DNA of 64,000 nt from Hypoxylon rubiginosum. Lineage: Eukaryota > Ascomycota > Sordariomycetes > Xylariales > Hypoxylaceae. Position 1 is the first letter of the stretch. Each line of letters opens with the position of its first letter. Positions 1-64,000 of the stretch are shown here, piece by piece. Below the pieces are notes generated by a model. The model was given only the letters and a program-made list of their open reading frames with translations, was not told the DNA's origin and did not search any database. The stretch covers positions 2,170,001 to 2,234,000 of the forward strand of contig CADCXA010000027.1 of the NCBI GenBank assembly GCA_902806565.1. Direction: 5' to 3'. A program made the translations under genes and the position numbers.

Positions 1-1569
1 TCGAAGGTTTTCGACTCCATTCTCGAGTCCGCCAAAGGCATTCTCTACGCTATCTTCCAGATCCACCCAATGATACAGCTTTTTACCAGACTCACCAACG
101 ATGGTACCACAAAGCGGTCAAGTCTCGAGATCGTCTTTTATAATACAAATTTCCACATCGAGCAACTGGAACAGGAGATTCAAAAGCACGAGTTCGCCAC
201 GGAGAATGGCCCCTACGCCCCGCGTGAAAACGAGAACGTTCAGAGAGCTGTTCTGACATTGATTAACGCCTACAGTCATATTTGCTCGCTGCTAATGGAC
301 AATATGGACACCATCGTCGATAATGGAGATCCCCGTTACATCCGTACGATGATGATGTTACTTTATCACAGCATCATGGAACTTCGTGTAACTGCTAATG
401 AGATATCTGCGGCTGGTTCTGGGCCTGTATTCAGCCAGGGATATTACCGACCAGAAATGAATCGACCAGCAATTGAAGATACGATTAGGGCTCATTCGCG
501 GGAAAGTTCTATGACGCCTACGATAGAGCGACCTAGCCCAGCCAGCCGACAACGACCGGGAGCTTTTGTCCATAATCCCAGCAATCTCCGCGTAGCAACG
601 GACATGTCAGTTCCCTATATCAACGGGACTGGTCGAATGGCACAGATCACCTCCGCAACGCCCCGGTCCGGGGAGTCTTTCGCATCTTCGAATCCAGACC
701 TGAAGTATTCTACCGACTTTACTGCAGATGAACGCCTCTTCGAGAAGATATATCTATCGTTGCAAAATTCGTCGGATCTGGTCATGCGCATTCTCCCCAA
801 TATCAATCAACAGTTTGCCCTCTATAGGCGTAATGCCGAAAACCAACGAGCTCCAGATACCATTGTACATTGCTGGAGGAGCCTCATTGGAAAATGTTCG
901 ATCGCTATCGGCGACACGGAACGCCTCAAGGATCGTCTGTCCATAATTAAATTAAAAGAGCCTGGTGTTCGCACGGATCCCTTCTTCTGGAGTCTCTGCA
1001 AGAGTTTCATCGACTCTTGGGCTGAGTTCGGAAATAGGTTGAGGTCCTCTATGGAGCAAGTATCGCTTCCACTGGATATTAGAACCAGACTGCGACCTAT
1101 TCAAATCGGCGTGAAAGAGACCAATCACCTCATCATGACCTCCCCGTGGGCATACCTCCTTCGACATGCCGGCAATATGATAGACGCATCTAATCACTAC
1201 TCACCTAATCACTATTCGTCTGGCTCCGCAGCTACTCAAATGCAAATGCCTATGACTCCTCAGAGCGCCGCTCTAGGACCAGCTGTGCAGGCAACCGTGC
1301 CATCGACACCACAGAGCGCGTCGTTTGCCAACGCCTTTAACGGGAACGTTTTCGAAAGGGCCGACGCACTAATATCGATGGGAGGTATAGGAAGTATATC
1401 GCTGTCACGTACCGGGACGATGAATAGTGTTTCTCTAAACTCGTCATTTTCCTCGACAACTTCGTCGCAGGATGATCGTCAGGGTCTATCGACCATGTTG
1501 AGTCCTAACGGGAACGCCGGCCCTGCTACTTCTTACCGGCATAATGGGCTAAACAAACCCTCATTCTAG
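1..1569 (+). CDS. sog2: Sog2-like RAM-network leucine-rich-repeat protein, C-terminal part (5' cut by window)
   Basis: The frame is open from base 1 and runs to a TAG at 1567-1569, so the start and the expected N-terminal leucine-rich repeats lie upstream of the window. The visible part (about 520 residues) resembles the fungal SOG2 RAM-signalling domain: a helical block beginning near NTNFHIEQLEQEIQKHE, a second helical block around residues 220-380, then a Ser/Thr/Gln-rich low-complexity tail. In yeast, Sog2 is a scaffold of the RAM kinase network (Cbk1, Kic1, Hym1, Mob2) acting in cell separation and polarised growth. The Met at 70 is only the first ATG in the window and is not the likely start. 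The family call is by recognition of the domain pattern; orthology would need the missing LRR half. Confidence 0.75.
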   Translation, partial: SKVFDSILESAKGILYAIFQIHPMIQLFTRLTNDGTTKRSSLEIVFYNTNFHIEQLEQEIQKHEFATENGPYAPRENENVQRAVLTLINAYSHICSLLMDNMDTIVDNGDPRYIRTMMMLLYHSIMELRVTANEISAAGSGPVFSQGYYRPEMNRPAIEDTIRAHSRESSMTPTIERPSPASRQRPGAFVHNPSNLRVATDMSVPYINGTGRMAQITSATPRSGESFASSNPDLKYSTDFTADERLFEKIYLSLQNSSDLVMRILPNINQQFALYRRNAENQRAPDTIVHCWRSLIGKCSIAIGDTERLKDRLSIIKLKEPGVRTDPFFWSLCKSFIDSWAEFGNRLRSSMEQVSLPLDIRTRLRPIQIGVKETNHLIMTSPWAYLLRHAGNMIDASNHYSPNHYSSGSAATQMQMPMTPQSAALGPAVQATVPSTPQSASFANAFNGNVFERADALISMGGIGSISLSRTGTMNSVSLNSSFSSTTSSQDDRQGLSTMLSPNGNAGPATSYRHNGLNKPSF

Positions 1570-2609
1570 GCAAATTGGGCCAGACCGTTGCGCCGATAGA
1601 TGCGCTACGCCCTCCTACACTCCCATACGCTCTAGAAAGGGATGACTGTTTCGACTATCTGACCAATTTGTTAAGCTGGGATGTACATTGAGGAGCTCCA
1701 GCACTAGGACGACCCAGAACCCCAAGCTGAAAGAATTTTTGGATTGCGCGCCGGCTCCGCTCAAGGCCTTTTCTCTTCTATCTGATCTAAATCTGTTACA
1801 TACATGTACTGCATCCTGGACATACCGAACACAAAATGGCGTACCCTTCTTTGCTTTTCCGCTAGGCGTTGGGGAGAAACACAAGATAAGCCACAAGCGC
1901 TTCTGACGGTTCTCTACTTGAAAGAAAATCCACTCGGGTAACGCATGGAACCGGTGTTTTGATAATACCAATCAATATATGTCAATTATAATGTCTGAAT
2001 ACTAAAGATCTGATCTCGGATTATTGCTCACTGCCTGCCTTTTGAGACATTGCGTGTTACTTCGACAAAGCTCAAGTACATAAAGTACCCAATTCAGGCG
2101 AAGGGGATGAATAGGAGAGGATCCCAATGCCAGCATACACCTCGTGTTGCTTAGTATTATTTCTTAATTCACGAGACGCTGCTTACATCGCGTCAAGCTT
2201 TAGCATTGAGTACGACAGTAATAGCATAGCACATATAGCTAATTAAGATATATTCTTGATTCTCACACCTAACTACCTCTTAATTTATCTACTTGGATGA
2301 GACTCAACTAATATGCGATATAATGATAGTAGGGAAGTCTTTCATATTCTTCTGCTCTCAGTCGAATCTGATCTAGAATCTATTGGGATTTCCTCAAACC
2401 CCTATCAGCTCTCAAGCCAGGCTCGTTGTCTAATTGATATATGCGCATGTCGTTGGATATGATGTCTATTATGTATTGACGAACGCTCGTATTTGAACAA
2501 TTCATATGCTTTAGTTTTTCGTTATATTCATTTTTTGAACATTTATTTTCTTCTTTTCTTTAGATCATCACCCTCCTCCTTCGCCCCGCGGGGATTCTTC
2601 TTCTTTCTT
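1570..2609. other. intergenic, 3' sides of two convergent genes
   Basis: AT-rich spacer between the Sog2-like gene and the 3' end of glutathione reductase. Open frames here are short and show no recognisable domain. Nothing further seen. Confidence 0.6.
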
Positions 2610-4988
<2,379 letters not shown>

Positions 4989-5959
4989 TCAACTACCAAC
5001 TTGGATGAAGACCATAAGAACTGCCGCATATCTGTCGTTCTGTCAATACATAGCCCTAAGACACTGGGAGGATATATCCGACTTACGCTGCTGTTGCTCC
5101 CAAAGCCTCAAATGGCTTCGTTACCATAACAGATGATAGGACCACGAGGAATGCGAAGATGAAGATGGTTATCACGATCAATTTGCGCTCTAAGTCGTCT
5201 TGACGCTCCAAGATCCAGATCGGTATGATCAACATAGCGATGCCGATTAATACAATCATTATAGACACGAACACATTCATCTTTTTGTCAGAGAAATAGC
5301 TCACAGGCTCCGAGCTATCTATAGGCGGACGAGAAGTGTCACGCCATATCGGAAGTGTCCTGAGGCGGAGTGAATTGCCGATTAGTTGACGTAAAGGGGT
5401 ACTGTCCTTTCGGTTTAGACAGACGAGATCCTCCCTGTCCAAGTAGATGTGTTCATCTTCGTTGATCGCCTGGTAGTTGTGTAATTCGTGCCATCTTTGT
5501 ATATTTTTCACATCGCGGCTAGGTGCTCGAGCGAGTTGCATCATACTAGATTGATTGGCGAGGAATGTGTCTAAATGTTCTCCAATCAGTCTTTGACTCT
5601 GTACAAGTCTGGTAGTACTTACTATAGCGATTGAGGGATTTCTCAATTCCCTCTAAGACTACTTCACGGTCCTCCATATCATTTCTGAACGTTCCATTAT
5701 TGATAGGCTCTAATTCCTTCGCACTATAGGACTTATCCAACGCCTTGAGTTGCGCTTCGCGTACCGAGACTTCATCTTGAAGTCTAAGAGCAATTTGAGT
5801 GTTCAGCACCCCGAACCGCCGAAATATAAGGAGATCGTTGTCGGATGCGATGAACTTGGCATAGCCCCTGTAGCCGACATACTGCCATGGTCGTCTTTCG
5901 ATATCATCCCGAGAGGGTTCTTGCCTCCCACCTCCGCCTTGTTCTTCATCCGACTGCAT
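4989..5959 (-). CDS. DUF6594 family membrane protein
   Basis: Three exons: 5959-5623, 5579-5087 and 5031-4989, total 873 nt, 290 residues. The introns are 43 nt (5580-5622, GTAAGT...TTGGAG) and 55 nt (5032-5086, GTAAGT...GACAG). The N-terminus has the RPWQYVGYRGYAKFIAS motif followed by LIFRRFGVLNTQIALRLQDE, typical of the fungal DUF6594 family; a coiled segment follows and the C-terminus holds two to three hydrophobic helices. The last 43-nt exon supplies the family's ending, ATAAYAAVLMVFI, which supports the splice; stopping at the TAA at 5083 would remove it. The function of the family is unknown; a membrane location is inferred from the hydrophobic segments. Confidence 0.88.
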
Positions 5960-6522
5960 TTTGCGTGTTTAGCAAGGGGAATTTCCTGGCGAGTTATGTC
6001 ATTAAAAACTCAGCTTTATTTCCCCAAGTCTCCAGCGACTAGGGGTAGCTTAGCTGTTGTATACCTATAAACGAGGATAGGTCACGAGGAACCAATTATT
6101 ACCTGAGCCCGTGAGTTTTCTCTAGAGGCCACGAGGATGCTGGAAGGCTTGCATGAGCCACACCATCATTCAAATTAATTTGTTAGTTGCTAAAGGTATT
6201 TCCCCTTGAAAACCTAGGTAACACTGGAGCAACGCGCTATCCTGATGGCCTGCGCTGAACTGCCTAGTATCGTTGTGACGTGGCATAGCAGGTTTCGTGC
6301 ACAGCCCTGGAGAAAGGAAGAAAAAAAACCTCCCCGGCGCAGAGCAGAGCAGCAGAGGTCGAACTGCGCCCATCTAATAAAGCATGCGAATTGTTCTTAG
6401 CATTGACCTCGATAAGAATCAATATTCCTTTTTCATCTACTAACAGTTAATCTTTTTGCTTTTGCTTTTTATCCTATCTCCATCAATAATCTTCTTCTAT
6501 CTTATAACACTGTAAGGTATCG

Positions 6523-7189
6523 ATGGCTTCGAGTGTGATACTTTATAATCATAACCATGTGGACAATATTCCGATAGAAGGACCCGAGGCAGAGAAACAA
6601 TCGGTCAAGTGGCCATTCTCCAATTGTTGGCTACTGTGGTTATACATGCCCTTATTCTTAAGACAATTCAGTTGTTTTTACCGGGTCTGAAGTACCGGAA
6701 GGTCCCTGTGCACGTCGGACGCAGAGAGCGCAAGGTACCCGTTGAGCCGCCTCCTAACAACCGACGACAAGATCGCCCAGGAGCTCCGGGCGGTCAACCC
6801 CCTATCGACCCTGGAGGGAACCACCCTTCCGGAAATGGGGACAGCGACGAAGATGGGAATAGAGACGGAGATGGGAATAGAGACGGAGATGGGAATAGAG
6901 GCGGAGATGGGAATGGTGGCGAAAACGGCGACAGACGCAGGAACGAATATGGTCCTAAAGAATCAATCATTTACCAATCTACAAACAGCCCTATCAATCA
7001 ACTGACATGGAGGTGGGATTGTGTAAGTGAAAAAGATCCACACAATACGTGATCCGTTTCATACTAACTGATAAGTGTTCCTGTTCACGCGGGTCCGGCA
7101 TGAATAATTCATACTTATATGCTACTGCGTGTGTGGAATGTGCCCATGATCGATGCGGTGGTTGCGATGTATGGAGAACAGGGTGTTGA
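6523..7189 (+). CDS. small Cys-rich fungal protein with C-terminal WxWxCC / CxxC cluster
   Basis: Proposed exons 6523-6603, 6672-7022 and 7076-7189, total 546 nt, 181 residues. The last intron (7023-7075) is clear: donor GTAAGT, branch TACTAAC, acceptor ATAAG. It joins TWRWDC to CSCSRG and creates the terminal array WRWDCCSCS...CVECAHDRCGGC, which looks like a treble-clef or zinc-ribbon knuckle and matches a widespread uncharacterised fungal family ending in WxWxCCxC...CxxCxHxRCxxC. The middle is Pro/Gly/Asn/Asp-rich and contains an 18-bp tandem repeat encoding GNRDGD. The first intron (6604-6671) is less certain: the frame of exon 2 has no ATG of its own, so an upstream exon is needed, but its donor (GTCAAG) is weak. 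A related decayed copy lies about 0.9 kb downstream. Confidence 0.6.
6855..6914 (+). repeat. 18-bp tandem repeat inside the Cys-rich protein gene
   Basis: Unit GGGAATAGAGACGGAGAT is repeated three times with one substitution in the third unit, then starts a fourth. It encodes the hexapeptide GNRDGD, so length changes keep the frame. Confidence 0.95.
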
Positions 7190-7654
7190 TTTATATACCT
7201 ATGTACCTAGGTAATCAAAGCTAGCTTTTTTTTGCTAGGTCGGTCAGCTCCTCCAGGAGAATAACCCGACACACAATTACACTCTCCGCCGGTAAATTCG
7301 GGCACTACGCTATGCGGCGCTGTTCTTACTGTATTATGTGTTTGCGCCTGTACCACAATGATGTGGACATTCGCCTTTCGAGACAGGCGAGCTTGGGGGT
7401 GAGGGTAGGGAGTAAGTTATAATTATATGAACAGAATAGACTCAACAAAGCGCTGAAAGTAATGATATTCAGGTAGATAAAATAAGAGATTATAATATAT
7501 CGCTCTACTGTATCTAGGCAGACTAAGATTCTTGGTTAAGGGGGTAAGCTTTTTCTTAAGCCTTCAAAATGGTTGGATGATGGCGCAAATTGCCTGCCTA
7601 ATTCCTTTACTTCTTCTCTGTATCTACTGAAAAACTCCCTCTTCTTTAGACTGC

Positions 7655-7943
7655 GGATTGTCAAAGCACTCATGAGATTCCGATTGCACAAGACGCAAAC
7701 CATTCGAAACACTCCGAGACTTCGATACAGTTCTTCCAAAGGAAGGCTCTTCAGCTACACTACAATAATGTAGATGAATCGTTCGACCTTGACACTTGCA
7801 ATTCTCAATCGCAAAATAGACGAAGAGCTAGTCACCCCAAGGTAGATCAGCCACCTCATAGCACAACTCAAGCAGGCGGGGGTTTCTCGTCGGGAATCCA
7901 CGAGGGTTCAGCGAACAACTAGGCGACTTGGAGATGGGACTGC
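7655..7943 (+). pseudogene. decayed paralog of the Cys-rich WRWDC protein
   Basis: In the frame ending at 7943 the translation runs open from just after a stop near 7650 and finishes with TWRWDC immediately followed by GTAAGTGAAAAA, as in the gene at 6523-7189 (TWRWDC then GTAAGTGAAAAA). A TAG at 7920-7922 interrupts the frame just before the motif, no in-frame ATG is present, and no downstream exon with the CxC and CxxC residues is found before 8200. This suggests a local duplicate that has lost function. An alternative is that the TAG belongs to the acceptor of a further intron (AACAACTAG), but the missing last exon still argues for decay. Confidence 0.45.
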
Positions 7944-8228
7944 GTAAGTGAAAAATACAAAAGATTTGCATATTGCATGCCTTCTACTGGCTGGCTTAAG
8001 TAAACCACGAAAGAGCCTATCAAAATTTGCGAAAATAGTGCGATTGATTGAATCAATTGCATGAATATCAGGCCTAAGATACCTGTCGTGCATTCGTAAG
8101 TTGTGGTCCAACTAGTGCGCCTCTCTTATTAGACTAGTAGTGCTGTAGGTACAGATTAGCACAATTCAATTCGGTTTGGAGAATCGCATTGTCACTCATC
8201 CTCAAACCTCCTGGGCTAGGAGGTAGCA

Positions 8229-9314
8229 ATGTCAACCATCAGCGTCAAGTCGTCGATACTAACGCCGTTGCTGACGTCTGCGAGGTTTAAAAGCGCACCA
8301 CTCAAGCAGCTTGCCTTTCTGTGTGGGGCCAAGAGCTCGGGCAACAAAGATGAGCTCATCGCGCGGCTCGCCGCCCTCGCCGACGCGCGCCAAACGGAGC
8401 TGCCGACAAAACGAGACCCGCTGGTCCTGAGTATCGACCTGGGCATCCGGAATCTGGGCTTCAGTCTTTTGGCGCCGGCCGCGTCTACGTCCTCCTCTCG
8501 GCCGGCTAAGCACTCCTCCTCGCCCCCGGATTTCCGCCAGCCGCCGCGCGTCCGTCTGCACGCCTGGCAACGGCGCGAGCTGCTGGGTTCGGAAAAGTCC
8601 GGGACTGCTGCTGCGCTCCACCCCGAAAGGTTCAGCCCGGCATCGCTCGCTATCGTGGCAGACCGCCTGACGCGCCAGGACATACTGCCCCTCAAGCCGA
8701 CGCATGTGCTGATCGAGCGGCAGCGATGGCGCAGCGGCGGCGCGGCTGGTGTTCAGGAATGGACCTTGCGCGTCAACACGCTCGAAGCTATGCTGCACGC
8801 GTCGTTGCGCACGCTGCTAGAATTGGGACATTGGGACGGTGAGGTTCTGTCTGTGGCACCGGATAGAGTCACGCAGTTCTGGCCGCCGGCGCCAAAGCCC
8901 AGCGAGGATTCACCACCAAAGACGAGGAGAAGTCGGTCTGCTAAGAGTGTCGTGGAAGAAAAGGCGCCGAAGAAAGCTAAGGCACAGCGCAGCAAGCAAC
9001 ATAAGATTGGCGTCCTCACCAGCTGGTTGGCGAGAGATGAGAGCGTCATAATACCCGCGAACCAAGACGCGGAGGGTGCTGTCAAGCGGTTCCGCAACTT
9101 GCTAACTCGCCCTCGCAGGTCGAAGGGCGCGGAGCAACACTCGGAGCCCCGGAAACTTGACGATCTGACTGACTGTCTCGTGCAAGGCATGACGTGGCTA
9201 AAGTGGGAGGAAAATAAAGCGTTCTTGCTCGGAAACGAGGCACGCATGTACTATGAAGATCCTAAAAATTTAGACGAACTACTAGCCAGCTCGCTGCTAG
9301 ATGATGGTATATAG
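8229..9314 (+). CDS. cce1: mitochondrial Holliday junction resolvase, Ydc2/Cce1 family with SAP domain
   Basis: Single-exon gene, 361 residues. Residues about 22-51 fit a SAP-type DNA-binding helix pair (PLKQLAFLCGAKSSGNKDEL). The RNase H-like catalytic core follows: Asp70 in VLSIDLGIRNLGFS, Glu163 in THVLIERQRWRSGG, and a C-terminal acidic pair in DDLTDCL (Asp311/312 and Asp315), the layout of the Ydc2/Cce1 active site. The family cuts four-way junctions and is needed for mitochondrial DNA segregation in yeasts. The insert at about 85-105 is Ser/Pro-rich and the linker at about 220-255 is Lys-rich. A mitochondrial presequence is plausible (first 23 residues basic, Ser-rich, no acids) but not proved. 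Confidence 0.92.
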   Translation: MSTISVKSSILTPLLTSARFKSAPLKQLAFLCGAKSSGNKDELIARLAALADARQTELPTKRDPLVLSIDLGIRNLGFSLLAPAASTSSSRPAKHSSSPPDFRQPPRVRLHAWQRRELLGSEKSGTAAALHPERFSPASLAIVADRLTRQDILPLKPTHVLIERQRWRSGGAAGVQEWTLRVNTLEAMLHASLRTLLELGHWDGEVLSVAPDRVTQFWPPAPKPSEDSPPKTRRSRSAKSVVEEKAPKKAKAQRSKQHKIGVLTSWLARDESVIIPANQDAEGAVKRFRNLLTRPRRSKGAEQHSEPRKLDDLTDCLVQGMTWLKWEENKAFLLGNEARMYYEDPKNLDELLASSLLDDGI

Positions 9315-9512
9315 AATAAGCACTTTATTGCAATTGTACACATAATCCCTGGCTAAGACTACTGTCTGCTACCCAGCATACGACTCCGTCTACTTCAACC
9401 GGGCTCGAGTGTATTGGGGTATCATAAGCCGCGAGATAATCCAACAGTAGCCACCCTTCTCCTCTACATACACCTCATCTCGACTACCGGTACGAATCAT
9501 CCAACAGACTGT

Positions 9513-10188
9513 TTACAAGAAGACAACGCTGGTCAATCCCGTGGCCAGGAGAGCAGCAGCGGCAAGGAGGAAAGACTGGGGTCCCATAGCCATGCCAGCG
9601 CTGTCGGTGGGCGTAGCAGTGCTGCTCGAGTCACTAGGATAAAAACAGCGATTAGCAACCCTCTTATAGAAAAGCATGGGAACAAGACACTCACGTAGCG
9701 CTGGTAGAGGCGCCGCCAGAGGCACCGGTTGCACTGTCAGTCGGAGTGGCGGAAGCGGAAACGGAGACGACGCCGGTGCTAGTGCCAGTAGTTGAAGCGG
9801 TACCGGTGCTAGAGTGCGCGGAGGAGGTCGAGGTGGGGAGGTCGGCAACGGTCACGCCCTCCTCCAAGCACTTGGACGAGTAGACCTCGTAGGCCTTGGG
9901 AAGCATATCCGTGTGGCAAGCATCCGTAAGGTTGCCCTGGACGGCATGCTGAAGGTCGCCGCAAACTGCCTTCAAGTCGGTCGGGTTGTCCTGAACTCTG
10001 TATGCGGAATTGTCATATTAGCTCGTCATTCCTGATATGGCTCTGTTTGAATCCTCCTAACTCAACACGCCTAGATCAAGACCAAACCCAACGTACCCAA
10101 GAGCAGCCAGCAGACAGGCCGGAGGAATGGCAGCAGCGACCTGGATAAAAGCCAGAACGGCGGCGAAGATGGCGAAGAAAGAACGCAT
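9513..10188 (-). CDS. small GPI-anchored cell-surface protein, four cysteines
   Basis: Exons 10188-10097, 9997-9695 and 9633-9513, total 516 nt, 171 residues; introns 9998-10096 (GTACGT...TACAG) and 9634-9694 (GTGAGT...CCTAG). The start is MRSFFAIFAAVLAFIQVAAA, a signal peptide, with the mature chain beginning IPPACLL. The mature part has four cysteines in about 70 residues, a Ser/Thr-rich stretch (about residues 90-145) suited to O-glycosylation, and a hydrophobic C-terminus (SFLLAAAALLATGLTSVVFL) typical of a GPI signal. It is probably a cell-wall or plasma-membrane protein of unknown role. It resembles CFEM proteins in overall design but has half the cysteines. The long 5' leader (to about 10640) is open in other frames but shows no extra exon. 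Confidence 0.82.
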
Positions 10189-11946
10189 TTTGACGAATCT
10201 AGTATCAATATCGCTCGAAGACCGAAATAGATTGGAGGAATCTAGGGAGAAATGCAAATGAAACACAGGGCTCGAAATCGCAACGCGTGAACACGACCGA
10301 ATCGATTTGGGGTGGGATCGGCGAAACAGAGGTTCAATTGTCGTTTGTCTAATAGTTAAAGAATGACTGTTGGGCAAAAAATGAGAGTGATGAGATCGCA
10401 GCGTAAGGAATGACTGCGAGGGCTCAATTGACGAAGGATGAGAAGACGAGGTGCGACGGTGATGTGTGTTGAAAAGGAATGATTCGCGCCGACGTTTACC
10501 TCTCTCCTGAATTCTACCTTCGAACAAGAGCAACAGGGGTCTGAGGGGGCTTGCGGTCCTTGTCAATTCGGGAAAAACGTCGGTGAAATATCTTGGACGA
10601 CGATCCGCCAGGGAACTCGATAGGGGAGCATTTGCCAAGAATACGAATCAGGATTAGCGCTTGATATAAAACAGCGTTACACTGAGCTGACTGAGTTGTT
10701 TCGTATTGAAAAGCTCTCAAGTCTTTTTAAATCAACTCTTCATCCTCTCTCTTTAGCAAGCACTAATTGGCAATGCTGCCCAGCGCCTTGGAAAGATGCC
10801 CATTCAACTTTAATATTTCCCCCGAACCAAACACTGGCCTAGTAGCTCTCATTACTTGGTCATTTGATGGCCTTCAGTTGCTGAACTGTGTTGTGCGCGT
10901 ATCTGGTATGTCGTGGACTACCAGACTTCAGACTTGGTCTTGTGTCGCGCTCATAGGTAGTCCATAATTCAGATCCTTTCAACCAAGAGCCAGATATTCT
11001 CCACCATGACACTTCTACTCTAGTATTTGAATGAGATATGATGGAAATAGGGAGACTGATTTTATCTTTTTTTCATATTGAGTGGAAAGTTTGTCTTCAT
11101 CAATAGAGTTCTGAGTTTTTAGAGTCCATAACCACACATTATGGTGTAACCCAATCTCAAGGCATTGATCTCGTGAAACCCAACACAACACCTATAACGA
11201 CTTCAGCAGGCTATCACTCATCGAACCTAGGATGGTATCATTTAAATACAATTAAAATGAATAATAGAGCCTACAGTCGATCTCTAAAAGATTTCTACCA
11301 TACTCACCGCGGCTACGCTCACTGCCACCACCTACGTAGAGTGTAAAGACGATGGCTAGACGTAGGGAGATGACAGGCGAAAGGCATAAAAGCCAGCTAG
11401 AACAGAGTGTCGACATTCAGCTTTGAATTTTCAGGCTGGAGAATCAAGGACCACTGACTAGTAACCCGACCTTAATACGGGCTTTCAATTGGAGGTCAGC
11501 CACATACAGAACAGTGGGATACGGAATACAGAGGATGCTTCCTATGACGACCTTCGTGAGGATCGGCATCTGTGAACATAGCGAGAAGTCATAGTACACC
11601 AGTTTAAATTAGAAATATATTTCAATTTACGTATGCTTGGTGCTTCGCTAGCAACGTTCTCATCGTACGTAGTGAATATCTCATAAGGCCAGGTCTATGA
11701 TTTAGGTGAAAAGCACCCTCAACACCGAGTTCAAGGAAAAGCTCTCTTAGGAACTATCTTCCCTAAGTATATTTCCCCTAGCCTTAGTTGTGGTACGCCA
11801 TAGCTTGTCTTATGAGGCGACTTTAAGGCTTTAATTAGCCGTTTAAATTATGGCAGTGGTTTATGAAATAAAGCGAAGTTAGTTATGGATGCATATTAAC
11901 CTCAGGCCTCGTATTCACCTGTTGGTGCGGCGCTGTTGGCTAAAGA
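10189..11946. other. intergenic
   Basis: Leader of the GPI-anchored gene (to about 10.7 kb), then AT-rich DNA with no open frame above 70 codons that looks coding. Nothing recognised. Confidence 0.5.
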
Positions 11947-14094
11947 ATGCCTAACATCGTTACACAGGCCACAATTTCGGGTGCGGCCTTCTCCCACTTC
12001 TTGTTCATTCCTTTCCTCATTCTCATACTGGCCATAGAGGTGACTGATGCCCATAAGTTGCTAAGCATGATTACCGCAGAGCTCGCCTCAGGGTTAGAGG
12101 AGGTAGATATCATAATTATCGGAGGTACGTTTGAGCAAGATACTATCAGTACAGACGACAAGATGCTCACTCCATGCCCTCACAGGTGGTACGGCTGGCT
12201 CGATCATTGCATCGAGACTCACCGATGCTGAGCCTCAGTCCACTATACTCGTGGTCGAGGGCGGTCCCGATAATTTTCGCATTCCCACCATCGTCCATCC
12301 AGCTCTTTACAGAGCAAATTTTGGCCCTCAGAGCAACTCGAGTCTAGCATATTTCTCGGCACCGGAACAACAGTTGGCTAATCGGTCAATCATCATCGCT
12401 GCGGGCAGTATTCTAGGTGGTGGCTCGTCGGTCAACGGCGCCATCTATGCGCGCGCCCAGCAGATCGACTATGATGCTTGGGGGACCAAAGGATGGTCTA
12501 CTGAAGAGCTGCTTCCTTTCTTGAAGAAGGTCTGCCATAGCGAAACACCTGAACATTCGCCTCTCTAATCTAATATTGTAGCTTGAATCGTTCCATGCGC
12601 CTACGAGCAGCAATACTCATGGACAGGATGGTCCGACTGATGTGTCCGATGGTCAATATAGCTGCCCTCCTCTCCGAGACGATTTCATCTCTGCGGTGAA
12701 GCAGAATGGATATTTATCAGTCGATGATTTACAGGACCTTGTATCCAACAATGCTGTTTCTACCGCCCACCGCTACGTCTCGCCGGAGACCGGCGAGCGA
12801 CAGGACACTGCTCATACATACCTACATCCTCGGCTCAAGGACGAAAACGTGAAGAATCTTCACGTTCTTGTTCAGTCCCAAGTGATCCGTATTCTCGTAG
12901 ACGAGGATAAACGGGCGTCGGGCGTCGAAATCCGCGCCAACCCAGCTCTTCAGTCAAATAATATGAGCTCAAAACGCACAATCAAGGCCCGAAAACTTGT
13001 TATCCTCTCAGCAGGAGCTCTTGGCACGCCTCAGATCCTTGAGCGATCAGGTATCGGTGACCGTCAAGTCTTGAAGCAAGCTGGAGTACCTGTCATTTCA
13101 GACCTGCCTGGAGTCGGTCACGATTATCAAGATCACCATATGATCCTCGTAACATACAATTCGACACTTACCCCAGATCAGTCTGTGGACAGTGTCATCA
13201 ATGGTTCCTTGAATTTCAGAGAGTTACTAAGCAACAATGACAAAATACTGTCTTGGAACGGGGTAGATGCATCTTCCAAACTCCGACCAAGCCAGGAGGA
13301 CGTTGCCGGCTTTAAGCCGGAGCTTCGCAAAGTATGGGATAACTACTTCGAACACTTACCAAATAGGCCTCTTGGTTCATTAGTTCTAGTCTCAGGGTGA
13401 GTAGAACACGTGGAAATTGCCCCCAGTAGCTTCAGAGTCTTCGAAATGACATTAGATGCAGCGTCCTCGCCGATCCGACTGCATACCCAGCGGGGCAGCA
13501 ATACTTCACAATAGGCTGCTATAATACGTACCCTCGTTCTAGAGGACATGTGGTAAGTCGTCTGTCCTGTCTTTACCTTTTCTTCTTCTTTTTTTCTTCA
13601 AGACTCTAGCTATGTTGCAATGAAGTATACTGATTCAGGGGTCGAAGCACATTACGGGCCCCAAAATGGAAGACCCACTGGACTTCAAGACGGGGTTCCT
13701 CGCAGATCCTGAAGGTTCAGATGTACAGACACTTGCCTGGCTTTACAAGAAGCAGCAAAAAGTAGCGGCGAAGATGAAAATGCAACGTGGCCCTGCCTCT
13801 ACAGAACCTCTCTTCACTGACGACCCTGCCGAACACGACTCGGCCATTGAGCAGTGGGTAAGAAACAACGTCAACACGGCTTACCACCCCATGGGGACCT
13901 GCAAGATGGCACCTCTGGAGAATAGGGGTGTAGTAGACGGGACATTGAGTGTTTACGGCGTCAAGGGCTTGAAGATCGCTGACATGAGTATTGCTCCCGA
14001 GAATGTCTCGGGTAATACGATGAGTACTGCTCTATTGATTGGAGAGAAGGCAGCTGATATCTTTATTAACGAACTAGGTCTGAAGAATGCGTAG
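11947..14094 (+). CDS. GMC oxidoreductase (FAD-dependent alcohol oxidase/dehydrogenase-like)
   Basis: Five exons, 11947-12124, 12186-12529, 12582-13396, 13462-13552 and 13639-14094, total 1884 nt, 627 residues; all junctions are GT-AG and keep frame. FAD-binding motif IIIIGGGTAGSIIASRL spans intron 1. GMC signature 1 is at AAGSILGGGSSVNGAIY and signature 2 at ILSAGALGTPQILERSGIG. The C-terminus has the catalytic His in AYHPMGTCKMA and the Asn in VSGNTMSTALLIGEKAAD. The family oxidises alcohols, sugars or choline; the substrate cannot be read. The N-terminal 50 residues are hydrophobic without a clear cleavage site; a second in-frame Met at 12068 (MITAELASGLEEVD) starts directly before the FAD domain and may be the true start, with the upstream part as 5' UTR. 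Confidence 0.9.
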
Positions 14095-14409
14095 TTTTTC
14101 ACCTGAACATTAGATAGAAATGAATTGTCAGTGTGATGTTAGACTCTGCCTGTCCCGTTCGCTTCGCGGACTCTTTTCACAGGTGAGCTTAGCTCTAATT
14201 AACTAGCCACCTCTCTATGCTACCAATTCCAGGTAAAGTTTTTAATAATGAATATTATTTGATAGAGCTTGTTTTGCATGCCCTTTCGACACTATATATA
14301 CATGTAGTTGCATCATAGTTAAATAAAATATAAAATATCATAAAATACTGAAGTTGATCATGTGTTGATTCAATTATTGTTAGCCAATTTCGATCGAATT
14401 GATACTTGC
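14095..14409. other. intergenic, AT-rich
   Basis: 3' flank of the GMC gene leading to the hairpin element. No gene seen. Confidence 0.5.
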
Positions 14410-14520
14410 GGGGGTTGAACACGCCCACGACCCTGAACAACGACCCTGAACAACGACCCTGAAGGGGTTTGCGCAACCCCCGCAAACGCGCAAACAGGGT
14501 CGTGGGTGTGTTCAACCCCC
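14410..14520. repeat. nested inverted repeat (long hairpin) with internal tandem copies
   Basis: Outer arms of 26 bp (14410-14435 and 14495-14520) pair with one mismatch. Inside the left side the 13-mer AACAACGACCCTG is repeated at 14436-14448 and 14449-14461, extending the CGACCCTG end of the arm. An inner perfect 8-bp pair GTTTGCGC (14467-14474) / GCGCAAAC (14488-14495) closes a second stem. The block is GC-rich in an AT-rich flank. No flanking target-site duplication is obvious and there is no open frame of interest across it. Confidence 0.85.
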
Positions 14521-16505
14521 TCATTTAATCAAGTAAAAGGAAAAAATACAAAATTTTAGCCGAATAATTCTAATGAATGATTTAGGTATATAACACGCCG
14601 TTGCTCTGCGCGTTTCAGGGCCGTCGCTAAAATATCCTTCAGTAAAAGACACAAACGCAAAGCCAGTGCTAATATTCTACCACCATTATTAAATATCCAT
14701 CATAAAATCAAGCACAATTAATTATAACTTCACTTTAACCGCCTGAACCACGCCGTTTTCACACTACATAAAGGCACATAAAGGCACATAATCTTCACAC
14801 TACCTACACACCTAGTTTTATAACCTTCGAAGAACCTTTCGGTCTTGTTAAATGCAGGGCAAAATGCCTCAGAAATCTACTATCTTCTCCCTTCAAGCAT
14901 CACCTTTCATTAACCAAGGGCCCCAGCAAGACTATTCGTGTGAGGAGACCGGTGATGCCGCTTCCGGTGCCAGGAACACTGGCGCCGGAACGCCCCAAGC
15001 GGCACTACCTAGGACACTACTAGTCTCTTCACACCCAAGAGAAGCCCTTTGAGTGCCACAAGTGCGGTAAGAAGTTCTCTTTATGAACTTTTCAGCTACA
15101 ATAATAGCAACACTATTGCTCGAGGACTCCCCAACCTATTTAGCGGAACCCTAGCACACTCTCAACTTCCCAACATTCACCCAGCATTGCCATCTATAGT
15201 ACCCATGACTACACCAGGCTCAAGTCACGAGCGAAAAGACACACCACTTAGCTAGCTACCCTGTGTCTCTGCCAGAGCGAGAATACATATGTATATTCTG
15301 CTCTGGTACGCGCAAGTGTACCGGAAACGACTATGCTGCTTCGCAGCCTAGCTTGATAGCTGGAGAGATCGCCTATGCGATTGGACTTTTGGCGAGTACA
15401 CCACAGCTTACGAACTCGACACGGAGTTCAAGAAGCAGATGAGCGAGAAGCTCAGGGCGGTCGTGCCCAAGGCGAACGCCGAAGTCTGGGCAGACCATGC
15501 TGGCGAGTCCTGGCGGCAGCTCCGAGAGCCGAAGCATAAGTATTCCCTATATTCAAACATCTAACTTTGTTTGACTTCACTTTCGGACATGAGCTTAGCC
15601 CTTGGCTTGCCCACCTCGCTCAACGTCGTTGGGCGATCCCAATGACTGGCCATTGGGTCCGGTCCCAATGTCCCCTACTATCTTCGCAAGGTTGCGCCTT
15701 TCGGCCTCAATCCCACTGCGGACAGTATTACTACGGAGGAGGCTCGTGTCATCAGAGAGGATACCTAGGAGATCGTGGAGATCGAAGCCTACGAGACCAA
15801 TGGCCATCTTGGAGAACCGACAAGATACTCATCTAGCCGCGCCTAGTGGCAAGGGCCCCCTACGGAATCGACAGCCAGGACGAACTGCTCAAGGAAATAG
15901 ACGGGTGCACCAACCTATTCTACCAGTGCGACTCCAAACACATCATCATCGGCATCCCGCTGTAGGCGTTCAGCCACTGGGCCATGCGCACCATCGACTT
16001 TGAGCCGACCGTCCAGGCCCCTCCAAAATATGGTCCTCGAGCCAGCGGAAATCACTATCTGGCGAGGACGAGTGAGGGGCAACACCTTCCCTCCGAAGTT
16101 CAAGACCGAGTATAGCCCGGAAAAGGTGGGCAGAGTGTTCCGCTTCCGGAAGCACCCAATCCGCGCCAGAGCACGAGTAGCGACGTCTTAGACAGGGCCA
16201 GCCCGGCCAGCCCGGCCGCACGGCGAACAACTCGACCTTCATCCCCTCCCCGCCCTGCGGTACAAGGTAGCCTCGGTGTTTGACTACGGCGCCTTCCTGC
16301 CCTGTGTCTACACGGGCTCAGATGTAACGGCCCTTGATATTCAGGCCGTGCCCTGGCTAGAGAAGAAGCTCTGGACCCTTGCGTTCGAGCAGGGCGAGGA
16401 CGGGACCGGAAAGGTCATGCGCGGCATGAGAACAGCGAAGAGGAAGACGAGGAGGTCATCTTCCTCCCCGGTTAGGCTGGCTAGGCCGGCTGCTGCTGCT
16501 TAGGG
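14521..16505 (+). other. degenerate coding remnants, no intact gene
   Basis: Several stretches translate into protein-like sequence broken by stops or frame changes. Near 15010-15085 one frame reads HTQEKPFECHKCGKKF, half of a C2H2 zinc finger with its linker, then stops. At 15405-15535 an open piece contains EYTTAYELDTEF and VVPKANAEVWADHAGESW. At 15655-15830 another contains VPYYLRKVAPFGLNP and ends in TAG. At 15850-16250 further pieces appear in shifting frames. I do not recognise the source genes; mobile-element or duplicated-gene relics are equally possible. The GC content (15.3-16.5 kb) is higher than the flanks, as expected for former coding DNA. Confidence 0.45.
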
Positions 16506-18329
16506 TCACTGCGCGACAGTGTCTGTTTCCGGTCTTTCAGTAATCCTACGCAACATGAAGTATCAGCAATCCGTTCATGGCTGGCGCCAGGTTGTACTGA
16601 TCGCTACGTGAGGAGAAGCTTCTGATCAGATCCTCGTTAGACTGAGCTGATCGCATGTCTAAAAGCCAACTTCTCGCCCTCCTCTTCGCGACTGTCGACA
16701 CATACGGCACGGTTGGCGAGGGCGGGGCGAAGGCGAACCCTGGAACCCTCCCCCTCCCTTGTGGGTTCCCATCTCGAGGTAAGTGATATCTTCTTGAAAT
16801 GACAGTTTCAATAAATTGAACGCATTTTTATGGCTTACTAATAAAAAGGGCAATGCCGATGTAGGAAGCCCACTTTTTATATCCCCCTTTCTTTCCTAAG
16901 AATACTGGGTTGATCCCCCTCTTGAGGACACTACCGAGCAAGTCGAGCGCTAGCAGCGCATAAAAAAGTAGCCAGACCTACTACTCTAGCTAAGTCCGTA
17001 TGTCTCTTCACCCCTGTTTGCCTTTACATCTCTTGAAACCGCATATTTAGTTGCCCATAATCCTGACATTTCAAGTTGACTAACAGTGAGAAAATATTAG
17101 TCTACCTAGGTATCTACCCATTTCAGTTAGGAAGATTTACCAACGTTCGCACATTTTACCTTCATGGTGAGGGCGCTCAAGGTGCACGAGACCTCGTCTC
17201 CCGGTATCAACACACACAACACACGATGCGTAGAGGTGCAGGAGGCAACATAGTTTCAGTCATAGGCTCAGACTCAGGATTACCAAGGGGCTTGATGTCA
17301 CGACGAGACCACACGATGTAGATATCATAGACTAGAAGATATAATTTCGTTGATCATCTCCCTCCAATTAAACCTTCCAATAGTTATCACTTTGAATTTA
17401 TTTTCTAGGCACCTTATATGCCTTAAGTTAGAACTGGTGATATTAAGCACTTACACCATTCTTTTCCTTTCCATTCGAGTTGTAGCTGGCAGGTCAGATA
17501 TCTGTGCAAGCCTGATAGTTTCTCGTGTAGCTATTATTATTTGCTGAACCGGAATCTACTGGCCTTTGACTTTAATGGGATGCGTCTGTCCGCCAGGCAT
17601 CTGTTTTGGTGCATCACTGTAGGATCACAGCCGGTGCCTAGTAGTACCCATACTAAGAATACTTCAGCTATGTAGTTAAATCAGTCTGGTACAGGTAGCT
17701 TGGTACAGGTAGATTAGTACGTTGCTGGGTGCGTTGCTGGGTACGATACTGTCGTAACCCGGCAGCATCTGTACGTACTGGCGTACTGAAGTACCCGTGA
17801 TCTTTATTGGCGGTAACGTGTAGGTGATTTGATTGTGATTTATTGCTGATTCGATTCTTCACGTTGCCCGGTACCTAAGTAGCTTTACTGATTATTCTTC
17901 GTCGCCCACCACGTTGCTCCCGTAATTTTTAGCATTTAATCTCACAATTTCGTCTGTCTCGCCTCACAATTCTTGTTTTCCCTTTTGTTGTTCGCCGCAT
18001 GCCATCACTCTTTATCCTCAGCCTGTGTCCAAACCATCGGGTATCCCCTAACATTCTATCACTCCTCTATGGACGCCAAAGGTGAACGTGTAAGTGGTAT
18101 TTCTTGAAACATAACACCTTAGATAAGTAGAAAAGGTGTTCATCTAACTCATTCCAGAGCAGACGTGTTTGCGCAACAACAGCAGAGCAGCCATATGCTA
18201 AAAGGTCTAGCTGTCTAAGACTTCAGAAGTATGTTCAAATCATTATCACGGAAACGCCCATATACTTCAAAGCTACGAAGTTTGCTAAGGCTAACATCTC
18301 TACCAACGCAGCTACCCTGCAGTATCCGT
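16506..18329. other. gene-free stretch
   Basis: No open frame with coding character. A short near-repeat of TGGTACAGGTAG / GTTGCTGGGT units lies around 17685-17745, and one TACCTAGGTA palindrome at 17103. Nothing else recognised. Confidence 0.45.
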
Positions 18330-18535
18330 AAAGGCGACTGTGTCCACTGACTGGACTGTGTCTAGCAAGGTGCCTACATCCAATAAGGCGCCTACATCCA
18401 ATAAGGCAACTGCGTCCAACAGGGGGACCACGCCTAATAGGGCGATTGCGCCTTGCTAGGTCCACAAGAGCGACATCACTCGGTAAGGCGACTTCGCCCA
18501 GCAAGGTGACTGTGTCTAACAAGGCGACTAGGTAC
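18330..18535 (+). repeat. degenerate 18-bp tandem repeat
   Basis: About ten imperfect units of the type AAGGCGACTGTGTCCAAC are in near-register between 18330 and 18535, with one longer interruption near 18460. Several units read as hexapeptides such as NKAPTS and NKATAS, suggesting that the array once lay in a coding sequence with a Thr/Ser/Ala/Lys-rich repeat. Stops in each frame now break it. Confidence 0.75.
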
Positions 18536-19580
18536 TCCTATTCAGGCAACTACACCCACTACATTCACCACCTAGACCAAAAACTTGGGTGCCCAATTGA
18601 AATAAGAGGTTGTGGTCAACTAGAACGATAGTATACAAGTAAGTCAACACTTGTCATCTTGGTCAATTAGCACCCGAACAGTCTAGCTAACCTTTCTATT
18701 TAGCTAGTTATCCTAGATATTCGCCAACACTGGCCGACACATCTCGCCGCGACCGTAGTGTCGCCAAGCTCATTCTGAAGGAGGCTCCTCCATGGGCACC
18801 GGAACCATACCGATGCAACTTGGCATGTATGAGAGCGGCGCTCTCATACTATACACCACCACGACACGACTGGTGTATACCGGCCGACATTCTTAAATGT
18901 CATCAGCACGGGCGAGGGCCATGCGCTCATGACACCATGGCCGGGCATGGAGCTCTTTACCCTCAAATAGGAGGGAATCATTGCACCCTCAGATATGGGG
19001 GGAGAGCCCTCTATCCCTAAACCTGGGGGGGGGGGGGGCATCCACCCACAACACTTAGGGTGGACGCCCTCCATTCCCAAATCCAGGAGGCAATGGGAGC
19101 CAAAGGAGGCACTCGGGGTGTGGAAGAATTCAGTACTTTTGATCCCACCCGGGGTGTGGTTGGTATGGTTGCCAGCCATACGATGACCTTGAATCCCTTG
19201 CAGACGACGCTTTGGAACAGCTCCAGAACCACTCTAGGAGCTGGGCTGCGGCTAGCCACTTAACCTCGGTAAGTTTCCTTCTCGCAGTTCTCACTCCCCC
19301 TTCCAATTAGCTTAGATAGCTTGCTTGGAAACCTGAGATACAACAGTGTTCTAACGATCATCGTGTCTGTCTTCTAGGTCCGGTCGCTAGCCGTCAGCCG
19401 AGCAGGTAGATGGAGAATTGATTACCTACCCAAGGTACGGATTGTTCCCCATGCCGCCCAGGAGACTGGTGGCGTGGTCTGTGCCCACCACACACCTTAC
19501 AGAACCAAAAAGAACCCATACACCGGTACTATGCATCGCCGTACTGCTGGCTGGATGGCACCTGTCATCCATGAGCCGGG
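18536..19580. other. low-complexity and palindrome-bearing gene-free DNA
   Basis: Two adjacent short hairpins are at 18828-18848 (arms TATGAGAGC / GCTCTCATA, 3-nt loop) and 18850-18879 (arms TATACACCA / TGGTGTATA, 12-nt loop). A run of 14 G lies at 19025-19038. Open frames on both strands are short, Pro/Gly-rich and unrecognised. Confidence 0.5.
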
Positions 19581-19683
19581 CCTTGGCATGGCTCCAGCGA
19601 TACGGGCTGGGAGCCAAGCCCTAGCCTGGCTTCAACGATATGGCTGGAGTCAAGCCTTAGCCTGGTTACAGAAGTATGGCTGG
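19581..19683 (+). repeat. 36-38-bp tandem repeat, ALAWLQRYG-type
   Basis: Three units at 19581-19618, 19619-19654 and 19655-19683 (partial) share the core AGCCTGGCTTCAACGATATG with substitutions. In one frame they read ALAWLQRYGWSQ followed by ALAWLQKYGW. The open frame 19474-19833 containing them has no recognised domain. It may be a remnant of an expressed repeat protein. Confidence 0.7.
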
Positions 19684-20734
19684 CCGTCTAGAAGAGGAGG
19701 AAGAAGACATTGGTCTACGAAGGCCGACGCGCCTACAGATTCAGGGAAACCTAACTTGAGGGACCTCGTCTCACCTTTTCCCTGTCTCTGTGGGCCGGCC
19801 TCGCCACGGAGTCTGCTCGTCATCAAACGATGACGAGCGACGAGCTTCTGGTGACGAGCCAGAAGCTGACGAGCACCGAGTCGTTCAAGCCTACGAACGA
19901 GCCGGCGCCTCCTAACTTCGAGGCCGTCAGCGGCTTCGAGCTTACGACTAGTGACTGCTACACTGTCTTCCGGTCCACCGGGCGTCGGGAGGATGGTTCT
20001 GAGACGTTAGAATAGGCGGGCTCGAAGAAGGTGTTTTCCTGAAGCGGAATGAATCGGCTAGTTAGGGCGGGCGCCTTGGTTAGAAGCCTTTATATGGGGC
20101 AAAAGCGAAGGGGAGAAATGCATACGAGCAGGAATAGCGGTGGATTTCTATATGTCAAGCGAAACTCTGACTCTGTCCCTACCAAGGGGTACTCCGGGCG
20201 TAAACAATTTCATCATCATCTTCCGGTCCCCTGGAATCTGTAGCAATAATTAGGTACATAGGTAGTTTTGGTATAAACTTATTCATATTCGCCTTCGTGT
20301 GTTTATGACGCCGTGCTTGAATGGCCCTCGATCGAGGAGGCTAGCGCTCAAGCTAGAATTCACGAGCCTAGGCGAGAGATAATAACCTGATGGTTCGCGA
20401 TGACCTTGGGCGGTAGCGACGGTAGCAGTGAAACTTCTAGTGCCCCCGCTGGTCGGATTAGACAGGTCTATGGCAACGCAGCAGAAGTGTCACCTTTCGA
20501 GGCTGTCTTATTAGACGAAATGGAACTACTGCGGTGTCTACAGTGTGTATTCGAAATCTATCGCATGATTTAATTTCCAGCGAGAGCCCTGCCCCGAAAG
20601 CAAGCCCTCGGAAGTCTCTTGCGGCGTAAGTTATCAAGATTGTTTACCAAAAACCGATGAATCTAGTACTCCACGAGTGCTCGTTTGATAAATCTGGGGG
20701 GACTCATCAATCCCGCCCGTACGCCTACCCTACC
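19684..20734. other. gene-free stretch with short coding-like remnant
   Basis: A short open piece at 19830-20015 reads SDELLVTSQKL...FEAVSGFELTTSDCYTVFRS, which looks like former coding sequence but is unrecognised. The rest shows nothing. Confidence 0.35.
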
Positions 20735-22285
20735 TCAAGCGATAGAGAAGGCATAGCGGCTGAATTCGTCGTCATGCTGCAGGAACTTCCGTTCTTCCCC
20801 CGACAGAGTCATCACAAACTCAATCCCGCCGTGCTGCTTGCGCGGGATCACGAAACACGTCCGGTACCCGCGATTGCACACCCCCATCAGCGGGCGGAAT
20901 GCTTCCGGCCGCCCGCCGTTGGTAAACGCGCGCTCCCCGAAGCAGGTCCCGTTGAACGGCAGCGCTATCGGCGACAAGATGCCCACGGATGGCGACTTGG
21001 CCGGCAGGCGCGAGGCGCGTATCTGCGCGTGATCGTGGTCGTACTCGGGGGCCGACCGCAACCGGCCGTAGGCTTCGAGCAGAGTACCTTCGCGAGCTTG
21101 TCGCGCGGCGTTCGTCCGGATCATCTTGGCCACCCACGGCACGCTCGTCTCCGGGGAGATCAGGGTGCGCAGCGGAAGAGTAGATATGTGTTCGAAGTTC
21201 AGATTTCCGAGATAGCCGGCGGGCAGGAGATGCGAGAGGTTCGGCCGCGCGTCGAAGGGGATGGCAAGCGTCGCTGTCGTTTCGCCCAAGTCGACTTCCT
21301 GCTGTGCTCTTACGGCCGCCCAAGCTCTGGCGATGCTCTTCCAGATGAAAGCGCAGATGACGTCGTTTCCGGAAACGTCGGTACCGTCGTGCGCTAAGGT
21401 AAGTTCTTGGCGGAGTTCCGTATACATAGGCTGTGGCATGTAGAAGACGCTGGGCTTCATATCGAACTCCTGGTAACCATCATGGCTTGTACCAAGCACA
21501 ACATCAGCTCCAGCACTGTCGTCAAGCTGATCTTCATCTTCGCCTACCACGTGGCATCTGTCAATCCCGACGAGACGCTGTGAATCTGTGTATTGGCTTT
21601 GATCGAAGCATTCGAGCGTCTTGGATGAATGTATCACTTTAGCTATAGCAGTGTCCAAGACCTCCCGATCGACGCTTCCTGCGGGAAGTGCCAGAGGTGT
21701 TTGGCTTCCAGCGGCCGTCTTGTCCTCGTGATGGCGCAAGAGGCTGCTACAGTGGTCCGCCCACAGTTTGGTCACACTGAGCATCGCAGTCCCGTCCGAT
21801 GCCGGCGGCGCGATGGACAGGACCAGGAGGCAACCCCCGGGAACGAAATTTGTTTGCGCTGCGAATACTTCTGCCCCTGACCCGAAGCCTGGCTTGAACG
21901 GTGACGTCCAAAGCAAGGCGTCATCATCGAAAACGTCCAAGGGAAACCCACATTCACGCAACTCGGCGAATGTCATAGAATTAGGGAGCTCGTTGAAGCG
22001 TAGTGGAACTTCAGAAGTTTGAGACTGCTCCATGGACTTGTATCGTATCTCTAGCTGACCTGGCCGCCATCCAGGCGAGTCTCTTGATTGCAAGTACACC
22101 CGGCCATTGAGCCATGGCGCCTGGAGGATGGTCCGACGTAGGCCTTCGCGGAGGCAGGTAAATGCATCCTTAGGGTCTATGTCTTGCTTCAAGCCGAGAT
22201 ATATGATGCTCTGGGGAATATTGTAGGGCGCGATGTGGTCTAAAGGGCCGAGCGGGATGTGCAGCGTGTCGTTTTCTGAAGCCAT
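20735..22285 (-). CDS. BAHD/trichothecene acetyltransferase-like protein, catalytic His motif missing
   Basis: Single exon, 516 residues, ATG at 22285. The protein has the two-domain layout of fungal acyltransferases of the condensation/BAHD superfamily: an N-terminal PLGPLDHIAPYNIPQSIIY start typical of the group and a C-terminal segment with GRPEAFRPL near the usual DFGWG position. These enzymes move acyl groups from CoA to alcohols or amines of secondary metabolites. At the active site the family's HHxxxDG reads APPASDG (about residues 160-166, within LVLSIAPPASDGTAM): Asp and Gly remain but both His are replaced. The frame is otherwise intact. It may be catalytically dead, or use a changed mechanism. 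It lies next to the FSH hydrolase and P450 genes. Confidence 0.82.
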   Translation of the reverse strand: MASENDTLHIPLGPLDHIAPYNIPQSIIYLGLKQDIDPKDAFTCLREGLRRTILQAPWLNGRVYLQSRDSPGWRPGQLEIRYKSMEQSQTSEVPLRFNELPNSMTFAELRECGFPLDVFDDDALLWTSPFKPGFGSGAEVFAAQTNFVPGGCLLVLSIAPPASDGTAMLSVTKLWADHCSSLLRHHEDKTAAGSQTPLALPAGSVDREVLDTAIAKVIHSSKTLECFDQSQYTDSQRLVGIDRCHVVGEDEDQLDDSAGADVVLGTSHDGYQEFDMKPSVFYMPQPMYTELRQELTLAHDGTDVSGNDVICAFIWKSIARAWAAVRAQQEVDLGETTATLAIPFDARPNLSHLLPAGYLGNLNFEHISTLPLRTLISPETSVPWVAKMIRTNAARQAREGTLLEAYGRLRSAPEYDHDHAQIRASRLPAKSPSVGILSPIALPFNGTCFGERAFTNGGRPEAFRPLMGVCNRGYRTCFVIPRKQHGGIEFVMTLSGEERKFLQHDDEFSRYAFSIA

Positions 22286-22929
22286 GGCCCGTGAACATCC
22301 AAGACACTCGAAGCAGTCGAAGGCATTAAGGGGTTTCGTAAGAGTCTGCTCCGCCTATTGCATGGGCCTACATAGAGTAGCCATAATCATGTTGGCCAAT
22401 GGAAACTAGGTATCTCGATTGGGTTTCGAGACCCGAAGATCGGATATTTCTGCATTCGGAAGACCAGCGGGATTGGCCGTCGGCGGTCCCTCCCTATCCC
22501 GGGCGGATCCTTTTGAGGCCGCAGTCTGCTGCAAGCTCCCGAGTCCTTGCGGCGTACTCCATACCTCGCTGACCTTTCCTTACCCAGGTATAACTATTTG
22601 ACGGCTATTTGTTAACGATTGAGAAGAAATAGGATAATTTGAACAAGAATGACGGTAATAACAAGTATGATGTATGAAAATTAAATGCTCAACCGTTATC
22701 AGGTCATTTGCCCAGATATAACAGATCTGCTCTGTTGTCTCAAGGCACGTTCCGAGGTCTTGATGAATGAATGAACGAACGAACGAATGAAATTTAGCGA
22801 ATGCTTACTGCATTGGAATTCTATGCTGATCCTACTGGATTCTTGTGCCTTCACATATGCTGTTCTAGTCACCGTGACGGCCGAACTAAACGGCACGCGT
22901 GCGGGTTTTAAAAACCGCAAATTTCCTCT
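22286..22929. other. intergenic, between acyltransferase and FSH hydrolase
   Basis: No gene seen. A short GAAT/GAAC tetranucleotide run lies at 22764-22791. Confidence 0.5.
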
Positions 22930-23867
22930 TCAAAAGTCATACAATGCTTGCAGCTGCTTTCCCTTTTCAGCCGCATCCTTCACCATTGAGACTACGGTCA
23001 AAACGTCCGACCTCTTGAATGGTACGTCATGGCCTCCGTCGTGTCGATACAGCTGGGTTGACGAAGGAGTATACAGCCCTTCTGCCACACGCGATTGTTC
23101 TGCCATAGCATATACATCCTTCTTCCCTGAAACGTGCACAATGGGAATGCGAACACGCTCCTTGTATATTTGCGGATGTAACAGGCGTGGGACATTCCCT
23201 GCTTGCGCCTCGAACGAGAGAAAGTCGAGACGGGTGTTTGGCAGAATATTTCCGACGCCTGAGTGCATTGACAAGACGACTTTGAGATACTCAGCGAAGA
23301 CGTGTTCGTCCTCCGAGTCTAGCAGCGAAGCAAAGTCGCCGTCTGGGAACTCTGCGCGGAAATCTGAGTGGTTGTCGTCAAGGATGCGGCCGACTAGGCG
23401 CCTATAACAATGGTCGTCGGGTGAGGCAACAAAGATAGGCGAAAATAATAAAGCGAAGCCGAAAGGAGGTTTCGCGTCTGGATTTTTACGTTGCTGGTCA
23501 AGTATGAAGCTTACGGCCATTGCAGATCCAAGGCTGAACCCTAGAACGCCGTCGAAAGCACCATTTTTCTTGATGAACATGTCTATCCGATGAAGCGCCT
23601 CCCGCATTTCCTGAGGAGAAAACCCCGTGGCGTAAGAGTGAAAAGGTCCAGATTCCCAAGCTGGGACCGCTGCGGAAAGTTAGACTCGGGGATATATATC
23701 TGTACATGGCTGTAGAAGCAGTTCCTACCAGGTCCTCTTCCACACGGTATGGCACCGTCAAGGAATATGAATTGATAGCCTGAGCCAAAGCTCTTGATAA
23801 ATGGTGCCAATTGAGCCTTTAGCATGGCGCCGGACGCGCCCAACCCGTGCAGAGCTAGAATTTTCAT
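22930..23867 (-). CDS. serine hydrolase FSH family (LovG/Fsh1-like)
   Basis: Exons 23867-23729 and 23669-22930 (intron 23670-23728, GTAGGA...CGCAG), total 879 nt, 292 residues. It is an alpha/beta hydrolase of the FSH1 family: start MKILALHGLGASGAMLKAQL with the HG oxyanion region, nucleophile elbow GFSLGS, Asp in HVSGKKDVYAMAEQSR and His in RHDGGHDVPF. The catalytic triad is therefore complete. Members such as LovG release finished chains from highly reducing polyketide synthases. Here a PKS remnant lies 3 kb away, so a role as the cluster's product-release enzyme is a reasonable inference. It is divergent from the P450 gene with about 450 bp between the starts. Confidence 0.9.
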
Positions 23868-24321
23868 GATACTCAGTATCAGGTTCCATAGAAGACTGAT
23901 GACGACAAGATATCCGAGAAATACAGATGATCGTGAGCGTGGACGCCAAGCAGCCCAAACTTCCGGGAGAACCCCCGTACTAGGTACCAGGTAGGTACGG
24001 AGACGAGTGATGAAAAGGGCGACACCTCTTTCACTCGTCTCCGGACCTCGAATTCGGATCTTCCCTAATCTGGCAGTCGAATATTCCTACTTCTGTCTTA
24101 CGGGCTAGGCTGCACTCGAGACTTTGTATCAACAATGATCACTCGCTCGCTTACGGGTCCCCTCAAAGCCGCCGTAGGTTTTGATTGCTCTCTATCACAT
24201 CCAGATCATGTCAGAGCAGCAACTGCTATTACAGACGATTCCGTGAAGAATTAGTCGCTCGATTTGAAGCGCTGCGATATAATTCAGCCTCTGAAGATTG
24301 CAACGAAACACCCTCCGCACC
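23868..24321. promoter_or_regulatory. divergent promoter region between FSH hydrolase and P450
   Basis: The region sits between two start codons pointing apart and carries no coding sequence. Co-regulation of the pair is inferred from the arrangement; I did not identify a specific regulator site. Confidence 0.45.
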
Positions 24322-25953
24322 ATGGGGAACTCGCTTGGCATAGTAACTGGAGTGCTTTTCTTATGCTGCATAGTATGGATCATCTCTTCCAATTCGGGCC
24401 CACGTCTTCCCAAAGGTCTCCCGATCGTTGGTGCACGTAAAGGCGACTGGTTTCCGTTTTGGCAGGCGACACTGAGAAACTCGCTCGACGTAAAGAAGGC
24501 AGCACTGGATGGATACAAACAATATCCTAACCAGGCGGCAATTCTACCCGTCGCCGGCCCCGGAGGAGCCAGTTTCGTCGTCTTGCCTGCCTCCGAGACC
24601 CAGTTCATCACCGACCAACCAGACTCGGTCCTCAATCTCCGCGCCGTTATCATCAAGGGGCTTCTGTACAGATATACAGTAGCGGACCAGTTCATCATCT
24701 CTAATGCGGCACACCAACATGTTATCACAACCACGCTGACAAATCAGATTGGCAATTTGATGTCAGCGTTGAATGACGAGACGGCATTCTGCTTCGAGCA
24801 GATCTGGGGTACCGACACCAACAACTTCTGCGACGTAGGCGTATGGGACACCCTCGGCCGCGTTGTGGGTGGCGTCACGAACCGTGCATTTGTTGGGCTT
24901 CCCTATTGCCGCGATCCGACACTGCTCAGCGCTGGCCTTAACTTCGCTCGATGTCTACCCTTGAGCGCTAGATTCTTAAGCTTCGTTTGGGAGCCTTTGC
25001 GTCCGGTGGCGTCGCCGCTCTTCACCTTACCAAATCGTATCTTCGAGCGCCGCTTCATCAATATTCTGCTGCCCGAGATTCATCGTCGTCTTCGGCATCG
25101 CTTTGACCACGTGAAGAACGACGGGAAGTACGTTGCGGAGAAGAATGACTTCTTGCAGTGGAGCATTGAGCAAGCCATTGCGAGCGGCGATCCGCAAATG
25201 TGGAAGCCCAGGACACTAGCAGGTCGAGTTCTGCTGCTGAATCTAGTGTCCATCCATACATCATCCTTGACAGTTACCAATCTCGTCCTAGACCTCATCT
25301 CGTCAAAGGCTGAGATTCTCGATGAACTTCGCGATGAGATCGTTGGCATCTTAGCGGAGACGCGGGGTGTTTGGACCAAGACCGCGATGTACAAAATGGT
25401 GAAGCTCGATTCGGTGTTCCGCGAGAGCGCACGTCTCAACACTCTGACAGCCGTTGCACTGCGGCGGGTGGTGGTAGCCAAGGACGGTGTTACGACTCCT
25501 TCGGGAGTTCATATTCCATGTGGCAACTTTTGTGCCGTACCTAGCCTCGCAGTGTTGACAGACGGTAAGAAATATTCATCGCCTGAAAGCTTTGACCCTT
25601 TCCGGTTTGTCGATCTACGACAGAAGGTCAACACGGGCGAGAGGCTTCCGGATCATGTGGAGCGAGCACGCATGTCATTTCCTGCTACTAGCAATGATTA
25701 CCTAGCATTCGGCAATGGGAGGCAAGCCTGTCCCGGTCGCTTCTTCGCTGCTGCTGAGCTGAAACTTATGCTGGCTTATGTTCTATTGCATTATGACTTC
25801 GAGATGCTGCCGAAGAGGCCGTCAGATACCTGGGTGGGCATTTTACGCATTCCCTCATCCAGCGCCAAAATACGAGTAAAGCGGAGGACGCGAGCGGAAA
25901 TTCCCGTATTTCGATTCCCAGCGCACGGTGTGGATTGGATGGACTGGACATGA
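24322..25953 (+). CDS. cytochrome P450 monooxygenase, ent-kaurene-oxidase-like
   Basis: Single exon, 543 residues from ATG 24322 (context CACCATGG). An N-terminal membrane anchor (LGIVTGVLFLCCIVWII) is followed by the proline-rich hinge GPRLPKGLPIVG. The I-helix region reads LVSIHTSSLTVTN, as in fungal ent-kaurene oxidase-type P450s that lack the usual AGxxT. The K-helix ExxR is ESAR in VFRESARLNTL. The PERF-like FDPFRF is present, and the heme loop is FGNGRQACPGRFFA with the ligand Cys. The catalytic machinery looks complete. It probably hydroxylates a small hydrophobic metabolite in the ER membrane; the substrate is unknown. Confidence 0.92.
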   Translation: MGNSLGIVTGVLFLCCIVWIISSNSGPRLPKGLPIVGARKGDWFPFWQATLRNSLDVKKAALDGYKQYPNQAAILPVAGPGGASFVVLPASETQFITDQPDSVLNLRAVIIKGLLYRYTVADQFIISNAAHQHVITTTLTNQIGNLMSALNDETAFCFEQIWGTDTNNFCDVGVWDTLGRVVGGVTNRAFVGLPYCRDPTLLSAGLNFARCLPLSARFLSFVWEPLRPVASPLFTLPNRIFERRFINILLPEIHRRLRHRFDHVKNDGKYVAEKNDFLQWSIEQAIASGDPQMWKPRTLAGRVLLLNLVSIHTSSLTVTNLVLDLISSKAEILDELRDEIVGILAETRGVWTKTAMYKMVKLDSVFRESARLNTLTAVALRRVVVAKDGVTTPSGVHIPCGNFCAVPSLAVLTDGKKYSSPESFDPFRFVDLRQKVNTGERLPDHVERARMSFPATSNDYLAFGNGRQACPGRFFAAAELKLMLAYVLLHYDFEMLPKRPSDTWVGILRIPSSSAKIRVKRRTRAEIPVFRFPAHGVDWMDWT

Positions 25954-26553
25954 TCGTCTTGCAAAAATATGTCGGTTAGGAGAATTGAATTTCAGGCTCA
26001 AGGAGAAGCGCTCACGTGGGTGTCGATGTTTGGGGTTTATACGGAATAGAATCAGACAATTTGATATCTTAACTGACAGCCATGAACCTATTTATTCGTA
26101 ATGATACGAGCGATGTATTTAGGCCTGTGCAGTGTCAACGTGTAGGCGGTAAGGCTCACAGCCTAGCTGATAGCTAGATACCTACATGTAGTCTTGTGAT
26201 TTTGATGATTGTGATCTTGATGATGAACTAGTGTGTGTGAATGTGTGTGAAGTACATATGTAGATATTTAAACTAAATAATTAAGAAAAATTGGCATGGT
26301 TTTTTATCAGGTAGGTACTGTAGGTAATCTCTTATCTGTTATCTTACAGAGCGCCTCGGCCGATCAGCCGATAGCCCACTGGGGGTCTGAGAGTTTGAGA
26401 GTTTGGTGATACCAAAGCAAAACACAATTTATTATCTTTCCTAGCATTGCTACGTGTAGATGATTGATTTTCTATCAACTTCTTGTATAGTCCGGGAAAG
26501 TGATGAATTTCCTTATATTATACCCTTTTGACTGATAGGATACGATGCAATGC
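25954..26553. other. intergenic, 3' ends of P450 and PKS remnant
   Basis: AT-rich spacer with simple GTGTGTGA runs near 26230-26250. No gene seen. Confidence 0.5.
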
Positions 26554-28000
26554 TTAGATATACTCCCTTTTGCCCGCCACTAGCAGTGCGAATTCATTGA
26601 GCGACGCAGATTGAAGAATCTCAAAGACCGATACCTTTGCTTTAACGGTACTGCTAATCCAATTGCGTAGCTCCACCCCGACAAGCGAGTCAACGCCGTA
26701 CCGCGACAATGGTAACTCGGGGTCAATGTCAGACAACGGGATGTTGAAGATGTCCGACAGCTTAGCGCCAAGGGCGTTCACAAGCAACCCCGAAGCCGCC
26801 TCGATGTCGGCCGCCGCGGCGTAAGCCTTGACAAACGCTGCCGTCGTGGACTTGCTATCAGACGCCGCGGCAGTGTTGAGGCCGAGCTGGGCCGCGATTC
26901 TCAGCGTGCCGAAGCGACGGTCGTTCGCCATGGCTGACTCGGTGGCGAAGGCGTGGAAGTTTGGCCCGACGATGACCTGGCTGTCCGCGAGGGAGCCTCG
27001 CAGCGGGTCTTTGATACCGGCTTCGATGAGTCCGAGCACGGCTTCGATGTCGACGGAGCCGAAGCCAACGTTCTCGACACGTGCACGGAGACGTTCGTCG
27101 CCGCCAGCTTCTCTTTCTGCTACGTACCCGACGGACCGCACAGCGCCCAAATCGATAGTGACGGCCGGCTTGCCATTCGCCGTGCGGTGGCGAGCGAGAG
27201 CATCCTGGAAGGTATTGCCGGCAGCGTAGTTGGCCTGCGACATGTGGCCTGCTACACCGGCGACAGAGGACAGCATGATAAAAAAGGACAGGTTGGGAAG
27301 GAATTTGTGTAGGTTAATGCTGCCGTTAATCTTGGGTCGTACACCATGGGACCATTGCTCAAATGTCATACGCTCCATGACGGTGTCGTCCAGCACCATG
27401 GAACCAGCAATTGCTCCCGTGATTGGAGGTAACCCGTCTTCAGCAAGTTGCTTCAAAAGTCGGAGGAGGCTACTCTCGTCTGAGACATCGCAGTCGCGTA
27501 TCAGAAGTCGACATCCGACAGCTTCTGCTTCCTCGATCAGCTTCGCTGCTTCGGGATGGGAGCTAGCTTTGCGGGAAACAAGCACAATGTTCTTGGCGCC
27601 TTTGCGAACCATCCATTCGGCGACCGTGCGACCAATACCGCCCAGACCGCCGGATATCAAATATGTAGCGTTCTCCTTGTCCAAGGAGACAGGCGGTGGA
27701 CGTGTGATGACCTGTAGGCGAAGCAATCTATCAGAATTGGTACTCCACAAGGAGGCAGGAAATACAAGGGATACTTACATTGACTTTGTCGCCAGGATTT
27801 GGTACCAGCACCAACTTTCCCATGTGTGCTCCCCCCTGCATTTGACGCATCGCCGTGGCCATATCGGTGATCGAGAATGTGGTGATGGGATGAACGGGAG
27901 GAGTGTGACGTTCACGAATGATACGGATACTTTCCACTAGTGCTTCATGTGTCAGGGCACCACGGTACTCTGTGACAGAGAAGGCTCCGCACCGGACCAT
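26554..28000 (-). pseudogene. C-terminal remnant of a highly reducing polyketide synthase (ER tail, KR, ACP)
   Basis: Exons 28000-27779 and 27711-26554 (intron 27712-27778, GTAAGT...CTACAG) form one uninterrupted frame. It starts inside the end of an enoylreductase (ITTFSITDMATAMRQMQGGA, HMGKLVLVP), then a complete ketoreductase (TYLISGGLGGIGRTVAEWM for NADPH, catalytic Ser and Tyr in IMLSSVAG and NYAAGN), then an acyl carrier protein with the phosphopantetheine Ser in YGVDSLVGVELRNW, and ends at 26554. The KS, AT, DH, MT and most of ER are absent: upstream of 28000 the frame stops at once and the sequence becomes part of a P450 on the other strand. The remaining domains carry no stops, so the loss looks recent or the fragment may still be expressed. 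Confidence 0.9.
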
Positions 28001-28901
28001 CTTTCAAGATATTGTCCAGAGCAACCTGCCGCCGAGCGAGAAAACTCCTGCTCGTCTCTCTGCGGAGGCAAACTTACTCCAGATTGCAGGTACAGAAACG
28101 ACCGCTAGGACACTAGCTGTGCTTATTTTCCATCTGATTGATAGCCCGACGGTCTTGGACCGTCTTCGGCTGGAGTTGGAGCCGTATACGTTGGAATCCG
28201 GTTCGACCATGCGTTTGGCTGGGCTAGAAGCTATACCGTACTTCGTAAGTCTGTGTGCCTAACAAGCCAACTTCCATCTGCCAACTCCTCCTCCCCCACC
28301 AGCAAGGGACTCCTCGCTAAAGCCAGCAACAGTCAGCCGTTATAACTGAAGGTATCCGGTTGTCGCATGTTGTGTCCAGCCGCATGCCTAGGTATGCTCC
28401 CGATGAAGAAATCAAGTACGGCAAATGGGTGATTCCCATAGGCGTAAGTTCACACAACAAGAACTGTGAGACCAGCGAGCTGATTCGTGTAAATACGTCC
28501 AGACACCCGTCATGCAATCCCACTACTTACACCACACGAATCCCAAAATTTTCCCAGATCCCTATGAATTCAATCCGCAGCGTTGGCTCGACGATCCTGA
28601 CCTGAAGTCCAAGTACTTCATGGGTTTCGGCCGAGGGACCAGAATCTGCCTGGGGATAAAGTGAGTTTATATGTTCCTAATACTTCTAGAGTCTTCCCCT
28701 GATAATGAGATCAGTCTCGTATATGCCGAGCTCTTTCTGACAGTGGCTCGCGTCATGACCCGTTTCGATATGGAATTGTTTGAGACTGTAAGGTCGAGAG
28801 ATGTAGACGTCGTTCGAGACTGTATTATCGGATTGCCGAGTCATGAAAGTCCCGGCATTCGAGTGAGAATAAAGAAAGACAAGCTGGCTGTCCCTTCATA
28901 G
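27918..28901 (+). pseudogene. 5'-truncated cytochrome P450, C-terminal half only
   Basis: Homology begins at about 27996 (TIFQDIVQSNLPPSEKTPAR) and continues through four exon pieces ending at 28244, 28333-28443, 28503-28660 and 28715-28901, with good splice sites. Present are the I-helix QIAGTETTARTLAV, K-helix EGIR, FNPQRW, and heme loop MGFGRGTRICLGIN. The membrane anchor and about the first 270 residues are missing. An ATG at 27918, inside the antisense of the PKS remnant, is in frame and would give a chimeric 260-residue ORF, but without the N-terminal half it cannot form a normal P450 fold. The family differs from the complete P450 at 24322. Confidence 0.88.
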
Positions 28902-29280
28902 TGGAATGTTGTATCCAGACACTTTAGCTGAGAGTTCTAAGAGATTTCTATACTTTCCTACAATACTGTGATGTAATGGCAGAACTCCCTGAAGCCTAAT
29001 AATGGATCCTCTGTGCTCCAAGTCCTTGATGCATTCATAGAAGCAGTGTAGAGCTTACTTGACTACCTAAGTAGCGGCAACTGAAAAGAACGCGCCGACC
29101 AGATGGATGTTGCCAAATTGGGATTGCCCCATTAACCGCTTGTGCTTTCCAGAAACGGAATGTTGGACTAGTTGGTACAACTGTCTACGACCATCAAGCC
29201 AGTCTAATATAAATGCTATTTCCTTGCTCGAGTTGCCAACTACTTGCTGCCTCCGAACATCCCAGTGACAATCAACAATT
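28902..29280. other. intergenic
   Basis: Spacer between the P450 remnant and the SDR gene; promoter of the latter. Nothing else seen. Confidence 0.5.
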
Positions 29281-30309
29281 ATGTCTAGTACATATCCCGT
29301 CAACGGCAAAGCTGCTATAGTGACAGGCGCTGGCTCAGGTATTGGCTACGCCTTGACCAAGCTCTTGCTCTCAGCTGGATGTTCAGTCGTGCTTGCGGAT
29401 CTGAAGCTCCGCCCCGAAGCCGAACAGATATTGGCAGAGTATCCCCACCCGGCCTCCGCTCCTAGCTCGCCAAGCGCCGTATTCCAACCCGTCGACGTAG
29501 TGAACTGGAAGCAACTGACGTCACTCTGGGAGACGGCCATCAAGTCGTTCGGAAGGGTCGACATCGTCATCAGCGTAGCAGGAATCTACGAGCCACCCTC
29601 GAGCAGCTTTTGGAAGCCTCCAGGAATCTCTTTGGAATCTCGTGACCCGCCTGACGCGGCCACCGGCCAATACAACACGTTCGCGGTCAACCAGATTGCG
29701 CCAATCAGACTAGCGCAGATTGCGATAAACTACTGGACGCAGCATCGAGACATCCAAGGCAATTACCTGGCCGTGGGGAGCATGGCGGGCTAACTCCACT
29801 CCGTCGAGACGCCATTCTACATGGCGAGTAAAGCAGCACTTATCAGCTTCGTGAAATCGCTGGGAGCGGTTCGCGACCTGTTCGGTATACGGATCTCGGC
29901 CGTATGCCCTGGCCCAGTTCTTGTACGTCCCTCTCCATTCGACGTAACCTAGCCGTCTTGCCTCTTGCTACTGCTCTCCGTGTGCAGACCTTTCAGCTGA
30001 TCCCAATCTCACTAGACACCCATTTTTGAGCCGGAATGGAACAAGAAGTTGACAGCAGATGATGTGTCTCTCACGCCCGAAGAATGCGCGGCTGTGATTC
30101 TTCGAGTGCTGGTCGAACCCCATTGGGGAGACGGCAGTATCGTGGAAACCCAGAAGATAGGATATAATAAAAAGGAGGCGAAAGTAGTCGTGCGTGATGT
30201 GCAGATGGAGCAACTGTATCCTACTACTTTTGTGAAGCCGAGCGAGCGTGTGATTCAGAGCAGGCAGAATCTGATAAAGCACATTCAGGAATTTGGAATG
30301 AGAGATTAG
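29281..30309 (+). pseudogene. short-chain dehydrogenase/reductase with an in-frame nonsense codon
   Basis: Exons 29281-29922 and 30016-30309 (intron 29923-30015, GTACGT...ACTAG). The translation is SDR-like throughout: GKAAIVTGAGSGIGYALTK (NAD(P) site), VVLADLK, VVISVAGIY, SMAG with the catalytic Ser, then FYMASKAALISF with YxxxK, and VCPGPV. A TAA at 29791-29793 falls between the Ser and Tyr motifs, in the middle of an otherwise unbroken frame, so translation would stop after 170 residues. The protein resembles the 15-hydroxyprostaglandin-dehydrogenase-like group. Alternatives are a sequencing error or stop readthrough. Confidence 0.85.
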
Positions 30310-30645
30310 CATTAGAGGCTGGATCTGGTGAAGCTATCTCCAGCCGAATAATTGTTGTATTAGCCCTATATCTATGGGATATAACGCTAATTACCCTGTA
30401 GTTACGGAGCAACCCCCCTATAATATTTAAGCACCTAAGTTTCGAAGGGTTGATGCGCTAATCTCAATGTAATTATAGCGCCCTATAGCGCGTCTCTGTA
30501 ATTGTAGTGGTGTAACTGCACCAAGGTACCTGGGTTACGAGGGCTGGGGGCCATTGCATCAGCTGTCGAAAGCTTTGTCCCTTAGGTACATTTACAGGGC
30601 ATTAATGCGCTAGAATGCGCTATAAGTATAAGCGACCTCAATGCA
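30310..30645. other. convergent intergenic region
   Basis: Between the 3' ends of the SDR pseudogene and the 2OG oxygenase. Contains related GCGCTAT/GCGCTA words (for example near 30480 and 30610). No gene seen. Confidence 0.4.
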
Positions 30646-31793
30646 CTATGACAGGAGAAACGTAGCAGCAGCTGGCAATTGATTAATTGAAATGCTCATG
30701 ACCTCCCACCCTTGATCTCCAGTGTCTTCTCCCCTCATGAGTGCGGAGGATTTCTTCACACCCCACTCCCACGCCGTGAGATTGGCGTTATCATCGTTCT
30801 GAGATTCTCCATCTTGACGAACCAAATTCTTCATGATAGCGTCGCGCTCCGGCCTTGCAAGGATTGCTATGCTATACCGGTCGAGGAAACGCTGCTGGCC
30901 GGGCGGATATCGGATACGGTGCACATTGCTCCGTAGTAGTCCGCCGGTCCACTCTACCATAGCATCGCCCAGATTCACAATCAGACACCCGGGCCGTGGA
31001 CGCACCCACAACCAGGCGTCCGACTCCTTTGGCGATTTTCCCGGTGCCAATATCTGCAGTCCACCTACCACGTTGGCGAGCAGTGTGATAGTGCCAAAGT
31101 CTGTATGGTGAATTATGCTCGTGCGTAAGTCTTCCGCCGATGGACACGCATATGCTTTAAGGAGCCGAATGACGGTTCCGGGAGGCTTGGATGGAGACTG
31201 TAAAGAGGTGAAGATATCGGATGGCAGGTTAAGCTGCGTGGCCAAGACGCGACAAATCATGTGGATTATGTCCTGGCCATGCTCGAGAAACGACTTGGGG
31301 AGTGACAGATTGGTATTCATAGGTTCTGGAAGAGGCTGAAGGGGGGCACATCCTGTCAAGCCATCCTGACCTATGTTGAACCATTCAAAGCGGTCCAGCT
31401 CCATGGTCTCCGTTTTGCTTCCACCTTGGGACTTGTAGCTTTTAAATATTAGGAAGCTGGAGGTTACAGGATGAGCTAGTAAGCAAACTGAACTTACCCG
31501 AGAAAACTGCAAGGTGGATCATGTTGATACTTCTCCTTAACGTCGCTAGGGAGGTTCATAACGACCTTAGTTAGGTCAAAGAGATTATCCATCTCTTCTA
31601 TCAGGCGGTTCCCAAGATGATCACCACGCAAGTCAAGTAAAAAGAAGCCCAGCTCTTGGGCAGAGGATAACAAATTCTCAGCGACACTTGCATCTCCCGC
31701 GCGGAGACCTGATAGCAAGATAGTAGAGATCAGCGCCGTTGGAATATCATCAGGAAAAGCCGGAATATCTTCAAAAAGCTTCGCAGACGCCAT
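30646..31793 (-). CDS. 2-oxoglutarate/Fe(II)-dependent oxygenase (isopenicillin N synthase-like)
   Basis: Exons 31793-31498 and 31438-30646 (intron 31439-31497, GTAAGT...AAAAG), total 1089 nt, 362 residues. An N-terminal DIOX_N-type region (LSSAQELGFFLLDLRG) is followed by the double-stranded beta-helix core. The iron ligands are HTD in IIHHTDFGTITLL and the distal His in SNVHRIRYPP; the 2-oxoglutarate anchor is Arg-Tyr-Ser in DRYSIAILARP. The splice restores GYKSQGGSK, the usual loop after the first domain. The active site is complete. These enzymes hydroxylate, desaturate or cyclise small molecules; a tailoring role in the neighbouring cluster is inferred from position. Confidence 0.9.
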
Positions 31794-32495
31794 ATTCTTC
31801 AGCTTGTACCGAAGGCCTGTGGCTAGGTAGCGACGAACGGTGGCAAATATAGGGTAGTGTTACGGGTAGAATGTCGTTGTTCAAACGCGACATCGGCTAA
31901 TAGAAGCAGCTTGGAGTAGTCAAGGCGGATGAAACAGCTTTGATGGTCAATCATACATTTACTTTCATATCATTCTCCTCAGAAACCAAGGGCGATCGTG
32001 GCAATGTTGGATTAGAAATACAGCTCTCCAGGATATGGAAAAGGCTCACAGAGGAACCCCGACCCCGCGTTCAGGGGCAGTCAACCAGTCCCAGGTGCAG
32101 CAGCAACTTGGCCAATAACACAACCCGATCAGAGGTGAATTTGTGATGAAATTTGCTTTTAGACATAAGGAACACCCACCATACTTGGCCGAAGAATGCT
32201 GCTATGAATACCTGGTAACTACCTCTAATGGATGCTCGTGGTTCCAAAGGCATCAGCGGCGATACTGGCCCCTATTATTCATCGACCTAACTCAGTCTTC
32301 TATGTCTATCCCAATAAGATAAATACTAGTTAACCAAATTCTATGCTTTTATGATCGATTAGAGGACTAAATATGATTTATAGAAAGTTGACGAAAACTG
32401 CGTCAACAAAGCATTCGAGAGATTAACGTAACCTCTGCTGCACTACGGAGGTGTTTAGTTACCTACCTAGGACTTGACAGGCTGCTCCTGTGCAA
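31794..32495. other. intergenic
   Basis: Promoter side of the 2OG oxygenase and 3' flank of the SDR gene. No coding sequence recognised. Confidence 0.5.
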
Positions 32496-33451
32496 TTACC
32501 ATGGAGCAATGGCGCCGTCATAGACGTTTCGTCCCTTGAAGTTCTCCCACCCCTTAACAAAAATCTTTCGCAGTTGGCCGTTGTACTTCTGGCCTTCCGC
32601 GAAAATGATTTCCAGCGAGGCCTTAGCTGACTCCTCAGGGGCCAACTCCGCCACGTCACCGCCTCCCATTTCGGTCTTCATCCACTACACAGACACAATG
32701 TTAGGTGAAAATCTTATGATGGCAGAATAGGGGTATGGGGCAAGTGGGAGGGAGCATACACCAGGACAGAGGGCAGTGAATGAGAAGCCCTCCTTTTCGT
32801 ACTCGACGGCATACTGCGCGGTCAGGGCATTTGCGGCTGCCTTAGAAATCTTGTAAGCTGGAGCCGGGAAGTATGAATTCCCCGGAGCCATCGTGGTCGA
32901 GCCTAAAGTGGTTGATCTTAAAAGTGCAATTGTGTTAGTCTAAAAACGTCGCGGCCTGAGCTAGGTTCTTGATCCCTTACACGTTCACCACCTTCTTCTG
33001 GGCCCCCTTTTGCACAAGTGGGAGAAATGCCTGAATCACCCAGTGAACACCCATGACATTGATGGCGAAGCTCTCTTCAAGGGTTTCCCTGCAAAGCTGT
33101 TAGCGAGAAGAAGGGGGGGAAATAAAAGGGTGACAAGACGTGCATGGTTTTGATACCCTCGAAAGCATATTGGCAGATTCCAGCGTTGTTGATCAGAACG
33201 TCCAAGCCCTTGCCCTCAAGCTTGGATTCAACCTCAGCCGCTGCCTTCTTGATGGAACCCCTATCGGTGACATCAAGTTTGACTACGATGACACGACCAG
33301 ACGACTTCTGCGCGAGCTCGTTCAAGACGGAGGAGTCGCTTCGAGTAGCGGCAAAGACCGTACCGACTTTAGAGGTCGGGTGGGAGATGAGTTCACGCAC
33401 AAGAGCGAGTCCAAAGCCTCGAGAGGCGCCAGTGATAAGGTACGAAGCCAT
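32496..33451 (-). CDS. short-chain dehydrogenase/reductase
   Basis: Four exons, 33451-33135, 33088-32981, 32916-32760 and 32684-32496, total 771 nt, 256 residues. Motifs: SYLITGASRGFGLALVREL (cofactor site), LDVLINNAGI, catalytic Ser in VSTTLGSTTM, and AYKISKAAANAL with YxxxK. CPGWMKTEMGG follows across the last intron. The first intron is ambiguous: donor GTCACC at 33134 with acceptor GCAG, or donor GTCTTG at 33139 with acceptor ACAG at 33097; both keep frame and differ by two residues. The active site is intact. It is a classical NAD(P)-dependent oxidoreductase of unknown substrate and could belong to the metabolite cluster. Confidence 0.88.
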
Positions 33452-34140
33452 TGAGACTTGGGACAGAGTTCGATGCTCTAAGGACGTAAAACTGAGTAAA
33501 GTGACCTGCAGTTCTAGATGACGACGAGGGTTAGGATGAGGTGAGAGGGGTATGTAAGATTTGGAGCTGTTTCTGCAGTTTTCTGCAGTACATGATGAAA
33601 TCATACAACGTTTAAAGTTCAGTTAGAACTAGTTTTGTGCAACCAGATATTGGGACTTGAGAATTTGTAAGCTGAAAGAGCTTCAAAACGATCGCTTTCG
33701 GACATAAAGGAGTTAATGGATATACTATGGATATACTAAGTGAATAAGCTTACAATTGTTTGGAGTGTTACACAAGTTGCCGGCACTTCTTCGTTAGGTA
33801 GTAGGCAGGCATTCGTGAAGCAACATGAGAGGGGGATTCGAAAGCCATTCGCTGTGGACAGACGTTCAGACGATTACTAATAGCAAGTACGAATAATACA
33901 TCGAGTAATATGACATCGAGTAAAATGAATACCTACTGTGCCGCTTGGGGGCCGGTTAGGACCGACGACCGACGCCCGACGTTGGCACATTTGTCTCGGC
34001 CGAAGTTGTCAGCCCCTTTCTTGACAAATTGGCCCAGGTTGGAGGATATTATCATCTCTGGCTAGCACCATCGCAAATCCTATACCATCTTAGGCAATCA
34101 ATGTAACAGGGCACCAACAACAGATGACACCCATCTATCC
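33452..34140. other. intergenic
   Basis: SDR promoter and further non-coding DNA. Nothing recognised. Confidence 0.45.
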
Positions 34141-34335
34141 GGGCCCGCCTCCCCAAAAACCCCGCCGTCGCTGACGTGGCGGCGGGGGACCTGCACATGG
34201 CTGCTAGATGTCGCGCGCGAGCTGGGACCGGACGCGGAGCTCCACGGCCTCGACTACAACCTAACCAGGCGCCGCACCCGTCCACGCTCCCGTCTACGCT
34301 TCTGTCCAACGTGCGCATGGGCCACTGGGGAGTGA
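34141..34335 (+). pseudogene. fragment of a class I SAM-dependent methyltransferase
   Basis: In one frame this reads PAVADVAAG; after one extra G the next frame continues TCTWLLDVARELGPDAELHG then LDYNL, the motif I and post-I region of fungal methyltransferases (ADxGTGTxxWLLDLAREL...G.D). After a second frame change it reads APHPSTLPS and later NVRMGHW, also typical of this family. Upstream HPSI is preceded by a stop. Only about 60 residues remain, with at least two frame disruptions, so this is a dead scrap. It lies beside the broken metabolite cluster and may be its former methyltransferase. Confidence 0.6.
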
Positions 34336-35048
34336 CGAGGCGACCGAAAGATACTTTCGTATTGTCGAGGGAGCTTACCAAGAGTCTGTGGAGGCTGGCT
34401 CCCTCAGCGTCCCCAGGGTCATTTGCGTTGCGCAGAAGCCATCTTGAGAACATCTCCATGTAGAGAGTAGCGATGATAACATGTAGCTTGTGCTTTTCTC
34501 GGGGATGCCTGGCAAGTCCATTAAGAGAGAGGCTCTTCTTGAACCTCCAGGTTATTAATTGGGATTAGACGAGGTCCAGCCAATATAACATGTAAATGGT
34601 TGGTTAATTGATAAAAAAAATCTTCCTACCTGGTAGGTAGGTAGGTCCTACTAGTGGATTAGGTAAGTTCTTTTTTTGCTACACCAGGAGATTAGGTACC
34701 TAGGTAATCGCCCTACTTTATTCCTACGTTACACAAAGCAAAAAGCAGGTCTCAAAACTTCTAACAGCTCTGCTTTGCAGTTCAATCCCGTTATGAAGTC
34801 AATGCATAGTAAAACCGCAACGTATATCCTTATATCCTTCTACCTTCTGCATTATAGGTAGCTATTACATATCCGAACTTGCCTTTTTGGAACCTGGCTG
34901 AGGAACTCTGAAGCAGCGTCAACGTACCGTACAGCATAGCCATTGATGAGTAAGCCCAAGTCAAAAGAGGCATGCTTACTGTCAGATAACTTCAGATAAC
35001 TATTGAAACTTCATTTTAGATCACAATCAGTCTGACCATAGTGGATAC
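34336..35048. other. intergenic
   Basis: AT-rich with GGTAGGTAGGTAGG and a TACCTAGGTA palindrome (34697). No gene seen. Confidence 0.45.
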
Positions 35049-36413
35049 TCATTCGTCGTCGCCTATCCAGATGCCATTTCCATCGTTCATCATCGACCAA
35101 AGAGATCGTGGACTTAGACCCATAGACAGTTTGGGGTAGAGTTCGCACAGTAAGGAATCGATGGATACTTTGAAGTGACCCGGATACCCTCCCGGCTCAC
35201 CAGCCTCTGTTACGTCGACGGCGGTAATGTAAGAAACACTATTATTCGTGTCGTCATTGAGGACCGAGTCTACTACCCCTTCATCGGCCATAAGTAAAAC
35301 ATTAAGATCTAGGCCCATAGCGACACCTCCCATTGCCTTGGCAATGCAGAAATATCTGAGTTTGGTTTAGTATGAGGAGACGGAGTGAAACGCGTGATAC
35401 GGTCACCTACCTTCTGGTTTCCTCCGCACTCACGTCTTGAAGTCGGGGATCCTCAATCATTTTGAACTCTAAAGTCTTCTGGACTTTGTCAAGGATGTCC
35501 CCAGTCTCGTCACTAAGCTGTTGATCGCACATCGCATCGAGCTTTTCCTGAAACTGTTCCCAGCGACTCTCGGAACGATAATAAGTTCGGACTATGACAA
35601 ATCCCCATGGCGGGAAGCCTGCTCGATGGAGGGTCTGGACTAAGGGGGATGGCGCTACATCCACCTTTTGAGGAGCTGGAGCAGCCGCCGATGATGAGCT
35701 TTGGTTGGCTTTATTTCGTGCTTCCATGAATTTTGTAAGGTCCTGTTAATTTAGGTCAGCGAACCAAGTTGAGGAGCAAGGTGGACACCTCTCGTTTGAG
35801 ACGCTCACTGACCTGCTTCGAGAGCTGCGACAACAGCTCGAAGCTGGGACAGATGGCCTGTTCCGTCGTCCAACCAGCGGGAATGAAACCTGGCGGGGTA
35901 GTCGGTAGTTGGTTTTGCCTCTGGGCTCTTCGGACATCGTCAGCTGTCTTTCCAGCAGCCCAGAGTCGATGCTCCTATTTCGCCAATAGTTATGTTCAGT
36001 CGGCGGCCTTGTGCTTATCAACAGCTCTTGAAACGCACCTCTTCCGACAGCTTCGCGACGAGGTTCAAATCGAAGCCTCTCGCCTGGTTGACAGTCCACC
36101 CCGATGGCACATAAGCTGGAGGCGTGGAAGGCTGCTCATTTGCCTGCAAGAGAGCTGTGTTGAGCTCTTTGATCTTTGTGTATTCCGGCGCAAAAGGAAA
36201 TCTGCGAACAGCAGCCCAGAGGCGTTTGCGCTCCTTGTCGCAGGGTTAGTAGTGTAAACAGGAATACGGTTTGGAGGACTGAGTCTGTCGGACTTCTTCT
36301 GGAACCTGACTGAAGCTTCCAGGAGTGAGCGCCTGGACTCGGTCGCTACTCCAGCCCGATGGGAACGCGATGCGGGCCCACGCTGGGCGGGAGTCAGCCT
36401 GCGAATCCGACAT
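35049..36413 (-). CDS. uncharacterised fungal protein with exon-encoded PxGW repeats
   Basis: Five exons, 36413-36306, 36233-36039, 35974-35813, 35742-35411 and 35355-35049, total 1104 nt, 367 residues. The first three introns (36234-36305, 35975-36038, 35743-35812) are phase 0. Exons 1-3 each carry a related module: FPSGWSSDRVQALTPG; RLWAA...PPAYVPSGWTVNQA...LVAKLSEE; RLWAA...PPGFIPAGWTTEQA...LLSQLSKQ. Exons 4-5 encode a conserved fungal domain I recognise only as hypothetical: GFPPWGFVIVRTYYRSESRW, KMIEDPRL, then AKAMGGVAMGLDLNVLLMAD. No signal peptide or membrane helix. The modules could be protein-binding repeats; the function is unknown. Confidence 0.82.
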
Positions 36414-36766
36414 ACACGGCTTCTGTGCGATAGCTTAGCCCAGAGAAATTAGGCAAAGCGATTCGAATATCAGTTCTGATCCTCAAGAGTCAAGAGTTCG
36501 TGTCAATGGGTGTCTCGTCGAATGGCCCAGAAACGATCCAGAAATACGTGAAGCGCCACTTTTCCACTTTTGCACCACGAGCTAATCCTTTCCGAGAAGT
36601 TACCGCAAATATTTAATTCAAAAGATTTGATTGGCCAAGAAAATGCCATCTAGATGACGCTTTGAAACCGGTGTGTACATTCATACCGCCGCCAACCAAG
36701 TTATTAATCTTCGGCGGCCGACCTAATGTGACTCTCCTTACTTCCCAAATATTTCCGCGACGCATC
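36414..36766. other. intergenic
   Basis: Promoter side of the exon-repeat gene and 3' flank of the next gene. Nothing recognised. Confidence 0.45.
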
Positions 36767-37997
36767 TTATTCATCCCTCGGTCTTAATGCGGAAATGGCT
36801 TCCAACTCCGCAATTTCTATGCGCTGCCGCGCCTCCAGCTCCGCTTTGCTTAGGACATACACGGCTCCACCCGCCCCCGGACTGCCTTCTAGCTCCGGTT
36901 TCCGCACGTAGATCCCGGCCCCGCGATTCCGGTCCTCGCCTAAGCTGCCTTCGAGTTCGTTCCGCGTCGCGCTCGCCGAGGCGTCCAACTCCCCTTTCCC
37001 CGAGCCGTGCAGGTAATTGTGCACAAAATGCCCTTCGACGTTTTCCGTCTGGATGTTGGCCCGATCTTGTTTTTGACGATTTTTCTTGTGCCAGAAAACC
37101 AATAAAAGCAGTCCTACGATTGCCATAATACCGCCCACGATGGCGCTGGCAACGATAGCGCTAAACACGGGACCTGCAATGGGGCCGCTCGACTGCCCAT
37201 TGCTGGTGCTCTTTTCAGAGGGGTCTTGCTGCAGACTGCCGTTCCCGCCGTTTCCCGAGGGAGTCGAAGTGCTCGTGGAGTCGGTCGGAGTACCACGGGT
37301 ACCACTCCCTCCCGCCACTGGCTTAGTAGAAGCTGCGTCGAAGGCTATGGTCTGGCCATCCAGGAAAATTCCCTGAGCCATGGCGGTGAGCACCATAGTG
37401 CTAGCTGCGATCGTGACATCAACATATGTGATGTCCTGTCCATTAGACACGGTCGACGAGCCGCTTAGGTAAGACAAAGATCTCGTGACGAGAACCTCGG
37501 TACCGCCAGCAGCTCCGAATGTGAAAGTACTAGCGGCGGTTCTACAGTCGTATTCGGATAAAATAAAGACGCCCTCGGTCAGCGTAGTATCACACCAAGG
37601 TGCACTAGCCGCCCATGTTAAACCACTATCGTGTCGCGATTATCGTCAGCATCTCATTCCCGCAAGTCAAATGACCCACGTACGTAGGGCAACACCATAC
37701 TCCGTCTGGTGAAATCGCACTCGCCGCTGTCGTCATGCCTCTAGGACATATACGTCCCGGGGAGTAAGTTACATAATGAGCATAAGCAATTCCGTTCAAG
37801 TTGGAGATCATGCTCGGGAAGCAACCTGGACCTCCTAGATCGTCGACGGGTTCGGTTCCGAGTGGACATATCGTCTCTGGACGCGTGGCTACACATGAGC
37901 TTGGGTCATTGCAGTTCTGCAGTGTTAAAACCTCGCAACCAGATGGCCGCGTGAATGTTGTTGTCAAGGGGCGCATAGAGACGGTAGTCGTCGCCAT
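36767..37997 (-). CDS. single-pass membrane protein with Cys-rich ectodomain
   Basis: Exons 37997-37684 and 37625-36767 (intron 37626-37683, GTACGT...GATAG, branch GCTGACG), total 1173 nt, 390 residues. The splice joins VWCCPT to GLTWAASAPWCD, giving the CxxG...CCPxG pattern of a common fungal ectodomain (ICPRGMTTA...WCCPTG). The start MATTTVSMRPLTTTFTRPSGC is usual for the group; an upstream in-frame Met at 38066 would add 23 residues. A Ser/Thr/Gly-rich stalk is followed by one transmembrane helix (GPVFSAIVASAIVGGIMAIV and on) with basic HKKNRQKQ after it, then a cytosolic tail of about 95 residues with repeated ELE/ELD motifs. It lacks an obvious signal peptide. Its design resembles a cell-wall sensor, but this is not shown. 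Confidence 0.8.
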
Positions 37998-39598
37998 GAT
38001 AGCTGTCGCGATATATTGCAGGAAACGGTTCAATGTATTTACAGAAAGGTAAGTAGGCTCGGTCATTTATTTCCATTCGCGGGCAAACAGGGGGCCTTTG
38101 TATACCCAGGCTCAAGAATCTAAACTGCGCATTACCTACCTCCTTGGCATCTAGACTCCCTATGTGACTCTAGAAAGGGGTAAAAGCATTCTCAAGCAGA
38201 AAATGGAAGCTGCAAGCAGATTCAGGATGCTATTAATATTATTTAATAATCTTCATCTAACGGGTCTTCAATGGACAAGTTTGGTGTGGGTGGCATGTGC
38301 ATATGGTATTTTGGGACTGTTTCGTGGTGTAGCAATGTGGCCTAGATTAAGGGGTGAAATCGTTTCCAAACATATAGGTACCTAACATCATCGCCACAAT
38401 CTGCCTAGCACACTCCATACCCTATGTAAAGCAGGTTTTAGAGTATGCAATCCCTTAACGGCCCGAGAAATTGCTTTGAAATAATAGAGTGGCGTCCATT
38501 CGAAACGTCTGCATCGCTTCGCAAGGCACAAGCCTGCGGCAAGTTACGGAGCCTTGAGTTCTCGTAACCTCGCTGCGCCTCCCTTTTGCTCCATTAACAA
38601 CACATTTACCACCCCAAGGGAATATATTCATGAGGTTGATTCTAATTGCACTTCTCTCTTAGTAGTACAAGGTCTTCAGCTGTACACCACATATTCTCTC
38701 ACATTATCTATATAAAATGTTCAGACCTGAGAGTGTAGGTAGTGCTAATGAACTTCAAGCCACGATCTAACCTAATTCCAGAGTCTCTGGTATTAGGTTT
38801 CTTCAAACTAAATGTGACTCATTTATTGAAACTACCTAAGATATGCCATGGTAAGCGAGGTTAGAGTTTGACCCTTGAGCTTTGATGAGCTGTCTGCTAT
38901 TTCATAGTGAATATCACTTAACTCTACCAATGTTTGCTCTTAGTGCCACAGGCTCAAAATGAAGGAGACTCTTGAGGCGCTAACATATTTGTTTACTTTG
39001 GTATGAATATTCTTTTTGGTTGTGGTGCAAATCTTTCCCGAAATACAAGCTGCCATCCATATATCGAGCACGTGTTGTCTGTATGCAATAGAAACCCCGT
39101 GGACAGAGGAACTGCTGCTTCGTATCTTGACAAATATGTCGATGTGTCATTTCGTTGAGTTGCGTAAATCTGAAATACTTCGGTTCTGTCATTTTATTCC
39201 TAACTAAACCTGTCATGTACAGTTAATCTCTATGAGTCAATACATAGTAGCTTGCTGTCGAAATAAACAACCGAACCAGGCTCCTCGTCATCCCTAAGGC
39301 CAACTAGCTGTCCAAAGTAAACGTAGCAGCCTATTAATCACCTTGCGTTTGCACATTGATCAATTACAATAAATAGCCAGGGGTTCCCCTTTATTGCGAT
39401 CTCTCCAACCTCTACACATCAGCCTATCACTTCGGGCTAGACTTAGTGATAGTGGTTTCTACTTCTACCTTGACCTACAGTATAAGGACGCGTCTTCGGT
39501 TAACTTCTGTCTCTGTTTACGAAAATCAACTGACGCTTAGTAGGTGTTCCTACAACATACGAACACCTTGCGTAACACACACTCTTTACGCGGCCGCG
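37998..39598. other. intergenic between divergent genes
   Basis: Leader and promoter region of the membrane-protein gene and the F-box gene. No coding sequence recognised. Confidence 0.5.
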
Positions 39599-41353
39599 AT
39601 GGCCCCTGCTATGACTCTGGCCGGCCTTCCCCTCGAAGTATTCCTCCAAATCATATCTGATGAGACGCTTTCGCATCAGGACTGGAAAGCCTTGCGCCTC
39701 GCATGCCCGGGCTGGGCAAACCACGTAGCATATCTCCTATTTCGCCGAATCAGCATCTCTCGTCTACTGGAGGATAGACGTAAATTTGTGCGTATCTTTA
39801 GGACTCCTCGCCTTGCCCAGCATGTGCGGCAGCTAGTCTGGTATGAGCTTGATCTCGAAATTTGGACTCCTCAATGGTGGTACGATGACCTTTTTGACCT
39901 CTTCATGACAAAGCTCATGGAAAATGCTGCAGAAGATACGAACCTGTTCTGGCTTCCGAGGGGGCTCACCGATGACACGGTCAAATCTTTCTCGAGAATT
40001 TTCGCTGACTCTCTGAAAATGATGCCGAATTTAAGAATGTTCATCTCATGCGCCATGCCGGGTGACCGAGTATTTGATTACTGCGGGTATCCATTACAAG
40101 CCGGTCTATATCTTGCCAAACAGACCACCTCAGAGAATGTTGGCGTTGGCGGTAATGACGGCTTTTTTCAATACATGCTACCGGAATTAAAGAGGCATCC
40201 AGAAATAAAATCTCTACATTGGGCAGATGAAGGGGCCGACACAAGCCTCCACCGGCTATTCTTTGCATCCACCCCTGATTTCAGCGCGCTCACGTCCATC
40301 GAGCTATGCATTAGCAACTCTGAGGAAACGAGCCTCGGCCGTCTGGCACAGTGCTTATATGATGCAAAGGATCTGAGAAATCTATCCTTGTGTTTCGAGA
40401 TGGCATCACCCGAGCCCGGGCAACAGCTGATTAAGGAGCTCTGTCTACGCGATGAATGGCCTCACCTAACTTCCTTACAGCTGGGAGGTATTCAGCCACC
40501 GTGGGATGATCTCGGCCCATTTTGCAGACAACATTCTAAATGGCTACGGCACCTTGCACTCGTCATGTGTCAGGTAACAATCCCGGATCTAGTCCTACTA
40601 AGAGGCCAGCCATCGGAAGAGGGCGAGCCCTCAAGAGACAGGCCAGATCTCCAGCTAGACTCGATTACGATTCGAAGCGACGACGACGAGTTCGCTCGTC
40701 TCCTGTCACAGGAATACATTCTTCCCTTCATCAACCGGACGTCACCTCAGATCGTCAGCGCTGGCGGTCATGTCATCCGGAACGACACGCCGGACGAAAT
40801 AAGGACGGAAATCTCCATCTACGACCATCGCACGTGTAGCACTGCGGCCTACTTCGATTCCAAACTGGAGGGGTTTCATCACGCCTACGACGACACTGCC
40901 CTTATGGAGATTGCGAGCGAGTGGGACAGCGAGGAGGAAAGTGAGGAGGACGGCAGCAACGGGGAGTTCAAAGACAGCCAGGAGAAGACGTACTGGGCCT
41001 GGGGGAAGCTCAACTCCCGAGACAGCGATACATACTACTGGCGGGTAGACGACGCGGCGTCGGCCGACGCCGAGACGACCTTCTGGGAGTTCACGAGCAG
41101 GGACGGGTTCCATGCGTACGGCGAGGACCCGCTGGACTACTTCGACGACTGGGACGGCGACGCCGGGGACGTAGCCGCCCCGACGCCGTACTGCGAGGAG
41201 CTGCAAGCGTTTAGCGAGACGCGGTGGCGGAGGAACAACGCGCCATCCGAAGGGTGGCCGAAACGCCCACCTCCGGGAGTGGAAGCATATCAGTACGATG
41301 ACAATAACCCCTGGATGGCTGCCAAGTTGTACCAACTTTGGTCATTGGACTAG
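39599..41353 (+). CDS. F-box-like protein
   Basis: Single exon; ATG 39599 (context GCGATGG) gives 584 residues. The frame is open further upstream, but the F-box-like start directly follows this Met: LAGLPLEVFLQIISDETLSH then DWKALRLACPGWANHVAYLL. The middle (about 100-400) shows Leu-rich periodicity without clear repeats; the C-terminus is very acidic (SEWDSEEESEEDGSNGEF) and then rich in Trp/Asp/Tyr. F-box proteins pair with Skp1 in SCF ubiquitin ligases; the substrate is unknown. Fungal genomes carry many fast-evolving members of this type. Confidence 0.75.
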   Translation: MAPAMTLAGLPLEVFLQIISDETLSHQDWKALRLACPGWANHVAYLLFRRISISRLLEDRRKFVRIFRTPRLAQHVRQLVWYELDLEIWTPQWWYDDLFDLFMTKLMENAAEDTNLFWLPRGLTDDTVKSFSRIFADSLKMMPNLRMFISCAMPGDRVFDYCGYPLQAGLYLAKQTTSENVGVGGNDGFFQYMLPELKRHPEIKSLHWADEGADTSLHRLFFASTPDFSALTSIELCISNSEETSLGRLAQCLYDAKDLRNLSLCFEMASPEPGQQLIKELCLRDEWPHLTSLQLGGIQPPWDDLGPFCRQHSKWLRHLALVMCQVTIPDLVLLRGQPSEEGEPSRDRPDLQLDSITIRSDDDEFARLLSQEYILPFINRTSPQIVSAGGHVIRNDTPDEIRTEISIYDHRTCSTAAYFDSKLEGFHHAYDDTALMEIASEWDSEEESEEDGSNGEFKDSQEKTYWAWGKLNSRDSDTYYWRVDDAASADAETTFWEFTSRDGFHAYGEDPLDYFDDWDGDAGDVAAPTPYCEELQAFSETRWRRNNAPSEGWPKRPPPGVEAYQYDDNNPWMAAKLYQLWSLD

Positions 41354-41880
41354 GACTGATTCATTTCACACATATTCCCAAGAGGAGAAACTACCTACCC
41401 ACGTAGTTATAGATTGTAAGAAGCAGGTAAGAAGAAAGTATCTAAGAATGAATGCTACCTTATATATTCCGAAATTTGACGTGTGGTATAGAACAATCTC
41501 TTTGGAATAATATCTGAAAGGAGTGTTTTGAGCTGAGCGTATAACCCGGAACGTTCATGAATCGCGCAGGTAGAGTATCTGATTGTCGTATTGTATTATG
41601 CCTGACACGCTCTTTGATATCTCCATCGCCTTTGTCTACTTCCAGAAAACAAGATTACTATTCGAAATTCACATACGATTAAAGAGTCTGAACACAATTT
41701 TTCATTATTTTAGATTTTATTGTGGTGATTTGCTAATTAAATCTGTGGTATCTACGTGATCCGCGGTACTACGACTTACCACTACAACTACCAGTATGGG
41801 CTAGGACATTGATTCATAGCGCATTCGCTGGCCTTTACATGTGCAATGTCGTGTCAGTACTAAGTAGCGTTTAAGGGCGC
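41354..41880. other. convergent intergenic region
   Basis: 3' flanks of the F-box gene and the RING gene. Nothing else seen. Confidence 0.5.
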
Positions 41881-43149
41881 TCACCTATTGCATTCTTCCC
41901 TGACCGGTTTGGCATCCTCAAGGCAACCAACCATCTTGCTTGTCCGACGCCAACAAAGCTCTGCCGGACTTCACATGTCGAGAGGTTTGTTTTCGCCAAG
42001 GGAGGGGAGATCCCAAACTTACCAGCTTCCCGCCGGCTTGTCGGGGTCGCAGCTGGAGCACCTTTTCGCGACCTGGCCGCCCTCGGGGATCGTCAGGGGC
42101 ACGTCCGTCTCGCCGTCGGCGACCTGGGTCGGCACGCGGTGCCGGCACTCCTCGTAGACCGTGGGCGCCCGGCACATCGGGCAGTGCGGCGCCGCGCCGT
42201 TCTCGACCGTGACGGCCATCCACCGGTGGTTGCAGCGCCCGCCGAAGAAGTGGCCGCAGGGCAGCACGTTGACGACCTCGCGGCCGCTCTCGACGTACGC
42301 CTCCCGGCGCGGCGCGACCGGCTCGGGCACCTCGAGGAAGCGGCCCAGGCAGATCATGCAGATGAGGTCGAGCAGGACCGGGTGGCCCTCGGCGTCCGCG
42401 TGGGTGCGTAAGGGCTCCCGCACGTCGGAGAACAGCGAGACGTCGGCGTTGGTGAGGTGGCGGCGGGCGGGCTGGCCGGCCTCGGGCGCGGGCTCGGGGC
42501 CGTCCAGGGGGAGCGGGTACATGTCGTCCTGGCTCGCGGAGGACATGTCGCTCGGGGCGGCGGGGAATACCAGGGAGAGGTCGGGGGAGCTGTCGTTGGA
42601 CCCGTTGCTAAGAAAGTCCCAGTTGCGGTCAATGTTATTGAGGTCCTCCAAGTCGGGGAAAATAACGGACAAGGGCGGCGAGGGGGGTGGCGTGAGGTAC
42701 CCCGAGCTGTAGCCCGAGCTGTACCCGCTGTCGCTCAGTGGGGGAAGTGCGAGGGTGTTCGCGTCGTCGCCTGTATCTGAACCGTCCTCACGGAATACCC
42801 ACCCCCGGGGGATGTCTCCTTCAGGTAGCTGGGGCTCACGCGGTGGCGAGGCCTCACGCGGTGGAGCGTCCTCGGCCTCAGCTTCCGCGTCAGCGACTAG
42901 TGGCGGCTGCTGCGGCTGGCTTTGCGGCAAGGGGACGGGCCCACCACCAATAAGACCGGAAGGAAATGGGGTGCCGGTTAGAGCGATACGGGTTGTGAAA
43001 CTGGCGTTCGCTAGATTGGCGTTGTCTCTCCTCAGGAACGGCGGTACGTGCCCGAGCGGAGCCGGGATTTGTCCTCGCCCTTGCCCGCCCCGCAAAGCGG
43101 TAAGGTAGCGGGCGAAGTGGATGTAGCCGGTATTGTTGTTAGTAGTCAT
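41881..43149 (-). CDS. RING-type zinc-finger protein
   Basis: Exons 43149-42023 and 41968-41881 (intron 41969-42022, GTAAGT...GTGAAG), total 1215 nt, 404 residues. The first 230 residues are Pro/Ser/Asp-rich and low-complexity. A RING-like cluster follows: CMICLGRF, then after a spacer VLPCGHFFGGRCNHRWM and CPMCRAPTVYEECRH, suggesting an E3 ubiquitin ligase. A further Cys pair (RCSSCDPDK) leads into the last exon, which adds four more cysteines (SCPAELC, VGCLED, EECNR). The second exon is chosen because the total keeps frame and the first frame ends at a good donor. Exon 1 is GC-rich, so antisense frames are long. Confidence 0.8.
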
Positions 43150-44437
43150 AGCGCCAACAAAGAGGAGTTGATCTGTGAGAGGCTAAAGTATGCCGAAATT
43201 TTGGATAAAGGCAAAAGTACTGGATGTTATGGAAGATGATGACAGTGACTCTTTACCTAGGTAGGTGAGTGTAGAGAAGTGATGAAATGGAATTATTTAC
43301 GGGAGCAAAGGCTATAATTATAGATAATCTGAACGATAGCCAACAGCATTGAACAACAGCGATGTAAATCATTGTATAGAAACAGATAATTCCCGGGCCA
43401 AGTTCTTAAATAGGAGTCCTGTTCAGTTGACAACCAGCTCAGTTAGGTTAGTATCTGTCACAATCGTCCGGTAAGAGGTGAGATAACATCTACGAAGAAT
43501 ACCGGCGAAGTTAAAAGTTGAGGACGACATAGTTATGACAACTATCAAGCAAGGTATGGTTTTAGAAAGGTTATAACTATAACGGCTAAACATTGTTGTA
43601 CGATTTCATGTAAAGCCCCTTTCTTGGAAGGAGATGATATACTATTTAGATAGTGTGACAGGCTACGCGGCAAGAATCAAATATGCGAGTACAACTATCT
43701 CGATAAGTTGCCCATAAGGTATAAATAAGGTGTAAAGAGGGACACTCATTTTTGTTATGGATTCAAGATGCTAGTCGTACATATAATTAAGCAAATTTTA
43801 GGCGGATGGAAGGATCGTGTTGGTACAACACCTACTGTACCTAGGTAGGTATATATCATGACCATAATACTTGACCTTAGCTCCTCAAGCTTAAGGTCTA
43901 CCTTTCATACACCTTGCATACATGTCACATTACATAAAGTATTTAAAACACAATTAACATCAATACATAGTACTGTTCATAAAAGATCGTCATTGCTCTA
44001 TCTAGCTTCGATCCGAAGCGTAGAAAGCTATCCTAAAGACGGGATGCGCAGATGATCAAAGTCTCGTCTTTCCCCCCTTATTTTTGAATCCGGTCCGTTC
44101 CCCTCATCGCTGTCTGTGGGCAAAATGCTGCCAAAATGCAAAGTAGCCCATCCCGTCGTCATCGTTCATGTGAGGTGGCCCGAACCGGAACACCGCCCCT
44201 TATGCTGGGATCTAGTGTACATAAAATGCCCTTGTTGGAAGAAGAGAAGAAAAAGTTGGTGGTCCTCAAAAAAGAGAGAATGTGAAGAAGTGAAAGAAAA
44301 GAAAAGATGTGGAATATGTACATCGAAAAAATGGCTGGCTGGGGATATCCTGTCTCCTCGGCCACAGAAATGAAGGTGGTTAGGAACCAAACCCGAAGAT
44401 CCCCTTGCTCGGTAATTTAGAAGGCTCCAGAGACTGC
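43150..44437. other. intergenic
   Basis: Promoter of the RING gene and 3' flank of the LPMO gene. Two TACCTAGGTA palindromes (43254, 43838). No gene recognised. Confidence 0.5.
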
Positions 44438-45853
44438 TTAGAAACCAGCGAAGCCGGTGCCCGAGCGGCGGACGCGATCCCGTCTTCTTCGCATGCTGAG
44501 GGTGTTGCTGATGCCAGGGTTGCACTTGGTACCCGCGGCCATCGGGATAGCCGCGCTCCATTGCCCGGAGGCACATCGCTGGAACGACGAGCCATCCGAC
44601 GCGCAGGCCCAGTCGCCCTCGTTGGTGCAGGCGCCGACTTGCGTACCGGCAGCGCCACCGGTAGTCGTCGGAACCTTGGCGCTCGTGGTAGGCGTACCAA
44701 CTGCAGTTGATGACGCAGCTGCAGTTGATGTAGCCGCGGATGTCGTGGCGGAGCTCGAACCAGCCGCCGTGCCCGAAGAGGCGACGATGGCGGTAGACAG
44801 GGTCGTGGGGATAGCAGCAGCACCGCTCGAAGCCGGAACAGTCAAGAAAACACCACCAGTACTAGAAGAGGTTAGCTCACCGATCGGGATAACGGTCAAG
44901 ATGTCGGGACCAGAATTAGGATGAGCTGTTGCCTCTAACGCACTTGCAAAAGAATTTGGGTTAGAAATATGAAAAGCGGAGTTTACATACATTGAAGGCT
45001 GGCTAGCGGCAGTAGTCGTTGACTGCTGAGCGGCTTCGGAGGTGGCAGTCTGGGCCTGAGAGGTGGCAGCAGCAGAGCTTGAGCCAGCACCGGCGCTAGA
45101 TCCGGCACTAGATCCGGATCCAGATCCCGAGTCGGATGTGGAACCCTCAGGAGCGTCAGCACCGGTGGCGCAAAGGATAGCCGGGCCGGGACTAGTGGAT
45201 GTGTTCTCAACATCCGGGCCAGGTTCGGGGAAAACGGTATCGACACCCTCCTTGGTGCAGTACTCGCCTCCTAGGTTGGCCTCGAAGACCTTGGGGCGGC
45301 TGGCGAAGGCGACATCACGCTTGGAGTTCACCGCGGGAGCCTCGCGCTTAGCACCACCAGCCTTGATCGTGACGACTGCGCACGACATGTAGTATTCGCG
45401 GTTTCCGGTGTGGTTGACCCAGGTCCAAGCGAATACGACGTCGTCGCCCTCGGGAGCGTCAGACGGGATGGTGAAGTCGTAGGTACCGCCCGAGGTAGTA
45501 GGGCAGTTACCGATGAACGATTTGATGACGGTGAACGAGGTACCCTTGTCGTAAGACAGAGAGAGCTGGCAAGATCCTCCGTTGTGCGAGGCGCCTCCCT
45601 CGACGCTCATGGTGTGCTGGCTACCCGGAGCGTAGGTCGCGACGGAAGCACCCTCGGGAGTACCGAGAAGGTCGAGGTAGCCTTTGCAAGGGTACTGAGC
45701 CTCAGTGATGGGGGAGGTGATGGAGTAGTCGATATTGGGTTCCTTTGCGTTGGGGTTGCCCTTGTAAGCCAAGGGGGGAGGGTCCTTCATGTTCATGTGA
45801 GCCGTGGCTGTACCAGCAGCCAGGGCGGCAACGAGAAAAGATCGCATCTGCAT
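44438..45853 (-). CDS. AA11-like lytic polysaccharide monooxygenase with C-terminal chitin-binding-like module
   Basis: 471 residues as one frame. A signal peptide (MQMRSFLVAALAAGTATA) is followed by His19, which would be the N-terminal copper ligand of the mature enzyme, in HMNMKDPPPLAYKGNPN. The second His lies in GGASHNGGSCQLSLSY and a Tyr-rich segment NREYYMSCAVV closes the core, as in AA11 enzymes, which cleave chitin oxidatively. A Ser/Ala/Thr linker follows, then a C-terminal module ACTNEGDWACASDGSSFQRC...GTKC of the X278/CBM19-like type found on AA11 proteins. A 48-nt GTATGT...GCAAG segment (44946-44993) is in frame and may be an optional intron. Secreted; probably acts on chitin in the wall or in prey. 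Confidence 0.88.
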   Translation of the reverse strand: MQMRSFLVAALAAGTATAHMNMKDPPPLAYKGNPNAKEPNIDYSITSPITEAQYPCKGYLDLLGTPEGASVATYAPGSQHTMSVEGGASHNGGSCQLSLSYDKGTSFTVIKSFIGNCPTTSGGTYDFTIPSDAPEGDDVVFAWTWVNHTGNREYYMSCAVVTIKAGGAKREAPAVNSKRDVAFASRPKVFEANLGGEYCTKEGVDTVFPEPGPDVENTSTSPGPAILCATGADAPEGSTSDSGSGSGSSAGSSAGAGSSSAAATSQAQTATSEAAQQSTTTAASQPSMYVNSAFHISNPNSFASALEATAHPNSGPDILTVIPIGELTSSSTGGVFLTVPASSGAAAIPTTLSTAIVASSGTAAGSSSATTSAATSTAAASSTAVGTPTTSAKVPTTTGGAAGTQVGACTNEGDWACASDGSSFQRCASGQWSAAIPMAAGTKCNPGISNTLSMRRRRDRVRRSGTGFAGF

Positions 45854-48800
45854 CTTGACTTATTTTCCGTAAGTGATGGTAAGGAATGTTTGTTTGAAAA
45901 GTATGTATTCAGTCTTGCCGACGAAAAGGAATGTGATGTACCGCGCTGGTACGTCGTAGAGTTTGTGATGAAACTGGAAAATTGAGTTGCAAAGATAAGG
46001 CGACGCGGAGTTGCCAAGGGACGGACACAGGCGGGTCTAATAAAGATTCCGTCAAAGCGATCAATCGTCGGCGGGAGCGAGAAGAAACAAAGGCAATCAA
46101 TGCCCGAGATTTGCCTCAAGGACTTTGTTTTGGAAGGAGTGGCGCGAATAGTTGCAAGCAACAACGGGTACGGTTTAGCGATCGTGATGGTTACCGAGGT
46201 ACCAAGAAAATGATCGTTGGTGTTGGCGCTGGCAAACACAAAGAAGTTTGAGTTGAAGGCACAAGTGCACAAGGAAGAAATAAGAGGAAACCACCAGGGA
46301 GTTCCTGATCTAGTGACCAGCAAGAAATGGGAAAAAAGGGCAGTAAGGAGAGTGTTGAGGAAAGACGAGAGATCTTTTTTGCTGCACTGATGAGGCAGAT
46401 GAGGTGAGATGTGAAGTGAGTGTAAGTAAACTGGGCGCCGAGAAACAAGATCTTTATATTCACAAGCAGAATGGAGAATGGAGCATGGCAGAATGGGTAC
46501 CGGTAGGCGGTTGCGTGTGCGTGCAAGCGGCAAGCGGCAAGCGGCAACGTCACATCCACCTAAGGAGTCAGGGAGCCAAATGCGAATGCAAATGCTGTAA
46601 ATGCATCCTGGCTTAGGTATCCTGGAACCTACACTCCCCGTGATGGCTGGCTTTTTCGTCTAGAGACTAGGCCGCGCGCCCTCATTCGGCTGACATCTTG
46701 TCTTAGTCGGGAGAGCCCCTGGATCGCTGGATCGTGGAAGAAGTCGGTGCATGGGTTAGCATGGGTTAGCATGGGTTCTGGTGGATCTCCCGCTAGGCCA
46801 GTCCGCTCACATCCACATCTACACTACCTTAGGTTGGTATGTACATATGTAGTATATCCACCTGTCTACATTAGGTACGCATGCCGGAGTTTAACAGGCG
46901 CAGACGTATTACGGAGTAAAACCACCTACACATACATGTACATAGCAGACGGCACATAACAGCATGGATAAAAAGTCCGCGGGCAGGACAGCCAGGGCAG
47001 CAGGGCAGCCGCTGAGGTGGAGTGGTTGCGCATCGATCTTCACGACGCAGATCCACAACATTCCTGAAAGAGATAGAGTAGTAGGCCGTTGAACGGGTGG
47101 CCAGCAGCCAGGCAGCTTGCCGGCAGGATTGACAAGGTACCTGAGTTAAACAGGCTGACAGGGGGGAGATGTGATCTTCAAACAGCATATGCAAAACAAC
47201 CTTCTTTATTCATGTCTTGGTATAGGTCTAACCGACAAGGCGTAGATGTATGTGTAGGCGTTGTAGGCGTAAAGCATAGGCGTAGGAGTACGTAGGAGGG
47301 TAGGATTGGGAATTTAAGATAACATGGGGTTAAGCATAAACCTGCGGTCGTACAGTCGTAGTCGTAACAGGGTAATGGATGGCAGTGTCAGTGTCAAGTC
47401 AAATCGAGAAATCCCAGCAAGACGGGTCTGGACAGGCTAGACGGGCTAGACGGATGGCTGAGGATGGGGAAAGTATGCGCGGTCGTTGCTCTTGAGGCGC
47501 GGCGGTAAAGCTGAAGGTGGGTGGTGGGGGAAACTAACCGGAACCAATCACCTTGGTCGGGTACCTGAATTGGTGAAACATCTTGACCAGAACAGCCAGT
47601 CATTGGCTGCTCATTGGCTGTAGTGCAAGCGACGATCGCCCGAGGTCGAAAAGCGGGTTTCAGGGGACCTTGCCCTGCTGCCCTGCTAACCTGCTAACTC
47701 ATAGGCCTATTTGTAGGCATCTTAGGTACCCTAGTCTAGCTGGAAATCTACATGCCTAGCCTCCCTAGCTGCCCACATAACGCAGTACCTTAGCCACACT
47801 TGCTAGGTACCTAATCGAAAGCAGCGCAAGTCCAGGCGCAAGCTTACGAGCTCTTGGACCAGCATTACTTTTTAGCTCATCTTTTCAAGAGCATCCATCC
47901 CTGAGAGGCCCCCTATTCTGTTCCGCCGATGTGGAAATATGATTCTGGAAAGCTATTACACTTTAGGAAGTTTAGGAGAAGCAGGTAAGTATAGGCACGC
48001 ATCAAGGAACAATGCAAATTCGGATTCACCTGCACGTGGGATGAAAGCAAGTAGGGCTTTGAGATGAATCAGGAGCGTAGATGCATTACAACAAAGAAAT
48101 TCACTGTTACCGTCTAGATGTAAAGTGACAAACTACCGACACATGGACTAGACATCGTGGTGTTGTTGTCTGTCGTTCAGCAGACCCCCCTTAGACCTGG
48201 GATTTTCTTTGTGTAATGAGATCTCCAAATGTACACTACAGGCCACGAGCCCCTATCCTAGCTATCGGAATTGTTTTTCTCATAGTTCGGCTGATCGATG
48301 GACGATGGGGTTGGAAGCATGGGTACGGACTAAAGAAGCCGAATAAAGGAAAGAGGAAAGACAAAAAAAAACCGACGTTCAAAGAATTTCAGGGGAAAAT
48401 GTCTCCCATTGGCTAAAACACCGCTCGGCAGTCACCGTAGATCTGCAGCGATCGCATCATCGTACACCAAGGGGAAGGGAGGGAGAAAAAAAAAAGGAAA
48501 GCCGCCAACCGCCCGCCAATTCCTGGCATGGGATATTTTTCATGACAATTCGGTTTTACAATCAATGCATGCATCCATAGAGATACATGACCAAAATGGC
48601 GGGATGTGACATAACCGACTATCCCCGGATCCGATGCCGAAGGAAAAGGGAGATTTGAGAAAAAAAGGTGACAGCTTTACCCAGGTATGTAATATGTATG
48701 TAGGTACAAATGCATGTGGTTGGTGATTAAAGGTTACATCTCGGTGGTTTTTTTTTTTGGGCTTTTTTTTCCCTAGGGACGTATTTCGTAGGTCGATCTT

Positions 48801-50371
48801 GAAACGTCTAAACCAGGTTTCCCCCCTTTTCTTTTCTCCTGCCCCCTGCACCAAAGATCCCAAACCAACTAAGGTAGACTCCAATTGAGGGAGCCCGCGA
48901 ACGGTAGCCTATTGGCTGGAGGTTCGAAACACTGAAACATCCAAACGGGCACCCGTCCGCCGGCCAGTCGTTCGGTTCGCATGAAAGCGTCATATCCATA
49001 CCACTCCATGCCCACTCCCTCATATATAGTAGCCAACGCTATTTTCATAGACACCACGAGAGGAGCGGTGGCGGTGGGAATAACTGCTTGAGGCAGGTGA
49101 AGAAAAAAAAAACCCCAAGTCAGCCTAACTCACCGAGTCTCGGTGTCGTCTGTTTCAAATCGCTTTCTTGACCACTTCCTCGTGATGTCTTGGGAGGAGA
49201 CAAAAATACTTGTCGAAGACAATCTGTCCCAGGCAAAATCCTGCCGCATAGTAATTCTGACCTACATAAATAGAACACGAGAAGATTCCTTTTACCCAGA
49301 TAAATGAGGCCTATCTGCTTACAGGGTCCTTCATTTCATCTTCATGAATCTGAGGTTTTGCAACGCATGAATTCTTCTTACTATCTGCCTCTTTCAAATA
49401 AGGACTATGTTCTAAGTCAGGTAGGTGGGTCGGATAAGTCCGAACGAACAGCCGGACGAGGCGAAGTACACAGCTCACATTTCGTCTAAAGCTATGTTAG
49501 ACCAATGCTATTAGAGTACCGCTTCCCGGTTACCTACTCTGTCGGACCATATAGATTAATCAGCATTCTTCACCACTTCTGTTGGTATTATTGTCAGCTA
49601 AGGCGCTGGATGTAATGTACTATTTTTTTTATTTTTTTTTTCTTCCAGTTATCTCAAATATCGATGCTAGGACATGGCAGCCACTCAATTTTCCTAAGCT
49701 GAAGACCTGTCGATAAAACGACTTGGGCTACGAGATTGCTGCTTCGACCAACAATCTACAAATAACCCCGTCTCCCTTCTTGGCTGAAGCCAGTCCTTCA
49801 GTTCGAGGTAGGTGACGCGATGACGATACTATGACGCTGATATAGACATAACTGATCCGAACTACCGTGGGCTGTACAGCCCAATAAAGTTACTGGTTTC
49901 CTCTTCACTGTCGGCCCGTGGAAGCTCGAATATGCTTCTCCGTCTCACCTTCCGGCCACCGACCGCTTGCTCCAACGCATTCTTCATCCAGGACCATGTC
50001 TTCCCAAGCCAGCTGACGCCTAGGCAATGAAACGTCCGAAAGACATATCCTAAGAGGCCAAGGTAACCAGGGCCGCACCACAGAAGATAGTTGCCACTTG
50101 CATATTTGTTCAAGATTTAACAAGATACGCGATCAAAGTCTTCAGGGCGCTCAGTCCTCGTAATCAAATGTTGCCAACTGGGAGGCTTATGGAGACTCGG
50201 GGCCGGCTAATCTCGCGACGTTGACGATGCTAGATATCCATGCACTGGCGGCGATAAAATCGACAGGCATAGGCGGCAGGGTCCGATGTTGGGTTGAATG
50301 AATAAAGTGAATACGCGCTAGAGCGCGGCGCTGATAAGTTTTTTTTCGCGAGCCGTCCCAATAGGCTCTGC
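45854..50371. other. long gene-free stretch
   Basis: 4.5 kb between the LPMO start and the 3' end of the Pbp1 gene. The first 700 bp are the LPMO promoter and leader. Short direct repeats occur at 46522-46548 (GGCAAGC units) and 46749-46775 (GCATGGGTTA units). Open frames here are short, rich in Lys or Pro, and unlike any family I know. No tRNA-like cloverleaf was recognised. Confidence 0.5.
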
Positions 50372-53300
50372 TCACTTGGCTTCGTCAGGGCCATCGGAAG
50401 ATCTACCTTGAGGTCCTGCTGGGATCGCGTGACCACCTTGGGGACCTTGATGCTGGTTATGGCCCTGGTAACCCTTGAAGTTGTTGCTCCCGTTCCGATG
50501 CGGTGGTCCGTACTGGTGGACTTGCTGCGGACTTGTACTGAACTGTTGCGGACCAGGGTTGCTATATCCTCTCATGTTGTTCCCTTGAGTCTGTGTTAGC
50601 TTTCTTGTTCTGGTTGGGGTATCGTCCATACTACTCACCCTGGCCGTGCTGTTGTGGCACGAAAGTTGCCGGCTGCTGATATTGCATACCGGGGCTCATG
50701 TGGTACATGGGCTGGCCCTGCTGTGATCCTTGATGGACCATCATAGGTGCGGTTGGCCTTCCCGGGCTAGGATACCCGTTGGCTCCAGGCATTGGTTGCG
50801 GTGGCGTAGCGCCGGGAGGCATAAACTGAAGATGACTGCCTGTAGGATATGGTTGCATCTGTGGAGGACCGGCGACCATTGGCTGCGGCGTCATGAATTG
50901 GGGCTGCATCATCATCGGTGCGCCCATTCCTCCTGGCTGCTGCGGAACATACTGCGTGTTCGAAAAGCTGCGGTTAAACTGGTTCATGGGTGGCGCTCCA
51001 GGACCCATGAACGAGGGCATCATAGGTTGATTGTAAGGCATCTGGCCTGCCGAGTTCATGTTAGGTGGGTACACCATGGGTACCTGTCCCATTCTCGGAG
51101 ACGAGTACGACTGCGAGGAGTTCGAGTGCATCATCCTGTGATCGTCTGCTCCGTTGAACGGGGCGTGAGGTACGTGTCCGTGCTGGCCAGTATGCATCTG
51201 AACAGGAGGGACGTGCGGTGAGTGTCGTGGCGCGGCAGGGTGCGCACCATGCTGCATGTGGAGAGGTAATTGATGCTGATGGGCCATCTGTGGGAGAAGA
51301 TGGGGAGGGTTAGGGGTAGGCTGTGTGTTAAATGGCTGTCGCTCGAAGTATTCTTTGTATGTTAGGCGCATAGTTGACTCCGTCTTCTCGTCGTCGGTCG
51401 CGGAACGCCAGGTAGGTTGAGTGTCGTAAGAAGGCCTAAGGCCGTCGTTGTCGTTCCAGTTCTTGTTCTCGGGTGGCTGGATCGTCTTGATGAAAGGCAA
51501 GATGGCGCATTTCTTGGCGTCAACCGCGCTCTTCTTCTTAACCACGACTACGAGCTGCGAATGGGTATTAGCAGCACCGGTCTGTACTTCAGGTGTGTGG
51601 TTGATAGCTGAACGGGGGCTCGAACCCGCACTGGGGTGGCCATTCGGGCTGAACGTCTGCGCGAAGGGGCTTGGTCGGAACTCGTGACTGTTGGGGTTAA
51701 GCTTTCCGCTTATGTGACCCGGTACGGCACCCATGCGACGGTTAAAGGAAGAATCCGTCGCATTAGCTGGACCGGTGGGAGGTAGTCGATCCTGACCCGC
51801 CTTCTGCATCTCCATGGCCTGAATACGCCTGCTCAGATTGCCCTGGCGGCCGCTTTGCTGCATATGCGGAGCTCCAGCACGATTTCCATTATAGGGATAA
51901 GCAGGAACGAAGCTTTGACGGTTGTTCTGATGACGGGATGGGGTAGCAGCAGGAACCGCACTTGATGCGTTGGCGGTTGAGCGGCCGGTTCTGTTATCCG
52001 TAGGTGGCTGAGTGGTCGTAGTAGCTTGAACTTCCTTTGCCGCGGTCCCCTTTTTCTCCTTCGCGGCGATCTCATCAGCCTTCCTTTTAGCCACTTCCGC
52101 AGCATCTCTCTTAGCCTTTTCTTGAATCTCGCGCTGCTTTGCGGGATCCTTGGCAATGATCGAAATCAGGTCCATAGGGACTGGAGTCGGAAGCTTGAAG
52201 TTATCGGCGAATTTCTTGAGCTCTATCAGTTTGACCTCCTTGTCTGCCTTGGCTTTAGTGCTTCGGGCCTTCTCGGCATTAAGACGCTGCTGGCTGGCGA
52301 AATTCTTGAACTCCTTCAAAACGTCTCGTTCGACAGTCGAGGTTGCACTAGGTGCAACAGCTTGACCATCCCTTGCCTGGGGGGAGATGGTTCGGCTAGT
52401 GGCCGCGGAAGGTCTTAGGGGGATTGAATTCTGGTTTGCAGCTTTGGTCTCCAACGGCTTCTGAGCCACGTCGGCCTTGTTTTCAGGCTTGGGTTCTGGG
52501 GATTTGACGGTAGGAGATGCTGAGGGTGTTTCGGTTTTAGGGACGGGGCGGGATTTGCCGTCATCTTGCTTGGCAGCAGCAGACTGGTTCTTCTGTGTCT
52601 TCAGTTGGGAAGATATGATAGCCGGATCAACTGGTGCGCCCTTCACAGTAGTGGAGGCAGTTGGTGCTCGTCTGGCCGGGGGGGTATACTTGTTCTCTCG
52701 GTTACCAGGTAAAGGGGGGAAATCTCCCCGTTTAACGCCGCTGTACCTACTCCGAGTTAATAAGGGGGTTCTATTTGAAGATACTACAGGTCACAAACTC
52801 ACTTCTCCTCTTCATCTACACCGACATCATCGCCTCCAGCAAAGTCCATAACTCTCTCTTCAGCAATGTGAGCCGAGGGTGCAGCGCTTCGTTCGATCTC
52901 TCTCGCTTTCTTCTCTGCGGCAGCCATTCGCTCCTTGTACTGCGGATGGCTCTTGTCAATTTGTGTGGTGTAGATGTTCTCGTCGTAGGTGCTCTTAATG
53001 CCGAATTGCCGTTCGTTCACGGCGAACTGATCCCATACGCCACCAGTAGTAGACTTCTCCAAGCTTAGGTCAAGGCCGTCAGAGCTGCTAGGACCAACCC
53101 ACGGCTGCAAGACACGCTCACGATTCGGCTCACGATTCGGGCGGGGGGCTGAGATAGAACTATCAGTGCGGAAGTTGTTCGAAGAGCCGATTGTTGAGCC
53201 TGCGCTTCGTTAGTTCCACCCGACGATATCTAGATATCTTCTCTAATCATTGAGGCGTACCATTCTGCTTGACATCGCCCTTGCCAGAGTTGGCCCCCAT

Positions 53301-53600
53301 GACTCTAGCATCCGAGATGTCCTTCTTCTGGAAAGACATTGTAGGATATTCTCTCTTATTGGTTCCGTTCGACTCGCCCGAACCCTTCTTCTGCTGCACC
53401 ATTCTCAGCCGACCGACCAACTCGTACCCGTGCGAGTTAAAATCCTTCGAATTCGGCACCGTCGGTGAGGGGAATCCGAACCCTCTGACCCTATGCTGAA
53501 AGACTTGTAAGCCTGGGCAGAACTGAGAGAGGGAATTGTCATGGATACGATGTCTGTGTTCCAATTGATGGGAATGGAAGGGATGGAGTGGTCAAGTTTT
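50372..53600 (-). CDS. pbp1: PAB1-binding protein Pbp1 / ataxin-2 homologue (5' end unresolved)
   Basis: Confident exons: one ending at 53261 (start not resolved, open to about 53600), 53199-52803, 52746-50639 and 50583-50372; introns 53200-53260, 52747-52802 and 50584-50638 keep frame. The first exon gives the end of an Lsm fold (GYELVGRLRMVQQKK, TMSFQKKDISDARV). The second holds the LsmAD domain (WDQFAVNERQFGIKSTYDEN then IYTTQ, AEERVMDF). The third has a Lys/Ala-rich coiled segment and a Pro/Gln/Met-rich region; the fourth ends NNFKGYQGHNQHQG. Ataxin-2 proteins bind poly(A)-binding protein and mRNA and act in stress granules and polyadenylation control. I could not find the first half of the Lsm domain or a start codon in the expected place. 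Confidence 0.85.
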
Positions 53601-56600
53601 CAATGGGGGAGAGGTTGCGAATCGGGAACAGCTAGCGCGGAGTCTGAGGGAAGGAGGTGGAGGTGACGCGAATCTGAGCCCGACGTATGACAAGAAGTTT
53701 AGCGCTCGTAATAAGCCTAGGTGAACTCACTTCGCAAGAAATGAAAACGACGGGTGGTGCTTATCTTCCTAAGACAAGCTTCGTCGAGTTAAATTCAGCG
53801 GTGTCCAAGGTCGTAGGAACGGGTGCTGCTTCTGGCCGATGCCCAGGCCTTCTGCCGGCTAGTAGCTTGACTATTGTGGATTGGGAAGGCTGGAACGTCA
53901 GCGCATTAGAAACAAGAGGATAATAGAAAGAGCGCAAGGGGGGGTGTGATCGAAGTGCAGAAGAAGAATTAGTAGCAGCTTGCTGCCACGAGGGAGCGAT
54001 TGCGAAATGAAACAAAGAGGGAAACGGTCCAGAGTGTCAAGAAAAAAAAAGTTGCTTTGTTGACAAGGTCAACGTTAAGAGAAATGGGAAACTTTGGAGG
54101 TAGCCGGGGAAAAAAAAAGAGTGGTCAAAGTTACTGGGCTCGTTCGTTCTATCAGGACAATTTGTCTGTGTCTCTCTGGGCCTCTCTCGCACATGGCCTC
54201 GACAAAAAAAAAAGAAGAGGGCAGGGCAGTGCGGGCCAGCTGCTGGCCACGGATCGCCTATGCTACCCAAAATACATAAGACCAAAAGAGAGATGCTGGG
54301 GGGACTCAGGTGTCTTGGGTGCTTGGGTATTGCTTGGTATTTCCGGGATAGGTACTACCAGTGCAAGGGAAAAAGGGTCATGTCTTACCTCGATCTATCC
54401 TGTGCTAGCTGGCTCTCTGGCCAACTGCTGCTCGTATCCCTTCAGCTTCGGCGTCCCCCAGCTTTCCAGCTTTCCCAGCTTTTCAGCTCTACAGCTAAAG
54501 GGCTGTCGAATGAGCTCGTCGCAGAGGACGGGATCTTGTTGCTCTAAGTCGTGGAGAGCCGACGTTAGTGTTGGAGAAACGAGTTGATACGGGAAAGTGG
54601 AGGTTGTAGGTAAGATTGACGGTCTCGGTGGTTAAAGGTCGAGGTCGACAAGCAGACAAGTTACATAGCGTCTGGTATTCCGTAGTGGGCGTAGTGGGCA
54701 AAGTGGGTAAAAGGTACATATAATATGAACGTGAGTTTTTCGGTCAGGTTCAAGTGTGGGCCAGGGAACGACAGGTGGGCTTTTGGGTGGGCTTTGTGGG
54801 AAACATGCGAAACTGGCAGCAGGGGGGGAGGTTGCCCTTTCCTTTTTGATGAGCGCACAGAGATGGTCCAAGCGTTAATTTTTTATGAGAAGGAAGGACA
54901 AAAATGATTGGAGAAGAAGAATGGTCTGACTTAGCGAAGCTACAGGCGGTATAGGCCCCTATGTACTTAAAAGTCGGGTACATGAGATGCCTACTTCTCG
55001 CGACGCTAGCGGTCTTAGTACCTAACAGTCAAGGAATTGGGGGCGCGTATGTAGTCGGTAACGCCTGTGTTCCAAGTTGTATGGTACAGTACCTCAATAA
55101 AGTACAGTACAGTACAGTGCAGTATAGAATCATACATTCATAATACCTATCCGCAACACGGGATTGAACTTAATATGAACTTAATACGCCAGCTTATCAA
55201 AAAGCCCCTCCTTTCTTTCATCCAGGTAGGTAATATTTAGAAGAAAGGGTTAGGACTGACTACCTACATGTAGGTACGTTGTAGTAGGTCGAAAAAATGT
55301 ATAAAATACCTAGGTAGAGATTCAATGGTTAAGAAGTTCAGATTACTATTGTCAGACATGTATTCTATATTAAATCGTTACTTATACATGTAGCGAGATA
55401 TATATAATCTCCAGTCTGAGTGGGGCACTGTAGGATAATAGGAATCAAGATATCACACGAAAAGAAAGAAAGTAAAGTTACCTGCCTACGTACTACCTCC
55501 AATTGCGTAACACTAGTTTATAAATACCTTACAGGTATTCAGATAAAAGTATGAGGGTCGGTAATAACCAAGCTGGGTAGATCATATACACGTCATTGGT
55601 CTTGCGTACCTATATGTTGGTAGCTTACCGTAGATATGGAGCCAATAAAGCAGAGTGACCAGGTATTTTAAGCTACGTAGAGGTACATAGGTAACGTAGG
55701 GAGTGCCATATCAAAGATGTTAATAGACACTCTGTCAGCCTAGGTAAAGGCACACGGCGCCGCATGATATTTTCTGGCCGGAGCAGAGACATTTTCACGT
55801 ATCAAGTGTTCCGAGTCACCCAGCTAGGTCCAGAAACATACTAAAGAAGTGTACTGCATCATTAGACAGTCTCTATAATCTTCTCCCAATATCTCGTTAC
55901 TGAATTTGCCTTTACTTTTGCTTTAGTGCTACACTCGAGACTGCCTCTCAACCAACGGACCTCTGCCCGTCTTTTGCGACCTACTTTTGGGCCGTTGAGC
56001 CTAGTTGTCATTATCAACTCTAGTCACTGGAGTTCCGGAGTTTACAAGCTCATCTCCGGTCTATTTGTAGGTGAATAAGACCAGCTTACACGTACCTAGT
56101 CATCTAAGTGCCCAAGTTATAGCGATGAGGCAGCTCATTGCACACCCTAGCCATATCAGCTTTGCTCCTAACTTACATTAGGTGGGTTACCAAGGCAGGT
56201 ACTTCTGTCATCGACGAAGCCTTTTGATACATCCTAGGTCTACTTTTAGGCTACACGTAACGATAGAAATATCTAAACTTAGGTACCGACATGTAGGTAG
56301 GTACCGGTGGCCCCTAGCTGGATGTTCGTTTCACAAAAACACTGTTTGCGATGCGTGGGTGATTATCCCGTTGAAACCAGCCTTGCCTTGTGGTACTTAG
56401 TCATACATAGCAGGTCCGTCGCATAGCCTCCCGATTCGACAACAGAGTCAGAAACGGACAGGCTGGAACTGCTAAGATAGGAAGTAAGAGACGTATAAGC
56501 CTATGGAAGTTTCGTAATTCGTAAACCTGTGACACAAGTAGAAGAACCCACTTACCAAGATCGATCATTCACGGGTGAGAACCGGCATCGTGAGTCTCAC

Positions 56601-57237
56601 AAGTGACAAGAGGTATGTGTCTGTCGGGTTTAATCTTAGATGAACATGGGCATTAAGAGTTGGCCTATCGCCCGTTTGACTCCTTCTAGGTTCATAGCTA
56701 TAGTTACGTGTGTGCGTGTCTGGTATGTATGTGTACCCGTCAGTAAGAATGTCCAAGGTCTTCTATCTCGTTCCTTTTTGTCGTCATCGAACGGGCGACG
56801 AGCGACTGGTTGACTATCTCCCAATGACCAGCCTATCTTAGCGTAGGTAGCTCTAATGAATGTCGAGATAGGGTTGGGCTTGGGAACGGCAACCCAAAGG
56901 ATCCCCCCGTCAGATCGGCAACGCTAGGTAGACGACCCCAATTCCTGGGATGGCCTAACCCGCATATGCGCTCTTTCGGTTTCTTGGCGCTTCGATAGCC
57001 TGGCTTGCCCATTGGATCGTGTTCGCTAAAGGCATCGTCTTCTCAACCATAACCGCCTCCGTTTGCTGCAGAAATTGGCCCAATTGCGCCACGCGGGAAT
57101 GAAACTGAGAGTGCCGAAACCTTTCCAATCGCCGTGGGCTTCTGGCTTGATGGTGGGTGGCATGATGAGGGCATCCATGAGGCTCAGATGCCGTTGCTAC
57201 TCTGACGACAGTCTACTGCAACCCTAGGACTGCTATC
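53601..57237. other. gene-poor stretch, Pbp1 promoter and beyond
   Basis: Contains the upstream region of Pbp1 with poly-A and pyrimidine runs near 54040-54220, GTACA repeats at about 55085-55125, and many TAGGTA/TACCTA words with one full TACCTAGGTA at 55307. No open frame with recognisable domains. A missing Pbp1 5' exon should lie in the proximal part. Confidence 0.4.
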
Positions 57238-57606
57238 TTAGGGCCAGACACGAGGGAGAGAAAAGAGAGCGCAGGCTCTGCGCCTTGCTTCGTAGGTTAC
57301 ACAACAGAAGAACAGCCATGAACTGTTATAGCTGGTCTCGAGAAGTACGCTGAGCATCCAGTCTGGTCTCCTTACTCTCACCTCATCAGTTGGTAATAAT
57401 GGAAAACGAGCCTCGTTTGCGCTCATCTGCAAGTCATGCTGAACGGGAAAATAGATCTGCAGCTGTGCAAGCGGCATACTGCAAAGCCTAGCCATCCCCT
57501 GCACGTTCCGTCGTCTCCACGCCATGGGAGTTCCCGTTCGATCTTGAATCAATCGGGTGAGGTCCGCAGTAGATAATGTCTCGCCTGCAACCATAAGCTT
57601 CACCAA
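57238..57606 (-). pseudogene. possible NmrA/isoflavone-reductase-like fragment
   Basis: The frame is open from a TAA near 57630 and has no good start at its beginning. The translation VAGETLSTADLTRLIQDRTG then TPMAWRRRN resembles the end region of NmrA-like NAD(P) proteins (VAGETLS...LVEERTG). The rest (to 57238) is not recognisable. It is most likely a small gene fragment; coincidence is possible. Confidence 0.25.
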
Positions 57607-57937
57607 TCTATGGGCTTGAAATAGGAGTTAGGCACGGGAGAAATTCCTACTGTGGCTGCTAACACTTGGCGCTTTTCCCCGGTTAATACGAGTGATCGTT
57701 ATGCAAGATGCGCGTGCGCTTCTAAGACTACAGATCGAAATCGCATCCCATAGTATTGACAGAAGGTATTTTAATGTATCTAGTAATGAGACGGAAATAA
57801 CATCTTGTCATCTGAGTATATAGTAGGAACTTCGCTATGCGAGAGGAGATCTTCTCCCGATTTACTCCACGCCCTCAATACCACCATACTCCGATCCAAT
57901 ACGGAACTGTGCGGTGCTTACCTAGGTAGGTACCTAT
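57607..57937. other. intergenic
   Basis: 3' flank of the FAD monooxygenase with a TACCTAGGTA palindrome at 57919. Nothing else seen. Confidence 0.4.
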
Positions 57938-59182
57938 CTACCAGCCTAACAGTCTAGTCTTGACGAACCAGTATGAATTTACGAGTCCCCAGGCGAGAGG
58001 GTGTAATATGGTTGGTACCTTTGCTTTCGTATGCGCGTACATCACTTTCGGAATGACGTCGCTCATAGCACCCTCGCTCCAGAACCAGAGTTTCATGACC
58101 TCGTCCGTCTGTCGCTGATACACTTCCATGCGTGGGAACATTTCCTCCTCAAACGCTTTCACCTCCTTGTCGAGCTCGTCCAGCCCGCTGCCAGTTTGCA
58201 CCGCTCTGATGATGGCGGCGGCTAGTTTTCGCGCGTCGTCAAATGCGACATTTACTCCTTCGCCGGCAAACGGAGCCATCAAGTGTGCCGCGTCGCCTAT
58301 GAGTGTTACGCCGCGACGATGCTCCCACTTCCAACCGACGGGGAGCATGTAGAGGTTCTTTGGGTCGCATACGTCGTCGTGTGCCTTTTCGATGGCTTCG
58401 CGTAGTTGCGGGCTCCAATCGTACATCTCCTCGAGGATGACCTTTTTCACTTGCTCTAGGTTATGTGGGTTATACCCGCAAGTCTGGGTCCAGTTCTCCG
58501 GGCGCCGCGTACACCAACCCATATGGAGGCTTCCATCGCCCATCTGTTGAACTGCTAACCTCTGCCCGTTTGAAGCCGCAAATACGCTTCCCCGGTTGAC
58601 GATCTCCACAAGATCCGGTATGTTGCGTGCAGCATCTGGTATCGAGAGACGATGCAGCCCAACACCGGTGTAGTAAGGCTTTCCCTCCGGTGAAATATAG
58701 CTCCGGACCTTGCTCCAGGCTCCCTCACATCCAATAACGAGATCAAAACCGGACTCGGTTGTGTGTTCGAAGACCAAAGTATTCCCCTCGTCGACGCGCT
58801 TCAGACGGTGCCCCCATTTGATGACGCCCTCGGGAAGCGATTCAGTGAGGATCTGGCGTAAGTCGGCACGGTCGATCTCAGGCCGTTCATTCAGCTTGTT
58901 GCTAGGGCCCATCTGGAGGAAGGGTTTGAGCTGTTTGTCGGCCATCATGAGATAATCGCCGTCGAAGCGAGCATTCTTCTGAAAGGCATCCCATAGTTGA
59001 GCATCCTTCATGGCTGTTAAACCCGTCCCGGGATGCAAATCTAAAGTGCCTCCTTGGGAACGGTAGTTGGGGCTCGCGTCGCTCTCGTATATAATGAAAG
59101 GGACATTGGATAATGACAGGATGCGTCCCAGCATGCAGCCAGCTGGACCGGCCCCTATTATGGCTATTCTCGGGGGTGACAT
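57938..59182 (-). CDS. FAD-dependent monooxygenase, TetX/salicylate-hydroxylase-like
   Basis: Single exon, 414 residues. FAD-binding start PRIAIIGAGPAGCMLGRIL, Arg-containing YRSQGGTLDLHPGTG, the middle motif DLVIGCEGAWSKVR, and the GD motif TLIGDAAHLMAPFAGEGVN followed by ALDDA-like VAFDDARKLA. This is the class A flavin monooxygenase layout closest to the TetX-like fungal group. These enzymes hydroxylate aromatic or polycyclic compounds with NAD(P)H and oxygen; the substrate is unknown. A Trp/Tyr-rich C-terminus (LAWGLVNSYWFVKTRLLGW) may touch a membrane. It stands alone in a gene-poor region. Confidence 0.9.
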   Translation of the reverse strand: MSPPRIAIIGAGPAGCMLGRILSLSNVPFIIYESDASPNYRSQGGTLDLHPGTGLTAMKDAQLWDAFQKNARFDGDYLMMADKQLKPFLQMGPSNKLNERPEIDRADLRQILTESLPEGVIKWGHRLKRVDEGNTLVFEHTTESGFDLVIGCEGAWSKVRSYISPEGKPYYTGVGLHRLSIPDAARNIPDLVEIVNRGSVFAASNGQRLAVQQMGDGSLHMGWCTRRPENWTQTCGYNPHNLEQVKKVILEEMYDWSPQLREAIEKAHDDVCDPKNLYMLPVGWKWEHRRGVTLIGDAAHLMAPFAGEGVNVAFDDARKLAAAIIRAVQTGSGLDELDKEVKAFEEEMFPRMEVYQRQTDEVMKLWFWSEGAMSDVIPKVMYAHTKAKVPTILHPLAWGLVNSYWFVKTRLLGW

Positions 59183-60801
59183 TGTTTCTAGTGTTCTGCG
59201 AGCGGAAAGAGTCTTTTATTCTCACTATCTAGTGTGATGAGGTCGAACTGGGATTGAGCTAGTGAAGACTTGCCAAGATGGAGGATACTCGTTCACGATA
59301 TATAGTCATTTGTTAGCTGATAGATCACAGTGCCGGGGACATACTGCGGAAAAGGATCGTCGTGGTCATGAACTGTTACGACTGCGGTTCGTTAGCGCTG
59401 ACGTGTCGGTAAGTGCACACCCAGATTATGGACTATTCAGGGACACATTCTGCGTTGCAATAAGGCAATAGCAATGCGCAGTCTCCTTAGCGTAGGAAGT
59501 AATCTCCATACTGTTTCTATTACGAGCATAGCTGGTGGCATAAGGAGTACGGCTGAATAGTACATACCTTATGTATATACCTAGGTAATAGGAAATCTAT
59601 CGAAATAATACTCATTAATACGTAGGTTGCTCAGTATTTCGGCACTCGCGTTTCCGTTGAAAGCCGAATGTCAGGTACACAGCACGATCTTTTGAGCAGT
59701 TAGTAGGTATATTTATACCCATATTTAAGGCTGCAGCTGGTAGACTTACGCGGCAATACGACTTATCGACGAGCTGAACGGTGAGCTACCGATAAATTAC
59801 GAAACCCTCATCGTACCTAGCTGTCCAGTGCCAGCATCAGTGAGTCACTAACAACCCCTGAGCATTTTGGTAGTAGTGTAGGTACCAAGGTAGTCGAATG
59901 AAACTCGCATTCGCATCTGTCACCTTGCTTCCGACCAATACAATCAACTCGCTAGATAATTCAACTATCCGAGTCGAAGAATATCGATACCATTCTATCA
60001 TGTGATAGATCCTTGTGATAGATCCTTTGAGGACCGATAAGAGATTCTTCCTCCGTTAGCTAATAATAACCAACAAACCAAAAACAGGTAAGTCATATAA
60101 GACCACCTAATTATGGCGTTATTGTCTGCTGTCGATGTTAGTAGAATAGTCGAATGTATACATAGGTACGGAATAGAGATGGACTTTTTAAATGTTTGGC
60201 TTGAAACATTCGTGTTGGTTTAGGTAGCGGCTTTCTCGGGGATAAGAACGCTAAGAAAAGCTTTAGTTCGGTGGCAGGAGTGGCAGGAGTGGCAGGAAGA
60301 TTGGAATACTGGAGGAACGCTATGACCAAGTGGCCCTTACCCCGACTTACCCTGCCTTACTATTGTACCCACCTCCGGCCTTCAGCGTGTTTGATCCTTG
60401 CCCCTGCGTGCACCTGGCCTAAACAAGACTAGCGCTAGTCGGGCTCACTCCGTCCATTTCGACGTCGCGCCTCACGCGGGCAAATGCTCATCGATTCAGC
60501 TGTCATCATCCTGTGATACGGCGTCGGAATCCCATCTGCCTGCCGTCTTTCCATCGCGACTTTTCCCCTATTGGCAAATTCTTGATTCCTACAGTTTCGT
60601 CTGTATATACCGCCGTCGCACACCGCCTTCGTTATCCGTTTTCGATCCGAACGATAGTGGCCCGAACCTATTGATTAAACCGCCGACGTAGACATTGGGC
60701 TGGAGTCTAGGACATAAACTTGGGCGACACACGAGAAAGAGGAGGAACGGGCGTATAGGAAACTTCAGTAGGAGAAGGGGGTTTAAAGAGTCAAGCCGAA
60801 A
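59183..60801. other. intergenic, Bud6 promoter side
   Basis: No gene recognised. One TACCTAGGTA at 59578. The leader before the Bud6 start is Pro/Ser-coding-like in other frames but shows no domain. Confidence 0.5.
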
Positions 60802-63800
60802 ATGCAGGCTCCAACCCTATCCCAACGGTCGATACAGCGGCGGTCTCCTGGTCCCGATGGCGGTCCGTCGAATGTGCCAACTCGGTCTATGTCGCCTGCG
60901 AATATGCAACCACGGTCTTCAACTGCTTCAAATCGATCAGCGGGCAGTTCACGGCGTAATGTAAGTTCAGTGTCAAGGGGCCATAAATAATCCGAACCAG
61001 CGTTGCTCCGGCAGCCTTCGGTAATTTGTCGTCCCCTCACGTTTTTGTCGGCCTCGCAACGCATCCGTTCTTTTTTTCCCATCTTATTTCCTGTTTGCCC
61101 GCCGTACCAACTGGAGATACTAATCAGACTTTAATCACCACAGCAATCTAATGGCACATCAATGCCGCTTTCGCAAATAGAAAAAAGCGTTACGCACCTG
61201 TTGGTTGCGACAAAGCAACTCCTCGAAACCTTAACGCAATGGTCTCGAGGCCAAGCTACCGACACACAGGTCTCTGACGTCTATGTGCGGTTGGGTTACG
61301 AGTTTAATATGGCATGCCGCGCATTTACTGCAATCAACGTCGACACATCTGATCTCGGAAACGTACCCGAAAGCCTGCGACACATATTAGAAGCAACCTT
61401 GAGCCAAGAAGCCAACACAGAGAGTCTTGAAAAATACTTGCCGCGAATACGAGACATCATCATCCACCTTCTACACGGCCTGAAGCGGAAGCAGCAAAAA
61501 CTTCGGCAGAAACAAACTCGAGATAAAGAAGGCGGTAGTTCCCCCGAGTCGACCGGTATCGCTGGTATTGCTACCCGCACTATGAGTAGTAGCACTACCG
61601 GAAGCAATAATACAGGCCTTACAAACCTATTGAACGAGGGTCTCGAGAACGGATACTCTACCACTCCGCAGAGCGAAATGGGGACACCGGTGCAGCAGAG
61701 CAATGGCCCACTAGGAGGAAGCCAATCGCCCAGCCGACGAATTCTACCGCGAGACCAATCCGCCACATCCTTTACCTCCGAGCAATCTTCGCTATCGAGC
61801 AGCGCCATGCAGAACATACCTGTACTGCCGCCGTATCCTGGAGACGAGACGATGATACCGACAGGTCCGTCAGCTGGCAATTTCGACATCGATTCCTTCC
61901 CCCCGCCCCCGCCCCCGCCGCCCAAGTCGCAGCAGAGCGCATTTGCTGCTTTGCAGAGAGGTGGTGACCTAGAGAGAAGGGCTTCTCGAAGATATTCTGC
62001 CTACCAGATATCCAAGCACTTAGGTGCACCTACTAATGGGGTTCCCATGCTACCTACTCAAAACACCCCGATACCGAACCGAGGGCGCGGAGAAGTGAGA
62101 GAGTCGATGCGCGCAGTCCAAGTTCGAGAATCTCTACGACATAACCGCAATACATCTACCCAATCGAAGAGCGCGTACGAACCGTCTTCCCCAGTCAGAA
62201 TACCGAGTAGCGTAACCGAGGAAGACTCTATGACCAATCTGCCGCCTCCTCGATCGGATAGTCCGCCGACTCGGTCGCCCGAAGATAAGTACAAGCCTAG
62301 CGCCACCATCTCCGGACCCTTGGACGATGCATTTCCCATCGTTGGCGCACCCGCATCACCCGACAAGGCAAAGCTGAATGTAGAGACTGCCGTGGAATCC
62401 AGAACCCGCCCCCAAACCCCTCCGGAAAAGCGACAAAAGCCACCCGCTCAGGACCAATCTCCGCCCTTAGACAAGGAGCTTACTTTATTCCTGCAATACA
62501 AGTCAAAGGTCAAGAAATTTGTCCTTCCTGAGGGTTATACCGACTTGACAATTGGACGTCTGCAGCTCGCCTTCATCGAAAAATTCTCCTGGAACACCGC
62601 CCTGAATGGAAGCGATTTGCCGGAGATTTACATCCAAGACCCTGTCTCCGGCGTGCGACACGAACTCGAGGACCTCTCCGACATTAAAGACCGTACTGTT
62701 CTCGCCCTAAACGTCGAACCCCTAGATGAAGTTAAGAAACACATCGACGAAGGCATCGGAACTTTGAAGAAGGCCATGGATGAAGTTAAGCAGAATGTCA
62801 CCGACCAAGGATCAGCTTTGCAGAGAGTTTCTGACAGACAATTGGAAACGGCTAAGGAGATGGCTCGTATGGCAACAGCACCGCCGGCCATTGTGGATAG
62901 TATTAAACCCGGTGGTGCTGGTTCTGGTACTGGTGCCAAGCTTAACCCGAGCCAGCTTAGAGAGTTGCAGAGTCTCCGTCGCGATCTTGCTGTGTTACGT
63001 CAAACATACTCAAACTTCCAGACGGAGATCCAGAGCTCCATGTCCACACTGCGAGGCAAGGCAGCCAATGTCAGCGCCGCGGCGGCTAAAGCCTCGGTGC
63101 CTGATGTGGAAGGCGACTCGGGTTTTGCCTACCTATCGAAGGGCCGCAAGCAAATTAATACGGACTCAGACCACCTCGTCACCAAAGTGGACGATCTTCA
63201 AGATCTTGTCGAGGATTTGCGCAAGGACGTCGTCAATCGTGGTGTACGACCGTTACCGCGCCAGCTTGAGAGCGTGTCTAAGGATATACAAGTCTTAACC
63301 AAGGAGCTGAAAAAGGTACAGGGCTATTTGATGCAAGAAAAGCCGATCTGGACCAAGATCTGGCAGAAGCAGCTAGAGGAGGTCTGCCAAGGCCGTGACG
63401 AGCTTAAGGTCATGGAAGACCTCATGATCGACCTACAAGATGATATTGAGAAAGCTTCGGAGACTTTTGCGCTAGTCGAGCAAGCTACTAAGGAACAGAT
63501 GAAGGAGAGCATGCCCGCAGCAAGGCAGTTCTCGAAGGGTCTGCATAATCTTGGGAACAGCGCCGATCCCACCGCGGCAAAGGAGGGCGTGCTAGGGGAG
63601 GTTAGAGCGCTGCAGCCGAACCACGAAGACCGGCTAGAAGCTATAGAACGCGCGGAGAAGCTGCGACAGAAGGAGCTAGAGAGCCGAAAGGACAATCCCT
63701 TAACGAAGGAATTAACTAATTTCGTCGAGGAAGGGAAGCTGAAGAAGAGCGGCGGATTCGAAGAAGTAGAGAGAGCCCGGAAGGCTAAGGACGACCGTAT

Positions 63801-63933
63801 ACGACGCGAGGTCTGGGAGCGTATGAACGGTATCGTCCCGGATGAACCGGTTGGCGGCGAGGAAGGGAACGGCGATGAAGCTCCGGACGCCGATATCGAG
63901 GACATGGATGGCAGCGGTGGTAATGATATATAA
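60802..63933 (+). CDS. bud6: actin-interacting protein Bud6/Aip3
   Basis: Exons 60802-60960 and 61144-63933 (intron 60961-61143, GTAAGT...CACAG, phase 0), total 2949 nt, 982 residues. Residues about 60-175 form the conserved N-terminal region (MPLSQIEKSVTHLLVATKQL then LETLTQWSRGQ). A Ser/Pro-rich linker includes a poly-Pro run (FPPPPPPPPKSQ). The C-terminal half is the AIP3 domain, strongly coiled (LTLFLQYKSKVKKFVLPEGY start; VDDLQDLVEDLRKDV; KPIWTKIWQKQLEEVC). Bud6 binds actin monomers and helps formins nucleate cables at growing tips (polarisome). The acidic end DADIEDMDGSGGND is typical. The first exon fits the family N-terminus (SRRN joined to QSNGTSMPLS). Confidence 0.93.
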
Positions 63934-64000
63934 ACTCCGGAGTTGTTCGCAGGGTATTTATATACTTGCTGGGGGTTTCTCTTCCTGCTTTCTACCCCTT

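What the first reader, a model, noticed from the sequence alone, without database searches (positions are those of the whole stretch)
27970..28010. Head-to-head breakpoint joining a beheaded PKS and a beheaded P450
On the minus strand a highly reducing PKS reads normally from its ER tail to its ACP; going upstream its homology ends at about 27985-28000. At 27996 a P450, missing its N-terminal half, starts on the plus strand and reads cleanly to its stop with intact splice sites. There is essentially no spacer. Two biosynthetic genes have lost their 5' halves at one point, which points to a single deletion, inversion or translocation in a divergent PKS-P450 pair. Neither remnant has further stops, so the event looks recent, or the assembly is chimeric here. 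An ATG at 27918, antisense to the PKS, is in frame with the P450 piece and creates a fusion ORF.
Basis: partly seen in the sequence, partly recalled or inferred. Interest (0 to 1): 0.75.

Follow-up and report, generated by a model that had tools for sequence, protein, structure and literature searches.

The report
Deletion scar in a fungal gene cluster
In this wood-dwelling fungus one stretch of DNA seems to have been lost recently, removing the front halves of two neighbouring enzyme genes and so probably switching off a small-molecule pathway; this kind of pathway decay is already known in these fungi.

Summary
On the minus strand a highly reducing PKS (end of ER, KR, ACP) keeps homology up to 27973; on the plus strand a P450 keeps homology from 27975. 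The breakpoint is thus about 27974, not 27985-28000. Full-length relatives exist in other fungi (P450 up to 86%, PKS 84% identical). Counted on them, about 2127 residues of PKS and 284-289 of P450 are missing; neither part was found elsewhere in the 48.3 Mb assembly. In relatives the two genes lie in one cluster with the same neighbours (FSH hydrolase, second P450, acyltransferase, SDR). Best reading: one deletion of at least about 7 kb in a divergent pair, taking both 5' ends and the promoter region between them. The remnants show no excess change at conserved positions (P450 0 of 133, PKS 4 of 184), so the event looks recent. The SDR next door has an in-frame stop, so the cluster is decaying. 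Truncated, presumably dead PKS clusters are in print for this family. Ordinary and well resolved; an assembly error is unlikely but not excluded without reads.

The parts
27973..27975 (.). Breakpoint: last PKS codon base 27973, first P450 codon base 27975, base 27974 unassigned
26554..27973 (-). PKS 3' remnant: exon 27779-27973 (end of ER), intron 27712-27778, exon 26554-27711 (KR, ACP, stop)
   Evidence: Pfam KR and ACP; 450 residues without stop, up to 84% to P0101
27975..28902 (+). P450 (P450a) 3' remnant: exons 27975-28244, 28333-28443, 28503-28660, 28715 to the stop at about 28902
   Evidence: splice sites and translation; 241 residues aligned without gaps to P0002
27968..27980 (.). 6-base inverted repeat with one central base across the breakpoint
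   Evidence: 47 of 20,000 random joins reach arms of 6 or more
27918..27974 (+). New leader (19 aa) in antisense PKS sequence, in frame with the P450 remnant
   Evidence: ORF of 260 aa
27974..28000 (-). New leader (9 aa) in antisense P450 sequence, in frame with the PKS remnant
   Evidence: ORF of 459 aa
20735..22285 (-). Acyltransferase (AT), transferase family
   Evidence: Pfam PF02458, PF22664; 3 mismatches and 20 gaps against H. rubiginosum P0222
22930..23867 (-). FSH serine hydrolase (two exons)
   Evidence: Pfam PF03959; 99.6% over residues 47-292 of H. rubiginosum P0221
24322..25953 (+). Second P450 (P450b), open over its whole length
   Evidence: Pfam PF00067; 90.4% to P0223
29281..30309 (+). 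SDR gene with an in-frame stop at 29791-29793 in its first exon
30646..31859 (-). 2OG-Fe(II) oxygenase; membership in this cluster not shown
   Evidence: Pfam PF03171 and a weak PF14226 match; relatives

Best explanation
A recent single deletion inside a biosynthetic gene cluster of Hypoxylon rubiginosum. Before it, a highly reducing PKS (minus strand) and a P450 (plus strand) stood head to head. The deletion ran from inside the PKS enoylreductase domain through the PKS 5' part, the shared upstream region and the P450 5' half, and joined the two 3' halves with no spacer. Shown: the exact junction; what is missing compared with full-length relatives; no copy of the missing halves found elsewhere in the assembly; no stops and no excess conserved-site changes in the remnants; cluster partnership in several relatives. 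Inferred: the head-to-head order, a length of at least about 7.2 kb of coding sequence, joining without homology, and the consequence: without KS, AT, DH and MT the synthase cannot start a chain, half a P450 is no enzyme, and the pathway is dead, with the SDR stop as a further decay step of unknown timing.
For: Homology stops on both sides within one base. Relatives are full length: P0101 (2578 aa, Thr of the junction is residue 2128), P0086 (junction Thr is residue 290). Own-assembly searches with P0086 (104 matches) and P0101 (39 matches) give no match above 70% identity except the window's own remnant. PKS and this P450 share a listed contig length in Apiospora aurea, A. phragmitis and Collariella sp.. 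Neopestalotiopsis tags run FSH, P450b, PKS in the window's order. Lecanicillium has one tag between P450a and P450b, where the window has the PKS. Remnants: 0 of 133 and 4 of 184 departures at positions invariant in the other sequences. No long repeat at the join. PacBio assembly.
Against: Strands in relatives unknown. Gene order varies (SDR and AT sit at different ends in different species), and one tag (Collariella) or three (A. phragmitis) lie between PKS and P450a. PKS was listed on the P450a contig for only 3 of 8 named full-length relatives (P0003-P0010), among 120 listed of 742 PKS hits. In one search only 18 of 214 candidates were scored. The assembly may be incomplete. No reads were examined.
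Confidence: 0.82

Rival explanations
1. Assembly artefact: the strain carries the full pair and the assembler dropped or misjoined the middle.
For: No reads were available. A second H. rubiginosum record exists (P0221, P0222) whose locus could not be read.
Against: The two genes are cluster partners in relatives, so a random chimera is unlikely. PacBio assembly. No repeat that could collapse at the join. No protein named H. rubiginosum among the 99 P450 hits or the 120 listed of 742 PKS hits, although this is weak because its P450b and 2OG oxygenase were not listed either, many names are cut or missing, and short models fell outside the length filter.
Confidence: 0.1
2. Inversion or translocation with breakpoints in the two genes, the 5' halves having moved elsewhere.
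For: It would give the same head-to-head join. Gene order varies between relatives.
Against: No copy of either 5' half above 70% identity in the assembly; best are paralogues at 25-51% (PKS, with one KS stretch at 67%) and at most 59% over short stretches (P450).
Confidence: 0.05
3. The two remnants are kept as new genes, read from start codons in each other's antisense strand.
For: Both ORFs are open, 260 and 459 aa, and conserved positions are kept.
Against: The native upstream regions are gone; half a P450 should not fold (general knowledge); recent origin alone explains the open frames. The one candidate partner synthase that I looked at (C60) has a stretch matching ACP of its own and showed no ER or KR.
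Confidence: 0.03

Closest known systems
Truncated, presumably dead PKS gene clusters of Hypoxylaceae and Xylaria hypoxylon (PMC8403587; passages, section 5, part 1 of section 12 seen)
   Same: PKS lacking several domains, sitting among other biosynthetic genes, in the same family and with a genome of matching size and contig count in the survey
   Different: Here the breakpoint is resolved and shared with a second truncated gene; whether this locus was counted there I could not see
Bikaverin cluster of Botrytis cinerea (PMC3538735; abstract and outline seen)
   Same: Cluster inactivated by loss of the PKS and harmful mutations in other genes, with intact versions in other strains
   Different: There the PKS is missing; here a shared breakpoint leaves two 3' halves. 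Intact H. rubiginosum strains are not known
Gene-content and pseudogene polymorphisms of Aspergillus fumigatus clusters (PMC5711037; passages seen)
   Same: Partial deletions, nonsense and frameshift changes that disable clusters
   Different: In the passages seen no case of two genes beheaded at one point
Split hrPKS of Xylaria hypoxylon with KR and ACP in a separate gene (PMC8403587, section 12)
   Same: A separate KR-ACP piece of an hrPKS
   Different: There the other domains are still present 8 kb away; here they were not found

Membership tests
Highly reducing type I PKS | KS-AT-DH-(MT)-ER-KR-ACP domain order | tested here: not met
   Only the end of ER, KR and ACP are left; it is a remnant, not a working member
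Highly reducing type I PKS | Sequence kinship of the remaining part | tested here: met
   84% to P0101, 81% to P0102 in the searched part
Cytochrome P450 | Full fold including the N-terminal half | tested here: not met
   Profile matched only from position 255 of 462
Cytochrome P450 | I-helix AGTETT, ExxR and FxxGxRxCxG motifs (motifs recalled) | tested here: met
   AGTETT, EGIR and FGRGTRICLG are in the spliced translation
Truncated 'dead' PKS cluster | PKS lacking several domains, clustered with other biosynthetic genes, no other core gene | tested here: met
   AT, FSH, P450b, SDR and 2OG oxygenase beside it; no other PKS among the ORFs of 90 aa or more at 18-38 kb or among the 18 further ORFs scanned
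Truncated 'dead' PKS cluster | No product formed | not testable with these tools
   No chemistry or expression data
Deletion in a divergent gene pair | Missing parts absent from the genome | tested here: met
   within the assembly
Deletion in a divergent gene pair | Intact head-to-head pair in relatives | tested here: inconclusive
   Same contig and nearby tags, strands unknown

The most novel reading that the evidence does not exclude
The deletion turned a divergent gene pair into two overlapping antisense new genes, each taking its start codon from the other's antisense strand, and the 459-aa KR-ACP product is made and works in trans with another synthase.
Probability: 0.03. Interest if true: 0.55.

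Novelty: new member of a known kind. Interest (0 to 1): 0.2.

Why it matters
It is a clean, apparently young example of how a fungal gene cluster dies: one deletion can disable two enzymes at once if they share an upstream region. It gives a base-exact marker for asking whether other strains of the species still carry the complete cluster.

Tried and rejected
Repeat-mediated deletion: the repeat search over 20-36 kb found only imperfect repeats of 20-28 bases, none at the join, and no tandem repeat lies at it. Close intact paralogue in the genome: none; the best long matches to the remnants are 41-45% for both genes, with some higher identities (up to 53%) over shorter stretches. The C64 cluster (a P450, an ORF that by eye resembles the window's acyltransferase, and a divergent PKS) is only a distant paralogue, 43-67% on the PKS. 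A trans partner for KR-ACP: C60 looked like a PKS without KR, but a stretch matching ACP follows and no ER or KR was seen; this was the only candidate that I examined in that way. Solved-structure search with the ER tail gave weak matches only (best E 0.016). Reading the 6-base inverted repeat as the mechanism: dropped, because end joining through microhomology needs direct repeats; it stays unexplained and post hoc.

Full report
Source. The window lies in contig C27 of a held genome of 48,274,338 bases in 70 contigs. Table 1 of PMC8403587 (section 5 read) lists Hypoxylon rubiginosum MUCL 52887, PacBio, 48,274,337 bp in 70 contigs. Two neighbours match proteins named H. rubiginosum: the FSH hydrolase at 99.6% over residues 47-292 and the acyltransferase with 3 mismatches and 20 gaps over 516 positions.

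The junction. The minus-strand frame reads TEYRGALTHEALVESIRII...; relatives read LLQLTEYRG... or close variants and continue upstream. The window departs immediately before Thr, codon 27971-27973. The plus-strand frame reads TEKAPHRTIFQDIVQ...; P0086 reads LVAEGSTEKAPHRTIFQ.... The window departs immediately before Thr, codon 27975-27977. Only base 27974 is assigned to neither. One or two bases of microhomology are possible but would need the DNA of relatives.

What is lost. The junction Thr is residue 2128 of the 2578-residue PKS P0101 and residue 290 of P0086; on P0085, P0087 and P0090 the same place is residue 285. About 2127 plus 284-289 residues are gone, some 7.2 kb of coding sequence, besides introns and whatever lay between.

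Where it went. The assembly was searched with P0086 (104 matches; 107 of 146 candidates scored) and P0101 (39 matches; 18 of 214 candidates scored). In both, the only match above 70% identity is the window's own remnant (90% and 83%). The missing parts meet only paralogues: P450 35-37% over long stretches, 55% over 63 residues, at most 59% over 27; PKS 25-51%, with one KS stretch of about 240 residues at 67%. A moved copy at the identity of the remnants should have ranked first. So deletion beats inversion and translocation, within the limits of the assembly.

Were the two genes partners? The protein collection gives no genomic context, but names carry locus tags and each row gives a contig length. 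P450a and PKS share a listed contig length in Apiospora aurea (3,104,223), A. phragmitis (2,680,913) and Collariella sp. (1,711,319). With the neighbour search: A. phragmitis SDR 2984, FSH 2985, PKS 2987, P450a 2991, AT 2992; Collariella PKS 4797, P450a 4799, AT 4800, P450b 4803; A. aurea P450b 4294, FSH 4295, SDR 4296; Neopestalotiopsis FSH g8245, P450b g8246, PKS g8247; Rhinocladiella SDR 9613, AT 9615, FSH 9616, P450a 9621; Lecanicillium P450a g985, P450b g987. The window runs AT, FSH, P450b, PKS, P450a, SDR. The A. phragmitis PKS model is 1876 aa and has no PF00109 in its domain list, so its front part may be one of the three tags towards P450a; that is inference.

Against a simple picture. 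Of the 8 named full-length P450a relatives at 76% or more (P0003-P0010), a PKS on the same contig was listed for 3 of 8 (120 of 742 PKS hits were listed); 6 of 8 share a contig with at least one cluster gene. Order varies between species. No P450a of Neopestalotiopsis was listed. Strands are unknown.

Age. For each protein I counted columns invariant in the other aligned sequences and asked how often that protein departs. P450a remnant 0 of 133 (nine relatives: 0-7 of 133-140). PKS remnant 4 of 184 (nine relatives: 1-17 of 181-197). Intact neighbours of the window: P450b 6 of 285, FSH exon 6 of 120, AT 7 of 228, 2OG exon 10 of 137. The remnants thus show no sign of relaxed constraint; the loss is young compared with the distance to these relatives. 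The sets of relatives differ from gene to gene and kinship was not corrected for. The SDR beside it has an in-frame stop at 29791-29793; of 8 relatives aligned, 7 carry a residue at that column and 1 has a gap there. Whether that stop came before or after the deletion is not known.

New ORFs. The ATG at 27918 opens 260 aa into the P450 (C at -3). The ATG at 28000 on the minus strand opens 459 aa into the PKS remnant (A at -3, G at +4) (the start-context rule is recalled). Nothing here shows that either is expressed.

An oddity. The six bases on each side of 27974 are complementary. Of 20,000 random joins within the two remnants, 47 (0.24%) reach arms of 6 or more. This was noticed after the fact and I give it no mechanism.

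Literature. PMC8403587 (passages, section 5, part 1 of section 12; [quoted passage not shown] The counts of its Table 3 were not in the text seen, so I cannot say whether this locus was counted. PMC3538735 (abstract and outline) and PMC5711037 (passages) describe decay of the same kind in other fungi. Paper searches; no paper on this particular junction appeared in their listings, and none of these searches asked for it by sequence or gene name.

Verdict. It is a new, well-resolved instance of a known kind.

Noticed in passing
window 29791-29793: In-frame stop in the first exon of the SDR gene beside the P450 remnant; relatives are open there.
   Followed up: partly
window 27968-27980: Six complementary bases on either side of the breakpoint; 47 of 20,000 random joins do as well or better.
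   Followed up: partly
window 24322-25938: P450b is 90.4% identical to a protein of Hyaloscypha finlandica (Leotiomycetes) but about 82% to those of Neopestalotiopsis and Apiospora (lineages of Hyaloscypha, Neopestalotiopsis and Hypoxylon looked up); possible horizontal transfer of the cluster, no tree built.
   Followed up: no
G000 C64:131750-144359 (L028, L029): Distant paralogous cluster in the same genome: P450, an acyltransferase-like ORF (by eye) and an hrPKS running the other way.
   Followed up: partly
G000 C13:11985-12443, C13:110074-110532, C68:623263-623721: Three P450 places with the same score and length, probably a recent segmental duplication.
   Followed up: no
Daldinia sp. FL1419 proteins P0241, P0247, P0258: FSH, acyltransferase and SDR of this cluster on one contig length, but no Daldinia PKS, P450a or P450b of it among the hits listed; possibly another loss.
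   Followed up: no
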